Below are positions 1 to 64,000 of a DNA stretch of 64,000 bases, in pieces (within the stretch, counting starts at the first letter, position 1; each line of letters starts with the position of its first letter). Source of the DNA: Rhodopirellula sp. P2 (GTDB lineage Bacteria > Planctomycetota > Planctomycetia > Pirellulales > Pirellulaceae); the NCBI RefSeq assembly GCF_028768465.1, contig NZ_CP118225.1, forward strand, positions 5,561,001 to 5,625,000, written 5' to 3'. The notes beneath the pieces were generated by a model that saw only the letters and a program-made list of their open reading frames with translations, ran no database searches and was not told the DNA's origin. The position numbers and the translations under genes were made by a program.

Positions 1-2
1 CC

Positions 3-902
3 TGGACATTTGACTTGCGAGACTTGTCGGACGACGGCACCGTGAACGGGTTGGCTCCCGGAGCAAGCGTGCAGATTTTCACAACTGCCAAGGACGGCTT
101 TGATCTCGGGAAACCACATGTGGTCCGTGGCGAAGTGGTGCGTCTGGAAGTCGTGACCCCGGAAACATTGCTGGCAACCTTGGAACGTCGCGAACTGGAA
201 TTCCGCTCGCGATTGGAACAAGCGATCGACGAGACGCAACGCCTGCGTCAAAGCTTGGTCGCCGTTCAAAACGATGCGATCGATGTGCTGCAGTTTGCGG
301 AACAGGAAACCGGTTCCGAATCAGAAGGTGAGGCGGTTGATTCGGACGAGGCTGAGTCCCCAGACGAATCCGGTGCTGCGGACGATGCCAGCGAAGAAAC
401 GGATGGCGAAGAAAACGCCCGAGCACGCCAACGCGTTCAATTGCGAATCCGCCAAGCCGAACTGCAGGCCACCAAGTCGACGGAAGAGTTGGCTGGGATT
501 GTCATCGGTCTAGAAGATCTGTTGCTCGAAATGGTCCAGAACCGAGTGGACTCGGTCGACCGACGCGAACGATTGGAAGATGGCGTTCGCAATCCCTTGT
601 CCAAGGTGGTGACGGAACCCTTGCCGCTTTTGCAGCGTCAAATCACTTCGATGGAGCAGGTTTTGATGGCGGAGGAGGCGACGGAATCGCCTGCTGCGGA
701 AATGACGGACGCAGCGACAGCGGCAATTGCGACGACGGACGAAGTGCTTTTGTCACTCAACGCCGTCTTGGAAAAGATGCTGGACCTAGAAAGTTTCAAC
801 GAAATTCTGGATTTGGTCCGAGGCTTGATCAGCGATCAGGAAGAATTGATCGAGCAAACCGAAGAAACTCGAAACCAGCAGGTCCAGGATCTGTTCAAGT
901 AA
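3..902 (+). CDS. C-terminal part of a large coiled-coil protein (5' end outside window)
   Basis: The reading frame is open from the first bases of the window, so this is the C-terminal 299 residues of a longer gene; the TTG at 15 is not a convincing start. The visible part begins with a short beta-rich piece (PGASVQIF, DGFDLGKPHVVRGEVVRLEV). A long charged coiled-coil region follows (from about residue 50), broken by an acidic Glu/Asp/Ser stretch around residues 105-140. The arrangement resembles the end of planctomycete proteins encoded beside MoxR/BatA/VWA clusters, but that likeness is from memory. The next gene starts 103 bp downstream on the same strand, so the two are probably co-transcribed. 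No enzymatic motif is visible and the function is unknown. Confidence 0.75.
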   Translation, partial: WTFDLRDLSDDGTVNGLAPGASVQIFTTAKDGFDLGKPHVVRGEVVRLEVVTPETLLATLERRELEFRSRLEQAIDETQRLRQSLVAVQNDAIDVLQFAEQETGSESEGEAVDSDEAESPDESGAADDASEETDGEENARARQRVQLRIRQAELQATKSTEELAGIVIGLEDLLLEMVQNRVDSVDRRERLEDGVRNPLSKVVTEPLPLLQRQITSMEQVLMAEEATESPAAEMTDAATAAIATTDEVLLSLNAVLEKMLDLESFNEILDLVRGLISDQEELIEQTEETRNQQVQDLFK

Positions 903-1005
903 GAACGCAGTCGTCGGGAAATCGGTGTCTGGCACCCTGTCCCCGTGCCACCCTGTCCCCGAACCTTGCCCAGCGACGATCCCCGCGGATGGAAACTCCA
1001 ATCCT

Positions 1006-2949
1006 ATGAACAACGATTGCATGAACCAGGCTGACCGCACGCACCGCTTCGTTCCTACGCTTGGAAGTGTTCGGATCTGGCCCGTTTGTCAGTCCGCCTG
1101 CTTGCTGGGGTTGGTTGCGACCATCGTGGCCCTGTCGATCCCGGCGCCCCCGGCCTCGGCTCAATCGTCCACGGGCGACGAAGTCACCACGCTGGCATCG
1201 CGCCAGTCCAGCGTCGCCACCCGCTACGAGCGTCTCGAAGAACTGCTGCTGCGATTGGCGGACATGGAAGCCAGCGAGAACCCGGAACGCTCCGCGTTGC
1301 TCCGCCGCGTTGCCAAACAATCTCGCGAACGCTTCGTGCTGGAGAAACTTCGTGGCGCCGGCAAGATGATCGGCGACGGCCAACTGTCCAAAGCAATGAC
1401 AGATCAAAAATCCGCCACCGATGAACTGCAATCGATCCTGAAACTGCTGATGAGTGAAGATCGCAGTTCGCGAATTCGAGATGAGAAGAAACGCATCTCT
1501 GATTTGATCAAACAACTTCGCTTGACCGAACGCAATGAACGCAGCGTTCGGGCTCGAACCGAAAACGGTGTCGAGATGAGCGAAGTCGAAAAGGAGCAAA
1601 AGGCGATTGCGGAACGAGCCGAGCAACTCCGCAAAGAACTGGAGGACGAATTGCCCGCGTCGGAAGCCGAGGCTTCGGACAGCGAATCGCAAGCAGACCA
1701 AGAAAAGGGGGCCGAAAGCGAGCCGGACAACAAGAGCGTCCCGAAACCGGGTGAGCAAGAACCGGGTGAACCGCAACCGACGGAACAAGAATCAGGCAAA
1801 CAAGAACCGGGAACAGAAAGCAGCAGCGATCAACCCCGTCAAAGCGACCAGCCAAACGAAGGTTCCGAGAAGCCACCTGAAACCGGTGGCGAACCCCAGG
1901 ATGCGTCCGAACAAGGGGAACAACCCGAAGGCGAAAAGGGATCCCCCGAGGGCGAACCCTCCCCAGAGGAGTCTGCCGACGAAGACTCGGAGGCCGAGAA
2001 GGGTGAGCAGTCACCGTCCGGCGAGCAACCATCCCAAGACGCTCAAAAGCCATCGGGAGAACAACCATCCGGCCAGCAGCAGTCTTCTTCTCAACAACAA
2101 CCGCCTAAACCTCAGTCACCTCAAGAACAAGCCGAGGAACAATTGCAGCGGGCAATTGAGCGGATGAAAGAGGCTCAGGACAAACTGGCTCAGAACGACC
2201 GACAAGAAGCAACCAAGCAACAGCGACAAGCCGAGGAGGAACTGCGTCGCGCAATCGACCGACTCGAAAAGATCCTTCGTCAACTTCGCGAAGAAGAGAT
2301 GGAACGCGAACTGGCCAAGCTGGAAGCTCGCTTGCGAAAAATGGCAGCGATGCAATCCGCCGTGCTGGACCAAACCCTCCAACTGGCAAAGACCCCCGAA
2401 GTGCAACGCAACCGCGCGACCGACTTGAAGGCCGGTGACCTGGCTTTTGAGGAGCAAAAAATCACTCTCGAAGCCGACCGTGCGATGTTGCTGCTGCGAG
2501 AAGAAGGCTCAAGTGTCGCGTTCCCGGAAGTCGTCTCCCAACTGCGGGAAGACACCGTGCGGGTTTCGACTCGTTTGGGGCAGAGCAAGATCGATCTGGT
2601 CACCCAAGGTCTCCAAACCGACATTTTGGCGGCGTTGGAGGAAATGATTGCGGCTTTGGCCCAAGCCCAACGTGACCTGGAAAAAAAGAAACAACAGGAA
2701 CAACAGGGCGATGGCGGGGGGCAACCTTCGGGTTCTGGCGAAGAACCCCTTGTCCAGAAGTTGGCAGAGCTAAAATTGATTCGAACCATGCAAACTCGCA
2801 TCCAGGGGTCCACGGACCGCTATGCTAGTTTGTCGGATGACAAAGCAACTTCTGCCGAAGATGTCTTGCCATTGCTCCGCGATTTGTCGCAAAGACAGGA
2901 TCGGCTGTATCAGATCACACGCGATTTGGTGACCGAGCGGAACAAGTAG
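1006..2949 (+). CDS. Exported low-complexity Glu/Gln/Pro/Ser-rich coiled-coil protein
   Basis: The protein has 647 residues from the ATG at 1006. A GTG at 925 would add 27 residues ahead of the export signal and is less likely. The N-terminus has a late hydrophobic segment (LLGLVATIVALSI) followed by a PASAQ cleavage-like site, so it is probably exported. Residues about 50-200 are helical and charged. About 210-375 is low-complexity, rich in Glu, Gln, Pro, Ser and Gly with loose EQEPGE-type repeats. A second coiled coil rich in Glu, Gln and Arg follows (about 375-470). The C-terminus is helical again. It lies between two other helical proteins on the same strand, probably in one operon. No known domain is recognised; a structural or scaffold role in the envelope is only a guess. 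Confidence 0.8.
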   Translation: MNNDCMNQADRTHRFVPTLGSVRIWPVCQSACLLGLVATIVALSIPAPPASAQSSTGDEVTTLASRQSSVATRYERLEELLLRLADMEASENPERSALLRRVAKQSRERFVLEKLRGAGKMIGDGQLSKAMTDQKSATDELQSILKLLMSEDRSSRIRDEKKRISDLIKQLRLTERNERSVRARTENGVEMSEVEKEQKAIAERAEQLRKELEDELPASEAEASDSESQADQEKGAESEPDNKSVPKPGEQEPGEPQPTEQESGKQEPGTESSSDQPRQSDQPNEGSEKPPETGGEPQDASEQGEQPEGEKGSPEGEPSPEESADEDSEAEKGEQSPSGEQPSQDAQKPSGEQPSGQQQSSSQQQPPKPQSPQEQAEEQLQRAIERMKEAQDKLAQNDRQEATKQQRQAEEELRRAIDRLEKILRQLREEEMERELAKLEARLRKMAAMQSAVLDQTLQLAKTPEVQRNRATDLKAGDLAFEEQKITLEADRAMLLLREEGSSVAFPEVVSQLREDTVRVSTRLGQSKIDLVTQGLQTDILAALEEMIAALAQAQRDLEKKKQQEQQGDGGGQPSGSGEEPLVQKLAELKLIRTMQTRIQGSTDRYASLSDDKATSAEDVLPLLRDLSQRQDRLYQITRDLVTERNK

Positions 2950-2986
2950 GGAACCACGTCCCGAGACCTTGATTGGACCATTGCTG

Positions 2987-4207
2987 ATGAGAATTCGTTT
3001 CGCTGCTGCGATCTGGACACTGGTGCCCGCTTCCTTTGCGGCGTCGCCAGCGATGGCCGAAATCGGTCCCCCTGCGGAACTCGCCGTCGTCTCCACCGCG
3101 ATCCAATCTCCCTTCCCAGCGAACACCCCGTCCGCCTTCATTCGTTCCGCTCCTGTTCAGATCATCCCCGAATCAGAAGCCGAACCGCTCGAATCCAATT
3201 CGCCCACCCACAACGGCCTGAAGAGTGGTGCCGATTGGCCACTGCGAGATTCAGACGAGATGGCGCAGCAACTTCGCGCGACCCTGGATGCGCTCGGCGT
3301 GGCACCGGACTTGTTGGATCAAGCCGCAGAGAATTTTTTGGTGGGAGTTCAACGCGACGACATCGAACCACTCAATGCTTGGGTCGATGCAGCGTCCGAA
3401 CAATTCGATGTGCTGTCCGAATTGATGAGTCGTCTGAACGGCGATTTGTTGACCACCGCCCGAGCGATGGACCCCAGTGGGCCGGATTACGCACTGGTGG
3501 AATCGATGCCCAACGAACTGCGAGCCGCCCTGCGGACTTGGATCGGTCGCGAATTGGCGCGGGCTCGTTACTACGACGAAGCCCTGCCGATCTTTGCCGA
3601 AGTCGATCCGATGGTCTGCCCCGATCCCGCAACGCTGCTGTTCTATCGCGGTGCCTGCTACCACGCCCAGCTCAAAGTCAAAGACGCTCTGTCTGACCTG
3701 CGTCGACTGCTGCAACGCAAGGATGAGATTCCTGCTCGTTACGCTCGCACCGCCGAGATGATGGTCGCGGATATCAAACCGCTCAAGAAAGATTCACTCG
3801 ACGAAATTTCGCGGTTGATGAGCGATGTGACGCGCCGCCTGGATCTAGGACGCGCCGACGAAGCCACCCAAGAACGTGAGCAAGAGGTCATCGACAAATT
3901 GACCAAGCTGATCGACAAGATCGAAGAAGAGCAGCAGAAGCAACAACAACAGCAGGAGCAACAACAAAATGCCAGTGGAAACGGTGGCCAAAGCGACGGG
4001 CAAGCGTCACCGATGGACGACAGCCGCATCGCCGGTGCGAGTGGCCAAGGGGACGCGGACCGCAAGAAAATCGACGACCAGAATGGCTGGGGAAATCTGC
4101 CGCCCGCCGAACGTCAAGAATCGCTGCAGCAAATCAGCCGCGACCTGCCAACGCATTACCGCGAAGCGATCGAAGCCTACTTCCGAAAATTGGCCACGCA
4201 AAAGTGA
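2987..4207 (+). CDS. Exported helical protein, TPR-like, with Gln-rich C-terminus
   Basis: The protein has 406 residues from the ATG at 2987; a TTG at 2969 is the longer alternative. The N-terminus MRIRFAAAIWTLVPASFAAS followed by PAMA is a clear signal peptide. The middle holds helical repeats. Around residues 180-255 the text ALPIFAEVDP, FYRGACYHAQLKVKDALSDL looks like tetratricopeptide repeats. A poly-Gln/Glu segment (about 315-330) and a Gly/Ser linker come before a short conserved-looking end (LPPAERQESLQQISRDLPTH). The gene follows the upstream Gln/Glu-rich gene by 37 bp and closes the three-gene run. The last segment resembles the end of planctomycete proteins encoded next to VWA genes. 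The exact role is unknown. Confidence 0.8.
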   Translation: MRIRFAAAIWTLVPASFAASPAMAEIGPPAELAVVSTAIQSPFPANTPSAFIRSAPVQIIPESEAEPLESNSPTHNGLKSGADWPLRDSDEMAQQLRATLDALGVAPDLLDQAAENFLVGVQRDDIEPLNAWVDAASEQFDVLSELMSRLNGDLLTTARAMDPSGPDYALVESMPNELRAALRTWIGRELARARYYDEALPIFAEVDPMVCPDPATLLFYRGACYHAQLKVKDALSDLRRLLQRKDEIPARYARTAEMMVADIKPLKKDSLDEISRLMSDVTRRLDLGRADEATQEREQEVIDKLTKLIDKIEEEQQKQQQQQEQQQNASGNGGQSDGQASPMDDSRIAGASGQGDADRKKIDDQNGWGNLPPAERQESLQQISRDLPTHYREAIEAYFRKLATQK

Positions 4208-4276
4208 AGCCCACCCGGCTTCCAAGCCCGTCAAAATGAAAACCCGACGCGTCAGCAAGGCTGTTGCTGAAATGCC

Positions 4277-5553
4277 CGACGACGGCCCCATCCGGGGCGA
4301 CCATTTTTTTTCCATGATCACTCTCGGTGCTACCGCCCTGAGCTAGGAACGGCGGCCCCTTCCGGGGCGAAGATAAACTTGGGTTGCCCCAAGGCTTCCG
4401 TCGCTCCGCGACTGATTGTGTCTGTCCGAGGGAACCAACAACCGCGGAGCGGTGACATCCGTCAGCCTCGGGTTTTCAACCCGAGGTCGCGAGCGTCCCT
4501 CACCACGCTCGACAAGCCGCGGAGCGGCGACAGGTGGCGAGCGATGGGATGGGGGATCGATTGAAAAAGTGAAATTGTAAATTGTAAATTGCAAAATCCC
4601 GGCGGTTGATACGATCAGCCGATGGGCGACAGCCCACGGTTACCGAAGGCGAACCGAACCTGATCGAGTTCCGGTCGGACATCGATCACGAGCACCGCTT
4701 CGCTGAGCGCGAGCACGAGAACGACGCGTCTGCGAGGCTCATGCGACTTGCCCGACGGCGGCCCCTTCCGGGGCGAGGATAAACTTGGGTTGCCCCAAGG
4801 CTTTCGGCTTCCGTCGCTCCGCGACTGATTGTGTCTGTTCGAGGGATCCAACAACCGCGGAGCGGTGACATCCGTCAGCCTCGGGTTTTCAACCCGAGGT
4901 CGCGAGCGTCCCTCACCACGCTCGACAAGCCGCGGAGCGGCGACAGGTGGCGAGCGATGGGATGGGGGATCGATTGAAAAAGTGAAATTGTAAATTGTAA
5001 ATTGCAAAATCCCGGCGGTTGATACGATCAGCCGATGGGCGACAGCCCACGGTTACCGAAGGCGAACCGAACCTGATCGAGTTCCGGTCGGACATCGATC
5101 ACGAGCACCGCTTCGCTGAGCGCGAGCACGAGAACGACGCGTCTGCGAGGCTCATGCGACTTGCCCGACGGCGGCCCCTTCCGGGGCGAGGATAAACTTG
5201 GGTTGCCCCAAGGCTTTCGGCTTCCGTCGCTCCGCGACTGATTGTGTCTGTTCGAGGGATCCAACAACCGCGGAGCGGTGACATCCGTCAGCCTCGGGTT
5301 TTCAACCCGAGGTCGCGAGCGTCCCTCACCACGCTCGACAAGCCGCGGAGCGGCGACAGGTGGCGAGCGATGGGATGGGGGATCGATTGAAAAAGTGAAA
5401 TTGTAAATTGTAAATTGCAAAATCCCGGCGGTTGATACGATCAGCCATTCGGCGATCGCCCACGGTTACCGAAGGCGAACCGAACCTGATCGAGTTCCGG
5501 TCGGACATCGATCACGAGCACGAGCACCGCTTCGCTGAGCACGAGCACGCCAA
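4277..5553. repeat. Composite palindromic repeat, three tandem copies (406/413 bp period)
   Basis: This fills most of the 1.4-kb gap between genes. Using GCCCCTTCCGGGGC as anchor, copies begin at 4355, 4761 and 5174, so the periods are 406 and 413 bp; the first copy lacks 7 bp near the word GGCTTTCGGCTTCC. Copies two and three are almost identical for about 400 bp. Each unit is a chain of small hairpin words: GCCCCTTCCGGGGC, CTTGGGTTGCCCCAAG, CGTCGCTCCGCGACTG, AACCGCGGAGCGGTGAC, CCTCGGGTTTTCAACCCGAG and GCCGCGGAGCGGC. An AT-rich word (AAATTGTAAATTG) and a CGAGCACGAG-type tail follow. Related units occur at 25655-26915 and, inverted, at 33724-34320. No transposase or stable gene is seen inside. 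Sense of origin and mobility is unknown. Confidence 0.9.
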
Positions 5554-5627
5554 CATCCAAGAACCGGAATAGCACAAGACGCCAGCCACGTCGCGACCAG
5601 CATCCATCCCCCCCAACCCATTCCCAA

Positions 5628-6623
5628 TCAGATCTTGATCTTCGGCGGGGGCGGCAACTCTTCGATCGATCCTTCTTCGCTCAGTTCATCCTCTCGGATT
5701 GCTTCTTCCGAACCTGCGGCGTTGGCTTCTTCGGGCGAAGGTGCCAAGGTCGGTTCGTTGGACATCCTCTCCTGTGTTTGCGAAGGCTCCCCAGCGATGG
5801 GAACCTCCGACTCCGGCAAGATGGATTGAGACTGCGAAAGAACCACGAGAGCGTCGCGTGTCTCAGCGAACCCGTCCAATCGGGCGATGCGGCCAAGCTG
5901 GCCATTGGTGGTGACGCCTCGGTACGCCTGCGCGGCGGACTCAATCGTTGCCGCTGCTTCACCGGTCATCGAACCGTCGGTGGTGACTTGGGCATTGTCG
6001 GTGACTTGCCGCAATGCATCGACCTGCAAATAGTCCCACCAAATGTCGCCGTCATCGATTGTGTTCAAAGCCGCGGCGAGACGTTCGACTCCTTCGGCCA
6101 GCTGCGTCGCGACATCAAACGCGGGTCCTGGGACGGGTGGGTAGGCCGCGACGATGGGATCTGATGAAGATGCCAACCCGGACGGGGACGCCAATCCAGA
6201 CGGGTACGCCAGTTCGGGCGCGTAGGGCTGAGGCGCCGGTAGGCTGAGTCGAAATCCAGGGGTGTTGATTTCAACACGCCCGAGCGAGGGAGACCGATAG
6301 ACCGGCGAAGCCACCATGACCGGGGGTGCGGGGGGGAACGGCAGCACCGGAATGGCCGGGCCGATTGGGGCAGCGCCGCGATAGCGATAGAGCGGATCAC
6401 GATAGGAACCCGGCCTCACGGGTGGTGGCCCGACCGGAACAACGGCCCCGGGACCAGTTAAAAACGGGGGCGGCACAAGGTAGCCAGGAGCTCGGTAAGC
6501 AGGTCCATAGAATCCAAAGCCGGCGCCCGGCCCCCCACGGTAGCGGGCAACGACAGGCTGAGCGTCCGCTGTCGGCGCAAAGACGCCGAATATCAAGGCC
6601 GAAGCAACTAAAAATCGCCGCAT
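5628..6623 (-). CDS. Exported Pro/Gly/Tyr-rich protein of unknown function
   Basis: The protein has 331 residues and starts at an ATG. The N-terminus MRRFLVASALIFGVFAPTAD is a signal peptide, with a probable cut near ADAQP. Residues about 25-150 are rich in Pro, Gly, Tyr and Arg (GGPGAGFGFYGPAYRAPGY, then VPPPF and PVGPPPVRPG). This composition is typical of low-complexity surface proteins. A more regular helical segment follows (about 165-250; FDVATQLAEGVERLAAALN, then DYLQVDALRQVT). The end is acidic (SEEAIREDELSEEGSIEEL) and closes on PPPPKIKI. It stands alone, with repeats downstream and a divergent oxidoreductase gene upstream. It may be a cell-surface or envelope protein, but no family was recognised. 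Confidence 0.8.
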   Translation of the reverse strand: MRRFLVASALIFGVFAPTADAQPVVARYRGGPGAGFGFYGPAYRAPGYLVPPPFLTGPGAVVPVGPPPVRPGSYRDPLYRYRGAAPIGPAIPVLPFPPAPPVMVASPVYRSPSLGRVEINTPGFRLSLPAPQPYAPELAYPSGLASPSGLASSSDPIVAAYPPVPGPAFDVATQLAEGVERLAAALNTIDDGDIWWDYLQVDALRQVTDNAQVTTDGSMTGEAAATIESAAQAYRGVTTNGQLGRIARLDGFAETRDALVVLSQSQSILPESEVPIAGEPSQTQERMSNEPTLAPSPEEANAAGSEEAIREDELSEEGSIEELPPPPKIKI

Positions 6624-6925
6624 GTCACTGCTCTGTTCTCGTTGGAAGGAAAGATCCGCTTGTCTCCATTTTAGTTCACAAAACCATTGACTTGCGGATC
6701 AAAATCAGTCACCCGATGAACCCAGGTGTGTGATCTCGGGTATAATTGCCTCCATACCTCGACGCAGTTTGCCTGAACCTCAGCTTTTGACTCCCGGTTC
6801 GAGTCCTTGAAATGAAGCTGGTGTCGGTGGCCAGCGGTCCTGGATCCCACCTCGTTTCCAACCTCTCGCGGATCTCCTGACCCCATCGGGAACCGCTCAA
6901 CACGTATTGCTACAGGAAGTCTCTG
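6624..6925. other. Divergent intergenic region
   Basis: This 302-bp region separates the minus-strand exported protein gene from the plus-strand oxidoreductase gene, so it should hold promoters for both. The one clear signal is a perfect TATAAT at 6741-6746. No RNA gene or repeat was recognised in it. Confidence 0.5.
6741..6746 (+). promoter_or_regulatory. Candidate -10 box upstream of the oxidoreductase gene
   Basis: A perfect TATAAT lies about 180 bp before the ATG at 6926. No good -35 hexamer sits 16-18 bp upstream (the bases there read GAACCC), and the match could be chance. Only transcript mapping would settle it. Confidence 0.3.
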
Positions 6926-8278
6926 ATGCCACAGCCGAAGCCAACCGTTTCCAAAGAAGCCAGTCGCACCATCGATGCGAGTCGTCGTTCGTTCCTCAAG
7001 GATTCAGGTCTGATCGCAGGGACCACGCTGGCCGGCAGCACGCTCGCAGGCGTCTCCATTCCCAACGCTCATGCGGCCGGTGACGATGTCATCCGCTTCG
7101 TCGTGATTGGTTGCGGTGGTCGTGGCACCGGTGCCGCTGCCAACATCATGTCCACCAAGGGCAACGTGAAGTTGGTCGCCGTGGCCGATGCGTTCGGCAA
7201 CAAAGCGGAAGGAACCATCAACGGCTTGACTCGCAAGTTCGGCGACAAGGTTGCCGTTCCACCCGAGAACGTCTTCACCGGATTGGACGGCTACAAAGCT
7301 GCCATCGACGTCGATTGCGACTTGGTCGTCATCGCAACGCCTCCCGGATTCAAACCGCAACAATTCGAATACGCGGTCAACAAGGGACGTCACATCTTCA
7401 TGGAAAAACCCGTTGCCACCGATGCTGCTGGCGTCAAACGAGTTTTGAAAGCCGTGGAAGAGTCGAAGAAGAAGAACCTGATGGTTGGCGTTGGCTTGCA
7501 ACGTCGTCACGAACCTCATTACATGCAGTGCATCGAACGCATTCATGACGGTGCGATCGGCGACGTGCTCTCGCAACAGGTTTATTGGAACGGTGGCGGC
7601 ATCTGGTATCGCAACAAGGGCGAAGACCAAACCGAAATGGAATTCCAGTGCAACAACTGGTACCACTTCAACTGGATCGGTGGCGACCAAATCTGTGAGC
7701 AACACATCCACAACTTGGACGTCGGCTGCTGGGTCAAAGGCGAATACCCCGTCGAGTGCAACGGCATGGGCGGTCGTGAGCAACGCATGGGTGGTGACGC
7801 GACCAAGTCACAAATCTTCGACCACACGTTCTGCGAATACACCTTCGCTGACGGATCCAAGATGCACAGCCAAGGCCGCCACTTGGCCGGCGGTTGGAAC
7901 CACGTGGGCGAATTCGCCATCGGCTCCAAGGGTTCCGCCAACCCATCGGGCACAATCATGGGCGAGAACAAATGGTCCTTCGAAGGCAAACGCCTGAACG
8001 GTCACCAACAAGAGCAACACGATTTGATCGAAGCTCTGATGCGTGGCGAGATCTACAACGAAGGCGAGTACGGAGCGAAATCGACGTTCTGTGCGATCCT
8101 CGGTCGCGAAGCTTGCTACTCCGGCAAGATCGTCAAATGGGACGACTTGATGGAAAAGGGCAAGGACCTCTGCCCAGGAATCGACGAGTACACCCTCGAG
8201 TCGACTCCTCCAACCGTTCCCGGCGAAGACGGCAAGTACCCCGTCCCAACGCCCGGCAAGTACTCGCCGTTTGCGTGA
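6926..8278 (+). CDS. Tat-exported Gfo/Idh/MocA-family oxidoreductase
   Basis: The protein has 450 residues. A twin-arginine signal (SRRSFLKDSGLIAGTTLAGS, arginines at 20-21) shows export in folded form. The mature part begins with a Rossmann fold carrying the NAD(P) motif IGCGGRGTGA (about 61-70). The family EKP motif follows in HIFMEKPVATDAAGV (about residue 155), then the C-terminal alpha/beta substrate domain. Members oxidise or reduce sugars and related polyols with bound NAD(P); planctomycetes have many exported paralogues, often linked to sugar use. The substrate cannot be read from sequence. AGGAAG 7 bp upstream of the ATG is a good ribosome-binding site. It is a single gene ending at a strong terminator. 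Confidence 0.95.
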   Translation: MPQPKPTVSKEASRTIDASRRSFLKDSGLIAGTTLAGSTLAGVSIPNAHAAGDDVIRFVVIGCGGRGTGAAANIMSTKGNVKLVAVADAFGNKAEGTINGLTRKFGDKVAVPPENVFTGLDGYKAAIDVDCDLVVIATPPGFKPQQFEYAVNKGRHIFMEKPVATDAAGVKRVLKAVEESKKKNLMVGVGLQRRHEPHYMQCIERIHDGAIGDVLSQQVYWNGGGIWYRNKGEDQTEMEFQCNNWYHFNWIGGDQICEQHIHNLDVGCWVKGEYPVECNGMGGREQRMGGDATKSQIFDHTFCEYTFADGSKMHSQGRHLAGGWNHVGEFAIGSKGSANPSGTIMGENKWSFEGKRLNGHQQEQHDLIEALMRGEIYNEGEYGAKSTFCAILGREACYSGKIVKWDDLMEKGKDLCPGIDEYTLESTPPTVPGEDGKYPVPTPGKYSPFA

Positions 8279-8333
8279 GTTGGAACCAAGTCCTGGCGGG
8301 CTGACAGAGGCCACGTCAACTGAATATTAAAAA

Positions 8334-8369
8334 CAGCCCGAGAGTTCTCTCTCGGGCTGCTTTTTTTTT
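8334..8369. terminator. Strong bidirectional intrinsic terminator
   Basis: A perfect 11-bp stem (CAGCCCGAGAG at 8334-8344, CTCTCGGGCTG at 8349-8359) with a TTCT loop is followed by C and nine T. On the other strand the hairpin is followed by TTTTTAATATT. It lies between the convergent oxidoreductase and NusG-like genes and can serve both. Confidence 0.93.
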
Positions 8370-8407
8370 GAGTCCTGCGGTCCGGTTCCCACCGAACCCG
8401 CGATGCT

Positions 8408-8962
8408 TCAGACAATCTTTTCGACCTGGCAGTCTTCGAGTTTCACGCTGACGCCTTGCTGCATGAACCGGACATAAACCAGCAACCGCGATTCGTTCTC
8501 GCGGCGAATGACGGTTCCCTCGTAACCCGCGAACGTACCGTTTTTCACGCGGACCTTTTGGCCAGGCTCCAGTCGGCTTTCGACTGTGAGAGGCACGCCC
8601 ATCTCGATCAAGCTTTGGATTTGCCGCAGGTCGTCGAGTAAATCGGGGACCTCGAGAATCTCCGACGCCTTCAAAACGGAACCGGTGCAGATCGCTTCGT
8701 AGCGAGCTTGGTCGTCCCCTCGCAGAAAGACATACGTTGCGAACAACGGCACAAAGGATTCACGCAATCGCCCGGCTGGCGAACGAAAACGCTGCTTGAT
8801 CATCGGTGCGTAGTGCGGCACGCCCACCTCACGCAGCTTGCGAATCACCGCCTTTTCCTGGCGAGACTTCGTGTACAGCAACCACCAAGGTGAATCGAGT
8901 GACTCCTCTTGGTCGATCAGATTTTCCGGGTAGCAATCGGGTTCAAAAGGCAGAATGGGCAT
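8408..8962 (-). CDS. NusG-family antitermination factor paralogue (RfaH/UpxY/LoaP-like)
   Basis: The protein has 184 residues, the usual size for specialised NusG paralogues. The N-terminal NGN domain (about 25-115) starts with WWLLYTKSRQEKAVIRKL and carries VPLFATYVFLRG, the typical NGN end strand. The C-terminal KOW domain (about 130-180) reads EPGQKVRVKNGTFAGYEGTV. Such proteins bind RNA polymerase and let it read through pauses or terminators in long operons, often polysaccharide operons. Unlike housekeeping nusG, it is not beside secE or rplK. It follows aroB by 21 bp on the same strand and is probably co-transcribed with it. Its target operon is not visible in this window. Confidence 0.88.
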   Translation of the reverse strand: MPILPFEPDCYPENLIDQEESLDSPWWLLYTKSRQEKAVIRKLREVGVPHYAPMIKQRFRSPAGRLRESFVPLFATYVFLRGDDQARYEAICTGSVLKASEILEVPDLLDDLRQIQSLIEMGVPLTVESRLEPGQKVRVKNGTFAGYEGTVIRRENESRLLVYVRFMQQGVSVKLEDCQVEKIV

Positions 8963-8983
8963 CGAAGTGACAGCGTCCGTGAG

Positions 8984-10102
8984 TCAGAGATGAGCCGAAT
9001 TGATCGCCGCGATGACTTTGTCCGTGGGAACATCCCCGACCATCGCGACATGCCCGATCCGGTCAGGCAAAACGAAACGCAGCTTTCCATGCGACACTTT
9101 CTTGTCATGCGACATGACAGGCAGCATCCGTTCCGGATCCGCGTCTTTCCATACCAGTGGCAATTTTGCAGCGGACAACACCGCCGTTTGTTCTTCTAGC
9201 AAAGATGGGTCGCAGAGTTCCATGTCGATGGCCAACTGAGCTGCCATTTGCATCCCAATCGAAACCGCTTCGCCGTGCAGACACACTCCATAGCCCGCGG
9301 TGGCTTCGATCGCATGTGCAAACGTGTGCCCGTAATTCAAGATCGCTCGTCGGCCAGAAGTTTCACGCTCGTCTTCGGCAACCACACGGGCTTTTGATTC
9401 ACAGCTTTTCCCAATCGCATAGCGGAGCGTCTCGGGATCCTTCTCGATCATCCGCGAGGCATTGGTTTGCAACCACGTGAAGAATTCCGCGTCTTCGATC
9501 ACGCCATACTTGATGACTTCCGCCATGCCACTGATGAAATCGCGATCGGGCAGGGTTGAGAGCGACTGCGTGTCGATCCAAACCATCTGAGGCTGCCAAA
9601 AACTGCCGACCATGTTCTTGCCGCCGGGCAGGTTGATCCCGGTCTTGCCACCGACGCTGCTGTCGACCATCGAAAGCAGTGTTGTGGGAACCTGCACGAA
9701 TCTCAACCCGCGAGTGAACGAAGCGGCAGCGAACCCAGCCAAATCGCCCACGACCCCGCCACCAACCGCGACGACAACGCTGCGACGATCTGTCCCGGAT
9801 TCCAACATCGTGTTCCAAATCGACTCCAGCTGCGAAACCGATTTGCTGGTTTCCCCCGACGCAATCGTGATGCTGGTGATTCGGATGCCAGCCTGCGAGA
9901 GCTGTTGCTCGATGGACTGGGCGATCGTGTTCGCCACGGCAGCATCGTGAATCAGAACCACATGCGTGCAGTCGCCCACGGCGTTTTGGAAGTGCTCGGC
10001 AAAATGGGATGGCTCGGCGGAGTCGGTCAGCCCCGTGGTGATCCAAATCGGGTAACTGCGTTCGCCAAGCGAGACTTCGATTGATTCAATCGGTTCGGTC
10101 AT
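8984..10102 (-). CDS. aroB: 3-dehydroquinate synthase
   Basis: The protein has 372 residues from the ATG at 10102. A GTG at 10135 would add 11 residues, but the E. coli enzyme also begins just before the LGERSYPI motif, so the ATG is preferred. The enzyme converts DAHP to 3-dehydroquinate, the second step of the shikimate pathway, using NAD+ and a divalent metal in the cytoplasm. The family signature is clear: VAVGGGVVGDLAGFAAASF (about 112-130), then RFVQVPTTLLSMVDSSVGGK (134-153) and TGINLPGGKNMVGSFWQP. The metal-ligand region NYGHTFAHAIE is also present. No other shikimate gene is nearby. It is upstream of the NusG-like gene in a two-gene unit. Confidence 0.96.
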   Translation of the reverse strand: MTEPIESIEVSLGERSYPIWITTGLTDSAEPSHFAEHFQNAVGDCTHVVLIHDAAVANTIAQSIEQQLSQAGIRITSITIASGETSKSVSQLESIWNTMLESGTDRRSVVVAVGGGVVGDLAGFAAASFTRGLRFVQVPTTLLSMVDSSVGGKTGINLPGGKNMVGSFWQPQMVWIDTQSLSTLPDRDFISGMAEVIKYGVIEDAEFFTWLQTNASRMIEKDPETLRYAIGKSCESKARVVAEDERETSGRRAILNYGHTFAHAIEATAGYGVCLHGEAVSIGMQMAAQLAIDMELCDPSLLEEQTAVLSAAKLPLVWKDADPERMLPVMSHDKKVSHGKLRFVLPDRIGHVAMVGDVPTDKVIAAINSAHL

Positions 10103-10242
10103 GAGGTCGATGGGTTGGGGCAAAGTTGGTTGCACGGTTAGGATAGTGTAGCCGGTGAGCCGTTTTCACGGCATGCCTCAGCGGGCCTCCCGATCGTGGA
10201 CTGGTTCTGCTGCTTTTGTCTCTCACGAATTGTTTTTCTTTG

Positions 10243-10923
10243 ATGAACGAAAACGAGTCGCCCGCCGCGGATCCTCATGCGGACAAATACAACGACCCGC
10301 GGGTTGTCGTCACTCGAGGCCAAATCGGGGCCTTGGTGGCGATCGTTGTGGTGGGTGCGATCGTTGCCGTTCTCAGCATCGCTGCTCGCCGAACCAAGCT
10401 GGTCAAGACAACCGAGTTCTGGGGGCCCGAGGTGATCACCGCGATTCAATTGGGCGACCACGTTGAGCTGATTCCCGGACCGGGCGCCAATTTCAAGCAA
10501 GTCGAACTGACCGCTTTTCCGGGACTCGGGCACCTTCGCAAAGCGTTGTTGGAACAAACCCATTACCAATGGGAGACGGTCAAACCGTTGTCCGTCGAAT
10601 CCTTGGTGACCGCCGCCGCCGACATCGATCCCGATCAGGCGGTGGAAGCGTCCGCCGTTGGAACCGATGAAGAGGCTGCCCAGCCCATCGTTGTTCGACT
10701 GGAATTTTCAGACCCCCACTACAAACGAGTCCCCCCCGCATCGATCGATCTCGAATTGGCCAGCGGAACCATTGGCCCAGCCGATGGATCCAAGCGAGTG
10801 ATGGTCACTGACCGGGTTCGCCCCGCGCTGCGACACCAACTGGGATTGCTGATGAAGGTCAGCGAACTGCGTTACGGCCAACGAAAAATTGCCGAGGACG
10901 AAGCTGCCAAAACGACGGAGTGA
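10243..10923 (+). CDS. Single-pass membrane protein of unknown function
   Basis: The protein has 226 residues from the ATG at 10243; a TTG at 10216 is possible. A short acidic and hydrophilic N-terminus comes before one transmembrane helix (about 26-44, IGALVAIVVVGAIVAVLSIA), followed by positive residues (ARRTKLVK). The rest (about 50-226) is a soluble alpha/beta region with motifs such as DHVELIPGPGANFKQVEL and ELTAFPGLGHLRKALLEQ. It is divergent from aroB, with about 140 bp between the preferred starts. No family was recognised and no catalytic pattern is visible. Confidence 0.75.
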   Translation: MNENESPAADPHADKYNDPRVVVTRGQIGALVAIVVVGAIVAVLSIAARRTKLVKTTEFWGPEVITAIQLGDHVELIPGPGANFKQVELTAFPGLGHLRKALLEQTHYQWETVKPLSVESLVTAAADIDPDQAVEASAVGTDEEAAQPIVVRLEFSDPHYKRVPPASIDLELASGTIGPADGSKRVMVTDRVRPALRHQLGLLMKVSELRYGQRKIAEDEAAKTTE

Positions 10924-11147
10924 TTGCTTCCGTCGCAGCGGCTTGTCTTGGTGCCACCACCCCGCCCAGCCAGGTCGTTTGTTTAGCCGTGTTCAGCCAA
11001 GCCAGGGCCATCGCCCTGAAAATGAAGGCAGAAACCAGCTGGTTTGGGCAACCGTCAAGCTCACCCCCAATGCAGCGGATTCAATTTGACCGATGCTGAT
11101 CAGCGGGTGAAGAATCGGTGTGAGGAGCGGTTCGCAACGTTCCAATT

Positions 11148-11519
11148 TCAACGCAAACCCAGCCACAAAATCGCGATGACTGCGAGAACATGAATGATCG
11201 CGGCAATCGCGAATTGAACTCGATACGAAACCTTTGCCGTCTTGTGCCTGAGTTTCTGTCCGGCGAGGTAGCCTCCGGGCCATCCGCCCAAGACGCTGGC
11301 CAGCAACAAGGTCTTTTCCGGGATCCGTTGGGTCCCGGCGCGAGCGGCTCGTTTGTCGATCCAGTAGAAAACCGCGGTCAAGACACTGGCAAAAAACGTT
11401 TCAGCGGCGATGATGAGTGCGAGCGTCACGGACAGTTTCTCCGAAGGCGTGTTCCATTCCCGCTGCATCTTGCCGCGGGTTCGTTCTCTCGATTGTTCTT
11501 CGCATGTCATCACGTTCAC
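11148..11519 (-). CDS. DUF1294-family small membrane protein
   Basis: The protein has 123 residues, with hydrophobic helices at about 30-50 (LALIIAAETFFASVLTAVFY) and 98-122. The family signature is visible: FYWIDKRAARAGTQRIPEKT, then LLLASVLGGWPGGYLAGQ and LRHKT. The function of DUF1294 proteins is not established; some are fused to cold-shock domains, which this one is not. Its first ATG overlaps the start of the divergent helicase gene by 16 bp. An internal ATG (start at 11468) would avoid the overlap and loses only 17 hydrophilic residues. Confidence 0.85.
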   Translation of the reverse strand: MNVMTCEEQSRERTRGKMQREWNTPSEKLSVTLALIIAAETFFASVLTAVFYWIDKRAARAGTQRIPEKTLLLASVLGGWPGGYLAGQKLRHKTAKVSYRVQFAIAAIIHVLAVIAILWLGLR

Positions 11520-13711
11520 GGAAAGCCCGCTCCAAAGCCAAGTCCCAACGAGAAGGCAAAACCGCGTTCAAAAACTCCGATGCCGGCTCGTTCGGCGATG
11601 GAATCCTGTCCGGGAGCAAGCACAATGGTTCCGACTCAGCCAACGGTGGTCTGGCCAATCTGAACGTCCCGTATCCCGATGGATTGCCGACGGATCGCCC
11701 GCTCGACCCAGAAGACTACTTCGAACAACTCGCCATTTGGTTGGATTTAGAAGCCGAGGCCGAACGAGCCCGCCTCGCCAAACTGCGTCAGATTCGGTCG
11801 CAGCGTGACGCCGAAAGCACCGGCCAAGCCATCGTGGGTCTCGACATGGTCGATTACCACACCGGATTGGCAGGACGCTACCTGCTTGATCTGGCCAAAC
11901 CCGGCGGGAAAGACCTGCCCATGAACCGGCTGAAGGTCGGATCGCCTATCGTTCTGTCGATGGACAACGATCCCTCCGATCAAGGCATCGCGGGTGTCGT
12001 CAGCCGTCGAAAAAACAACTCCATTCAAATCGCGACCGACACGTTTCCAATTCGAGATGAAGACGACCTGAAAAAGAAGAAGGGCGTTGGCAAGCATGGG
12101 AAATCAGTCCCACGCCCCGCCGTTGTTTCGGACCGCTTTCGCTTGGACATGTCCCCCGATGAGACCACCCGGCTACGGCAACTTGCCGCGATGGCCAGAG
12201 CTCAAGAAATCCGAGGCCGATCGGGCAAGCTTCGGGACGTGTTGCTAGGGATCAAAACACCTCGCATCGATGGCAACCCAATCGACACGCACGACATCGA
12301 TCCCGAGAGCTTTCAGTTTGAACTGAACGACATTGACTTTCGAACCGAGCTCAATCCACCCCAGCGTGACGCCGTCGCATTCGCGATGATGGCCGATGAT
12401 GTGGCGATCATTCACGGTCCGCCCGGCACCGGCAAAACAACCACGATCGCCGAGATCATCGCCCAGTCTGTTGAACGCGGCGAACGGGTCCTCGCGTGTG
12501 CGGCCAGCAACACCGCCGTCGACAATCTGCTGGAACGTTTGGTTCGCTTGATGCCCAATGTGGTTCGCGTCGGTCACCCAGCTCGCGTCTTTGAATCACT
12601 GCAAGAACACACACTCGATGCCCTGGTCGAATCGGATCCGACCAGCACGGTGATCAAAGACCTGCGTCGCGAACTCGATCAAGTCCTGCGAGAAGCCAAC
12701 CGCCCGAGTCGCGACAGTGGCGGCCGAGAACGCAAGCAACGCTCCGAACTTTTCAATGAAGCCGGGCGTCTTCGCGGCATGATCCGATCTCAAGAACGCA
12801 GCATCGTTCGTGCGGTGATCGACCGCGCCGATGTGATCTGCACCACAACCACCATCGACGAAGAACTGCTCAGCGACCAGTCCTTCGACTTGGTCGTGGT
12901 CGACGAATCGTGCCAGTGCACCGAACCGGGAATGTGGCAAGCGATCCTCCGAGCCGACCGATTGATTTTGGCTGGCGACCATTGCCAATTGCCACCGACG
13001 GTGTTGTCCGATGACGCCGCACGAATCGGCATGCGTGACTCGTTGATGCAGCGTTTGGTGCATCGGTACGGTGAGCAAATCTATCGCCGACTGACCGTGC
13101 AGTACCGCATGAACGAATCCATCATGCGATTCAGCAGCGATCACTTTTACGACAGCACCTTGATCGCGGACGCTTCCGTCAAACGGCATTTGCTGTGCGA
13201 TTTGCCGGACGTCGAAGAAAGCGACTTCACCCGCGAACCCTTGTTGCTGATCGACACTGCCGGTGCGGGCTACGAAGAAGAACTGGAACCCGACGGACAA
13301 AGCAAACTGAACCACGGCGAAGCCAAGGTGATCCTGCAAATGGTCAAACAGCTTGCTGAAGCGGGAGTCACCGGCGACCAAATCGCGGTGATCGCGCCGT
13401 ACGCCGCCCAGGCTCGCAACTTGCGAATGCGACTGGATCTTGATGGAATCGAGATCGACACGGTCGACGGATTTCAAGGTCGAGAAAAAGAAGTGGTGCT
13501 GATCACGATGACTCGTAGCAACCCCGATGGCGAGATTGGATTCCTGTCCGACCAACGCCGCAGCAACGTGGCACTCACGCGAGCCAAACGGAAACTGATT
13601 GTCGTCGGTGACAGTGCGACGCTGTGCAGCCACGACTTCTACTCAGAACTGTTCCGTTACTTCGAAGACGCGGGGGCCTACCACAGCGTTTTCACGCTGG
13701 AAGGCCACTGA
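11504..13711 (+). CDS. UPF1/IGHMBP2-like superfamily 1B helicase
   Basis: The protein has 735 residues from the ATG at 11504. A longer frame to 11417 would run deeper into the divergent gene. After a basic N-terminus and an OB-like region, the helicase core starts near residue 290. Walker A is IIHGPPGTGKTTTIAEII (about 300-318) and motif II is VVVDESCQ (about 463-470), where most relatives have DEAxQ. Motif III is LAGDHCQLPPTV, motif IV QYRMNESIMRFS, motif V VDGFQGREKEVVLITMTRSN and motif VI ALTRAKRKLIVVGD. Such enzymes unwind DNA, RNA or hybrids with ATP; the bacterial role is not firmly known. It is a single gene with no obvious partner. Confidence 0.92.
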   Translation: MSSRSRKARSKAKSQREGKTAFKNSDAGSFGDGILSGSKHNGSDSANGGLANLNVPYPDGLPTDRPLDPEDYFEQLAIWLDLEAEAERARLAKLRQIRSQRDAESTGQAIVGLDMVDYHTGLAGRYLLDLAKPGGKDLPMNRLKVGSPIVLSMDNDPSDQGIAGVVSRRKNNSIQIATDTFPIRDEDDLKKKKGVGKHGKSVPRPAVVSDRFRLDMSPDETTRLRQLAAMARAQEIRGRSGKLRDVLLGIKTPRIDGNPIDTHDIDPESFQFELNDIDFRTELNPPQRDAVAFAMMADDVAIIHGPPGTGKTTTIAEIIAQSVERGERVLACAASNTAVDNLLERLVRLMPNVVRVGHPARVFESLQEHTLDALVESDPTSTVIKDLRRELDQVLREANRPSRDSGGRERKQRSELFNEAGRLRGMIRSQERSIVRAVIDRADVICTTTTIDEELLSDQSFDLVVVDESCQCTEPGMWQAILRADRLILAGDHCQLPPTVLSDDAARIGMRDSLMQRLVHRYGEQIYRRLTVQYRMNESIMRFSSDHFYDSTLIADASVKRHLLCDLPDVEESDFTREPLLLIDTAGAGYEEELEPDGQSKLNHGEAKVILQMVKQLAEAGVTGDQIAVIAPYAAQARNLRMRLDLDGIEIDTVDGFQGREKEVVLITMTRSNPDGEIGFLSDQRRSNVALTRAKRKLIVVGDSATLCSHDFYSELFRYFEDAGAYHSVFTLEGH

Positions 13712-13884
13712 TTCATCACATCAGTCACTGCTTGTGACGCTCGACGCTTCCAAGACAACCGAAGGCGCATTCAAGGGTCCGGCGAAAAGTGCGTTTGGCT
13801 CCATCGTAAATTCAACGATGGACAAACCGTCGTGAGCACAGAATGACGGAGGTTGATCTCAACGGCTTCGACGAACCCGTTGGA

Positions 13885-16800
13885 TCAATCCAATCCGATG
13901 GCCCGACGTTGTTCGGCCAGTCTAGCCCGAGACTGTTTGGTCAGTAACAGTTCCGCTGGTGATTGTCTCGAGGTGACCATCAATAGATCGGTGTCACCAA
14001 GAAGGTGCAGATCGTTTTCAGGATGCGTGCCCGTTGGAAGCATTCCCATTTCGCGTTCGCTCGACAGATCCCAGAACCGTATCAATCCCTCTTCACCGGT
14101 TGTGGCCAGCGTCCGTCCACGATCAAGAAAGATGCTGTCAGCGATCGGTTTGGAATGACCTCGCAACACCGCGATCGTCTCGTTCTGCGGATAGCTGCGA
14201 ACCTCCACCAATCGATTGTCGAATACCACCGCCATTCGGCTGGCGGTGGCATCAAAATCGACTCGCACGTATCGCACCGCCGCCGTGGACGATGCTTCGA
14301 AAACGGAGACGCTCGAATTCTCGTAGGTGCAAAGCATGTTGGACGCTTTGATCATCAGGGCGTCGCTGTTCGGAATAGTCAGCAGCAGACTGTTGTTGTC
14401 GCTGGGAAGATCGTGGGTTTCAATGAGCGAATAGTCCACCGTGTCGTAAACCAACAACTGTTTGCTCAACAGCACACACAGTTTTCCCTCGACAAATTTC
14501 ACATCGCTGATCGATTCAGTTTCGTACGGTGGAATGATTCGAGCAAGCAACTCAGACGACGCCACGTCGCGGACTTCGACTTCGTCACTGTTCGCGATGG
14601 CGATTTTTGACGCACGCGAATCGCAGCCAAACTGAAATCCCCATTCTTTTAGTTCGCACTTGATCGGCATCATTCGATTCCAATCGCGTCTGGCGTCGTA
14701 GTGCCAAACACTGTTGTCTTCCAACCTCAAAAAGACATCGAATGGTCGCTCATGATGCGAATACGAATTGATGATGTGAGCGGTCACAAGCGTGCGTCCC
14801 ACAGGGTTTGGACGAACCGGCAATTTGTCAGTCAAGTCCCATAGCCGAACCCGACCGTCTTCGCCGGTTGTTACGACCCGAACTGATTCGTCGTTCGTGG
14901 GGACCGCCTGAATGCTGCTGATTCGACCTTCCGCCGCTTGGAATATCATCGGCGGTTGTAAATCGCCCGACTCCGTTCGGTTGGTCAGCGTCCACGCGTA
15001 AACCAGCCCATCATCGGTCCCTGCAAACATGTCTTCGCCATCAGCGGAAATGGCGACACAGCGAACCGGCGCATTCAAGGCAAAAGCTTGAGCGAAATGC
15101 CTTTCGTTGGTGGAATCCGTGACCTTGATATACTTTTTGCCAAAGGCCACCGTGCGATAGGGATCACCGGCTGGCTGCACAATTGAAAACTGAAGTGTTT
15201 CATCTTCAATCGGGATGCGAGTTTCCTGATCGGTATCGAGGTCGATGGCATGCAGCAAACGTTGTTTGCCAACCTCTTTCACGTAGGCGAGTGTATGACC
15301 GTCACCCGCAAACTGCAGCGATTCGTTTCGCGATCCGCCATAGACCGTTTTGACCGCCGTTCCATCCAGACGATGAACCTGAACATCGCGATATCGCCCC
15401 GCCGTCGCGAAAAGTGTTCCGTCGGAAGAGAACGCGGCGGATTCGATGTTGTGCCAATGCCCGAGCAATCCAAGCGTCTCGGTTCCTGTTGCGATCTCAC
15501 GAAGCGAGATCGAGTTGAAGCCCACGTCGCCGTTCAGACCAGTCAGAAAATGTTTGTTGTCCGGACTGATCGCGATCGCGTCGAGACGTCCGGAAAGCTG
15601 GTAGCGATGGGTGAGTTTTTCCGATTGCAAATCGATCACATGGACCTCGCCATCTTGGCTGACCGAAATCGCAATTTGCCCGTTTTGCGAAATGGCGACC
15701 TCGGTCGCCGGCGAATTGTGCTGGGTCAAAAGTTTTGACGGCGGAGGCGTGACCAAGTAGTCGAGGATTTCAAAAGCAAATCGGCTGGATCCGCGTTCCT
15801 CAGGTTTCGGGCGATGCTTGTCGAGCAGTTCCTGGGTGGCCTTCAGGTTGTGCCCGTTGTAGGCCTGGAATGCCAACGACATGTCCGACACATACAGTTG
15901 TTCTCGCAACTGTGCTTCGCGAGATTCCAGTTCCAGGTTGGTCTCGATCAACTCGTCATTGCTCTCCGCGAGTTTTTCGTTCACTCGCGTGAGTTGCTCC
16001 GAATGCATGGCCTGCATTCCCAACACGGTCATCACGAGGGTGATCGCACCGATCAATGTCGCCAAAGTCACCGCCGGGTTGCGACGGCTCCACCGCATCA
16101 ACCGCTCGGACCAGCCAGGCATTTTCGCATGAACGGATTCGCCAGCTGCGAAGCGACGTAGATCGACGGCAAATTCTTCAGCAGTGGAATATCGCGAGTC
16201 AGGCGAACGCGACATCGCCTTGCAGATGATGGCTTCGAGTGGCCGTGGCAGGTCGCCGCGAACGCTACCAGGAGTGACGAGGCTGCCATTGGCAACGTTG
16301 GCCAATATCTGATCACGATTGCCTTGAAAAGGCCGTCGCAAAGTTGCCCACTCGTACAGAGTGGCTCCCAAACTGTAGATATCAGATCGACGAGTGATGT
16401 CGGTCTGCGATCCGAAGGTTTGTTCCGGGCTCATGTAAGCCGGTGTGCCTAGAATATCGCCACTGAGCGTGAGCGCTGTGTTTTGATCTTCGATCAGCGC
16501 CAAGCCAAAATCTGTCAACCAGATCTTCCCCTCGCGGTCGAAGAGCAAATTCGATGGTTTGATGTCTCGGTGAATCACTCGCTCGTTGTGAGCAACCTGC
16601 AGCGCGTCGGCAATGTCAGCAATCGATTCGGCGATGAGCTCAAACGAAGCCGTGGCGGTTCCAGCACGATCACATTCCATGTCAGCCGTTTCGCATTCAT
16701 GAATCGAGTCCATGGAGAACTCTTGCGATTCATGCTCGCCAGTGGCTTTCAAAATGCGATCGGCGAGCGTTGGTCCATCGATGTAACGCATCACCAGGTA

Positions 16801-17106
16801 CTGCATTCCCCGCTCGACGCCAGAATCCATCAGCGGAACGATGTGTTCGTGTCGCAGTTCTTGAACCAGGTTGGCTTCGCGTTCGAACCGCCGCCGCATC
16901 CTGACCTGCTTTGAAACTTGGTGCTGCAACAACTTCAACGCGACCTTCAGCCCCGTCGTGACGTCCTCCGCCAGGTAGACCTCGCCCATTCCTCCCGAAC
17001 CGAGCGTTCGGATGATTCGGTAGTTGCCAAAATGTTGGGTTGGCGTACCGGCTTGATCGTCCTCGCTCCTGGCTGCTTCCGTGGGGGCGTCGTTTGGCGA
17101 ATTCAC
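13885..17106 (-). CDS. Membrane Ser/Thr protein kinase with C-terminal WD40 propeller (paralogue 1)
   Basis: The protein has 1073 residues and a GTG start. The kinase domain (about 28-325) has the Gly loop GSGGMGEV (36-43), Lys58 in VALK, HRDIKPSN (179-186), DFG (199-201) and SPEQ (226-229), so it should be active. An acidic insert of about 35 residues (125-158) lies before the catalytic loop. One transmembrane helix (about 345-364, PAVTLATLIGAITLVMTVLG) and a short coiled coil follow. The rest (about 450-1050) is a WD40-type propeller with units such as VRLWDLTDK and IRFWDLSSEREMG. The propeller lies on the far side of the membrane from the kinase and may sense an extracytoplasmic ligand or partner. 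It is downstream of a close paralogue, 158 bp away, on the same strand. Confidence 0.95.
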   Translation of the reverse strand: MNSPNDAPTEAARSEDDQAGTPTQHFGNYRIIRTLGSGGMGEVYLAEDVTTGLKVALKLLQHQVSKQVRMRRRFEREANLVQELRHEHIVPLMDSGVERGMQYLVMRYIDGPTLADRILKATGEHESQEFSMDSIHECETADMECDRAGTATASFELIAESIADIADALQVAHNERVIHRDIKPSNLLFDREGKIWLTDFGLALIEDQNTALTLSGDILGTPAYMSPEQTFGSQTDITRRSDIYSLGATLYEWATLRRPFQGNRDQILANVANGSLVTPGSVRGDLPRPLEAIICKAMSRSPDSRYSTAEEFAVDLRRFAAGESVHAKMPGWSERLMRWSRRNPAVTLATLIGAITLVMTVLGMQAMHSEQLTRVNEKLAESNDELIETNLELESREAQLREQLYVSDMSLAFQAYNGHNLKATQELLDKHRPKPEERGSSRFAFEILDYLVTPPPSKLLTQHNSPATEVAISQNGQIAISVSQDGEVHVIDLQSEKLTHRYQLSGRLDAIAISPDNKHFLTGLNGDVGFNSISLREIATGTETLGLLGHWHNIESAAFSSDGTLFATAGRYRDVQVHRLDGTAVKTVYGGSRNESLQFAGDGHTLAYVKEVGKQRLLHAIDLDTDQETRIPIEDETLQFSIVQPAGDPYRTVAFGKKYIKVTDSTNERHFAQAFALNAPVRCVAISADGEDMFAGTDDGLVYAWTLTNRTESGDLQPPMIFQAAEGRISSIQAVPTNDESVRVVTTGEDGRVRLWDLTDKLPVRPNPVGRTLVTAHIINSYSHHERPFDVFLRLEDNSVWHYDARRDWNRMMPIKCELKEWGFQFGCDSRASKIAIANSDEVEVRDVASSELLARIIPPYETESISDVKFVEGKLCVLLSKQLLVYDTVDYSLIETHDLPSDNNSLLLTIPNSDALMIKASNMLCTYENSSVSVFEASSTAAVRYVRVDFDATASRMAVVFDNRLVEVRSYPQNETIAVLRGHSKPIADSIFLDRGRTLATTGEEGLIRFWDLSSEREMGMLPTGTHPENDLHLLGDTDLLMVTSRQSPAELLLTKQSRARLAEQRRAIGLD

Positions 17107-17264
17107 TTCGTGTTGGACTCAATGGATCGGAGGGCAGGGAGTGTCTGATCAGCGATGATTCTTTGCACCGACAACCAAGACCGAAGGGATCATCACCGAA
17201 AAGACTTCGAAACTGCCTCGATCGCGAAAGCATTGTTCACAGACTCCAGACGGATTTCATCTGC

Positions 17265-20200
17265 TCATTTTTCCTCCGTTCGCAAGTGAGGCGAGAGTTT
17301 TGCTTGACTCCGGTCGGTCACCCAAAGCTCCATCGGTGCTGCAGCAGACGTTGCTAGCAACATATCAGCCTCCTTGAAATAGTGCAGGCAGTTTGAATCG
17401 TGTGTTCCAGTCAGCAGGGATCCCATTTCACGCTCGCTCGCGATGTCCCAGAACCGAACGAGTCCTTCTTCGCTCGTCGTCGCAACCGTCATGTCGTTGT
17501 CCATGAACGAACAATCGCTCGGGTGCCGAATATGCCCTCGCAACACAGCGAGAGTCTCGCCTTCAGGGAAGGAACGAATTTCAACCAGCCGATTCAACCG
17601 GATGATCGCCATTTGTTTCCCGCGTGAATCAAAGACCACTCGATCGAAATAGTCAGCTGCTGAGCCCGCGTTTTCAAAGAGACTCGCGGACATGCCCTCC
17701 AACTTGCACAACGCCCGTTCGGTCACGACCAACAAGGCATCTTCCGACGGGATGCGGGTCAACGAGTTGGCGTTGTCCACTGGCAGCGTGATCGTACCTG
17801 CCAATGAATAATCAGGAAGGTCGTAGACCAACACTTCCTCGGTGTAGAGAACATACAAACGCTGCCCCAGGTAATGAAGTCCACGGCAGCTTTTCTCCAA
17901 ATCTGGACTCGGAATTGTCTTGATGAGACGCCTTGATTCAACGTCGTAGACACTCAGTTCGGTGTCCGTTGCGACCGCGATCGTAGAGGCGTCTTCCGTG
18001 ACCGCGATGTCATCCGTGCCGCGAATGGGTTGGTGTGCGACCACTGAGAGTCCCCGCAATTCTGTTTGCGGGTTGTAGTGAACGACGGCGCCACCACTCA
18101 TTCGAAGGAAGACATCCGACGATCCGTGGTGGGGCGTCGCCAACTTTAAAACGGACGTCCATGGATAGGGAACTTTCGGGTGCGATGGACGAATCGGCAT
18201 CTTTTCTTGGGTGTCCCAAAGAATGACGTTTCCGTCTTCAGCCGACGTCACAAACCGAGGCATTTCGGATTCTTCTGGCACCGTCGCGATCTCATAGATC
18301 CGACCGTTGGCGGCCGGCACCAGCAAAGGACGAAACAATTGGTTGTAGACGTCTCGGTCTTTCAATCGCCACACATAAACGGATCCTTCATCCGTGCCAC
18401 TGTAGATCATCTCTCCATCGCGGCTGATCGCCACGCACCGGAACACCGCATTGAAATGATTCACCTTCACAAACGGAGCGGACTGATCGGAATCGGAAAC
18501 AGAAAGGGATCCGTAGCCCTGTGTCACGATTCGAAATGGATTCGACTTGCCGCGAGGATGAGCGATTGCAAACTGGGCCGTCATCACGTCGGTCGGGATC
18601 ACTGTCTCGTCTTCCGTGTCCAGGTCTCGCACTCGGACTTCGTGACCGGCTTGCGATTTCTGCACGTAAACCAATCGGTGACTGTCTTCGAGGAAACACA
18701 GCGACTCATTTCGGGATTGTGCGTCAAACGAGTCGATCACGTTTCCGTCTGTGTCATGCACCTGGATTTGTCGGTACCGGTCGGCCGTTGCAATCCACTT
18801 CCCATCGGATGAAAAGGTTCCGGATTCCATGGAATGCCAATGCCCCAGCAAGCCCAGAACTTCTTCGCCGTTGTCAACGCGGTGCATTTTGATCGGGGTG
18901 AACCCGATCGATTCATTCAAACCGGTTAGAAAAAACTGTTTGTCCGGGCTGATTGCAATGGAATCGAGCCGTCCCGGCAACGAATACTTGTGGAGCAGTT
19001 GTTTTGTCTCAAGATCCACCACATGCACTTCGCCGTCTTCACTGGCGGACACCACCAGTTTGCCATCTTCCGAAACCGCAACTGCGGTGGCAGCCGCCTG
19101 GTGCTTGGTCAGCAGAACCGAAGACGGCGGCGTGGCAAGGTAGTCCAACAGTTCCAAAGCGAATCGCCGAGATCCAAACGGCACCGACTCTTCCCGATGC
19201 TTGTCCAACAACTGTTTGGTCGTGATCAGGTTCTTCGCTGCAAAGGCTTGGAAGGCCAGCGACATGTCTGAGATGAAAAGCTGGTTGCTCAGCTCGGCTT
19301 CTCGGGCTTCCAACTGCAAGTTCGACGTGATCAGATCATCGTTGCTCTTGGCCAGCTGCTCGTTGATCCGAACCAATTGACCGGAATAGATCGCTTGCAT
19401 TCCCAACACAGCGACCACGGTCGTGATCACTCCGATGAACGACGCCAAAGCGACCAGCGGATTTCGCTGGCTCCACCGGAACAAACGCTCCGTCCAACCT
19501 GGCATTTTGGCTAGGACAGGTTTGCCATTGGCAAAACGTCGAAGGTCGTCGGCAAACGCGGCCGCGGAGGGATAGCGAGCCTCCGGCGAGCGAGACATCG
19601 CTTTGCAAATGACAGCTTCAAGTGCCAGCGGAAGATCAGCGCGAAGACTCCGCGGTGTCGCCAGACTTCCTTGAGCCACATTCACCAACACCTGTTCGCG
19701 GTTGCCGCTGAAGGGACGATGCAGCGTGGCCCATTCATAAAGCGTCGCTCCCAGACTGTAGACATCCGAACGACGAGTGACTTCGGAATGCGAACCGAGC
19801 GTTTGCTCGGGACTCATGTAAGCGGGTGTTCCCACCAAGTCGCCCGTCATGGTCAGAGCCGTTTGCTCATCTTCCAGAAAAGCCAAACCAAAGTCGGTCA
19901 ACCAGATCTTGCCATCGCGATCGAGCATCAAGTTGGACGGCTTCACATCGCGGTGAATGATTTTCTGAGAGTGCGCAAAGTGCAATGCATCCGCGATATC
20001 GGCAATCAAGTTCGCGATCGATTGAAAATTGGTCGCCTGGTCATCGGACTCCGCTTGCGTCGGCGTCATGACCGCCGTCTCCAACTGCGAAGCGTCCTCC
20101 ACTGCCATCGACTGTTCGATGCCTTTCAATTCCAGAATCAAATCGGCCAGGGTTTTGCCCTCGATCAAACGCATCGCCAAAAATGGCACGCCCGATTCTT

Positions 20201-20483
20201 CTCCCGTTTCTAGCAGCGGCACGATGTGCTCATGATCCAGCCCCTGAATCAATTGAGCTTCGCGTTGGAATCGTCGTCGAAAACGCTGCTGGTTGGCGAC
20301 ATGATGCCGCAACATCTTCAACGCAACCGATTGCTGCGTCGTGGTGTGCTGAGCCAAATAGACTTCGCCCATCCCGCCCGTCCCGAGCGTGCGGACAATT
20401 TTGTACTCGCCAATGTGATTGACGCAGCTTTCTTCGGAGGCCGAAGTGCGAACTTCGGTTGGATCTTCGGATGGGGAAGGCAC
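17265..20483 (-). CDS. Membrane Ser/Thr protein kinase with C-terminal WD40 propeller (paralogue 2)
   Basis: The protein has 1072 residues and a GTG start, collinear with the neighbouring 1073-residue kinase throughout. Gly loop GTGGMGEV (34-41), Lys56, HRDVKPSN (177-184) and DFG (197-199) are all intact. The transmembrane helix (about 346-365, LVALASFIGVITTVVAVLGM), coiled coil and propeller follow in the same order, ending with VRFWDIASEREMG. Catalytic and structural words are well kept, while the inserts and propeller loops differ, so this is an older tandem duplication with diverged ligand surfaces. It lies 155 bp downstream of the aldehyde dehydrogenase gene on the same strand; whether they share a transcript is unclear. 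Confidence 0.95.
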   Translation of the reverse strand: MPSPSEDPTEVRTSASEESCVNHIGEYKIVRTLGTGGMGEVYLAQHTTTQQSVALKMLRHHVANQQRFRRRFQREAQLIQGLDHEHIVPLLETGEESGVPFLAMRLIEGKTLADLILELKGIEQSMAVEDASQLETAVMTPTQAESDDQATNFQSIANLIADIADALHFAHSQKIIHRDVKPSNLMLDRDGKIWLTDFGLAFLEDEQTALTMTGDLVGTPAYMSPEQTLGSHSEVTRRSDVYSLGATLYEWATLHRPFSGNREQVLVNVAQGSLATPRSLRADLPLALEAVICKAMSRSPEARYPSAAAFADDLRRFANGKPVLAKMPGWTERLFRWSQRNPLVALASFIGVITTVVAVLGMQAIYSGQLVRINEQLAKSNDDLITSNLQLEAREAELSNQLFISDMSLAFQAFAAKNLITTKQLLDKHREESVPFGSRRFALELLDYLATPPSSVLLTKHQAAATAVAVSEDGKLVVSASEDGEVHVVDLETKQLLHKYSLPGRLDSIAISPDKQFFLTGLNESIGFTPIKMHRVDNGEEVLGLLGHWHSMESGTFSSDGKWIATADRYRQIQVHDTDGNVIDSFDAQSRNESLCFLEDSHRLVYVQKSQAGHEVRVRDLDTEDETVIPTDVMTAQFAIAHPRGKSNPFRIVTQGYGSLSVSDSDQSAPFVKVNHFNAVFRCVAISRDGEMIYSGTDEGSVYVWRLKDRDVYNQLFRPLLVPAANGRIYEIATVPEESEMPRFVTSAEDGNVILWDTQEKMPIRPSHPKVPYPWTSVLKLATPHHGSSDVFLRMSGGAVVHYNPQTELRGLSVVAHQPIRGTDDIAVTEDASTIAVATDTELSVYDVESRRLIKTIPSPDLEKSCRGLHYLGQRLYVLYTEEVLVYDLPDYSLAGTITLPVDNANSLTRIPSEDALLVVTERALCKLEGMSASLFENAGSAADYFDRVVFDSRGKQMAIIRLNRLVEIRSFPEGETLAVLRGHIRHPSDCSFMDNDMTVATTSEEGLVRFWDIASEREMGSLLTGTHDSNCLHYFKEADMLLATSAAAPMELWVTDRSQAKLSPHLRTEEK

Positions 20484-20638
20484 AGGCTGGATGCCGAAAG
20501 CTTAATCAATAGAGTCGCATGTCAAATCGCATCATTTACAGCTGCGTATTCTAATCGATCCGATCGACTTTTCAGAGCGGGAAAGCTTGCTTTCGCCCCA
20601 AATGAAGACGTTCATTCGCCGGTCCCCCCGAGCAGAAC

Positions 20639-22126
20639 TCAGGATCCCGAGCATTCAGCCAACATCGCGCCTTCCGGCCAGTTTTGAAAACACAGCGGTC
20701 GCACAAAACGCTCCAAACTGGCGTGCCCGACCGAGGTACTTCGGCCGTCCAGGCTGGCCGGAAACGGGCCGCCATGCTGAGTCGCGGAACCGATCTCCAT
20801 TCCCGTTGGCCAACCGTTGAGAATGATTCGGCCGCCAAAGCGTTCCGCAATACGAAGCCAACGTTGGGCAAACTCATTCTCAGAGGTCTCGGTGTGCAGC
20901 GTCGTGGTCAGTGAACCATGAAATTTTTTGGCAACCCGCAGCATCTCAGCTTCATCCCGACAACGCACCAAAATCGAAACCGGGCCGAACGTTTCGCTGT
21001 GCAGCCAACCGTCACGCATCGCCGTCTCCGCGTTCATGCCAAACCAGTGAGCCCCTCGATGCCAGGGGCCTTCTGTTTCGATTGCTTCCGCAACGAACAA
21101 TGAAGCCACACCTTTGGCAGTTCGCAGCCGTTCGATCCCGCGATCAAACGCCTCGGCAACAGGACCACTCAACATGGGCAAATTCGGATACTTGGCGAAC
21201 GCATCACGGGTGTCCTTGACGAACGCATCGGCGTCCTGCTCTTGAATCACCACCACACCGGGTTTGGTGCACATGTGACCGTTGCCAAATCTCAGCGACG
21301 CGGCAAAACCTTCCGCGATCGCCCTCGCCCGAACAGCCATCGCGTCTGGGGTGACAAAGACCGGATTGGTGCTGCCCAGTTCCGCGAAAATGGGAATCGG
21401 ATTTTCGCGATCCAAGATGGCCTTCGCCAGCGCCCGGCCCCCTTGAGGACTGCCGGTGAATCCGACCGCGGCGATGGCTGGATGCGAGACCAACCGAACC
21501 GACGTTTCCGGGCTTCGCCCATGCAACAATCCAAACGTTCCCAGGGGCAGCTCCAACCGCTTGACGACCTCTTTGACGGCCTCGCCAAGCAGTTCGCAGG
21601 TGCCCGGGTGGCTGGGATGGGACTTCACGACCACCGGATTTCCTGTGGCGATTGCAGCGACAAAATCATTGCCAATCACCGAGATCGCCAATGGAAAATT
21701 GCAAGCACCAAACACCGCCACAGGACCAACCGGAACAAACCGCCGCGCCATGCTGGGTTTGGGAAACGGCCTGCGTTCGGGATCCCCCGCTTCGGATGTC
21801 ACACGGTTCCAAGGTCGTTCGACCGCCAATCGCGAGAACAGATCCAGTTGTCCCATCGCTCGATCGAACTCGCCTTCCACACGCGCGTTCACGTAACCCG
21901 TCTCAAGTTGGCAACGAGACACGATTTCATCCCGTCGCGATCGAATCTCGGTCGCCACCGCGGAAAGGAATTCACCGAGCGTCTCGGGCCTCAATTCGCG
22001 GAGTTGGAGCGCGGCCTTGGCGGCTTGCTGGCAGACGAAATCAATTTGCTCGGCGGTCGCTTCGGCAAATTCACCGGGAAGTGACTCGCCGGTCGCGGCG
22101 CAGGTGGCTTGGAATGCGTGCGTCAT
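20639..22126 (-). CDS. NAD(P)-dependent aldehyde dehydrogenase, ketoglutarate-semialdehyde dehydrogenase-like
   Basis: The protein has 495 residues, a normal length. The cofactor region includes VPVGPVAVFGACNFPLAISV (131-150) and NPVVVKSHPSHPGT. The general base Glu249 is in FAELGSTNPVF and the catalytic Cys286 is in GNGHMCTKPG. The CTKPG context and the long N-terminus match the branch that oxidises alpha-ketoglutarate semialdehyde in pentose, glucarate or hydroxyproline breakdown. This subfamily call is by memory of the motif and less certain than the family. It starts 18 bp after the methyltransferase gene on the same strand, so the two are likely co-transcribed. Confidence 0.92.
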   Translation of the reverse strand: MTHAFQATCAATGESLPGEFAEATAEQIDFVCQQAAKAALQLRELRPETLGEFLSAVATEIRSRRDEIVSRCQLETGYVNARVEGEFDRAMGQLDLFSRLAVERPWNRVTSEAGDPERRPFPKPSMARRFVPVGPVAVFGACNFPLAISVIGNDFVAAIATGNPVVVKSHPSHPGTCELLGEAVKEVVKRLELPLGTFGLLHGRSPETSVRLVSHPAIAAVGFTGSPQGGRALAKAILDRENPIPIFAELGSTNPVFVTPDAMAVRARAIAEGFAASLRFGNGHMCTKPGVVVIQEQDADAFVKDTRDAFAKYPNLPMLSGPVAEAFDRGIERLRTAKGVASLFVAEAIETEGPWHRGAHWFGMNAETAMRDGWLHSETFGPVSILVRCRDEAEMLRVAKKFHGSLTTTLHTETSENEFAQRWLRIAERFGGRIILNGWPTGMEIGSATQHGGPFPASLDGRSTSVGHASLERFVRPLCFQNWPEGAMLAECSGS

Positions 22127-22144
22127 CTTGGTCGCTTCAAAAGA

Positions 22145-22966
22145 TTATTGTTTTCGGAGAACAAACACGGCGTCAGTCAGGTCGTTGTCCATTTCTCGCT
22201 GATGTTCGATTTCATAGTCGAAATCATGGACACCGACAATTTCCAACTCATCACTGACCGACTTCAACATCGTGACGGCTTGTTTGGGCGTGTACAGCCG
22301 CAACGGAAATTCGCTGCGGACTCGTTCGACCGTTCCATTTTTTCGAGTCGCTTTGATTGAAACGCGAAGTGTTTCACGCCGTTTGCGTCGCTGAAAATCA
22401 ACCACTTTCAAAGTCACGCTGATGTTTGTGCCCCCGTGGGACGCTTTCCAACGCTCGATGCACTCCGGATCCGCGTCCATGGGAATGCAGTGAAACCCGA
22501 GCACATAGATCCCGCCGGTTCGCAAAGAAGCCGCCACGGCTCGCAGATGCGCGACCGCCGCGTCTTCGTCCATCATGTGACGAAATGTGTTGAACGTGCA
22601 AAACGCGGCATCCACGGGGGGCGAACACACGTGGGACGTCATGTCGCCATTGATCAGCTCGGCGGACAATTTTCGACGTTGCAGTCGACGCCGCAGATAA
22701 GCGAGCATCGCGTCGTTGTTATCCAACCCAATGACGTCGTACCCGCGGGCTGCTGAGGCGGCCACCAAACGACCGCTGCCGCACCCGGGTTCATAGACCC
22801 GCGAAACGGTTCCGGTCGCATAACGCTGGTACGCCTCGTCAAAGAATGCCATTTCAGTTGCCGTTTCGTCACGGAACACCATGTCAAAGTACTGAGGCCG
22901 ATCGTACCAATCGATCGTCGCGGTGGAGGCTGGTTTGCGTGGCTTGGTCGAAGGGCTCTTTGTCAC
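22145..22966 (-). CDS. Class I SAM-dependent methyltransferase
   Basis: The protein has 273 residues and a GTG start. Motif I is VYEPGCGSGRLVAASAARGY (57-76), followed by the acidic residue that binds the ribose (VIGLDNNDAMLAYL). FCTFNTFRHMMDED fits motif IV and TGGIYVLGFH the post-III strand. The C-terminal beta-rich part (about 195-273) probably covers the substrate site. The acceptor cannot be read from the sequence. It is the first gene of the minus-strand run leading into the aldehyde dehydrogenase gene, and is divergent from the ExeA-like gene with 140 bp between. Confidence 0.88.
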   Translation of the reverse strand: MTKSPSTKPRKPASTATIDWYDRPQYFDMVFRDETATEMAFFDEAYQRYATGTVSRVYEPGCGSGRLVAASAARGYDVIGLDNNDAMLAYLRRRLQRRKLSAELINGDMTSHVCSPPVDAAFCTFNTFRHMMDEDAAVAHLRAVAASLRTGGIYVLGFHCIPMDADPECIERWKASHGGTNISVTLKVVDFQRRKRRETLRVSIKATRKNGTVERVRSEFPLRLYTPKQAVTMLKSVSDELEIVGVHDFDYEIEHQREMDNDLTDAVFVLRKQ

Positions 22967-23106
22967 GGGGCAAGGCGAGGGGGCATGAGGTGATTTCGTC
23001 AGAAATGAATGAAATTTGTTTCAGACCCTGCGGTCTGGGTGACGACTGTAACGATTAGACGGCGTGTCCGCATTCTCCCACTTGTTCCGCCTAGGAAACT
23101 TCGACC

Positions 23107-25044
23107 ATGTCTTCGGTTGAACACTCTTTTCACGTGCCTCCATTCCCGCCCTTCCCCAGTGCGGAACGTTACGTTCCCGTTGGCTCGCAGGACGAGGCCT
23201 TGCAACGAATCCAACGAGCAATTGAAGCCTGGGAAGCTATTTCGCTCGTCATCGGCCCCCCCGGCGTCGGCAAATCCTTGCTGTGCCAGTTGCTGCTGAA
23301 GCAATTCGCGGGTCGTCGCGAGGTCGTGGTGCTCGGTGACGCGATGCTGGACAATCCCTTGTTGTTCCAGCGTCACCTGCTGACGCGATTGAACCGAGTC
23401 CGTGGGATTCACTCGACACCGTTGGCACCCAACGAAGATCCCCAGTTTGCTTTGGTCGAGCGGCTCGCTCGCAGCACCGCGGAATTCCCCGGTTTGTTGC
23501 TGCTGGTCGACGAAGCCCAAGCGTTGACCCCTGAAGTGCTGGAAACCATTCGCATCATCACCAACACGATGAGCGAAGGCCAACCACGCGTCAGTGCGGT
23601 TCTGCTGGGCGGCCCCAAGCTGGACGAGACCTTGGCGTTGCCATCGCTCGAAGCACTCGTGCAACGCGTCGCCACTCGGTGCTACCTGCACCCACTCAAC
23701 GGCGACGAAGCCCTGACATATGTCCAAGATGTGATCAAGAACTGCGGGTCCAATCCCCAGGAAGCGATCACCAACGAAGCGATCCGTGCCATCCACCAAG
23801 CTTGCAGCGGCACGCCCCGTTTGATCAACCAAATGATGACAGCCGCCATCGATTGCGCCGCGTCGCTGAACCAAAGCATCATCGACAACAAAATCGTCGA
23901 TCGTGCCTGGGCAACCCTGCAACAGCTGCCAAGCCCGGTGATGGACGAGCCCGCCATCGCCCCGCCCAACGGGGAATCCTCCAACGTCGAATTCGGTTCG
24001 CTCGATGATTCAATGTGGGGCGAAACCAGTTCAGATGAACAACCCGCCTCGGCAACCTTCGCTTCCGCGACCTTTGAATCCGACGACGACGCCAGCGATC
24101 TGGGGCGACGCTGGAACGATCAGGCTTTGCCGAACGAAAACGAAGTGCTCGCAGAAGCCGAAACGACCGACTGCGAAACGCAAGCCTGCAACACCTCCGA
24201 GTGCAGCGAAGAAGCTTGCCAAACAACAGGCCAATGCCAAAGCGACCAGTGTCATAGCGATCAGTGTCATAGCGATCAGTGTCAGGCCGAACCTTGCCAG
24301 GGTGAGCAACTCCCAAACGGCTCGTTTGCCACTTCGGAACCCACCACTGACCAGCAAACCAGCGACGAATCACTCGTTTGCGAAGCTGCCACCGCCTCGG
24401 CAGAAGCCACCGACAACATCGAGTTCGGTTCGCTGAGCATCGATTGCCAGAGCTACGAAGGCGACTACGAAATGGTCTCCGACGTCATTGGCTCGGCTCT
24501 CGCTACCAACTTGCCCGAGATCGACGAAGCTGAATCGCAACGCTGCGAAGCACCCGTCGCTGCCACGCCAACGGCAGACCAACTGTTCGGTGAGTTCGAC
24601 GACGAAGAGGAAATCAAACCCACCGTCGACGCCTTGGTGGCCTCGGTCGACCCCGTTGCCGAATGCGACGCAAACGATCATGTGGCTTCCGATCTGGAAA
24701 CCTCGTTGCACGAAGAAATCCTCAGCATGCGTGGTGCGGCCAACTCGCCTTTGTCGTTGCTCGGCGACGATGCCAATGACATGGACGAAGTCTGCGAAGA
24801 AGCCCAAATGGGCGAGATGCAAAATCAATCGGCCATGGCTGCTTCGGCACCCGTGTTGTGGATCGAAGAAGATGGCGAAGACATCGCTGTCAACCACGAC
24901 GACCGTGACATGCTGGTCATCGAAGACGACGTGCAAGTCGAAACCGCCGCGTTGCATCATGAATCAGCGGACGTGTCCGCCGGTCGTCCTGTCGCGGTCG
25001 ACTTCCAAGCGATGTTGGCCAAGATGCGTTCGCCGCAATCTTGA
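23107..25044 (+). CDS. ExeA/GspA-type AAA ATPase with long acidic, Cys-rich tail
   Basis: The protein has 645 residues. The first 290 or so form an AAA domain of the ExeA type: Walker A VIGPPGVGKSLLCQ (about 52-65), Walker B LLLLVDEAQAL (about 132-142), and a sensor region around VLLGGPKLDE. Relatives include the type II secretion ATPase ExeA and IS21-type helper ATPases. No peptidoglycan-binding domain follows. Instead there is a 350-residue acidic, low-complexity tail. From Cys356 to Cys397 nine cysteines occur in a near-regular C-x4-C pattern, partly made by three 15-bp DNA repeats. It is followed by a small unknown gene. A role in secretion or in a large assembly is inferred from the domain only. 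Confidence 0.88.
   Translation: MSSVEHSFHVPPFPPFPSAERYVPVGSQDEALQRIQRAIEAWEAISLVIGPPGVGKSLLCQLLLKQFAGRREVVVLGDAMLDNPLLFQRHLLTRLNRVRGIHSTPLAPNEDPQFALVERLARSTAEFPGLLLLVDEAQALTPEVLETIRIITNTMSEGQPRVSAVLLGGPKLDETLALPSLEALVQRVATRCYLHPLNGDEALTYVQDVIKNCGSNPQEAITNEAIRAIHQACSGTPRLINQMMTAAIDCAASLNQSIIDNKIVDRAWATLQQLPSPVMDEPAIAPPNGESSNVEFGSLDDSMWGETSSDEQPASATFASATFESDDDASDLGRRWNDQALPNENEVLAEAETTDCETQACNTSECSEEACQTTGQCQSDQCHSDQCHSDQCQAEPCQGEQLPNGSFATSEPTTDQQTSDESLVCEAATASAEATDNIEFGSLSIDCQSYEGDYEMVSDVIGSALATNLPEIDEAESQRCEAPVAATPTADQLFGEFDDEEEIKPTVDALVASVDPVAECDANDHVASDLETSLHEEILSMRGAANSPLSLLGDDANDMDEVCEEAQMGEMQNQSAMAASAPVLWIEEDGEDIAVNHDDRDMLVIEDDVQVETAALHHESADVSAGRPVAVDFQAMLAKMRSPQS
24241..24285 (+). repeat. 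Three 15-bp in-frame repeats encoding Ser-Asp-Gln-Cys-(His/Gln)
   Basis: Units at 24241, 24256 and 24271 follow AGCGATCAGTGTCAT with one base change in the first and one in the last. They lie inside the ATPase gene and extend its cysteine-pentad array. Near identity points to recent slippage or duplication. Confidence 0.9.
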
Positions 25045-25078
25045 TCGCAGGCCACCGGACCTAAGACAGAATCGGATG

Positions 25079-25109
25079 ACGGCTCGGTCAGAACCGAGCC
25101 GTTTTGTTT
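25079..25109 (+). terminator. Intrinsic terminator after the ExeA-like gene
   Basis: A perfect 10-bp stem (ACGGCTCGGT at 25079-25088, ACCGAGCCGT at 25093-25102) with a CAGA loop is followed by TTTGTTTC. It lies 35 bp after the stop codon, so the next small gene likely has its own promoter. Confidence 0.8.
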
Positions 25110-25201
25110 CTCTGCGATTGAACTGAGCTTCGTCTCACTCAATGAACAGAGTGTTGTTCGAGCTTGAATCTTCTCTCGGGCTTTGAATCCCTGCGTGGTC
25201 G

Positions 25202-25645
25202 ATGTTCACACCGGATCATACTTTGCGAACGTTGCTGCACCGAACCGTCGAACAAGCCGTTCGCTACGGCAAGACTCTGGTTTTGGTCACGCCTGATGAG
25301 CTGCGACTGCAGCCCGCCTTCTTCGTCGCCTTGGGCCAAGCCTGGCGAGAAGCCAACGCATCGCAACAGTCCGAGGGCCACGAATCAATGGCCATGCCGC
25401 GACTGCGAGTCGACTGGTGTGCTCCCGCTTCCCAGGGGTTTGGATGGCGATCACTCCAAAACAAGTGGCACACAAGTCGTTGTGAACGATTGCTCCGCCG
25501 CGAAAACTTAGACGACTGCGTGCAGCTCTCTCAGTGCTTGTTGATCGGCAAAGCCTCGCAGCATCCCTCGACGATTGTGCTGGGGATCACCAACGAGGCC
25601 ACCGAATTGCCCGAGTGGACCACCCCGGTCCCCATGCAGCGCTAA
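25202..25645 (+). CDS. Small hypothetical protein
   Basis: The protein has 147 residues from the ATG at 25202. It is a soluble alpha/beta-looking sequence beginning MFTPDHTLRTLLHRTVEQAV, with KTLVLVTPDELRLQP and a later STIVLGITNE strand. Three Cys and several Trp are scattered with no metal-site pattern. It lies just after the ExeA-like ATPase gene but beyond a terminator, and before a repeat array. No family was recognised. Coding is supported by codon pattern and protein-like composition, not by homology. Confidence 0.6.
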   Translation: MFTPDHTLRTLLHRTVEQAVRYGKTLVLVTPDELRLQPAFFVALGQAWREANASQQSEGHESMAMPRLRVDWCAPASQGFGWRSLQNKWHTSRCERLLRRENLDDCVQLSQCLLIGKASQHPSTIVLGITNEATELPEWTTPVPMQR

Positions 25646-25654
25646 CGCGTTCCG

Positions 25655-26915
25655 CGAGATGCAACCCCAAGGCTTCCGTCACTCCGCGACGGGGGGACTT
25701 TTGCGTCGTAGATGACCTCGGGTTGAAAACCCAAGGCCAGCCAACTGTCGTCACGCCGAGACCAATTGTGTCCGTCCGAGTGATCCAACAACCGCGGAGC
25801 GGTGACATCTGTCAGCCTCGGGTTTTCAACCCGAGGTCTCGCGAGTCCCTCCCCCTCGCTCCACAAGCCGCGGAGCGGCGACAGTTGCGAGCAACGAGAT
25901 GGGGAAGATTGAAAAAGTGAAATTGGAAATTGGAAAATCCCGGCGGTTGAGGCGATCAGCCGATGGGCGATCGACAACGCTTGCCGAAGACGAACCGAAC
26001 GTGATTGTTCACGACGGGCCAGCCAACTGTCGTCACGCCGAGACCAACTGTGTCCGTCCGGGTAATCCAACAACCGCGGAGCGGTGACATCTGTCAGCCT
26101 CGGGTTTTCAACCCGAGGTCTCGCGAGTCCCTCCCCCTCGCTCGACAAGCCGCGGAGCGGCGACAGTTGCGAGCAACGAGATGGGGAAGATTGAAAAAGT
26201 GAAATTGCAAATTGGAAAATCCCGGCGGTTGAGGCGATCAGCCGATGGGCGATCGACAACGGTTGCCGAAGACGAACCGAACGTGATTGTTCACGACGGG
26301 CCTGCCAACTGTCGTCACGCCGAGACCAACTGTGTCCGTCCGGGTAATCCAACAACCGCGGAGCGGTGACATCTGTCAGCCTCGGGTTTTCAACCCGAGG
26401 TCTCGCGAGTCCCCGCCCCCTCGCTCGACAAGCCGCGGAGCGGCGACAGTTGCGAGCAACGAGATGGGGAAGATTGAAAAAGTGAAATTGGAAATTGGAA
26501 AATCCCGGCGATTGACGCGATCAGCCGATGGGTGATCGACGACGGTTGCCGAAGACGAACCGAACGTGATTGTTCACGACGGGCCTGCCAACTGTCGTCA
26601 CGCCGAGACCAACTGTGTCCGTCCGGGTAATCCAACAACCGCGGAGCGGTGACATCTGTCAGCCTCGGGTTTTCAACCCGAGGTCTCGCGAGTCCCCGCC
26701 CCCTCGCTCGACAAGCCGCGGAGCGGCGACAGTTGCGAGCAACGAGATGGGGAAGATTGAAAAAGTGAAATTGGAAATTGGAAAATCCCGGCGATTGACG
26801 CGATCAGCCGATGGGCGATCGACAACGGTTGCCGATGACGAACCGGACGTGATTGAGTTCCGGCCGGACGTCGAGGACGAGGACCGCTTCGCTGAGCACG
26901 AGCACGAGAAGTCGG
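25655..26915. repeat. Composite palindromic repeat, four tandem copies (282/283 bp period)
   Basis: Using CCAACTGTCGTCACGCC as anchor, copies begin at 25741, 26023, 26305 and 26588, so periods are 282, 282 and 283 bp. Each unit carries AACCGCGGAGCGGTGAC, the perfect hairpin CCTCGGGTTTTCAACCCGAG, GCCGCGGAGCGGC, the AT-rich word AAATTGGAAATTGG and a GATCAGCCGATGGGCGATC word. These are the same building blocks as in the array at 4277-5553, but in a shorter unit. A partial copy precedes the array, and a tail with GAGCACGAGCACGAG ends it. Short open frames inside are judged spurious. This fills the 1.4-kb gap before folK. Confidence 0.9.
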
Positions 26916-27035
26916 TCCAAATGGAAACCCGACGCGTCAGGAAGGACGAACCCGCACTCGCCTCGCTCACGCGTCGGGTTCCCTCTATGATTCGCTTGCA
27001 ACCGCGTCTCCCTTGTTCTTGCCAGCGTTTTGTTC

Positions 27036-28049
27036 ATGCCCACGCAATGCCTCATCAGCTTCGGTTCCAACCTCGGTGATCGCCGAGTGGTGATCGCCGA
27101 AGCGGCTCGCCGGGTGGCCGAATCAGGGCTGGTCGCCGCGCCCTGCGATCAGCAACACAACGAAGAAGCGACAACCACTCCGGCCTCAGTCGACTCAGCG
27201 CACCCTCTACGAACCAGCCGCTTGTTTGAGACGCCACCGATCGGTGGTCCCGGTGGCCAATCACCATTTCTCAACGCGGTCGCGGCGTTTGCAACGGAAG
27301 CCTCCGCCGCGGAAGTGTTGGATTTGCTGCAACACTTGGAAATCGATCTGGGCCGTAAACGACTCGTTCGCTGGGGCGCCCGAGTGATCGATCTCGACGT
27401 CGTTCTGCATGGCCGTTTGGCAGGGCCGCCGCGAGCCGCCGGACTGCGGGGACTGATCGGCGGACGCGGCCCGGCAGGATCCTCGAAAGCTCTGGTGGTT
27501 CCGCATCCGCGTTACACCGCCCGGCGTTTTGTGCTGGAACCCGCCTGCGACGTCGCCGCTGATTTCTGCGACCCGCGTTTCGGATGGACGATCGAAGACC
27601 TCCGCGACCACATCGCCGCTGACGTGCCATCGATGGCCTTGGTGGGCGGCGACGCGGAGTTGCGGCAAGTCATTTGCCAACGACTTTCTTCCGAACACGG
27701 CATCACAGTGATCGATCCCGATCACCCCGATGCCGCAAAAGGTTTGCAGCAGTGGATCTCATCCGATCCTCCGGCTGCCCTGCGAGATTCTCAAGACATC
27801 AGTGAACAACCAGGCTCCTCATCTGGATCACCTCGCCTGTGTTTGCCACGACTCTTGGCGAGGATTCAGCACACGACCGAAGAAGACCGCTGGCCAGCGC
27901 CGCACCAGATCTGGCCGGCCGGATGGAAGTGGCCGGAGTATCGACTCGAAGTCGACGACCTGGACTGGGCCGTCGGAGAATTGGCGTCCGCGATGGATTC
28001 CATGCGATGCGACATCCGTCCGATCACTGACGACGGTCACTGGTGGTGA
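27036..28049 (+). CDS. folK: FolK (HPPK) with unexplained C-terminal extension
   Basis: The protein has 337 residues from the ATG at 27036, about twice the usual 160. The N-terminal half is 6-hydroxymethyl-7,8-dihydropterin pyrophosphokinase, which moves pyrophosphate from ATP to the pterin in folate synthesis. Signs are LISFGSNLGDR at the start, LFETPPIGGPGGQSPFLNAV, and RWGARVIDLDVVLHGR, the family RW-x-PR-x-IDxDI motif with Gly-Ala instead of the usual Pro. HPRYTARRFVLEPACDVAAD follows. Residues about 195-337 are not HPPK: they begin ALVGGDAELRQVICQRLSSE and end in a compact, Trp-rich, acidic segment. No P-loop or known fold was recognised there. No other folate gene is adjacent. Confidence 0.88.
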   Translation: MPTQCLISFGSNLGDRRVVIAEAARRVAESGLVAAPCDQQHNEEATTTPASVDSAHPLRTSRLFETPPIGGPGGQSPFLNAVAAFATEASAAEVLDLLQHLEIDLGRKRLVRWGARVIDLDVVLHGRLAGPPRAAGLRGLIGGRGPAGSSKALVVPHPRYTARRFVLEPACDVAADFCDPRFGWTIEDLRDHIAADVPSMALVGGDAELRQVICQRLSSEHGITVIDPDHPDAAKGLQQWISSDPPAALRDSQDISEQPGSSSGSPRLCLPRLLARIQHTTEEDRWPAPHQIWPAGWKWPEYRLEVDDLDWAVGELASAMDSMRCDIRPITDDGHWW

Positions 28050-28105
28050 ACTCCGCACGGGAGTGAACTCACGCGCGCCCCGCGAAAGCCAGCATCGACC
28101 GTGAC

Positions 28106-29380
28106 TCAGGAATCCTCGAGATCATCGTTGCGGAGCACGCTGTCGCCTGCCGACAGATTGCCGTCGATCAGTTTTTGCTTGATCTGTTCGCGAGCCGCCA
28201 GCAATCGTTGCTTGCGTTCTTCGTTCTTGGCTTCGCGGCGTTTGAGCTTGGCGTAGCGTTTTTGGATGCCTTTCTCAGCTGCGTCCAATTCCGCCAAGCG
28301 ATGTTGCAAATCCGCGGGCAATGCAACCGAACGAGCACCACTGCTGGAATCGGTTCCCAACGAGGTCATGACACCGGACAGGGACGCATCTTCGTGGCCA
28401 TCATCCGCTGATTCCCCCAAACGCTTGCGACGAATCCAATCCGGCGAAACAAAGATCCCGTTGGCGGCGATCATCATGGCACCAAACGTGATCATGCCCA
28501 GGAACAAGGCGATCCCACCGTGAACGGCGACGGCGAGCGCCAACGTGATCCCGCGAGTCAAACGCGGCCAAACCAACGCACAGTAGAAGATCTCCCAGAA
28601 CATCGTGATGTGCGACAACGCTGTGAAGACACGCGGAAAACGCCCCAAGAACGTCATGTCAATCGACTGATATTCGTAGTTTGCCACAGCAAACCAAACG
28701 GCCGTCCCGTCCCACCAAAGTTCACCACGCGCCTTCGCAATGCCACCGAACAGGTAGATCACGCACAAGTGAATCTGCAGCAATCGCGTCGCCACATTGG
28801 CCGAGACCGTCTTCTTGTCCGCCGGGAACAACCACGCCTTCCAACCCGAAAGCGTTTTCTCACCATCACCTGTCAGACGTCGGCGGAGCTTCGCATCGAT
28901 GGACCAAACTGCACCGCAGGGAACAAAGGCCAAGTACATCACGCAGTAGGTGACAATCTGATCCAGCCCAAACAGGCTGCCGAGCAGTCGATGCACCAAC
29001 ATCAATTGCAGGAACCACGCCAGCGGCCCAGTCAGGCGAGTCAAGAAGCCCACCAGAAAGCACCCCGTGACCAAGATCGTCACGAGGTGATTCAGCCATA
29101 AAACGGTTGCGTTGTCGACCAACCACAAGTACGACCAAGCCGCGGTCGATTCACCAAGCGTTCCATCATGCAGCCACGCGCTGGTCTCATTGTCGATCCA
29201 AGCTTCCGTTCCAACGAAAGAAGAAAAGTCGGCCGCGAGCACCAGGTGCGAATACAACAGCATTGCACCAGTGACGATCCGCAGCACGGCCAACGTATCA
29301 ATGTGCCGAGGCGTGAACCAAAACCGATCCCAGGCATCCACCCAAGACGACGCGTATTGTTTCGCAAAGTCAACGATCAC
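28106..29380 (-). CDS. HTTM-domain (vitamin K-dependent carboxylase-like) membrane protein
   Basis: The protein has 424 residues and a GTG start. The N-terminus has the HTTM pattern: RFWFTPRHIDTLAVLRIVTG (about 19-38), then several hydrophobic helices to about residue 320, with a conserved-looking YLFGGIAKARGELWWDGTAV segment. HTTM domains occur in gamma-glutamyl carboxylase, but most bacterial members have unknown activity. Planctomycetes have many. The last 100 residues are cytoplasmic and charged, with a Lys/Arg/Glu coiled coil (LKRREAKNEERKQRLLAARE). Its start overlaps the stop of the upstream gene by 4 bp (GTGA), so translation is likely coupled. Confidence 0.88.
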   Translation of the reverse strand: MIVDFAKQYASSWVDAWDRFWFTPRHIDTLAVLRIVTGAMLLYSHLVLAADFSSFVGTEAWIDNETSAWLHDGTLGESTAAWSYLWLVDNATVLWLNHLVTILVTGCFLVGFLTRLTGPLAWFLQLMLVHRLLGSLFGLDQIVTYCVMYLAFVPCGAVWSIDAKLRRRLTGDGEKTLSGWKAWLFPADKKTVSANVATRLLQIHLCVIYLFGGIAKARGELWWDGTAVWFAVANYEYQSIDMTFLGRFPRVFTALSHITMFWEIFYCALVWPRLTRGITLALAVAVHGGIALFLGMITFGAMMIAANGIFVSPDWIRRKRLGESADDGHEDASLSGVMTSLGTDSSSGARSVALPADLQHRLAELDAAEKGIQKRYAKLKRREAKNEERKQRLLAAREQIKQKLIDGNLSAGDSVLRNDDLEDS

Positions 29381-30216
29381 GACGCGTCCTCCGGTGCAGT
29401 GCTTGGTTGCTCCAGTTCATCCGGTGTCGGATTCTCCGCCGTGGGACTGCCCGCGTCCTTCGACCGATCTTCAGTATCTTTCTTCCGTTCACCTGCCGGA
29501 ACAGGAACGGGCTCGGAATCCTCTGGGTCCAAGACCATTGCGTCGCCGTCTTCCGGCTGCGGAAGCGACTCAGGGACACTCCCTAGCAAACTCTCCAGCG
29601 TGATCGGGAGATCGGGCAATTCGATGTAAGACCGCTCGTCGGTCAACGACAGGTCCTCTTGCGTGAACAAAACAAAGTCAGGCATTTGATGTTCGATTCG
29701 CTGGATCGACACGTCTGATTTCCCCGTCGACTGCAGGTGTCGGACCATCGAATCAGCGATCCTTTCATAGCGTTGTCGCCCCAACCGCAGCGTTTGAAGT
29801 TCTTCCGGACTGAGCTCGGGACCGATCAACTGACTGACCTCCAGCGGCAAAGCGGGCTGGTAGGAGTCATTCAAAAATTCCGCCAACATGAAATGCCGGT
29901 GGTACGACAATCGAGGCCACTGGTCCTTCAGATCCGGAAACAGTTGCGTCGATTTGCCACCCTCCGAGCTCGCCCGAATCAGGTGGCTGGGGCCGGGATC
30001 CGGAGCAAAAAACGCGTAGCCACGATCCAAGTAAAACATCTGTGCGACCGGAGAAACCATCGCCAACAGGGTTCCGACGGACGGCGACAGCCCGCGTGCA
30101 CCGCGTGCCTGGAACGCCAACGGCGGCAGAGCGATCGTCAACAGCATCCCTATCAACAGGATGCTGATCAAAAATCGATTTCGGCGTGAAAGCGGCAAGG
30201 AATCAGGCTGGGTCAC
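29377..30216 (-). CDS. Single-pass membrane protein, partner of HTTM protein
   Basis: The protein has 279 residues and a GTG start. One hydrophobic helix near the N-terminus (about 14-32, LISILLIGMLLTIALPPLAF) is followed by an extracytoplasmic domain with DRGYAFFAPDPGPSHLIRAS, YHRHFMLAEFLND and later helices. The last 80 residues are Pro/Glu/Asp-rich. The FFAPDPGPSH word is, by memory, typical of small proteins encoded next to HTTM genes in planctomycetes. The 4-bp overlap with the HTTM gene supports a joint role. The molecular activity is unknown. Confidence 0.8.
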   Translation of the reverse strand: MTQPDSLPLSRRNRFLISILLIGMLLTIALPPLAFQARGARGLSPSVGTLLAMVSPVAQMFYLDRGYAFFAPDPGPSHLIRASSEGGKSTQLFPDLKDQWPRLSYHRHFMLAEFLNDSYQPALPLEVSQLIGPELSPEELQTLRLGRQRYERIADSMVRHLQSTGKSDVSIQRIEHQMPDFVLFTQEDLSLTDERSYIELPDLPITLESLLGSVPESLPQPEDGDAMVLDPEDSEPVPVPAGERKKDTEDRSKDAGSPTAENPTPDELEQPSTAPEDAS

Positions 30217-30649
30217 GTTTGTTTTGAATTCTCAGAGAAGGTCGCGGCGACCGAGCAATGGGCAGTCGCTGAGGCGTTTGGTCCAGTTTCACAGTGAGTT
30301 TCCGCAGCACAGTGAGTTTCCGCAGCACGGTTTCATGGTGCGATTCCCGCGGCAACTCCGGCTGCGATTCACTCCGAGAAACAGTGCTCCAACCGGGGAC
30401 CGGCTTCATTTTTTGACCAACCTTAATCCGTCTGCCCCCCATGTACAGGCGAGGACCTGGCCTGCCCCCACCGCTGGGCTGGTCTGACCGGCGACCACCA
30501 GCCCCTCCAACTGCGAAAGTTTGGGTCCGCTTTCGTTCCACAGCGGAATTCATCTTGGTTTGGAGTGCCCATTTTAGGCATAAGCGTTTGATCGGCGAAA
30601 AACGTCTCGTCGCCGTCCTTCTCAATTGCTCCAATCCATCAGTCATCGA
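30217..30649. other. Divergent intergenic region with a short direct repeat
   Basis: This 433-bp region lies between divergent genes and should hold both promoters. The only clear structure is an 18-bp direct repeat, CACAGTGAGTTTCCGCAG, at 30290-30307 and 30308-30325. Codons upstream of 30650 show no convincing start. No RNA gene was recognised. Confidence 0.5.
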
Positions 30650-33600
30650 ATGCGTCAGGATTCCCGACGATCGCTGTTGTTGTGGCCAATCACAGCGTCC
30701 ATCGCTGTCATTGCGACCACCACCATGCCATACTTTCTGAACTCGACCGGTTTGCTGGAACCAGGTGGATTGCTTGCCCAATTTGGCAACGGCCCACCCG
30801 CCCAGGCAAATTTGGACGTGGCTTCGGATCCCGCGTTCCAATACTTGACGTCCGACCGGAACGGCGAAAAACATTCCAACGACGATCCCTCCGCAAACGC
30901 TCCCGACGGATTGGCAGCTTCAAACCGCCACGGATTCGGTACCGCGGAACCGCTCTCGCCTTGGAACCAATCCGACGCCCTGCCTCCACAAACGCACGCA
31001 GAAGATGCCCACCGGACCGACCACGGTGCGCGTGGGTTGTCCCTGCCCGAGCGTTTAGCTAGCGATGCCTCCAGCACGCTGCAAGCTCCCGTGATCGATA
31101 TCGAAACCGAACTCGCTGGCTTTGCAGAAACATTGGAACAGGAACTCTCCTTCGAGCCATTTGCACAATCCGTTCCCGCTTCCCTGTCGCCTGGGTTGGA
31201 TGACCCGACATCAACCGAACCGACGTCGCTGTCGTTGCCCGCGGAAATGTTCCACACCGATTCGCAACGCTCCGGCTCCGAGTCCGTTTCGCTGATTCCG
31301 GAATCTGTCGCGGTGTTGGCCAAACCCAGTGTTCCGGTTGTGGAGCTTCCCGAACTCAACCTGGACCTGCCCCGCTTCGTGCGTCCGCCAGTGGTTTCGC
31401 CCACGGACGCGGCCCAAGCAGCCAAGAATCACCACGTGACCGGCTGGCCTCTCGCCAAACAATTGCGTTTGGAATTGTCCGAGCTTTCGTCGCACGCCAA
31501 TTTGGCGGTGGATGCCAATGAAGAACTGAACGACGTGTTGCTGACTTCCGTCGACATGGAACAAACCGATCTGAAAACGGCTCACGAGGAGATGCTGCGC
31601 AGCGGCGACCACCACGGCCTGTCAGCTTCTTCCGAAGAAGCCGTCCATCGTCAAGCGACCTCGATCGTGATGGGACGTTGGGCCGGAGAGGTTGACGAAC
31701 GATTGAATCGACTTCGCCAGCTCTCTCGCTTGGGCGATCCCGAAGCCGGCACCGTGCTTCGCGAACTGTCCTCCTTGGCGGCCGCCGGTCTGCAACTGGC
31801 AGAACGAGCCCCCGCTCGCGACCAACAAGTCCGTTGGCTGCAGGCTTCCCACTCGCTGTCCCGTCGCACAAGCATCTGGGCGTCGATTTGGCAATTGGCG
31901 CGCGGCCACGCCGACTCGTTCGATCCCTCCGGGACCCTGCCTCACGAAACACTGACCCTGCACAGCCAAACGCGAACCCATCAGCGTTTTGATGTTCACC
32001 AACTGATTCGGGACGTCCGTGAGCAGCTTCCTGAAACGGGAGACCCTCAAGGTTGGACGACGTTCCTGCTGCTCGACAAGATTCAAACGCTGGCATCGTC
32101 CGACGACATGGACCAACGCGCCCTCACGGCTCAGCGGTACTTGTCCCGAATCACTTCCAAGCGATTGGCACCGGCACACGAAGACTGGTTGAATCAACCC
32201 GCACTTCAGCAACTGACCGAAGCGATGAAGACTTGGAGCGCGATGCCGATCGATTACGTTGCCTTGCTCCAAGACCTCGAACGCGCCGAAGCTGATGCGA
32301 TTGACTTGGCTGCCGTGAAGGTCACCAACGCGTTTCAGTCATTGCGATTCTCGGATGACACTCACGCGGCACGTGTCGCCAAGGCAATCGACCTGAACTA
32401 CCGCAATGCCAACGTTCGCACCGCGATCTCCGCGAAACTGATCGAGCGTTTGATCCCCTCGGTCCCCGACCGCACCTCGCCGATCTCAACCCAAATCGCT
32501 GGCACACCCGTCCGTGGAACCAGCAACGTCAGCACCGCCATGGACCTGCGATTGAATCCGACACCGGGCCAGTGGAGCATTGACCTGCTGACTCGCGGCG
32601 ACGTTTCGACCCACAGCCAAGCCGCGAAAAGTGGCGTGACCGTGCATTCCAATGGCTGGGCCAATTTTGATGCCTCCACTCCGATCCGCATTTCAGCGGA
32701 CGGCCTGACCGTTGGCGGCACGGAAGTCCAAGTCAACGCGAACAATCGTTTGTCGCGAGTGGACTCGAAGGTCAACGAATGGCCATTGATCGGATCCTTG
32801 GTTCGCGGCATCGCGGAAAAGAAATACGAAGACACCAAATCGCTGGCCAACCAACGCACCCGGCAACAAATTCGCGAGGAAGTCGTGCAGGGAACCCAAT
32901 CGGAACTGACGACTCAAACCAGCAAGGCTTCCGAAAAGTGGGACGACCTCGTGCTCGGACCTCTCGGACGCCTGGAACTGGCACCGACGGTGATCGACTT
33001 GGAAACCACCTCGGAACGCTTGATCGCTCGCTACCGCTTGGCAGGTGATTGGCAACTGGCCGCTCATACCCCTCGCCCGCGAGCCTGGAACGACAGTTGG
33101 TTGAGCTTGCAAATGCATCAATCCGCGATCAACAACACGCTGGAACAAATCCTTCCGCGTGGGGAAGTCAAAACCTTCCAAGAGCTCTACACCGACACGT
33201 TTGCCTTGTTCGGCAAAGAAGGCGTGGCGTTGCCCGAAGAAGTCCCTGGCGAAGCCGAGATCGCCTTTTCGCCCACCCGTCCCATGACGATCGAAATCGA
33301 AGACGGCAAAATGTGGTTGACGTTGCGAGTCGTTCGGCTGAGCCAACCGGGCAGTCCCAAGCTGACACGGTTCATCGTTCGCGCGGCCTACAAGCCCGAG
33401 ATCGACGGCTTGAACGCACGACTGGTCCGAGACGGTCACCTCCGAGTCAGTGGTCCAGGCATGTCGATGCGACAACGCCTGCCGATCCGCGCGATCTTCA
33501 ACAAGGTGTTGGCCGAAGATCGAGTGATCCCCCTGACGACTCCCAAACTCATCGAGCATCCCGCGATGCAGGACCTCGCCGTCAGCCAACTCGAACTTCG

Positions 33601-33676
33601 CGATGGTTGGCTCGCCTTGGCACTCAGCCCGGTGGAAGCCCCCAGCGTCGCCACCCGGCCGAACTCTCGAAAGTGA
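30650..33676 (+). CDS. Very long exported protein of unknown function
   Basis: The protein has 1008 residues from the ATG at 30650; a TTG at 30626 is possible. The N-terminus MRQDSRRSLLLWPITASIAV is a signal anchor or signal peptide. Residues about 40-280 are low-complexity, rich in Ser, Pro, Asp and Glu. About 290-600 is helical. About 620-1000 looks like a beta-rich domain, with DLRLNPTPGQWSIDLLTRGD and SADGLTVGGTEVQVNANN. A helical break (EKKYEDTKSLANQRTRQQIR) and more strands follow (PTRPMTIEIEDGKMWLTLRV). The C-terminal pattern suggests an envelope protein, but no family is recognised. It stands alone, with repeats downstream. Confidence 0.85.
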   Translation: MRQDSRRSLLLWPITASIAVIATTTMPYFLNSTGLLEPGGLLAQFGNGPPAQANLDVASDPAFQYLTSDRNGEKHSNDDPSANAPDGLAASNRHGFGTAEPLSPWNQSDALPPQTHAEDAHRTDHGARGLSLPERLASDASSTLQAPVIDIETELAGFAETLEQELSFEPFAQSVPASLSPGLDDPTSTEPTSLSLPAEMFHTDSQRSGSESVSLIPESVAVLAKPSVPVVELPELNLDLPRFVRPPVVSPTDAAQAAKNHHVTGWPLAKQLRLELSELSSHANLAVDANEELNDVLLTSVDMEQTDLKTAHEEMLRSGDHHGLSASSEEAVHRQATSIVMGRWAGEVDERLNRLRQLSRLGDPEAGTVLRELSSLAAAGLQLAERAPARDQQVRWLQASHSLSRRTSIWASIWQLARGHADSFDPSGTLPHETLTLHSQTRTHQRFDVHQLIRDVREQLPETGDPQGWTTFLLLDKIQTLASSDDMDQRALTAQRYLSRITSKRLAPAHEDWLNQPALQQLTEAMKTWSAMPIDYVALLQDLERAEADAIDLAAVKVTNAFQSLRFSDDTHAARVAKAIDLNYRNANVRTAISAKLIERLIPSVPDRTSPISTQIAGTPVRGTSNVSTAMDLRLNPTPGQWSIDLLTRGDVSTHSQAAKSGVTVHSNGWANFDASTPIRISADGLTVGGTEVQVNANNRLSRVDSKVNEWPLIGSLVRGIAEKKYEDTKSLANQRTRQQIREEVVQGTQSELTTQTSKASEKWDDLVLGPLGRLELAPTVIDLETTSERLIARYRLAGDWQLAAHTPRPRAWNDSWLSLQMHQSAINNTLEQILPRGEVKTFQELYTDTFALFGKEGVALPEEVPGEAEIAFSPTRPMTIEIEDGKMWLTLRVVRLSQPGSPKLTRFIVRAAYKPEIDGLNARLVRDGHLRVSGPGMSMRQRLPIRAIFNKVLAEDRVIPLTTPKLIEHPAMQDLAVSQLELRDGWLALALSPVEAPSVATRPNSRK

Positions 33677-33717
33677 GCTCCTAGCTCCTAGCTCCTAGCT
33701 CCTAGCTCCTAGCTCCT
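33676..33717. repeat. Heptamer array: six copies of AGCTCCT
   Basis: Six perfect 7-bp units start at the last base of the stop codon of the upstream gene. The same word, as GCTAGCTCCTAGCTC, follows the phosphopantetheinyl transferase gene at 41564, so it recurs at gene ends. Confidence 0.93.
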
Positions 33718-33723
33718 ACCGTT

Positions 33724-34320
33724 GGCTTTCGTGCAAACGATCGCCCCGGACGGGGCCATCGTGCATAGCTCGGGGTGGAAGCCCCGAGACCCATCACGAA
33801 AAAAAATATGGCCGTCCCGGTTGGGGCCGGCATCGGGAATCCCGCGCAAGCCTCGCTGACGCGTCGGGTTTCCATTTCGATGGGCTGGCCGCCCGCTTCT
33901 CGTGCTCGGGCTCAGCGAAGCGGTACTCGTCCCCGCAATCGACCTCCGCCCGAAACGAGCTCGCGTCCCGTTCGTCGCCGGTACCGCTGAGCCATCGCCT
34001 CAACCGCCCAAGTTTTGCAATTTACAATTTGCAATTTCACTTTTTCAATTTTCCCCTCTCATCGCTCGCCACCTGTCGCCGCTCCGCGGCTTGTCGAGCG
34101 AGGAAAGGATCGCCCGAGACCTCGGGTTAAAAACCCGAGGCTGACGGATGTCACCGCTCCGCGGTTGTTCGAGCACTCGGACACACACAACCAGTCGCGG
34201 AGCGAAGGAAGCCGAAAGCCTTGGGTTTTCAACCCAAGGTCCATCGACGACCAAAACATCCCCCCAGTCGCGGAGCGACGACAGTTGCCCTCCCCGCCGC
34301 GAATGCCCCCGTGGTTCATT
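33724..34320. repeat. Inverted single copy of the composite palindromic repeat
   Basis: From about 34015 to 34285 the sequence reads as the reverse complement of the units at 4277-5553: an AT-rich word (TTTGCAATTTACAATTTGC), GTCGCCGCTCCGCGGC, CCTCGGGTTAAAAACCCGAG, GTCACCGCTCCGCGG and CCTTGGGTTTTCAACCCAAG. Before it (33724-34000) lie other hairpin words, such as GCCCCGGACGGGGC and CTCGGGGTGGAAGCCCCGAG, and the word CTCGCTGACGCGTCGGGTTT. No gene is seen in this stretch. Confidence 0.85.
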
Positions 34321-34359
34321 ACCGACAGGCATGGCCCCCCATCGTACGCGCGATCCCCC

Positions 34360-34530
34360 TGAGTCCTGAGTCCTGAGTCCTGAGTCCTGAGTCCTGAGTC
34401 CTGAGTCCTGAGTCCTGAGTCCTGAGTCCTGAGTCCTGAGTCCTGAGTCCCTGTGGCCCTGTGGCCCTGTGGCCCTGTGGCCCTGAGTCCCTGAGTCCCT
34501 GTGTCCCTGTGTCCCTGTGGCCCTGAGCCC
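34360..34530. repeat. Heptamer array turning into an octamer array
   Basis: Positions 34360-34450 are 13 perfect copies of TGAGTCC. Directly after, 34451-34530 are ten octamers of the form CTG(T/A)G(G/T/C)CC: four CTGTGGCC, two CTGAGTCC, two CTGTGTCC, one CTGTGGCC, one CTGAGCCC. The array ends 14 bp before the stop of the minus-strand gene. A shorter TGAGTCC word recurs near 41620 and 43750. Confidence 0.95.
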
Positions 34531-34544
34531 CTTCCCCACTTCCC

Positions 34545-34943
34545 TCAAATCACCTGCAAATAGCAACCAACAAACAACGCCGCATGGGCCAACAAACAGA
34601 TACCCGCGGCAAAGACTCGCGATGAGAACATGCCCAGGATCGACAGGCCGCATCCCAGCCCCGTGACCAGGATCCCGCCGGCCGGGAACAGCCGCCAGCA
34701 GGCCAACGAAAACACCAACACAATCATCGCCGCGAGCACGCTCGCTTGCAGCATGCCCGACTCGGGCACCCACGCCTCTTCCTGGATCATCGGCGTGACC
34801 GAGTCGATGACCGGTCGGTCGGAGCCCGATGCAAAGGGATTCCCACGCCGGACCGCGGCCTCGTTCCCCGGACGGGTCTGCTGCGATGCAGCTGGGGGCA
34901 GGGATTGATCCGCAGCAGTCGTCGAAGGATTCGGTTCGCTCAT
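34545..34943 (-). CDS. Small membrane protein of unknown function
   Basis: The protein has 132 residues and an ATG start. The first 60 residues are hydrophilic and Ser/Thr/Pro-rich. Three close hydrophobic segments follow (about 66-83, 88-105 and 111-130): ASVLAAMIVLVFSLACWRLF, then PAGGILVTGLGCGLSILGMF and AAGICLLAHAALFVGCYLQV. The order and size suggest a small inner-membrane protein, with the N-terminal tail in the cytoplasm. It is divergent from the cytochrome/HEAT protein gene. No family was recognised. Confidence 0.7.
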   Translation of the reverse strand: MSEPNPSTTAADQSLPPAASQQTRPGNEAAVRRGNPFASGSDRPVIDSVTPMIQEEAWVPESGMLQASVLAAMIVLVFSLACWRLFPAGGILVTGLGCGLSILGMFSSRVFAAGICLLAHAALFVGCYLQVI

Positions 34944-35076
34944 CGAGACGGAGACACCGAGTTTGAGACAAGGATGGCAGGCAAATATTCGGTTGGAATG
35001 CCAGATGCAGGGCGGTTAATCCTTGTTCATCATTCCAAGCCGCAGTTATTCTATACATACCGCTCGCCGCCGCCCA

Positions 35077-38000
35077 ATGAGGTCTCTTATCTGCACCATG
35101 ACGCCGTCCACCGATCCTTCGTCCCGCTCGTTTTCTCACTCGCTTCCTCGTTCATGGCGTCATTCGAGACCTGCCTCTCGATTCGTTCGCTGGATGGCTG
35201 GCGTCAGTCTCACCCTGGGCACGTTGTCGTTCACCGCCGCCCTGCCTGAATCGATCTTCGTCCACTCGGCCACGGCAGCCGAACCAACCGCCCCATCCGT
35301 CTCCACGACCAAACCTCAGCCGTTGCCGCCGCAGATCGCAGAGGCCTCGGACGAAGCCGCCCAAGCCATGGCCGGATTCAAAATCCCCGACGGCTGGACG
35401 ATCGAACTTTTCGCGGCCGAACCCAACGTCGCGAACATCGTCGCGTTCACTGTTGATTCCCAAGGACGCGTCTACGTCTGCGAGAGCTTCCGACAAAACC
35501 GCGGCGTGACCGACAATCGCGGCCACGACGACGAATGGTTGCTGGCCGACCTCGCCGCCGAAACCGTTCAAGACCGAATCGACTACCACAAACGCTTGCT
35601 CGGCGAAGCCGCGATCACCTACGCCCAACATGACGATCGGATTCGCCGCTTGGTCGACACCGATGGCGATGGGGTGGCCGACGAAGTCACCGTGGTCGCC
35701 GACGGATTCAATGGACTCGAAGAAGGCACCGGTGCTGGGATCTTGGTCCATGGTTCCGACATCTACTACACCTGCATTCCCAAACTCTGGAAGTTAACCG
35801 ATGCCGATGACGACGGCGTCGCGGAAGACTCCCAGGTGCTGTCCGATGGTTATGGGGTCCGAGTGGCGTTCCGTGGACACGACATGCACGGGTTGATCCG
35901 TGGTTACGACGGACGACTGTACTTTTCGATTGGTGACCGCGGCTATCACGTCACCACTCCCGAAGGAAAGCTGCTTTCCAATCCCGCCGTCGGTGCCGTC
36001 TTCCGCTGCGAGATGGATGGCAGCAACTTAGAAATCTACTGCAACGGTTTGCGGAACCCGCAGGAGTTGGCCTTCAACGACATCGGCGACTGGTTCACCG
36101 TCGACAACAACTCCGACAGTGGCGACAAAGCCCGCTTGGTCCAGCTGCTGGAAGGTGGCGACACTGGTTGGCGGATGCACTACCAATACCTTCCCGATCG
36201 TGGCCCCTTCAATCGATTGAAGATCTGGGAACCTCACCACAACGAGCAACCTGCTCACCTGGTGCCCCCGATCATCAACTTCACCGACGGCCCCTCGGGG
36301 TTGGCGTTTTACCCGGGCACTGGTTTCGGCGATCAACTCAACAACCAATTCCTGATCTGCGACTTCCGAGGCGGTCCCTCCAACAGCGGCATCCGCTCGT
36401 TCTCCGTCGATCCCGACGGTGCCTTTTACAAAATGGGCTCAGACAACCAACCGATCTGGAACATCCTCGCCACTGACCTCGCCTTCACCCCGTCGGGCGA
36501 CCTGTTGGTCAGCGACTGGGTCGATGGCTGGGATGGAATCGGCAAAGGTCGCTTGTACAAACTCAGCGACCCCGCCCAGCAAGACTCGGACGTGGTCACG
36601 GAAGTCCAAGAATTGCTCAGCGGTGACCTGTCCGCTGCTTCAGTCGAAGACTTGGCCCAACAACTGCGGCACATTGACCGCCGCGTGCGATTGAACGCCC
36701 AGTGGGAACTCGCCCTTCGCGGGGAACTGAAACCGCTGCTGGAAATCGCCTCCGCCACCGACCTCGACGCTCGCTTCCGCCTGCACGGAATCTGGGGATG
36801 CGAACACGCGGTTCGTTTGGACGCCGCCCGACGCGCCGATGTGTTGGCCTCCAACCGCGGCTGGCTCACCGATTCCGATCCGCTTCTCCGCGCCGCTGCC
36901 TGTGCGTTGGCGGGCGACCAAAACGATGCCGAATCGATCGCCCAAGTCACCCAACGGCTGACTGACGAATCCCCACGCGTGAAGTACTTCGCAGCGATTT
37001 CGCTGTCCGAACTCTTGACCGCTCAAGCCAATGGCGCCGCTCCCAACCAGCAAGCCTTTGGAAGCGTGCTGCAAATTCTCGCCACCAACAACAACGTCGA
37101 CCCCGCTCTGCGTCACGCCTGCACCTTGTTCCTGCGACGAGTCGCCACGGAAGACATGCTGGCTGGATTGGCATCCCACAACAGCGTCCCGGTTCGCCGC
37201 GCCGCCATCGCCGCCCTGCGTGGACAAAGCAGCGAAAAAGTCACCGCGTTTCTGTCCGACGCCAATTCTTTGGTGCTGGCCGAAGCCGCCCTGGCGATTC
37301 ACGATCACCCCATCCCGGCAGCCACCAACGACCTGGCGCAATTGATTTCCGTCGCCGATCTGCCGCTCACTTCGGAGGCCTTGGTGCGCCGCGTGTTGGC
37401 CGCCAACTACCGCATCGGCACAGCCGACTCCGCCGCCGCACTGGCGTCCTTCGCCGCGTCGGGTGAAAAACCAACCTGGGCTCGCATCGAAGCGATTGAC
37501 ATGCTGGCCAACTGGGCCAAACCCGATCCACGCGACCGCGTCACGAACGAATTCCGGCCTTTGGAAAATCGCCCCGAAATCATCGCTCGCGAAGCCCTCG
37601 CCAAACACATCGAAGTCCTGATGATCACCGATCAAAAGGTCCGCGAAAAAGCGATCGATGTCGGGTCCAAATTGGGCATCAAAAAGATCGCCCCACAACT
37701 GATCGCCCGCACGAAGGACGCCCAGTCACGGCCCGCGTCGCGAGCGTCCGCGCTCACTGCCCTTGCCCGACTCGAACCCGCACAAGCGGTTCAGATCGCC
37801 CGAACGATTGACTCGGAGCAACCGACAGCCTTGGTCACCGCCGCTCTGTCAGTGCTGGGCAAACATGACGGCCCCGCATCGGTCGATCGCTTCATCGCCG
37901 CCACAGCCACGGAAAGCCAACTCGTTCGCGGACTTGCCTGGGACCTGTTGGCAGACATCGAATCCCCCGAAGCAGTCGAACACATCACGAAAGGCGTCAA

Positions 38001-38613
38001 CGCTTACCTCGAGAACGACCTGCCCGCCGACGTCCAACTGAATGTCGTCGAAGCAGCCACGAAACGCCTGCCCGAAGATTGGAACGCAAAGATCGCGACT
38101 CATCGCGAAAAGCTCTCCGAGACCGAACCGCTCGCCAAATGGATGGACTCGCTGCACGGCGGCGACCCTGAAAAGGGCGCCGCGCTGTTCTTTGGCAAAA
38201 CCGAACTCTCGTGCGTGCGTTGCCACAAAGTCGACCGGACGGGCGGCGAAGTCGGCCCCGCGCTGACCTCCGTCGGAAAGATCCGCGACCGTCGCACCTT
38301 GCTGGAAGCGATCGCGCTGCCCGACGCCAAAATCGCGGAAGGCTTCGAGACCGCCATCATCGCCGATGAAGACGGAAAAGTCTTCACGGGGATCGTGGGT
38401 GCCGAAACCGACGACGTGATCGACTTGATCGCCGCCGACGGTTCGCGAACACAAATTGAAAAGGATTACATCGTCGCTCGCAAAAAGGGCAAGTCCTCGA
38501 TGCCGGCTGGACTGACCGAGCAAATGACCGCTCGCGAACTGCGTGACTTGGTCGCGTACTTGGCCAGCCTCCAAGTTGAACCACCTGCCGGCGAAGAAGG
38601 CGGCCACGAGTGA
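35077..38613 (+). CDS. PVC-type haem-binding protein with dehydrogenase-like propeller and HEAT repeats
   Basis: The protein has 1178 residues from the ATG at 35077; the ATG at 35098 is equally possible. An N-terminal export signal (FVRWMAGVSLTLGTLSFTAA) leads into a propeller-type domain (about 90-510) of the planctomycete putative membrane-bound dehydrogenase family. It carries FTVDSQGRVYVCESFR, DTDGDGVADEVTVVADGF and GYDGRLYFSIGDRGYHV. HEAT-like helical repeats follow (about 530-1020). The C-terminus is a c-type haem domain with CVRCH coded at 38212-38226. The text VGPALTSVGKIRDRRTLLEA and MTARELRDLVAYLASLQ after it are typical of the PVC Haem_bd family. It is likely a periplasmic redox or sugar-oxidising protein; the substrate is unknown. 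Confidence 0.93.
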   Translation: MRSLICTMTPSTDPSSRSFSHSLPRSWRHSRPASRFVRWMAGVSLTLGTLSFTAALPESIFVHSATAAEPTAPSVSTTKPQPLPPQIAEASDEAAQAMAGFKIPDGWTIELFAAEPNVANIVAFTVDSQGRVYVCESFRQNRGVTDNRGHDDEWLLADLAAETVQDRIDYHKRLLGEAAITYAQHDDRIRRLVDTDGDGVADEVTVVADGFNGLEEGTGAGILVHGSDIYYTCIPKLWKLTDADDDGVAEDSQVLSDGYGVRVAFRGHDMHGLIRGYDGRLYFSIGDRGYHVTTPEGKLLSNPAVGAVFRCEMDGSNLEIYCNGLRNPQELAFNDIGDWFTVDNNSDSGDKARLVQLLEGGDTGWRMHYQYLPDRGPFNRLKIWEPHHNEQPAHLVPPIINFTDGPSGLAFYPGTGFGDQLNNQFLICDFRGGPSNSGIRSFSVDPDGAFYKMGSDNQPIWNILATDLAFTPSGDLLVSDWVDGWDGIGKGRLYKLSDPAQQDSDVVTEVQELLSGDLSAASVEDLAQQLRHIDRRVRLNAQWELALRGELKPLLEIASATDLDARFRLHGIWGCEHAVRLDAARRADVLASNRGWLTDSDPLLRAAACALAGDQNDAESIAQVTQRLTDESPRVKYFAAISLSELLTAQANGAAPNQQAFGSVLQILATNNNVDPALRHACTLFLRRVATEDMLAGLASHNSVPVRRAAIAALRGQSSEKVTAFLSDANSLVLAEAALAIHDHPIPAATNDLAQLISVADLPLTSEALVRRVLAANYRIGTADSAAALASFAASGEKPTWARIEAIDMLANWAKPDPRDRVTNEFRPLENRPEIIAREALAKHIEVLMITDQKVREKAIDVGSKLGIKKIAPQLIARTKDAQSRPASRASALTALARLEPAQAVQIARTIDSEQPTALVTAALSVLGKHDGPASVDRFIAATATESQLVRGLAWDLLADIESPEAVEHITKGVNAYLENDLPADVQLNVVEAATKRLPEDWNAKIATHREKLSETEPLAKWMDSLHGGDPEKGAALFFGKTELSCVRCHKVDRTGGEVGPALTSVGKIRDRRTLLEAIALPDAKIAEGFETAIIADEDGKVFTGIVGAETDDVIDLIAADGSRTQIEKDYIVARKKGKSSMPAGLTEQMTARELRDLVAYLASLQVEPPAGEEGGHE

Positions 38614-38620
38614 GCCTCTC

Positions 38621-39043
38621 ATGAGCGTCGTGACCACACTGAGCTTCGGCGGTCGAACCGAAGAAGCGGTCCAACACTACCAATCGGTGCTCGACGCGCA
38701 AGTGTTGATGCTGATGCGGTTCCGTGAATGCCCCGACCCATCGATGGCGAAGCCTGGGTTGGAAGAAAAAATCTTTCACGCGACGATCCGCATCGGGTCC
38801 ACCGAGTTGATGGCCAGCGACATGGGCTGCGACGATCCCAATTTCGAAATAGCGTTCGCCGGGTTCGCCTTCGCCGTCCGCGACGATTCCATCGAAGACG
38901 CCGAACGTCACTTCGCCGGACTGAGTGAACACGGCCGCGTCCTCCTCCCGCTCGCCCCCACCTTCTTCGCAACCCGCTATGGAATCGTCATCGACCGCTT
39001 CGGCGTGTCATGGAAGATCACGGTCTCCGGCGACGTCCATTGA
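38621..39043 (+). CDS. VOC-superfamily protein, PhnB/glyoxalase-like
   Basis: The protein has 140 residues from the ATG at 38621, 8 bp after the upstream stop. It starts VTTLSFGGRTEEAVQHYQSV, the typical first strand and helix of a PhnB-like VOC domain, and continues with IFHATIRIGSTELMASDMG. It ends with FFATRYGIVIDRFGVSWKI, which matches the family end motif (YG-x-x-x-D-x-FG-x-x-W). These proteins share the glyoxalase fold, but many PhnB-like ones have no known substrate. The short gap suggests co-transcription with the large haem protein, but no functional link is evident. Confidence 0.88.
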   Translation: MSVVTTLSFGGRTEEAVQHYQSVLDAQVLMLMRFRECPDPSMAKPGLEEKIFHATIRIGSTELMASDMGCDDPNFEIAFAGFAFAVRDDSIEDAERHFAGLSEHGRVLLPLAPTFFATRYGIVIDRFGVSWKITVSGDVH

Positions 39044-39771
39044 TCATCTGGGAAAATCGGTTGAATGATGGACCGTTTCCTTCCCTGTTCCCTTGTTCCC
39101 AGGCTCTGCCTGGGAACACACTGCCTTGGAGGCTCCGCCTCCCGATTCTGTCTCAGCAGGCAGGGAATGTCGATTGATTCAGGGCAGCATTTGGTAGTGG
39201 ACGAGGCAACAAGTCCCTTGCCTGGGGAAGGACTCGTCGCCTCGTCCACGACGGTTCAGGTCCTGGGCGAAGGAAGCCTCGAAGAACGTCAGTAATCAAA
39301 TCGAGGTCCTGCGATGATCCGTCCATTCCTTCATCGCCCCTGCCCGATGGATCCGCCCCGGTCGGTCGACACACAATGTGCAACAACACCGCGACGCCGA
39401 CGATCACGGCATGAAATGCGGCCAACGATATCAGGCGAAAACTCCCCGCCTGGATCCAATGATTCAGGTAGCCGTGGCCTAAGTCACCAACAAGTCAACC
39501 GAACAGATCATCGCGACACCGACGCCGATCAAAATCGTTAGCAGGCAGGTGGCTGGAGTACGCACAACCTCCACTAAGCAGGTACGCATGTGTCATCGGG
39601 TATGTGAGCCGTTGGCGTTAGCCACGGTTTTCACGCACAACCGGGGCTAACGCCCAAACGGCTCACATGGTTGTGCGTGGTCATTCCTGCCGACCTGCTT
39701 ACATCGTGATCTTCAATCATCGACTTTGTTTTAGATGGATGCGTCACGGCTTCGCCTGGCTTTCACCCGGG
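39044..39771. repeat. Gap rich in small palindromic repeats
   Basis: No credible gene is seen in 728 bp. Palindromes are: TGTTCCCAGGC/GCCTGGGAACA at 39094-39118; GGAGGC/GCCTCC at 39128-39142; GTGGACGAGGC at 39197-39207 with GCCTCGTCCAC at 39239-39249; and a 21/23-bp pair at 39603-39623 and 39645-39667 built on GAGCCGTTGGCGTTAGCC. The third belongs to the same family as the perfect repeat at 58274-58339. The rest of the gap (about 39260-39600 and 39670-39770) shows nothing recognisable. Confidence 0.8.
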
Positions 39772-40242
39772 CTACTTTTCCCAGCGGTACCCCCGAGAAA
39801 GCACCTGCCCGTTTCGACCGTACGTTGGCTCCTGCCAGACCTTTCGGTAGCCCGTGCGATTCATCCGATGTTCCACGGACCATTCACTGAATCGCCGCGA
39901 ACTCTTTCTCAGAGTCTGCACGGACAGCAAAACCACGACGCATGCGATCAAACATCCGGTGGTGTAAATCAGCCCGGGCCTGGATTCCACCTCCAACCGC
40001 GTTCCCGACGCCTTGGCGGTCAAACCGAAAAGAATCACGAATGCAGCAAGCGAGAAGTAAAGCACCGTCGCGACCACGGGACGGACCACCGCCAACTCAA
40101 ACGAGGCCACGACAATCGGCAAAGCGATCAACGTTGCGAGACTTAAGCGAAACAAAGCTGGCCTCCGAAAGCAATGACAGGTACAGGCAACTGCGCCCGC
40201 ATTGGCACTCGCCCCTTGCACCAGTCTATCGGGTGGCTGCAC
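39772..40242 (-). CDS. Small membrane protein of unknown function
   Basis: The frame has 156 residues from a GTG; the true start may lie nearer residue 25-30, just before the first helix. Hydrophobic segments are FRLSLATLIALPIVVASFEL, VVATVLYFSLAAFVILFGL and YTTGCLIACVVVLLSVQTL. A basic C-terminal tail (LRKSSRRFSEWSVEHRMNR) and a final YGRNGQVLSRGYRWEK follow. Overlapping frames on the plus strand are Arg/Pro-rich and look like shadows. A real small membrane protein is the best reading. Confidence 0.55.
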   Translation of the reverse strand: MQPPDRLVQGASANAGAVACTCHCFRRPALFRLSLATLIALPIVVASFELAVVRPVVATVLYFSLAAFVILFGLTAKASGTRLEVESRPGLIYTTGCLIACVVVLLSVQTLRKSSRRFSEWSVEHRMNRTGYRKVWQEPTYGRNGQVLSRGYRWEK

Positions 40243-40257
40243 AAATGTCGTGGCGGC

Positions 40258-40653
40258 TCATTTGGCCTGCTGACGACGCTCCAGCTCTTGCAGCGTGGCG
40301 ATGCGTTGATCGGCGTGCCGGATCAAGCTTTGCACGACGGCGATCCGCGTGTCCAAATCACCCGTCAATTCTCGTTGCAAATCAAACATCGCGACTTGCC
40401 AACGCTGGGTCTCGGGGGGCGCGTCGCTCAGCGGCAACGCCGTCTTCTTCACCGAATCCAGCCGCCGCTGGGTCTCGCGAGATTCCCCGCGTTGACGGAT
40501 TGCCTTTTTGCGTCGCGAAATGGTCAAGCGGGCCAAAGCCCATCCCAGCATCAAGAAGCCGGCGACCAACCACAGGGTTCCGCGGTCAAACGAGACCGAT
40601 TCCAGTGCGCTTTCCGCGAACAAGCAAACCGGGAATGGATGGCTGAGTGTCAT
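40258..40653 (-). CDS. Small single-pass membrane coiled-coil protein
   Basis: The protein has 131 residues and an ATG start. One hydrophobic helix (about 26-43, LWLVAGFLMLGWALARLTI) is followed by a basic patch (SRRKKAIRQRGESRETQRR) and a C-terminal coiled coil (about 85-130; VVQSLIRHADQRIATLQELE). This is the layout of small membrane scaffold or regulator proteins, but no family was recognised. It lies 15 bp upstream of the small membrane protein gene on the same strand, so the two may form an operon. It is divergent from the phosphopantetheinyl transferase gene. Confidence 0.7.
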   Translation of the reverse strand: MTLSHPFPVCLFAESALESVSFDRGTLWLVAGFLMLGWALARLTISRRKKAIRQRGESRETQRRLDSVKKTALPLSDAPPETQRWQVAMFDLQRELTGDLDTRIAVVQSLIRHADQRIATLQELERRQQAK

Positions 40654-40745
40654 GTCTTTCTCATCGAACGTTGACGGCCCAGCCCCACAATCATTCTCCC
40701 GATCCCCGTCAGCGTGATTGACGGATGGGCCCAGTTTTGTCGATC

Positions 40746-41567
40746 ATGGCAGCCATGACGAAAACGCCCCCCACCCAAACCCACACAACCGATTCCCCCC
40801 AGCCCTCCGCTGCGCCGAATCATTCCACCAAACAGCAGTCCCCGATCCAGCTTTGGTATGCCTCGGCGGCCGCCGACACACCCGGCAAAATCGAAGCGTT
40901 TTGCATGCGTTGGCTGGCACAAGAGGAGCACCAATCCGCCGCCAAATTCCGAGTCGCCTCGGCTCGGCACCAGCACGTGATCGGTCGCGGGATGGCCCGA
41001 TTCCTGATCGCGGACACGCAAACGCCCCCGCATCAGATCCAGTTCCGCAACCTGGACCACGGCAAACCCATCGTCGAAACCCCAGAGCTACTGCGTCGGC
41101 CGTTCAACATCGCCCACACAAAAGGGCTGGTGATCTGCGGTCTCGGAGCCGAAGCGGCCGACGAATGGTTGGGCGTCGACATTGAAGGCCTGGACCGAAA
41201 AACCGATCCGGGACTGGCTCAGCGTTACTTTGCCCCCGAAGAGATCGAACAGCTCGACCGAGTCAAAAACAGCGACGCGAAGCAAGCCTTGTTCCTCAAG
41301 ATCTGGACGCTCAAAGAAGCGTTCATCAAAGCCATCGGCACCGGGCTCAACACGCCTCTGGACCAATTCGCATTCGAGAAGGCCGCTTCGAATTCCCCGC
41401 GATTGATTCTGAAAGATGAGTCCCTTGCGCAAGGCCGCCACTGGCAGATCCGCAACGTGATCCCACGGCAAGGCTACATCGCCGCCGTCGCGCTCGGAAC
41501 GAAAGCCAGCAACGTGGTCCCCAAGATCGAACTCGCCGACTTCCGCAAACGCATGCAAGACTGCTAG
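40746..41567 (+). CDS. Sfp-type 4'-phosphopantetheinyl transferase
   Basis: The protein has 273 residues from the ATG at 40746; ATGs at 40725 and 40755 are alternatives. It transfers phosphopantetheine from CoA to a serine of acyl- or peptidyl-carrier proteins. Family motifs are FRNLDHGKPIVE, FNIAHTKGLVICG, WLGVDIEGLDR with the Mg-binding Asp and Glu, and FLKIWTLKEAFIKAIGTGL with the catalytic WxxKEA. The size (above 220 residues) and motifs fit the Sfp/EntD/HetI group rather than AcpS. No polyketide or peptide synthetase lies in the window, so its carrier protein is encoded elsewhere. Confidence 0.93.
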   Translation: MAAMTKTPPTQTHTTDSPQPSAAPNHSTKQQSPIQLWYASAAADTPGKIEAFCMRWLAQEEHQSAAKFRVASARHQHVIGRGMARFLIADTQTPPHQIQFRNLDHGKPIVETPELLRRPFNIAHTKGLVICGLGAEAADEWLGVDIEGLDRKTDPGLAQRYFAPEEIEQLDRVKNSDAKQALFLKIWTLKEAFIKAIGTGLNTPLDQFAFEKAASNSPRLILKDESLAQGRHWQIRNVIPRQGYIAAVALGTKASNVVPKIELADFRKRMQDC

Positions 41568-42023
41568 CTCCTAGCTCGTGCTCGGACCTTCACCCTCCCT
41601 CGGAAGGTGCCAGCGCAACCCTGAGTCCCTGCGGTTCTTCCCCCCCCTTCCAAGTGCCGTGCAAGCAACATCTTGCGCCCCCCGCCCGTTGCTAACCGGA
41701 TTGTTGATTTAGTCAGCCGGAACGCGATAGCGTCCGGTTCGTTTCCGGTAACCGCGGGCTAGCGCTGAACGGCACTTACTTTACAAATTCACCCTCCCCC
41801 TGGGAGGGTCGAGCGAAGCGAGGGGAGGGCTACACACCGGGTTTTAGGTTCGCCCTCCCCGGCCCGAAGCGGGCCGACCCTCCCTGAGGGAGGGTGAAGT
41901 AAGTGCCATTTGGTTACCAACTGCTTTCTCGGTGAATCCGGCGACGGGTGCGCTGGATGGCCAAAGTCAGTCGGACCGTGAGCAACTATCAACAGGGCTC
42001 TTCAATGGCCGGGCACCAAGGCC
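41568..42023. repeat. Gap with a hairpin element and a 137-bp MITE-like element
   Basis: At 41704-41768 lies a hairpin-rich word (AGTCAGCCGGAACGCGATAG, then CGTCCGG and TTCCGGTAACCG) that recurs at 43537-43612. At 41771-41907 is an element with 11-bp terminal inverted repeats: GGCACTTACTT at 41771-41781 and AAGTAAGTGCC at 41897-41907. A nested pair TCACCCTCCC (41789-41798) and GGGAGGGTGA (41888-41897) lies inside. The interior carries further GGGAGGGC/GCCCTCCC words. No gene is seen. Confidence 0.85.
41771..41907. mobile_element. MITE-like 137-bp element with terminal inverted repeats
   Basis: Terminal inverted repeats are GGCACTTACTT and AAGTAAGTGCC, both perfect. There is no open reading frame of its own. 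The interior is a set of CCCTCCC/GGGAGGG arms that would fold into a long imperfect hairpin. Calling it mobile is inference from form; no target duplication was confirmed. Confidence 0.55.
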
Positions 42024-43343
42024 TTACTTCTCGGCCATTTTGTCTCGGAGCTCTTGGCAGGCTTCTGAGGGCGTGCTGCACATCGTGCAGCGAGACACGC
42101 CGTCCTCGTCGATCTTGGCGTTCAATCCACCACACGATCCGCTGATCGCTTGACGTCCGAAAATGACTCCGACGGCCATCGCGAGCAACACCGCGCCAAA
42201 CGTCAACCCGGTCATCAACAACACGGGCGCCATTCGCTGAGCAAACGACTTTTCTTCGGCTTCGTCGGTCGGCGTCACGGCGATCTCGTTGCCCACTGTG
42301 GGTTCCGAAACGTCGACGTCGGCGTACTGCGTTAACTCGCCCGTGCCACTGGAAACCAACCCGTCATTGAATCGCTGGACGACCAACACGCTGAGATCAT
42401 TCTCGCGTGCCAATCGCATCGCGTCTTCAGCCCCGACCACGTTCAACGCTGTTGCCCAGCCATCGGCGAGCATGCAGGTGTCGGTGATCACACTGACCGA
42501 CGCCACCCCATTGGTGACCGGGCGGCCGGTGCGTGGATCGATCGTGTGCGAATAACGCTGGTCATCGACTTCGAAGAAGTTGCGGTAGTCACCCGAGGTT
42601 GCCATCGCGGCATCGCGAATCTTGTGAGCGACCAACAACTCTTGCCCACCAGTGTCAGGTCGCTGAATCCCAACCTTCCATGAATCGCCGGACTTATCAC
42701 CCGCCACGCGGACCTCGCCACCGACTTCCACGAACACATTCTCCGCCCCACGCCCTGCCAACAACTCGACAATTCGGTCCACGCCGTGGCCCTTGGCAAT
42801 CGAAGACAGATCGACTTGCAGTTCCGCGATGTCCTTTTTCAGAGCCGGTGGATCGAGGCGTGACTGCAAGTGTTGGTAACCGATGTTCTGCTTCAGCTCC
42901 CCCAACTCCGCTTGGCTGGGGACATCGTTTTTGCGTTCGCCAGCACCAAAGCTCCAGCGATCGACCAACGGTCCCACGGTCACATCAAACGCACCGTCCG
43001 TTTTCTCTGACAGTTCCAATGCCGCGGCAACCACTTCCGCGGTTTCAGCACTGACGTCGAACCAGTCCATTGATTCCGACGCGTTGAACTGGCTCAACTC
43101 CGACGACTTCAGGTACGTCGACATTTGATCGTTGACCGACCGCAACTCACGTTCGATCGCCGTCGCGGTCTCCGCATCCCAATCGGGTGTTTCCGGCGGC
43201 GAATGGACTTTGACCATGTAGGTCGTCCCCATCGTCGCCCCGCGAAACGTCAGTGGATCCGCAGCACCAACCGGGGAGAACCAACACGACGTCGCCAGGA
43301 ACCAACAACCTAAGAACGCGACGACGCTGGAATGTTTTCTCAT
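42024..43343 (-). CDS. apbE-nqrM: ApbE-NqrM fusion: FMN transferase plus Nqr maturation factor
   Basis: The protein has 439 residues from the ATG at 43343; a TTG at 43421 would add 26. An N-terminal hydrophobic signal with possible lipid-attachment cysteines (LGC, TSC) leads into ApbE (about 30-340), which links FMN to a threonine in NqrB and NqrC. Motifs are RGATMGTTYMVKV, DLSSIAKGHGVDRIVELL, FVEVGGEVRVAG, YSHTIDPRTGRPVTNG and LADGWATALNVVG. After an acidic linker, one helix (374-396) and a tail with Cys404, Cys419, Cys422 and Cys429 in SGSCGGL, RCTMC and EAC match NqrM, needed for the metal centre between NqrD and NqrE. The two are normally separate genes. It follows nqrF by 447 bp on the same strand. 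Confidence 0.93.
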   Translation of the reverse strand: MRKHSSVVAFLGCWFLATSCWFSPVGAADPLTFRGATMGTTYMVKVHSPPETPDWDAETATAIERELRSVNDQMSTYLKSSELSQFNASESMDWFDVSAETAEVVAAALELSEKTDGAFDVTVGPLVDRWSFGAGERKNDVPSQAELGELKQNIGYQHLQSRLDPPALKKDIAELQVDLSSIAKGHGVDRIVELLAGRGAENVFVEVGGEVRVAGDKSGDSWKVGIQRPDTGGQELLVAHKIRDAAMATSGDYRNFFEVDDQRYSHTIDPRTGRPVTNGVASVSVITDTCMLADGWATALNVVGAEDAMRLARENDLSVLVVQRFNDGLVSSGTGELTQYADVDVSEPTVGNEIAVTPTDEAEEKSFAQRMAPVLLMTGLTFGAVLLAMAVGVIFGRQAISGSCGGLNAKIDEDGVSRCTMCSTPSEACQELRDKMAEK

Positions 43344-43790
43344 CGAAAGATTCGCATGTGTTCGAGTGCTGAGAGCGAACGAGCCCACCTCATCCGCGAG
43401 CGGTGGCGTTCCATCCCTCAATCATGCAGCTTGTCGTTGCGTCACTTCACTGAGGGCCGATGGCCTTCTTCGATCTTGCATTACGACGCCGACCATGTCT
43501 TGGATCGATGCATCGCGATCATCGTCTAGACGCCTGTGGATTTGGTCAGCCGGAACGCGATCGCGTCCGGTTCGCCTCCGGTAACCGTGGGCGAGCGCCC
43601 GTCGGCTGATCGTTCAATCTTTGGAACGTATTGAATCAACAGTCTGCTAGCCGCTCGACGATCACCGCCCCGTTCGGTTGTGGTGGAATCGAGGCGAAAG
43701 TCTCCGTCATTCAACAGCCCGCCACGTTTCGCATCAACGACTCAGCAATCCTGAGTCCTAGAAGCTAAAAGCAAAACCTAGCTCCGCTGA
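43344..43790. repeat. Gap between nqrF and apbE-nqrM with a hairpin word
   Basis: At 43537-43612 is the word GTCAGCCGGAACGCGATCGC, then GTCCGG and CTCCGGTAACCG, shared with 41704-41768. A TGAGTCC-like word lies near 43752. No gene was seen. The 447-bp gap is unusually long inside an nqr operon and may hold a separate promoter for the fused gene. Confidence 0.7.
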
Positions 43791-45050
43791 TCAGCCACCG
43801 AAGTCATCGTAGGCAATGTTTTCGGGTTCAACACCCAAGTCATCCAGCATGCGGAACACAGCGGCGTTCATCATGGGTGGACCACAGATGTAGTACTCGA
43901 TGTCTTCCGGTGCCGGGTGGTTGCGGAGGTAATTGTCCAGCAAGACCTGGTGAATGAAGCCGACGTACCCGTCCCAGTTGTCTTCCGGTTGAGGCTCCGA
44001 CAATGCGATGTTGAACTGGAAGTTCGGGAAGTCCTTTTCGATCTCACGGAACTGATCGATGTAGAACAGCTCACGAAGGCTTCGACCGCCGTACCAGTAG
44101 CTGACCTTGCGGTCCGTTTTCTGGCGTTTGAACAACTCAAAGATGTGACTTCGCAGAGGTGCCATCCCGGCACCACCCCCGATGTAAACCATTTCGGCGT
44201 CGCTGTCCTTGATGAAGAATTCACCGTAAGGACCGCTGATCGTGGCTTTGTCGCCTGGTTTGAGCGAGAAGATGTAACTGCTCATCTTCCCAGGCGGTGT
44301 TCCCTCAGGAGCACGTGGTGGTGGCGACGCGACCCGGATGTTGAGCATGATGATGCCCTTCTCGCCGGGGTAGTTGGCCATCGAATAAGCACGGATGACC
44401 GGCTCTTCGACCTTCGACACGTACCGCCAAATGTTGTACTGGTCCCAGTCGGGGTGATACTCTTCGTCGATGTCGAAATCTTTGTAGTGGATTTCGTGGG
44501 GTGGGCATTCGATTTGGATGTAACCACCCGCCCGGAAATCGACCTCGGCCCCTTCGGGAAGCTGCAGGACGAATTCCTTGATGAAGGTCGCAACGTTGTC
44601 GTTGCTCTTGACCGTGCATTCCCATTTCTGGGTGTCGAACGCTTCCGGTGGAACTTCCACAACCATGTCGGTCTTCACAGCGACTTGGCAGGACAATCGT
44701 TCGCCCTCGGCGGCTTCTTTCTTGTTGATGTGGCCGGTTTCGGTCGCCAACAAGTCGCCACCGCCCTCGGTGACTTTGACTTTGCACTGGGCACAGGTCC
44801 CACCGCCACCGCAGGCACTGCTGACGAAGATGCCCGCGTCTGCGAGAGCACCGAGCAGCTTTCCGCCGGCCGGGACGGAAATTTCTTTTTGGCCGTTGAT
44901 CATGATTTTGACCGGGCCGGATGCAACCAATTGGCTTTTGGCGGCCAAAATCAGCAGCACCAATGCGATCACCACAACGGTGAACATGACGACGCCGAGA
45001 ATGACGACCGTGCTGGCGGAGGCCGCTATCATCAGAGGAAGGGAAAGCAT
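43791..45050 (-). CDS. nqrF: Na+-translocating NADH:quinone reductase subunit F
   Basis: The protein has 419 residues, close to the usual 405-410. It is the NADH-oxidising entry point of the Na+ pump. An N-terminal membrane helix (about 12-36) precedes a plant-type ferredoxin domain with [2Fe-2S] ligands Cys80, Cys86, Cys89 ([12 protein letters not shown]) and Cys121. The FAD domain carries [13 protein letters not shown] and the NADH domain [18 protein letters not shown] and [20 protein letters not shown]. The protein ends in DDFGG as in relatives. It starts 135 bp after nqrE in the operon. Confidence 0.97.
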
Positions 45051-45185
45051 TTTAAATCAAAAGTTGAGGGGTGCACGCGAGGCAAATCAGCCTGACAGTC
45101 AAAACTCACGTCAGCCCCGGAGGCTGACAAACTCACTGCTGCCAGCCATCTGACTGACGCACGTCGTTGCGACGGTTCGTTTTCG

Positions 45186-45827
45186 TTACAGCTGAATGCC
45201 GCTGAAGGACATGAATGCCAATGACATCAAACCAACCGTGATAAACGTGATTCCCAAACCGCGAAGCGGTGGAGGAACGTCGCTGTACTTCAATTTTTCG
45301 CGAATTCCGGCCAGAGCCATGATCGCCAAAGCCCAACCAACGCCACAGCCGAAGCCGAAGACGACGGATTCGCCAAACGCGTACTCACGCTGCTCCATGA
45401 ACAACGACGCACCCAAGATGGCGCAGTTCACGGTGATCAGAGGAAGGAAAATCCCCAGGGCGTTGTAAAGGCTGGGCATGAATCGATCGAGGAACATTTC
45501 CAAGATCTGAACCATGGCGGCGATCACGCCGATGTAGCTGATGAACCCGAGGAAGGTCAGGTCGACCTCCGCGAAGTTGTAAGTGTCCGTGCTGATCAGA
45601 TAGTCGTTGACCCAGGTCAACGCACCTTTCTTCAGCAACAGGCTGTAGATCAATTGGTTGGCAGGCACGGTGATGGTCTCGATCGCGATGACCGCGATCC
45701 CCAAGCCGATTGCCGTTTTGACGTTTTTACTGACTGCCAAGAACGTGCACATTCCCAAAAAGAATGCGAGTGCCAGGTTCTCGACGAAGACAGCCTTCAA
45801 AAAGATGCTGAGGTATTGTTCGACCAT
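45186..45827 (-). CDS. nqrE: Na+-translocating NADH:quinone reductase subunit E
   Basis: The protein has 213 residues with six predicted membrane helices. It pairs with NqrD to form the channel-like core. Two conserved cysteines that, with those of NqrD, hold the intramembrane iron centre are present: Cys27 in [10 protein letters not shown] and Cys135 in [12 protein letters not shown]. It starts 3 bp after the nqrD stop codon, so the two are tightly linked. The reading frame is intact. Confidence 0.97.
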
Positions 45828-45830
45828 GAC

Positions 45831-46457
45831 TTAGGCCTCTTCGATTTGTTCGGGTTTGTTCAAACGGATCACCCAAATCATGAACCCAATGATGAAGAAC
45901 GCACTGGGCGGCAACAGCATCAAGTTGTTCGGGTTGTACCAGCCGCCGTTGCGGTCCAGTTGAAAGAGTTCAAAGCCCAACAGCGACCCGCTGCCGAACA
46001 ATTCGCGGAAAAACGCGACGACGATCAGGACCAATCCGTAGCCCAGCCCGTTGCCAATTCCGTCCAAGAAACTGATCCAAACGCCATTCTTCATGGCGAA
46101 GCCTTCCGCACGTCCCATGACGATGCAGTTGGTGATGATCAGCCCCACGAAGACCGAAAGTTGTTTGCTGATTTCGTACATGTACGCCTTCAGCACTTGG
46201 TCGACGACAATCACCAGCGATGCGATCACGGTCATCTGAACGATGATCCGAATGCTGCCGGGAATGTAGTGACGAATGGACGACACCGCCGCGTTCGAAC
46301 ACCCGGTCACCGCGATCACAGCGAGAGCCATGACGATCGAAACCTGGATGCTGGTCGTCACAGCCAGAGCACTACAAATGCCCAGGATCTGCAACGCGAT
46401 TGGGTTGTTGTCGATGACGGGTCCAAACAGGACCTTGCCGACTTTGGGGGCAGCCAT
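45831..46457 (-). CDS. nqrD: Na+-translocating NADH:quinone reductase subunit D
   Basis: The protein has 208 residues with six membrane helices and is the structural partner of NqrE. The two metal-site cysteines are Cys28 in [11 protein letters not shown] and Cys111 in [16 protein letters not shown]. It begins 3 bp after nqrC. The [18 protein letters not shown] word is characteristic of NqrD rather than its RnfE relative, and the presence of NqrA and NqrF supports this. Confidence 0.97.
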
Positions 46458-46460
46458 GGT

Positions 46461-47372
46461 TTACTCTCCCACCGGTTCTTTGGGACCGACGTTGTCGATG
46501 TCGTATTGTTCGACACCGCTTTCGACGGAGGATTCAGGTTGATCGGCTTCCGCGGATGCGTCACCGGTAAGTCGTTGCTTCAGTTTGCCCAGGAACGGAC
46601 CGTATCCGTTGGGACCGGCCCAGTAACGCACCAGGTTGGTCACACCACGACAAGTGATCGTGGCACCGGACAATCCATCGACGGCAAAGTCATCACCATC
46701 GGGGGCAGGTCCCTTCGCAACACGAGCGGCGGGCGTGCCGTCGGTGTCATAAAGTTTGTTGCCGACCCACTGGGCTTTCCACTTGGTGTTGTCCACTTCG
46801 CCACCCAAACCGGGTGTTTCAGCGTGCTCGTAGAAAGTCAAACCAGCGATCGTTTCGAGATCGTTCTTCAACGCCATGTAGCCGTACAGCGTTGACCAAA
46901 GGCCTTTGCCGTAAACCGGCAGCACGACCATTTCGATCTTCTCGCTGCCAGGCTTCTTCACGTAGTAAACGCGAGCGACCTTTTCACGACGAGGAACGCC
47001 GATGTCGAATTGCGGGTCCGTGATCTCGATGCTCTCGGAATCTTTCTTCGCAGCTTCGCGAGGGTCGTATTTCTCGGCTTTTTCACCTTCGAGATCGGTG
47101 TCAATGTCACCCGTTTCCAGGTCCACCAATTCGGGACTGACCCAGGCCCAAAGCTTTTCAATTTGCTCTTTGTCCAGCTCGGCGGCTGGTTTTCCAAATT
47201 CGCCCAAAGACAAACCAGCCGCATCCAAGATGTTGCGTTGGCGGTCAAGGACTTTGTTCTCTTCTTGTAGCGGTCGCAGTGCCACCGCGGCGGCACTGAC
47301 GGCGAACGAACAGACCACGCATAGAATCGTCGCGGTCACGATCGTTTTCAAAGTGGAATCAGGCTGTGACAT
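46461..47372 (-). CDS. nqrC: Na+-translocating NADH:quinone reductase subunit C
   Basis: The protein has 303 residues, a little longer than the usual 260; the added length is an acidic C-terminal tail and a loop near 85-115. One N-terminal helix (about 10-32) anchors an FMN-binding domain outside the cytoplasm. The covalent FMN site is Thr238 in [15 protein letters not shown], the target of Apb[16 protein letters not shown] and [13 protein letters not shown] are further family words. Its start overlaps the end of nqrB by 14 bp. Confidence 0.96.
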
Positions 47373-48618
47373 AGCGTGCGGCCCTCCGGCGGATGTTGAG
47401 TTGGACGACGCCCCAATCGATCAACGGTGCGAACACGTTGCCGAACAAGATCGCCAGCATGATGCCTTCTGGGAAAGCAGGGTTGATGACGCGAATCAGC
47501 ACGGTCATGAACCCAATCAGGATCCCGTAAACCCACTTGCCGGTTTCTGTCATCGAGGCACTGACCGGGTCGGTCGCCATGAACACCAAACCAAAGGCGA
47601 GGCCGCCGATGACGAGGTGCCAATAAAACGGCACAGCGAACATGGCATTTGTTTCACTGCCAGCAAAGTTCAGCAACAACGCGGTCGCGGTCACACCAGC
47701 GATCACGCCAGCCATGATTTTCCACGATCCGATGCCCGTCGCGATCAGAATCAAAGCACCGACCAAACACAGCAGGGCACTGGTTTCGCCGACGCAGCCT
47801 TGGATGGTTCCGATGAACGCACTCATCCAAGTGATCGGCTCTTCGGTGCCCCAGACGTACTGGACGGCACTCAGCGACCCGACAGCGTCTTCGCTGGCGT
47901 TGGCCATTTGCCCCAGAGCGGTTGCACCGGAGAAGCCATCGACTGCGGTCCAGACTTTGTCGCCGCTGATTTGACCAGCGTAAGCGAAGTACAGGAACGC
48001 TCGCGAAGTCAGAGCGACGTTGAGGAAGTTGCGTCCCGTGCCGCCAAAGACTTCTTTGGCGACAATCACCCCGAACGCGATCCCCACGGCGACCTGCCAG
48101 AGCGGGATTGAGGCGGGCAGGGTGAGTGGAAAGAGCAATCCGGTGACCAGGAACCCTTCGTTGATCTCGTGCCCACGAAGGACACTGAAGACCAATTCGA
48201 CATGCCCACCCACGAACATACAAACCGCGTAAATGGGGATGAAGAAGATCGCCCCATAAATGAAGTTGTCGACGTGGTCGGTGGGGTCGTGCCCGAGCCC
48301 GATGGCGGTGTGAACGGTGTGGTGCCAGTCATAATCGACTGCCACATTCGCGTCGGTCATCTTTTGGATGGCCGAGTTGGCTTGATACCCTGTGTTCCAC
48401 ATGCCGAACAACGTGACCGGAATCAACGCGAAGACGACCGTGATCATCATGCGTTTCAGGTCAATGTTGTCGCGCACGTGCGTGCGTCCGTGAGCCGTCT
48501 CGCCTGGCGTGAACAAGAACGTGTCGAGAGCTTCGTACATCGGGTACGCTTTCTCGAGCAGTCCGCCTTTGGCAAAGAACGGGTGGACGCTGTCAAATGC
48601 GTCACGTAATGCTTTCAT
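47359..48618 (-). CDS. nqrB: Na+-translocating NADH:quinone reductase subunit B
   Basis: The protein has 419 residues, the usual length. It is the largest membrane subunit and carries covalent FMN and riboflavin. The FMN-linked threonine is Thr233 in [16 protein letters not shown], matching Vibrio Thr236. Helices are distributed from about 55 to 400, and [20 protein letters not shown] is a strongly conserved family word. It starts 5 bp after the nqrA stop. The C-terminal end overlaps the nqrC start by 14 bp. Confidence 0.97.
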
Positions 48619-48623
48619 ATTCC

Positions 48624-49994
48624 TTAACCTTCACGCTCAATGGTTGTCAGGTTTTCTCGGATCAAGGATCCATATTCGTATTTACCGGGGCACACGAACG
48701 TGCACAGGGCCAAATCTTCTTCTTCCAGCTCCAGCACGCCGAGCTGCTGAGCCGAATCGGTGTCGCGAACGATCAACGCTCGCAACAATTGTGTTGCCAA
48801 GATGTCCATCGGCATCACCTTTTCGTAGGTGCCCAATGGAACCATCGCTCGCTCACTGCCGCCGGTGGAGGACGTGAAGTCGAATTTACGGTCTGGGGTC
48901 AATGCCGAAGCGAACACGCGGGTGACCGAAAACTTGTCAAAGCCTGGTTTCTGCCAGCCCATGAATTCGCGGTGGTCACCCTCTTCAATCACTGACACTT
49001 GATTGTCGTAGCGTCCCAGGAACTGATGCGGTGCCGCAGCGACGTGCCCGTTGAGCACCGAACCCGAGATGACTCGCAGTTTGACCGAGGTGTCGACTTC
49101 GCCCTCGATCAATTCGTCGATGCAAGCGCCCAAGCGGGTTTCGATCAAACGTGGTTGGTTCACTTTCGGGCCTGCCAACGAGATCACTCGGCGAGTGTCC
49201 AGTTGACCGGTCTGCAGGAATGAACCGATCGCGATCACGTCTTGGTAACCGATGTACCAAACCGTTTTGTTGAGGCTGACGGGATCCAAGTAATGAATGT
49301 GTGTTCCCGCCAAACCGGCAGGGTGGGGTCCCGAGAACGCCGAGGCTTGAACTCCGGCGACGTCGCCGCCAGGAATCGATGCCTTTTCGGCTTGGCAAAG
49401 ATGCACAGGACCGTCGGTCAATCGCGTCAACGCTTGCAACCCGATCACGAACTGGTCCTTGCGATCTGCCAACACCACGGCGGGGTCTGCCGCCAAGGGA
49501 TTGGTATCCGTCGCGGTGACGAAGATCGAATGGGGTGCCGAATCAATCGCGGGCACCTTGCCGAACGGGCGAGTGCGAAGCGATGACCACAGCCCGATTT
49601 GGACCAAGCCACCAACCAGCTTTTCGCGAGCAATCGAGACGGGGTCCGAGCCTGCGATGCCTTCGATCGTGGTCGATTCGGTCGAATCCAAATCGACGTC
49701 GATGACAATCGCTTCAAACTTTCGTTTCGCGCCGCGAACCACATCGGCCACGGTGCCCGAGGCGGGGGCGGTGTAGATCACGCCCGGTGTTTTCTTGTCT
49801 TCGAATACTGGTTGGCCCAACACAACCCGGTCGCCGGGGGCCACCAACATTGTCGGCTTCATTCCGATGTAATCATCGCCCAACAAAGCCACTTGACGGA
49901 TCGCCGGACCGGCTTCCATGTGCTGTTCGGGGCATCCCGTGATGGGCAGATCGAGCCCCTTCTTGATCCGGGTCACGCTTTGAGTCATTGCCAT
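48624..49994 (-). CDS. nqrA: Na+-translocating NADH:quinone reductase subunit A
   Basis: The protein has 456 residues from the ATG at 49994. Other NqrA proteins also begin only a few residues before IKKGLDLPI, so the longer TTG-start frame (to 50039) is rejected; the ATG at 49988 is also possible. NqrA is the cytoplasmic peripheral subunit involved in quinone binding. Family words are [36 protein letters not shown] and [17 protein letters not shown]. It is the first gene of the operon. Confidence 0.96.
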
Positions 49995-50287
49995 GAATGG
50001 GCACTTTGTGAAATTTGTAACAAAGTCGGTTCGAGCCAAAGCCCGCGTTGTTTCTCCGAAAGAAAGCGATGGAAAAAAATGTCGCGGGCCAAGCAGGCGG
50101 ACACTATTGCATAGCGTTAGAAGATTGACAACGGCAGATGGTTGTCGTTCCGACCTGGATATTGGTCTCGTTCTTCAACGAGGACCAACCATGCAAATGA
50201 AGCCGAATCTGCGGGTGAAACCGATCGCGGAATGGCTCCGTTCCCAACCGTCGCCCAAGGCGAATCTGCACGCCACTGGACGTACCC
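49995..50287. other. Leader and promoter region of the nqr operon
   Basis: This region precedes nqrA. A small inverted repeat (CTTTGT at 50004-50009, ACAAAG at 50020-50025, 10-bp spacer) lies directly upstream of the start. No clear -35/-10 pair was recognised. The stretch from about 50060 on shows no gene and leads into the 150-bp repeat array. Confidence 0.4.
50004..50025 (-). promoter_or_regulatory. Possible operator or leader hairpin before nqrA
   Basis: The 6-bp arms CTTTGT/ACAAAG are 10 bp apart and end about 10 bp before the ATG at 49994. An inverted repeat of this size can arise by chance; its position near the translation start is the only reason to note it. Confidence 0.25.
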
Positions 50288-50730
50288 GAGTAGAACAATT
50301 GTCTGAATTGTTCCGTCGGGCCAGGCGTCAACTCCAAGACGGCCCCTCACCCAACCTCGCCCGCGATCGCGCCAAGCTGCTCGATGATTCCACGCCGACA
50401 CGCAAACAGTTGAGGACAACTGTTCGACTCTGACTCAGTGGAGAACAATTGTCTGAATTGTTCCGTCGGGCCAGCCGCCAACTCCATGACGGCCCCTCAC
50501 CCAACCTCGCCCGCGATCGCGCCAGGCTGCTCGATGATTCCACGCCGACACGCAAACAGTTGAGGACAACTGTTCGACTCTGACTCAGTGAAGAACAATC
50601 GTCTGAATTGTCCCGTCGGGCCAGGCGTCAACTCCAAGACGGTCCCTCGACCAACCTCGCCCGCGATCGCGCCAGGCTGCTCGATGATTCCACGCCGACA
50701 CGCGAACAGCTGGGGACAACTGTTCGACTC
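50288..50730. repeat. Three tandem copies of the 150-bp element
   Basis: Copies begin near 50288, 50441 and 50591 with an exact 150-bp period measured on AGAACAATT. Each has a left end (GAACAATTGTCTGAATTGTT, then CCGTCGGGCCA), a middle with CTCGCCCGCGATCGCGCCA and a right end (AACAGTTGAGGACAACTGTT, then CGACTCT). Outer ends are inverted repeats of each other, as in the better-kept copy at 58102-58246. Because the period is a multiple of three, it creates a false repeating open frame on the minus strand. No gene is present. Confidence 0.9.
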
Positions 50731-50762
50731 TGCTTCGCAAGCGTCCTTCTAAGAACGAACGC

Positions 50763-52604
50763 TCAGTCGAGCTGCACGGTGACAGGCTCACTGCCGACCT
50801 TCGCGTTTTTCACGACGATGTTTTCCGGCGAGTCCTTGCCAGCTTTGACGTGGAACGCCTTGCCTTTGGGAGCTTCCGGTTGAAACGACTTGCCCGCCAC
50901 ACGGACAGTGTACAGCACTTCATTTGTGCTGGCGTCGACCAACTGGACCACCGGATTTCCCACGTCAAACGTGATCTCGCCAAGCTTGCCCCACGATGGT
51001 GGGTTGTAGTTGTCAAACTGCGAAATCGTCCGCGGCCAACCGGGATATTGCTTGGCCGACGGATCGGTCACGTCCACGTTTCGCGGCCAGCACTCCATCG
51101 TGATGTCCCGGGTCTTCGTGTTGAACCGCACGATGCCGAAACCAGCCGCTCGCGTGTTCAGCAAATTGCCAGCGGGCTTCTTTTCTGGATTGGCGGCGGC
51201 GTAGTTGGTGACTTTGTTGGCGAAACCATCCAGTGAATCGCCGGTGTATTCCGGGGCACCAGGCTCACGGTTTTCGCCCGGTTCGGTCGGTTCCCACCAA
51301 CGCAGATACAAGTTGGCAATCGAAGGCACACAGAACGACCAAATCGAATCGCGGTACTCATCGATGCCGTGATGAAAGATGGTTGCCAAGTGTTGGTCAC
51401 CGGCAAAGTGAAACGCGAACGCCCGGCGAAGTTCAGCCAGAGCCCGATTGCGTCCTGCTTGAGGCCAACCGTTGGAGTCCATGTCGGCGTGCAAACGACC
51501 GTTGGCGGCACCGTGAATGTGCGCCCCACCGCAGAAAATGGTTTGTGACAAAGCGACCTTCATGTCCGCGTCGGTCCAATCCTTGGCCCAATTTTCAATG
51601 AAGTCCAATTGTCGCTCGCCCATCAAGATCGCGCCTTCCACATCAACGCTGGCCGGGTCGTAGTCCGGGTTGCGGATGTGGTCGGGACGAGGCCCCTGCT
51701 TTGGCACGCGTCCGGCGGGTCCGGTTTTGAATTTGCGATCTTCGAGAATCGCGAAATCAATGTTTCCCCAATTGAGATTGGTGAAGTACACGCCGATGCC
51801 TTGGCCGACTTTGTGCGGGTCAACGGGATCGGGCAGGTGACTGGTCTGAGCCCGTTCAACTTCTTGGACGTAGACGCCGGGTTGCAAGTAACCTCCGTCG
51901 GCCGCGCCGGGAAGAGTCGCGATCTTTCCGCTTTCGCCCCACAGATTGGGCTGGCCGACATCGTGGTCATCGGGCAAGCACACCGTGGGACGGTCTTTGA
52001 TGATGTCGCCAAAATCGCGACCGAATTTCAGCCAAGCGGCGTAATGGCGATTGTGGTCGTAAACTTGGTCACCGGAAAAGAACAACACGTCGGCGTCGAC
52101 TTGGTTGACGTTGTCGATCAAGTCCTGACGCGAAATGTCACCCCCGTGAGCGGGGTGGATCGAGTTCCCGGTGAAGCCCGCGACGACGATTTCCTCTTTG
52201 TCGACCGGGTTCCGCCGAACCGTGCCTTCGTAGAACGCTTCCGTGCCGTGCGCGACGCGGTACTTGTGGTTTTGGGTGTCGTCCCAGTTTTCCACGCGGA
52301 AGGGCGCGGTCCAACCGGCTTCGATCACGTTCGCCTTGGCAACCTCGGTCCACTGACCATCCTTTTCAATTTCCAAGCGGACGACCTTGGGATCGCTGGC
52401 GTCGAGCGGGTACAGCTGCGCCGTCAACTTCAACGTTTTGTCATGAACCGTGTAAAGCGCAAAACAGATGACGTCCTTTTTCGCGACGTCAGGAATGCTC
52501 AGGTCCACTCTTCGTCGAGCCCGGTTTCCCCCTTGCGCAAAAACAGAATCGGCGGTGATCAGCAGTGCCAAGCAACAAAGTGCCAGACGGTTCAATAATT
52601 TCAT
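50763..52604 (-). CDS. Exported PhoD-like metallophosphatase
   Basis: The protein has 613 residues from the ATG at 52604, preceded by AGGAAA. A longer frame upstream (to 52739) adds 45 residues without a signal and is rejected. The N-terminus MKLLNRLALCCLALLITADS followed by VFAQ is a signal peptide. PhoD-family metal-site words are DVLFFSGDQVYDHNRHYA, VCLPDDHDVGQPNLWG and FHFAGDQHLATIFHHGIDEY. Such enzymes cleave phosphomono- or diesters with Ca and Fe; the natural substrate here is unknown. It follows the membrane protein gene by 31 bp on the same strand. Its downstream side borders the 150-bp repeat array. Confidence 0.92.
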   Translation of the reverse strand: MKLLNRLALCCLALLITADSVFAQGGNRARRRVDLSIPDVAKKDVICFALYTVHDKTLKLTAQLYPLDASDPKVVRLEIEKDGQWTEVAKANVIEAGWTAPFRVENWDDTQNHKYRVAHGTEAFYEGTVRRNPVDKEEIVVAGFTGNSIHPAHGGDISRQDLIDNVNQVDADVLFFSGDQVYDHNRHYAAWLKFGRDFGDIIKDRPTVCLPDDHDVGQPNLWGESGKIATLPGAADGGYLQPGVYVQEVERAQTSHLPDPVDPHKVGQGIGVYFTNLNWGNIDFAILEDRKFKTGPAGRVPKQGPRPDHIRNPDYDPASVDVEGAILMGERQLDFIENWAKDWTDADMKVALSQTIFCGGAHIHGAANGRLHADMDSNGWPQAGRNRALAELRRAFAFHFAGDQHLATIFHHGIDEYRDSIWSFCVPSIANLYLRWWEPTEPGENREPGAPEYTGDSLDGFANKVTNYAAANPEKKPAGNLLNTRAAGFGIVRFNTKTRDITMECWPRNVDVTDPSAKQYPGWPRTISQFDNYNPPSWGKLGEITFDVGNPVVQLVDASTNEVLYTVRVAGKSFQPEAPKGKAFHVKAGKDSPENIVVKNAKVGSEPVTVQLD

Positions 52605-52635
52605 GACGTTTCCTAAAGGGGCAACAAGTTGTTTT

Positions 52636-53631
52636 TCATGAGGTGGGTTCGACGGCCATCGACGTGTCTTTGACAGACGGTGCCGCGGCCGGTTTGTCAG
52701 CGGCGGGCGAAACCGAAGCTTGCCGATGCCACAGAACAACCAAGTACAGAGGAATCAGAAAATGAGGCGCACGCAACACGGCTTCGTGCAGGAATTGGTC
52801 TGCCCCCCAATAGTTTAGACTCATCGACATCCCAGCGACGGGTCGAGCCGCGGAGGTGAGGAACCCCCAGAGGGTGGCGTAACCAGCCGCCCAGCGACGC
52901 AGCGGGGGCACAAAAAGGACCACACAGACGGCGAAATCCAACACACCGAAGGTTCGCAACAACACGTTGGCGGTTTCGTACTCGACTCCCAACGAAACCG
53001 AAATCATGCCGTAAAAGAACGGTGGAGTCGGCCACCAGCCAATCGCGTAGCAGCCGTGCCCAGCAAACGTGGCGACCAACGCGAGCATCGCGGTGACCAC
53101 GGTGACCCGGTGGCGGGCACCGAATTTCAAGGCCAACACCAACAGAATCGGTGCCAGCATCTGACCGCCATGTTCCAGAAACATTGGAAACTGACGTTGG
53201 GCACCCACGTATTTTGCGTAGCTCAGCACGGCCAGCAACCCGCCACCGCCGATCAATGCGGCCATTTGAAACGTGGACCTCCGCCGGACGGTCAGCGTGA
53301 GCACGGCGCATCCGAGGTACAACCAAGTGATCCGAGAGAGCCAGACCTGCAGCCAACCGTCGTCGGCTCCCGTCCCCACGAACTCATCCCAACTGACTCC
53401 CAACCATTCGGCGAAGCTGTAGGTCGCGTCCTGCCAGAGCAGCACGCCGTAGGGACCTTCCCAGTAGTAATGCCCCCACGTCCAACCGGCAAAACACAAA
53501 AACGCAGCGACGCGGAGGATCGTCACCAGCCCGCGATCCTGCGAGACTTCTTCCGCGGAGGCGTCACAGGACCGCTCCAGATCGGAACCACGACTCGCTT
53601 TGGTGGCAGTTTCGGAGGGACTGGTTTTCAT
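52636..53631 (-). CDS. Multi-pass membrane protein of unknown function
   Basis: The protein has 331 residues from the ATG at 53631. About eight hydrophobic segments are spread from residue 40 to 315, for instance ILRVAAFLCFAGWTWGHYYW, QMLAPILLVLALKFGA and LLRTFGVLDFAVCVVLFVPP. The GVLDFAVCVVL segment is loosely DoxX-like, but this is not a firm match. The C-terminal 30 residues are soluble and Ala/Ser-rich. It lies upstream of the PhoD-like gene in the same direction, and the two may be co-transcribed. No function can be assigned. Confidence 0.8.
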   Translation of the reverse strand: MKTSPSETATKASRGSDLERSCDASAEEVSQDRGLVTILRVAAFLCFAGWTWGHYYWEGPYGVLLWQDATYSFAEWLGVSWDEFVGTGADDGWLQVWLSRITWLYLGCAVLTLTVRRRSTFQMAALIGGGGLLAVLSYAKYVGAQRQFPMFLEHGGQMLAPILLVLALKFGARHRVTVVTAMLALVATFAGHGCYAIGWWPTPPFFYGMISVSLGVEYETANVLLRTFGVLDFAVCVVLFVPPLRRWAAGYATLWGFLTSAARPVAGMSMSLNYWGADQFLHEAVLRAPHFLIPLYLVVLWHRQASVSPAADKPAAAPSVKDTSMAVEPTS

Positions 53632-54348
53632 CGGCAAGGCGTCAAAGGCAACGATTCAGTGCAAGCCAAACGGGCTTTTGAATGGGGCACCATTGTAACC
53701 TGCCAACGCCGTGGCGTGGCGACATCCGGAAAGAGGCGTGGCATCCCAGACCTCACGCCCCGTACGATGGACTTCCAAGTCCGTCGACCCACCAGTGCAG
53801 AAAAATTGTCTCCATTGTTCCGCCGGGCCAACGACCAAAGACGAGCGGTTTGTTGATTCACTCGAGTTCACAACCCGACGCGTCAGTTTTGAAGTTGCGT
53901 TTTTTCGTTGAATGGCCAACGGCCTCGTTCAACATAGCCAGTGGGCAACGCCCCTGGGCCAGAAGAACACGGCCCCATTTTGGCCAACGGCCAAATTCAA
54001 TCCCAAACGTGTGAGCTGATGTTGGCCGTTGGCCAACTCATTTCCCTCTGTTCTCGATTCCTGGGGCGATGCCCCAGGCTACGATGATGAAGGCCTTTGG
54101 CCAACAGAACCGAATGCAAAAGCGCAACTTCAAAACGCGTCAGCGAGGGACCCACAGGCTCGTTGCAATGGCACGCGGTCCCTCGCTGACGCGTCGGGTT
54201 AGGATGCAAGCGACAGGCCACTCGGCATCCCCGTCGCCAAACTCTCCCGCGATCGCGTCATGCGCCTCGACAGTTCCACGCCAACACGCGAACAGTTGGG
54301 GACAACTGTTCTACTCTGGCTCCGCGTCACATTTCTTTGCCACGTCCC
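53632..54348. repeat. Mosaic of nested repeat fragments
   Basis: No credible gene is seen in 717 bp. At 53797-53840 lies a decayed left end of the 150-bp element (AATTGTCTCCATTGTTCCGC), and at 54237-54320 its right end (CGACAGTTCCACGCCAACAC, then AACAGTTGGGGACAACTGTT). Between them are AACCCGACGCGTCAG words, GGCCAACGGCC and GTTGGCCGTTGGCCAAC palindromes, CCTGGGGC/GCCCCAGG at 54060-54078, and a perfect 18-bp inverted pair at 54135-54152 and 54177-54194. This suggests other repeats entered one copy of the element. Confidence 0.75.
54135..54194. repeat. Perfect 18-bp inverted repeat
   Basis: ACGCGTCAGCGAGGGACC at 54135-54152 pairs exactly with GGTCCCTCGCTGACGCGT at 54177-54194, with a 24-bp spacer. 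The core word CGCTGACGCGTCGGGTT recurs at 33848 and, in variants, near 4246, 26930, 26965 and 53877. Confidence 0.9.
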
Positions 54349-56784
54349 CTACCCCAACGTCATCGTCTCGATCCGTTCTTGTTGCGGTGCAGGCGACTCG
54401 TCTTCTTTGGCGGCACGCCGTTCGTCTTGCGTGCTCACTCGACGAACGACCCACCACAGAAACAATGTCATGCCCAAGATCGATGCGATCGCAAACGCTC
54501 CTTCGAACAACAATGACCGGCGCAGCTCGGACACCGGCCCCAGCACTTCGGACAACCGATACTGAACCAGCACCAGCAAATCGGTTTGCCCCTCTGAACC
54601 AGGCAGCGGACGCTCGTCCATGTCTCGCGGTTGCTCGGGTTCGCGAGTCACATCCACGGGCGGTGCAGCATGGGTCGGTCGAGGCAAAGTGACCGGCTCC
54701 ATCGCGGCGATCCATTCGCCCCCGAACCCGTTGCCCACCGAGGCTTTCGCCATCGGATCCCGATAGTCGACATCCCCGCCTTCGAGCAACCGATCCATCG
54801 TCGCGCCGTCGACCTGGTAACTCTTGTCCGAAAACGACAGCCGCTTTTCTCGCAGTTGATCCATCAAGGGGTGCTGCAACACCGTCCCACGAAGATCACC
54901 TTCGCGGGCTTCCACCAGCACGGCTACCTGGCTGGGGTTGGCAGCATCCGCTTTGTCGCCAGAACCTGACCGCTGCAACAGTTGAAAGTCACCCAAATTG
55001 ATCGTTGCCACGAACACTGCGTCCGGATCTCGGTCCGGTGTCTCGCGACGACCGCTGACCACCACGCTCCCGTCCTCCAACCAGAGCGGAGTGCTGATCG
55101 CAACCTTCCACATTTTCGTCGCGGTGCTCTGAAACGCCGAGCTCAAATGTGCGTGACGAAGCGGCTGAACGGACTCCATTGGGATCGTTGACGGATAATC
55201 GTCTTTGCGCCCGGTGTAGTAAGTTCGGTAGGCAAAGTTTCGCCCCACACTGTTCTGCTCTCTCGGAACCGATTTGCCATACACAATCGTCATGATCGTT
55301 CCGGCACGATCGGTCACAAACATCGTCGCCAATCGCTGACGAGGCTTGCCTGGCTCGGAGGGCTGGCGGTACTGAGCCAATCGCTCGGACAAGTACTCAT
55401 CCAAACGCAGCTGAGCGGGATGTTCCAACAAGATATCCCGTGCTGCGAGAGCATCTTCCCGGACCAGTGCGTCGACGGGACTGGACGAAGACGCAATCCG
55501 TTCCAACACCGGCTTGGAAGTTTCTCCTTCGATCAAGTCCGCCAACAAGACTTCAAACGTTTCTCGCTGAGCCTCCTCGTGCACCAGATCAAAGTAACGT
55601 TGGATTTCGGTTTCCAACGTCTGGGCTGCCAATCGAGCGGCGAATTGGTTGCTCCCAAACGCTTCGGTGCGCAGCTCCTTCGTCGCGGTTCGGGTTGCCA
55701 AATCAATGCTGCGTGCCCCAAAGAAACAAGTCGCCATGATCAGCAACAAGGGCCCCACAATCCCCAGCAACATCAACGGCCGCCGCGAACGTGCCTTATC
55801 GCGGTGATGCAGGTCATCCAGAATCTGTTGAACATTGCTGTACCGAGATTCCGGCTCGACGTCCAAGCATTGCTGCAAGATTTTTTTCAACGAACGGTCG
55901 ATGTCCCGCCGCGAAAGCTGCTCCGCCGCAGGTGGCGCCAATGCAATCGCCTCGCGATAGCGAGCCAGACGCCCCGGCAAAGACCCCGCCGTATCCAACT
56001 GAGACAACAAGGCTTGGTCCCGGTGCGGCGCAGTCCCTGCCAACATCCGATACAAGATCGCTCCCGCCGCGTACACATCCCATCGCGCATCCGGTGACGA
56101 TTGAAAATCCGCTTGTTCGGGCGCCATGTAAAACAGCGTTCCCATGGCGGGTGTTTGGTCGTGCGACATCCGGCTTTGACCAAAGTCAGCCAAACGCGGT
56201 TCGTTGTCAGCAGCCAACAAAATGTTGGCGGGCTTGATGTCGCAGTGCAGCACACCTTTGCCGTGGCAATGATTCAGCCCGATCAAAATCTTGCGAAACA
56301 AATCGACCGACTCCGCGACGGGCAATCGCCCTCGCCGGACCAACATGTCCTCCAGCGAACCACCTTCGATCAATTCCATCACGTAGTACGGCGGGTCCGC
56401 ATCCCAGCCGACTTCCAGGACCTGCACGACGTGTCGATCAGCTGACAATTGCACCAAGTTCTTGACTTCACGCGACAGCAGCGACCAATTCACACCGCCG
56501 CGGTGCAAGTAAAACTTGACCGCAACGCCGCGACCGGTGTTGATGTCACGCCCCACCCAAACTTGTCCAAAAGCCCCCGACCCCAGAAAACGCTGCAGAC
56601 GCACACCGGGAACTTCCGCCGGTGGCATCGTCGCCCCCATCGACAACCGACGCGCAGCAGCCTGCCCACCGATCGTTTGCGACTCCGTCATCGGCTCCCG
56701 AGCGGCTTCGGAGCCGCGAGAGCGTTCCGAGTCATCCGACGGCGGCCCGGGAGCTGGATCCCCGGGAGGTGGTGGCGTATTCAC
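54349..56784 (-). CDS. Membrane Ser/Thr kinase with extracytoplasmic sensor region and variant HCD loop
   Basis: The protein has 811 residues and a GTG start. A Pro-rich N-terminal tail precedes a kinase domain (about 60-330): Gly loop GSGAFGQV (68-75), Lys90 in VAVK, HCDIKPANILL (180-190), DFGQS (200-204) and APEQ (221-224). The catalytic loop has HCD in place of HRD, so it is a non-RD kinase that likely needs no activation-loop phosphorylation. A transmembrane helix (about 336-356), a 400-residue region with a Cache-like feel (FVTDRAGTIMTIVYGKSVPR, VGRNFAYRTYYTG) and a second helix (about 758-780) follow. It is likely an extracytoplasmic ligand sensor. Its start overlaps the stop of the epimerase gene by 4 bp. 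Confidence 0.92.
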   Translation of the reverse strand: MNTPPPPGDPAPGPPSDDSERSRGSEAAREPMTESQTIGGQAAARRLSMGATMPPAEVPGVRLQRFLGSGAFGQVWVGRDINTGRGVAVKFYLHRGGVNWSLLSREVKNLVQLSADRHVVQVLEVGWDADPPYYVMELIEGGSLEDMLVRRGRLPVAESVDLFRKILIGLNHCHGKGVLHCDIKPANILLAADNEPRLADFGQSRMSHDQTPAMGTLFYMAPEQADFQSSPDARWDVYAAGAILYRMLAGTAPHRDQALLSQLDTAGSLPGRLARYREAIALAPPAAEQLSRRDIDRSLKKILQQCLDVEPESRYSNVQQILDDLHHRDKARSRRPLMLLGIVGPLLLIMATCFFGARSIDLATRTATKELRTEAFGSNQFAARLAAQTLETEIQRYFDLVHEEAQRETFEVLLADLIEGETSKPVLERIASSSSPVDALVREDALAARDILLEHPAQLRLDEYLSERLAQYRQPSEPGKPRQRLATMFVTDRAGTIMTIVYGKSVPREQNSVGRNFAYRTYYTGRKDDYPSTIPMESVQPLRHAHLSSAFQSTATKMWKVAISTPLWLEDGSVVVSGRRETPDRDPDAVFVATINLGDFQLLQRSGSGDKADAANPSQVAVLVEAREGDLRGTVLQHPLMDQLREKRLSFSDKSYQVDGATMDRLLEGGDVDYRDPMAKASVGNGFGGEWIAAMEPVTLPRPTHAAPPVDVTREPEQPRDMDERPLPGSEGQTDLLVLVQYRLSEVLGPVSELRRSLLFEGAFAIASILGMTLFLWWVVRRVSTQDERRAAKEDESPAPQQERIETMTLG

Positions 56785-57758
56785 CCGTTGCTGACCTGAG
56801 AAGAAGAACGTTGAGTCGCGGCATCAATCAACTTGCGCAGCCCCTCGTGGAGCGGTGTGAGCTCGCGGCCAAGTATTCTTTTCATTTTGGTGATGTCTGG
56901 GCAACGACGCGTCATATCACCCTCGGGAAGCGGTGGCAAATGCACCACCTTGGACGAACTGCCAGTCATTTCGATCACCGTTTCTGCCAGTGACTTGATG
57001 GTCATTTCAATGTCGCTGCCGACATTGATTGTTTGACATGCCCAATTGGGATCGTCCAACACGCGAGTCGTCGTGTCCAGGTTGTCATCCACAAAGCAGA
57101 ATGTTCGCGTTTGCATCCCGTCGCCATAAACCGGAATGTCTTCCCCAGCGAGCGCCGCGGCAATGAATTTTGGCACCACAAAGTCGGTGGTTTGCTTTGG
57201 CCCATAGGTGTTGAAGAACCGAAACACATTGAACGGCAGTCCAAACTCTTGATGATACGACCGGAAATACGACTCGCCCAAGTTCTTGATGATCGCGTAG
57301 GGCAATCGCGAGTTCAGCGGCGTCGTTTGCTCGTGCTGAGGCATCTCCACCGGTTCGCCGTACACCTCGCTGCTGCTGGCGTAAAACACGCGACCAACCC
57401 CCGTGTTTTTCGACAGCGACAAAACGTTGCGGATTCCATCGATGTCTTCCAACACCGCCACCGGATTGGCCAGCGTCCGTTGCACACCCACCAGTGCCGC
57501 GTAGTGGAACACCGCGTCAAAACGCGTGGCCGTCATGATCGGGGACAAATCCTCCAATCGGTTCACGTCGGCTTTGATGAACCGAACATTCGTGGCCGAT
57601 GCGGGAGGCAACTTGGACCGATCGCCCGTGACCAGGTTGTCGACGACGACGACTTCGTTCTCAGACGACTGGGCCAACCGACACGCCAGCGAGCCGCCGA
57701 CATTGCCAGCACCACCGGTGATCAAGATTTTTCGTTGCGACTGCGTCATGGTGATCAT
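56781..57758 (-). CDS. NAD-dependent sugar-nucleotide epimerase/dehydratase (extended SDR)
   Basis: The protein has 325 residues from the ATG at 57758; the ATG at 57749 is an alternative. The N-terminal NAD motif is ILITGGAGNVGGSLACRL, the catalytic Tyr/Lys pair is in YAIIKNLGESYF, and the family word VFYASSSEVYGEP precedes it. The end word RRCPDITKMKRILGRELTPL is typical of UDP-sugar 4-epimerases and dTDP-glucose dehydratase relatives. The exact sugar cannot be read. It is co-translated with the downstream sensor kinase, an unusual pair. It may supply a cell-surface polysaccharide. Confidence 0.92.
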   Translation of the reverse strand: MITMTQSQRKILITGGAGNVGGSLACRLAQSSENEVVVVDNLVTGDRSKLPPASATNVRFIKADVNRLEDLSPIMTATRFDAVFHYAALVGVQRTLANPVAVLEDIDGIRNVLSLSKNTGVGRVFYASSSEVYGEPVEMPQHEQTTPLNSRLPYAIIKNLGESYFRSYHQEFGLPFNVFRFFNTYGPKQTTDFVVPKFIAAALAGEDIPVYGDGMQTRTFCFVDDNLDTTTRVLDDPNWACQTINVGSDIEMTIKSLAETVIEMTGSSSKVVHLPPLPEGDMTRRCPDITKMKRILGRELTPLHEGLRKLIDAATQRSSSQVSNG

Positions 57759-58101
57759 CAAAGAGAAGAGAAACTCACCCGACAATCATAGCTTTTCGAA
57801 GTCTCGCCCGCGACGCGTGAAAAAACGGCAGATCAGGGACCTGGTCTGTGATTGAGACACGATCGCCCATCGTCAAAATTTCTAAACAAGCTTGGCGGCA
57901 GTTGGGAGACACCCAAGATGGTCGCTGCCCAAGTGGAGACCGATTGTCTCCCTTGTTCCGCCGGCTCAGTCTCCAACTCCAAGCCATCCTCTCGCCCAAA
58001 TTTTCCCTCGATCGCGTCATGCGGCTCGACAGTTCCACGCCAGCACGCAAACAGTTGGGGACAACTGTTCTACTCTCGCTCCGCCAAAGGCGAACCTGAA
58101 C

Positions 58102-58246
58102 AGAGTAGAACAATTGTCTCAATTGTTCCGTCGGGCCAGACTCCAACTCAGAGCCATACCCTCTGCCAAAATCGCTCGCGATCGCGCCATGCGGCTCGAC
58201 AGTTCCACGCCAACACGCAAACAGTTGGGGACAACTGTTCTACTCT
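58102..58246. mobile_element. MITE-like 145-bp element with 17-bp terminal inverted repeats
   Basis: The left end AGAGTAGAACAATTGTC (58102-58118) and right end GACAACTGTTCTACTCT (58230-58246) are inverted repeats with one mismatch. There is no coding frame. Related copies lie at 57931-58076, 50288-50730 (three) and, broken, at 53797-54320. Mobility is inferred from form only; no transposase with matching ends was found in the window. Confidence 0.65.
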
Positions 58247-58273
58247 GGTGGTCTGTCATGACTTATTTTTGGG

Positions 58274-58339
58274 GTAGTGGACGAGGCGCCGAGTCCTGAA
58301 CTGGCGTCAAAGCCAAGGACTCGGCGCCTCGTCCACTAC
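58274..58339. repeat. Perfect 24-bp inverted repeat, GTAGTGGACGAGGC family
   Basis: Arms at 58274-58297 and 58316-58339 begin GTAGTGGACGAGGCGCC and end GGCGCCTCGTCCACTAC, fully complementary over 24 bp with an 18-bp loop. A shorter relative is at 39194-39252. No T-run follows, so a terminator is less likely than a dispersed repeat. Confidence 0.92.
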
Positions 58340-58387
58340 GAACAACCCTAACATTTAACTTTGACAGACCACTGGATGAACCAACGC

Positions 58388-61234
58388 CTAAGCCAAGCGA
58401 TGCAGACGACGTGTCACCCATTCAAAGGTCAACACAGATGCGATCAACCACATCAACACCGCGTTGCGACGCAAAGTGAATGCGGAATCGGGCGTGCCAG
58501 CCAACAACGTGACTTGCGATTGAGGCACAATGGCCTCGGACAATGTCGCTTTGACATCGCTCATCGATGTCGCCTCGTCCACCGGAACGTACTCGCCACG
58601 TGTCGCCGACGCCAAGTTCAACAATTCATCATCGGCACGGCGGGGGCGTTCCAGTTCGCTGGTTGGCAATCGCACCTGCACGCTCTGGCGAAGCAACTGC
58701 TCGTCGAGCGCATCGCCCACGGCCAGCTGAATCTCATAGCCACCGCTTTTGGTCGCGACGAAGTTGCCGGTGTACGTGCCGCCGCGAGGCGAATCCGCCG
58801 CGGGAGTCAACTTGAGGTCCTTGATCTTTCCGTCGGGAGCCAACAGCTTTGCGGTCACGGAAGGTTCCGTCAGCGGTTGAAATTGATCGTCAACCAAGAC
58901 GGCTCGCAGCGTGATATTCTGCCCCACCATGGCTCGATCCGAATCGACCAACAACACGCCGCGATTGCTGTCTCGCAGAAGCCGACCTTCGCTGACCCAA
59001 CGAATCAATTTGGTGTAGTAGCTGTCAAAGTATCGATCACCGGCGGCACGCAACCGCCACACTTCGCCGCTGCCTTGGAAGAAGACTCGACCGGCACCAT
59101 AAAATTGGCTGGCCATGAAGATCGGCAAACTGCCGCTGACCTCCGTCGTCGGATCCGAGAAGTACGCGTAGACCTTTGCACCAGGCTTTGCACTTTTGAC
59201 GCCGACGTAATCGTAGAAGCCACCAAAGTCATTCCAGATCTCAAAGCTTTCTTCCGGCGAATCTGCCACCCACAGGAATTCCGCTTGCGAGGACTCCGGC
59301 GTGAACTTCAACGGCCAAGCTTCTGAACCGCCTTGACGACCGCCACCAAGCAACGGGCCGCGGGTTGCCAAGTTCACGGGGAAGAAGGCACTGATTTGGT
59401 TGGAACGCGGGTCCGATCGATCGCCTGAAATTTTGGGATGGAAGACCGGCCCAGCCACCAAGACCAAACCGCCGGCCTGCTGAGTCATGAAGCGATCCAT
59501 CAATTCCAACGAAGCGGAATCAATCGCCGACCAATCCGGATCGAACATCACCACCGCGTCGTACTCAAACAACTCTTCGGCGGTTTCTGGGAATCGGACC
59601 AGCAACTCGTCGGCGTCTTGGCTCATGCCTTGAATGCCGGTTTGCAACCACACATCGAGTTGCACCGACTCATCGCGGAACAACAGGTTGCGAACGAAGC
59701 GATATTCCCGGGTCGGCCCACCAGCAATCGCTAACACACGCAACTTGCGAGCAACCACTTCATAGCGAGCGGTCTGCATGTTGTCGTTGGCGTTGCGATC
59801 TTCGGCGGGAGCCACGACGCGAACCGCCAGCCGGCGGCGACCAACCGTTTGCGGCTCGATCTCAAAGCGAATGTCCGTGAGTGTCGCATCGGGTTCCAAT
59901 TTGACTCGCTGGGTTTCCAACACCACACCGCCGGGCAAACTGGTCACCGCATCCGCGGAACCCGGCTCGTTGGCAGGGTTCCCTTCACCGGTATCCAGTG
60001 CGTCCACCAACTCCACCTCCACTTCCAAGGGAGTGGTCCCAGTGGCCTGCAACACAGAAGCGACCACAAACTTGTCACCGGGATACACGCGACGTGGGAC
60101 TTCCAAATCGACCACGCGAATGTTGGTTGGCGGCTGACTGCTGCCCAAGCCGACCGGATAAACCGAGACCTCGCCGCGCCGGGCCAAAGCCAACGCTGAT
60201 GTGAGCGAAGCCCCGCCGTTGTTCTGACCGTCGGTGATCACAACCACTCCCGCCAGGGTTGTCGGATCATGATCCACCAACACCGATCGCAACGCGTCGC
60301 CAATCCGACTCTGAGCCCCGCCCGCCACGATGACCTCATCCCAATCCACGGCCTTCATCGTTGGCGATTGGGGATCGCCGTCCAATGGATCACCCGACTC
60401 AGCGTCCGTTTCTGATTCTGATTCATCCGATCCTGATCGTTGCTCCCAACCGATCAACTGGGACAAGGAACGATCGGTGTGCACGGCGTAGACACCACCG
60501 ATCGAGACAATCCCGACGACCAACGTGATGGCAGCGATCAACAACGACCACCCAATCGCCGACGCCGAACCGGGAGTCTCCGCACTGGCAACACTGGCCC
60601 TCCGCCGAGCACCGGATTTCGAGCTGCCGATCCCCAGCACTCCCATTGCGAAAGCGACCAGCGATGCGATCACGAAAACGGCCAGACAAAAACCGCCAAA
60701 GAAAACAAAGGGACTGACCGGTTCCACCAAAGCTTCTTCGGCCAAGGATTGTTCCTCGGTCGCGGTGGTTTCTTGATCGAATTTCGTCTGCACCAAACGA
60801 GGCTCGGTCGCTTGGTCGAACACGTAAACGCTGGTCCGATGCTCTTCTGCAAACGATTCCAGCAACTCCGAATCGGCCACCAACTCACGCGCCCGTTCGA
60901 CGCGCGAGGGGGCTGCGATGGAATCGCCAGAGGGCAGCGACATGCTTTGGCTGGTGTCAACCATCACGATGACTTCACTGGGACGAGTCACTCGACGTTC
61001 CGTCCGCCGAACCAAGTCAAAGAACAGAAACACCAGCGCCGTGACCGCGACCAAACGCAACCCAATCAACGTCCATCGCACCGGGCGCCGAAGCTCGCCG
61101 ACATCGCGTTTGTAGTAGTGAACGCAGGCGGTGTAAGCCACGGCCAACCCCAAAACCACAGCAGCCCAAACCCACCATCCGTCCAAGCGTGAGGCTCTGG
61201 CGAATTCGTAAACGACTTGTTCTGAAGGACTCAT
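58388..61234 (-). CDS. Membrane VWA-domain protein with transmembrane insertion
   Basis: The protein has 948 residues. Two N-terminal helices (about 20-38, 54-73) precede a von Willebrand A domain starting VIVMVDTSQSMSLPSGD, with MIDAS residues Asp93, Ser95 and Ser97. After SVYVFDQATEPRLV the domain is interrupted (about 150-305) by two more helices (about 175-200, 226-250) and an acidic loop. It then resumes at GAQSRIGDALRSVLVDHDP with the MIDAS Asp in VVVITDGQNNGG. A long region follows with a glutamine-amidotransferase-like fold (LRVLAIAGGPTREYRFVRNL) and Ig-like parts, then a final helix. It starts with a 4-bp overlap with the BatA gene. It probably forms a membrane complex with BatA. Confidence 0.9.
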   Translation of the reverse strand: MSPSEQVVYEFARASRLDGWWVWAAVVLGLAVAYTACVHYYKRDVGELRRPVRWTLIGLRLVAVTALVFLFFDLVRRTERRVTRPSEVIVMVDTSQSMSLPSGDSIAAPSRVERARELVADSELLESFAEEHRTSVYVFDQATEPRLVQTKFDQETTATEEQSLAEEALVEPVSPFVFFGGFCLAVFVIASLVAFAMGVLGIGSSKSGARRRASVASAETPGSASAIGWSLLIAAITLVVGIVSIGGVYAVHTDRSLSQLIGWEQRSGSDESESETDAESGDPLDGDPQSPTMKAVDWDEVIVAGGAQSRIGDALRSVLVDHDPTTLAGVVVITDGQNNGGASLTSALALARRGEVSVYPVGLGSSQPPTNIRVVDLEVPRRVYPGDKFVVASVLQATGTTPLEVEVELVDALDTGEGNPANEPGSADAVTSLPGGVVLETQRVKLEPDATLTDIRFEIEPQTVGRRRLAVRVVAPAEDRNANDNMQTARYEVVARKLRVLAIAGGPTREYRFVRNLLFRDESVQLDVWLQTGIQGMSQDADELLVRFPETAEELFEYDAVVMFDPDWSAIDSASLELMDRFMTQQAGGLVLVAGPVFHPKISGDRSDPRSNQISAFFPVNLATRGPLLGGGRQGGSEAWPLKFTPESSQAEFLWVADSPEESFEIWNDFGGFYDYVGVKSAKPGAKVYAYFSDPTTEVSGSLPIFMASQFYGAGRVFFQGSGEVWRLRAAGDRYFDSYYTKLIRWVSEGRLLRDSNRGVLLVDSDRAMVGQNITLRAVLVDDQFQPLTEPSVTAKLLAPDGKIKDLKLTPAADSPRGGTYTGNFVATKSGGYEIQLAVGDALDEQLLRQSVQVRLPTSELERPRRADDELLNLASATRGEYVPVDEATSMSDVKATLSEAIVPQSQVTLLAGTPDSAFTLRRNAVLMWLIASVLTFEWVTRRLHRLA

Positions 61235-63837
61235 CGTGATGCTCCCGCCGTGGATGGATTCGCACTGGACGCTGTTCCACCGGAATCATCGTCCCCATGA
61301 CTGGAAGCACCAACGGTCCGTTTCCGCGATCGACCGCGGGGTGCCGGACGCGGCATCTCCGACACAGGACTGCTTCTCACGCCACGACGTTGACGGCTCC
61401 CGCTTGCTCCGTCACCGGTTGGACGAACGTGGTACGAAGCCCACGCCGCGAGAGCTTGCTCGATCGCCAGCATCAACATCAACAGGGCCAACAGCACCAG
61501 CAAAAACGTCGACATCCCGCCGCCAACACCCGTGTCGCCCCAATCACCCGGCGAAAGAAACTCCACCTCCAAAGGCAGCAAGTCTCGGATCACTTCGGCA
61601 CTGGTCACACGAGTCAAATCAGACTCGCCGACATTCAGCACGGACGCAACGGGCAACACGCTGGTTTGACCATCCGTTCCCGTGCGTTGCCATTCAATCG
61701 TTCCAGGAACCAACAACTCATCCAGGCCCGCTTGGTCAGCCACGATCAATTCGCGCGGCGAGACCTGGATCGATGATTCGTTCGCAGCCGCTTCCAATTC
61801 AATTTCCAATCGGGGAGGTTCGTCCGCAGGCGGAAGCAACACGACCGTCGGCAGATAGCTGTCGCTGGGCACATCAATCTCAGCCACCGAGTCCACCATG
61901 CGACTGGTCGGAGGAGCGGCCCCGCTGAACAACATCGCATTGGTCTGCAGCAAGAAGACAACAAACGTCGGATCTCCCGGCCAGTTGTTCCAATTCCCAT
62001 CCAGTCCGGTCGTCACGGTCACCACCCGACCTCGCCCGAACCCATGCAGCGTTGCCACCGGAGTTTCATCAGCACGAGCCAGCAACGTTCGAACATTCGC
62101 TTGAACTTCCTCACTGACATCCACGGGATCGCGGACCGGCTCGTTTCCAGCCAGCTCTTCCCTCAATTCCTCAGCGGCCGATCGTGCGGGAACCCATTGC
62201 CGGCGAATGCTGACCAACCCAAAGATCCCGTTCCCAGCCGAAGCGATCGGGCCCAGCAATTCGGCGTTCTTGCCGAGCACCAATCTGGGCGACTCCTCCG
62301 TTTCATCGCCCAACCTAACCGTCGGGGCGATATCAAACGGCAACAGCCCACCGGCTTTGCCCCCCACCATCGTGTTGTAATTGTCCGCGTTGACATCATC
62401 GCCCAGGAACCAAGCCAAGCCGCCTCCGTTTTGCACGTATTGCTTCAACGAATCGACTGCCCGTTTGGAAAGCTCAGGCACATCGATCAAGTAGACCGCC
62501 CGGTAGCGTGAGAGTTGTTCGACGGTCACATCTCTCAGCATCGTGACCGGCTGCACTTCGGGGATCGCACCGATCCGAACTTGACTGCCCGGATCCAGCA
62601 CCGAGGACACATGATAGGCCCCGATCGCATCCGAATCGCCACCGTCGATCACCAACACACGCTGGGCATCGGCCAGCGGGATCGTGCAAACGCGGGAGTT
62701 GTCGATCTGCAGCGCATCGGCTGGCAGATCAACTTGAACGACGTGTGTGCCCACCTTGTTGACAAAGATCTGAAACGACTTCGTCAGTTGCTGCCCGCCG
62801 GGAATTGAGTCAATCAAAATCACTGGCAGATTTTGGACTTCGCCGCTGACCGTGAGCGTCGGGTCCGCGGTTGTGACCTGGTCGCCATACGTGATCACGC
62901 TAGCGGACAGAGCCACGTTGTTCACCTCGCGTGGCGAGTAGTTTTTGACCGTGACATTGATCACGACCGGAACGCCTGCGACCCAAACATCGGGCGAGGG
63001 AGTCAGATCGGTGATGGCGAGATTGCGAGTGACATTGCTGGCTTGATTGGGCACGCAATCGATCATCTGAATCTTCGCGCCAGCTTGGTCGACCGATTCC
63101 AATGCCTCTGCCATCCGTCGGGGTGCCGCCCAATCGCGCTGGGTGAAGTCGCTGACGACATACAAGGTTTGAGAGTCCGCGGTGGTGGCAGCGATCAGGT
63201 CCGATGCCAAGTCGATCGCCGATACCAAATCGGTCCGCAGCGACGAGGCTCGGGTCGCCATCAACCGTTCGACTTGACGCCCATCCGGGGAAATCGTTTG
63301 AGCGGACAAATCCGCGGCGACGTCCGCCGAGGCGTTTTCACCGGAGGCAACCATCGCGGCGCGACTGGCTCGCATCACCGTCAACGTGTGGCTGTCGCCA
63401 TCCGCTGCCAAACGCTTCACCAATCCGGCCACCGAAGCCAACGCCCGATCATAGGCGGTGTTGCCCACCACCCCGTTTGCCTCCGCGTCCGCAACGTCAT
63501 CCGCCGTCCCTCGGCGTGAAACGATTTGCTGCATTGAATAGCTGTCATCCAACACGATCACATGGTGCGTCGTCTGACCACCGAGCGCCCCGATCCATTG
63601 GCGTCCGCCCACCAACCCGGCCAGCAACGCGATCAACAATGCCGCCACCGCCAACCGCGAAAGCAACAGCAACAACTGCCGCAGAACAATCCAACGGCGT
63701 TGCTTGCGGTAACTGGCCAGCAAGAAATCCATCGCCGCCCACTTGGTCCGGCGATGCCGAAGCAAGTTGATCAGGTGAACCAAGAGCGGCACCGCGACAA
63801 ACGCGAAACCAATCGACAGGGCGGGATAGAGGAACAA
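61231..63837 (-). CDS. BatA-type membrane protein with VWA domain
   Basis: The protein has 868 residues with a TTG start. The N-terminal BatA double-helix domain is clear: FLYPALSIGFAFVAVPLLVH, LINLLRHRRTKWAAMDFL, RLAVAALLIALLAGLVGG. A VWA domain follows with Asp97, Ser99 and Ser101 in VIVLDDSYSMQQ. A long region of Ig-like and amidotransferase-like strands runs to about 780, and a C-terminal helix (about 798-818) precedes a basic Ser/Arg-rich tail. Planctomycete clusters usually place MoxR and DUF58 genes just upstream, which would lie beyond the right edge. ATGA overlap couples it to the next gene. Confidence 0.92.
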   Translation of the reverse strand: MFLYPALSIGFAFVAVPLLVHLINLLRHRRTKWAAMDFLLASYRKQRRWIVLRQLLLLLSRLAVAALLIALLAGLVGGRQWIGALGGQTTHHVIVLDDSYSMQQIVSRRGTADDVADAEANGVVGNTAYDRALASVAGLVKRLAADGDSHTLTVMRASRAAMVASGENASADVAADLSAQTISPDGRQVERLMATRASSLRTDLVSAIDLASDLIAATTADSQTLYVVSDFTQRDWAAPRRMAEALESVDQAGAKIQMIDCVPNQASNVTRNLAITDLTPSPDVWVAGVPVVINVTVKNYSPREVNNVALSASVITYGDQVTTADPTLTVSGEVQNLPVILIDSIPGGQQLTKSFQIFVNKVGTHVVQVDLPADALQIDNSRVCTIPLADAQRVLVIDGGDSDAIGAYHVSSVLDPGSQVRIGAIPEVQPVTMLRDVTVEQLSRYRAVYLIDVPELSKRAVDSLKQYVQNGGGLAWFLGDDVNADNYNTMVGGKAGGLLPFDIAPTVRLGDETEESPRLVLGKNAELLGPIASAGNGIFGLVSIRRQWVPARSAAEELREELAGNEPVRDPVDVSEEVQANVRTLLARADETPVATLHGFGRGRVVTVTTGLDGNWNNWPGDPTFVVFLLQTNAMLFSGAAPPTSRMVDSVAEIDVPSDSYLPTVVLLPPADEPPRLEIELEAAANESSIQVSPRELIVADQAGLDELLVPGTIEWQRTGTDGQTSVLPVASVLNVGESDLTRVTSAEVIRDLLPLEVEFLSPGDWGDTGVGGGMSTFLLVLLALLMLMLAIEQALAAWASYHVRPTGDGASGSRQRRGVRSSPVSEMPRPAPRGRSRKRTVGASSHGDDDSGGTASSANPSTAGASR

Positions 63838-64000
63838 AACGCTAGTGCTTTAAAGGTTGGACTCAAGGGAATGAAAACGAGTGTGGCATAGGCTTCCAAC
63901 CTGTGTTTTCGAATCCACAGGCTGGAAGCCTATGCCACTGATTGCATCGATCAAACCGTGCCTAATTGCGAAGTTTCGGGAGAGCTTGCCGAGCCGAAAG
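63838..64000. other. Right-edge intergenic sequence
   Basis: It contains the inverted repeat at 63883-63938 and no convincing reading frame. Any promoter for the BatA gene would lie here or further right. Confidence 0.5.
63883..63938. repeat. 23-bp inverted repeat, GTGGCATAGGCTTCC family
   Basis: Arms are at 63883-63905 (starting GTGGCATAGGCTTCCAACC) and 63916-63938 (ending GGAAGCCTATGCCAC), 23 bp with one mismatch and a 10-bp loop. It lies upstream of the BatA gene. It fits the class of dispersed palindromes in this window but is the only copy of its family seen here. Confidence 0.9.

Follow-up and report, generated by a model that had tools for sequence, protein, structure and literature searches.

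Does a single gene at the end of a planctomycete nqr cluster encode two assembly factors of the same enzyme, and what would their joining do? To our knowledge, the route and order by which 2Fe-2S and covalently bound FMN enter NQR are poorly understood; a natural fusion physically links the factors for both steps, in a set topology relative to each other and at 1:1 dosage. The gene analyzed here lies in a stretch of 64,000 nucleotides from Rhodopirellula sp. P2 (contig NZ_CP118225.1, positions 5,561,001 to 5,625,000), which we call the window.

Two NQR assembly factors in one chain

An earlier note on this DNA, made from the letters and their translations, had read the frame as ApbE and NqrM in one polypeptide, and both Pfam families match it in frame and above their cut-offs. 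The ApbE profile (PF02424) scores 295.6 bits (E 4.6e-88) over positions 1-263 of its 266. Comparing the C-terminal residues with the NqrM profile (PF04400), as the note had proposed, gave a match at residues 393-438 with 24.4 bits (E 2.5e-05). The cut-off of 22 leaves this second match a thin margin of 2.4 bits, and the relative L026 falls below it with a score of 19.8; the assignment is backed by conservation among fused proteins. When eight of these, from different genera except for two from one, were aligned, seven shared 39-51% identity with the window protein and all four cysteines were invariant in 8/8. A planctomycete NqrM profile that includes the window sequence (A2) scores 97.4 bits.

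The NqrM half displays the organization of its family, a single helix followed by conserved cysteines that begin with GSCGG. Its four cysteines stand exactly where the note had placed them, and their spacing, C-x14-C-x2-C-x6-C, recurs in 48 of the 53 fused proteins described below, with one-residue variation in three more and a different spacing in G601 and G725. Eight separate NqrMs of the genus g10 (L106, L110-L112, L114, L115, L118 and L122) have the spacing C-x11-C-x2-C-x2-C. The helix that the note had put at residues 374-396 coincides with the hydrophobic maximum of the protein, the most hydrophobic 19-residue segment beginning at residue 376, and lies within the single helix of the AlphaFold model. 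The joining of these two NQR assembly factors in one chain is real and old.

That model, built with 36 sequences, reaches block-mean pLDDT values of 86-99 over residues 31-340, gives the linker low confidence and models the cysteine tail poorly. The best Foldseek matches are ApbEs, including that of Vibrio cholerae (6nxj_A, TM 0.93 by target length), and the NqrM profile gave no match above noise against solved structures. Asp294 and Thr298 presumably take part in metal binding. His266, in the YSHxIDP motif, is invariant across the 36-row alignment and is the counterpart of the catalytic His257 described for V. cholerae ApbE (PMC5655446).

The genes nqrA-nqrF lie upstream of the fusion gene, all on the same strand (Table 1). 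The earlier note had called this the end of an nqr operon: its position downstream of nqrF stands, and the operon claim is reduced to a positional one by the 447 bases that separate the nqrF stop from the fusion ATG and by one weak terminator-like site near nqrF (the scanned region holds two such sites, where shuffled sequence averages 2.4). It is likely that the fusion gene shares a transcript with the nqr genes. In the accounts of V. cholerae and Vibrio natriegens, the same two factors are encoded directly downstream of the nqr genes, and V. cholerae apbE and nqrM are described as co-transcribed with them (PMC12174285, PMC6209661); those organisms make two proteins, whereas Rhodopirellula makes one.

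Table 1 Features of the fusion gene, its product and the nqr genes (window positions; residues refer to the 439-residue product)
Feature	Position	Strand	Remark
apbE-nqrM fusion gene, 439 aa	42024..43343	-	one open frame, no internal stop
Signal region, residues 1-27	43263..43343	-	cleavable-looking ...SPVGA/AD (by eye)
ApbE FMN-transferase domain, residues 38-318	42390..43232	-	Pfam; H266, D294/T298
Linker between ApbE domain and helix, residues 341-360	42264..42323	-	low model confidence
Single long helix, residues 362-400 (model)	42144..42260	-	hydrophobic core about 374-396
NqrM domain, residues 393-438	42030..42167	-	Pfam; Cys 404, 419, 422, 429
nqrF	43791..45050	-	TIGR01941, 667.8 bits
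nqrE	45186..45827	-	Cys27, Cys135 resemble V. cholerae NqrE 2Fe-2S ligand contexts (by eye)
nqrD	45831..46457	-	Cys28, Cys111 resemble V. cholerae NqrD 2Fe-2S ligand contexts (by eye)
nqrC	46461..47372	-	flavinylation motif DGLSGATI
nqrB	47359..48618	-	flavinylation motif DGFSGATA
nqrA	48624..50039	-	three NQRA domains

Distribution, association with NQR and origin

The NqrM profile matched 70 of 392 genomes of the phylum at E <= 0.1, in 23 of them above the cut-off; eight of the 30 matching loci that were read are fusions, all from the class of the window. Within that class, a profile of the whole fusion found some ApbE in 397/397 Planctomycetia genomes. We read 90 loci from this second search: 30 that it supplied with sequence, 40 others covering both domains and 20 taken from the large group with ApbE only. 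They comprise 53 fusions, 35 side-by-side apbE and nqrM genes and two in which ApbE stands alone (G594 and G662), so that at least 53 of the 397 genomes carry the fusion. The reading took in all listed matches that extend to profile position 415 except one, in G733, which begins at a contig end and looks fused; it was left uncounted.

G594 and G662 belong to the family of the window and branch next to its fused clade. Their ApbEs are of the lipobox type and have no adjacent nqrM, and stand-alone NqrMs with an N-terminal extension are encoded far from them (G594:C1:2212475-2212645, L248; G662:C1:2039190-2039360, L249); this arrangement reflects either a pre-fusion state or a subsequent fission. 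In three genomes of genus g368 (G508, G516 and G721), which gave no NqrF match, the ApbE matches extend C-terminally to profile positions 379-384. Two candidates were discarded: a 456-codon frame in G025 (L009) overlaps a separate pair, and L030 is a chance match. Stop-codon read-through, considered for 17 of the 90 class loci in which both genes share one frame with at least one stop between them, was rejected; these are ordinary neighboring genes and were counted as separate. A Met codon precedes the NqrM helix in 13 of the 17, and in four genomes of one genus (G121, G339, G421 and G436) GTG is the second codon after the apbE stop and GGAGAG or GGAGAT, plausibly a ribosome site, lies just before that stop.

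The fusion is closely associated with its presumed client. NqrF was found at E <= 1e-80 in 126/397 class genomes and in 52 of the 53 with a fusion (hypergeometric 7e-29, uncorrected for relatedness); the exception, G660, is a draft in about 370 contigs. Of 25 fused neighborhoods examined over some 8 kb of upstream sequence (a shorter stretch in G344, G622 and G678), 14 have nqrB-F just upstream. The other 11 have no nqr genes in that stretch, and NqrF is encoded elsewhere in all 11 genomes, in G291 about 3 Mb away on the same single contig. Association without adjacency argues for a functional tie over mere linkage. The fused frame also appears to be the only source of NqrM: the planctomycete NqrM profile matched 74 of 80 genomes searched, and in each of the 53 fused genomes among them the fused frame is the single NqrM match at E <= 1e-4. 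The earlier note had suggested checking that a separate NqrM is absent, and none was found in the one-contig genome of the window. In four genomes (G024, G357, G393 and G639) a strong NqrF match is present but no NqrM was detected at E 1e-4; one of them, G024, consists of a single contig and comes from the same genus as two fused ones.

To look beyond the class, the motif [NG][RK][RSQ]IKGSCG was scanned over a collection of species genomes, and the best 80 of 103 relatives were used. ApbE lies within 2.5 kb in 78 of these 80, and 12 are fused, all in Planctomycetota. An automatic rule had also called L200 and L232 fused; their nqrM reading frames are 73 and 60 amino acids long, and both were counted as separate. 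Strong ApbE matches to the fusion profile (E <= 1e-85) occur in 34/194 Verrucomicrobiota, 71/319 Pseudomonadota and 17/97 Bdellovibrionota genomes, and among the matches listed for these three phyla none enters NqrM without a stop (the stop count includes the terminal stop, as it does for the window's own match). Sixteen of them that run to profile position 402 or past it and end with a stop were inspected: in 15 the genes form separate pairs, and G760 lacks NqrM. Two more, G756 (L200) and G749 (L214), are both separate. This inspection left out matches ending at about 354-395 (for example, G1189, G1145 and G791), and the sampling excluded Bacteroidota and other NQR-bearing phyla. In the other phyla, too, nqrM often follows apbE directly and in frame.

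On a tree built from the 90 ApbE domains, eight changes between the fused and non-fused states are required, three of them forced by well-supported branches. Among the 37 non-fused class loci, apbE and nqrM are neighbors at 35, where the NqrM match begins anywhere from 10 bases upstream of the apbE stop to 111 bases downstream of it. Such a layout, with a few bases of overlap or direct succession, makes fusion easy. The best explanation is that touching or overlapping apbE-nqrM pairs were joined several times, or that joined genes came apart again; the changes may have run either way.

Topology and the membrane anchor

The earlier note had proposed that ApbE lies outside the cytoplasm and the NqrM cysteines inside, separated by one helix. 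Signal-like N-termini, judged by eye, and the charges flanking the helix support this: in 51/53 fused proteins the 15 residues that follow the helix carry a higher net charge than the 15 that precede it, and in two the charges are equal, as expected if the cysteine side is cytoplasmic. Taken from the charges, an arrangement with ApbE outside and the cysteines inside fits the fused proteins.

A lipid anchor at the N terminus is usual in ApbE, and is not a defining feature. The V. cholerae protein is described as a lipoprotein (PMC12052999). By crude regular-expression calls with a strict lipobox pattern of the PROSITE type, 6/53 fused and 26/37 non-fused class proteins carry the motif (Fisher p 1.6e-8, relatedness ignored); a loose rule gave 6/53 against 23/37, and a simple [AGS]C rule 12/53 against 35/37. 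In the overlapping second sample, the Planctomycetota of the motif set, the contrast is weaker, with 4/12 fused against 10/18 separate proteins under the simple rule and 3/12 against 6/18 under the strict one. The simple rule also finds a lipobox in 46 of the 48 remaining separate ApbEs of that set (45 of the 48 belong to named phyla outside the Planctomycetota and three to records with no phylum). The tree offers three independent supported pairs, too few for a test; on average, 1.8 of them by the strict rule, 1.4 by the loose and 2.4 by the simple one show fusion together with loss of the lipobox, and 0.0 to 0.1 show the opposite.

Individual proteins depart from this pattern. Three fused ApbEs (G550, G583 and G707) have a clear lipoprotein look and a fourth, from G671, matches the loose rule, while several separate ApbEs without a lipobox seem, by eye, to have an uncleaved N-terminal helix instead. 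The window protein bears a weak lipobox-like sequence, FLATSC, beside its cleavable-looking site; FLATSC varies within the genus, and the protein may still be lipidated. That the NqrM helix substitutes for the lipid as the membrane anchor of ApbE is a good but unproven explanation of the lipobox contrast.

A probable maturation factor acting on both sides of the membrane

We consider it highly probable that the fusion is a bifunctional NQR maturation factor that crosses the inner membrane once, both activities being those expected from its two families. The signal peptide would send the ApbE domain outside, where this domain would use FAD as the FMN donor and flavinylate the SGAT-motif threonines of NqrB and NqrC. 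A flexible linker would connect this domain to the membrane-crossing NqrM helix, which would replace the lipid that anchors most separate ApbEs and keep the four-cysteine tail in the cytoplasm. There, the tail may help deliver iron or a 2Fe-2S center for NqrD/NqrE. In V. cholerae, ApbE is described as attaching the FMNs, and 2Fe-2S insertion seems to require NqrM (PMC12174285). The candidate ligand cysteines of NqrD and NqrE were matched by eye, without alignment, to those described for V. cholerae (PMC9325719); together with the ApbE targets in NqrB and NqrC, they suggest that one chain could serve both faces of the complex. The genome of the window encodes a second ApbE (218.9 bits), which by eye has no signal peptide, and this makes the fusion the obvious candidate for extracytoplasmic flavinylation.

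Whether the two steps are coupled is a separate matter. The evidence shows that both halves share one chain, which implies equal dosage; coordination of the flavin and metal steps is an attractive but speculative step further. The strongest competitor to coupling, to which we assign somewhat less than an even chance, is neutral joining: loss of a stop codon would have united two close genes, and the halves would work as before. This account leaves the two jobs themselves untouched. The neighboring genes at nearly all non-fused class loci, the frequent in-frame succession of apbE and nqrM in other phyla and the several changes on the tree are all what it would predict. It would also predict fusions in other phyla that share this gene arrangement, yet none appeared among the 71, 34 and 17 genomes with strong ApbE matches, and the scarcity of lipoboxes in fused ApbEs suggests adaptation to the joined state.

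At the other extreme, the fusion might be a trans-membrane scaffold: bound a single time to nascent NqrBCDE, it would perform flavinylation on the outside and metal insertion on the inside in a fixed sequence. We regard this as a speculative extension, less likely than not; if true, no half-built pump would escape.

A further alternative, that the chain is cut after translation and its parts act separately, so that fusion sets equal dosage only, is improbable. The linker is variable and of low model confidence, as a cut would allow, but an alignment of eight sequences revealed, by eye, no conserved cleavage site in it, and most fused ApbEs would lose their anchor. It is more improbable still that only the ApbE half works, with the C-terminal part as a mere membrane anchor. 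The helix alone could anchor the protein, but this would leave unexplained the invariant cysteines and their conserved spacing, the lack of any other NqrM found in the 53 fused genomes and the low substitution ratios of the NqrM half. Comparisons of the window with 12 relatives of its genus, 11 of which gave a value, yielded dN/dS of 0.02-0.16 for the NqrM half and, in 11 comparisons, 0.06-0.22 for the ApbE half (the higher dS values are saturated, and these figures are rough), which indicates that the NqrM half is under purifying selection. A sequencing or assembly frameshift that joined two genes, which the earlier note had named as grounds for rejecting the fusion, is excluded for practical purposes, as the fusion is intact and in one frame in 13/13 genus genomes searched and in at least 53/397 of the class.

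The bifunctional maturation factor that we favor has partial precedents. RseC and ApbE are described as partial homologs of the N and C terminus of RnfF (PMC11729352), so that RnfF of Rhodobacter capsulatus, likened here by its description, would join an ApbE half and a cytoplasmic-cysteine half in one chain for the related RNF complex. The order there is RseC-ApbE rather than ApbE-NqrM, and RseC is a different protein from NqrM, with two transmembrane helices. This precedent lowers the conceptual novelty of the fusion; if the scaffold reading held for both, the RNF/NQR family would have evolved two-sided scaffolds independently at least twice. In the trypanosomatid ApbE-fumarate reductase, ApbE is likewise joined to a functional partner (PMC12052999), which in that case is its own substrate inside the cell and not another maturation factor. 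We found no description of an ApbE-NqrM fusion in titles and abstract openings, a scope outside which the founding NqrM papers fall. The trypanosomatid case is the only ApbE fusion mentioned in the main text of an ApbE review and of flavinylation surveys, and neither "fused" nor "fusion" occurs in an RNF/NQR review. The planctomycete protein offers a direct way to test the coupling of the two cofactor steps, and the repeated switches between fused and separate states within one class provide natural controls.

Two minor observations concern the same genome. A 602-codon frame at G000:C1:2271000-2271659 (L126, L127) contains two FMN-binding PF04205 domains and is possibly another ApbE target. 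Within the window, positions 34357-34532 hold tandem arrays of 7- and 8-base units, with about 13 copies of CCTGAGT and about 10 of CCCTGTGG.
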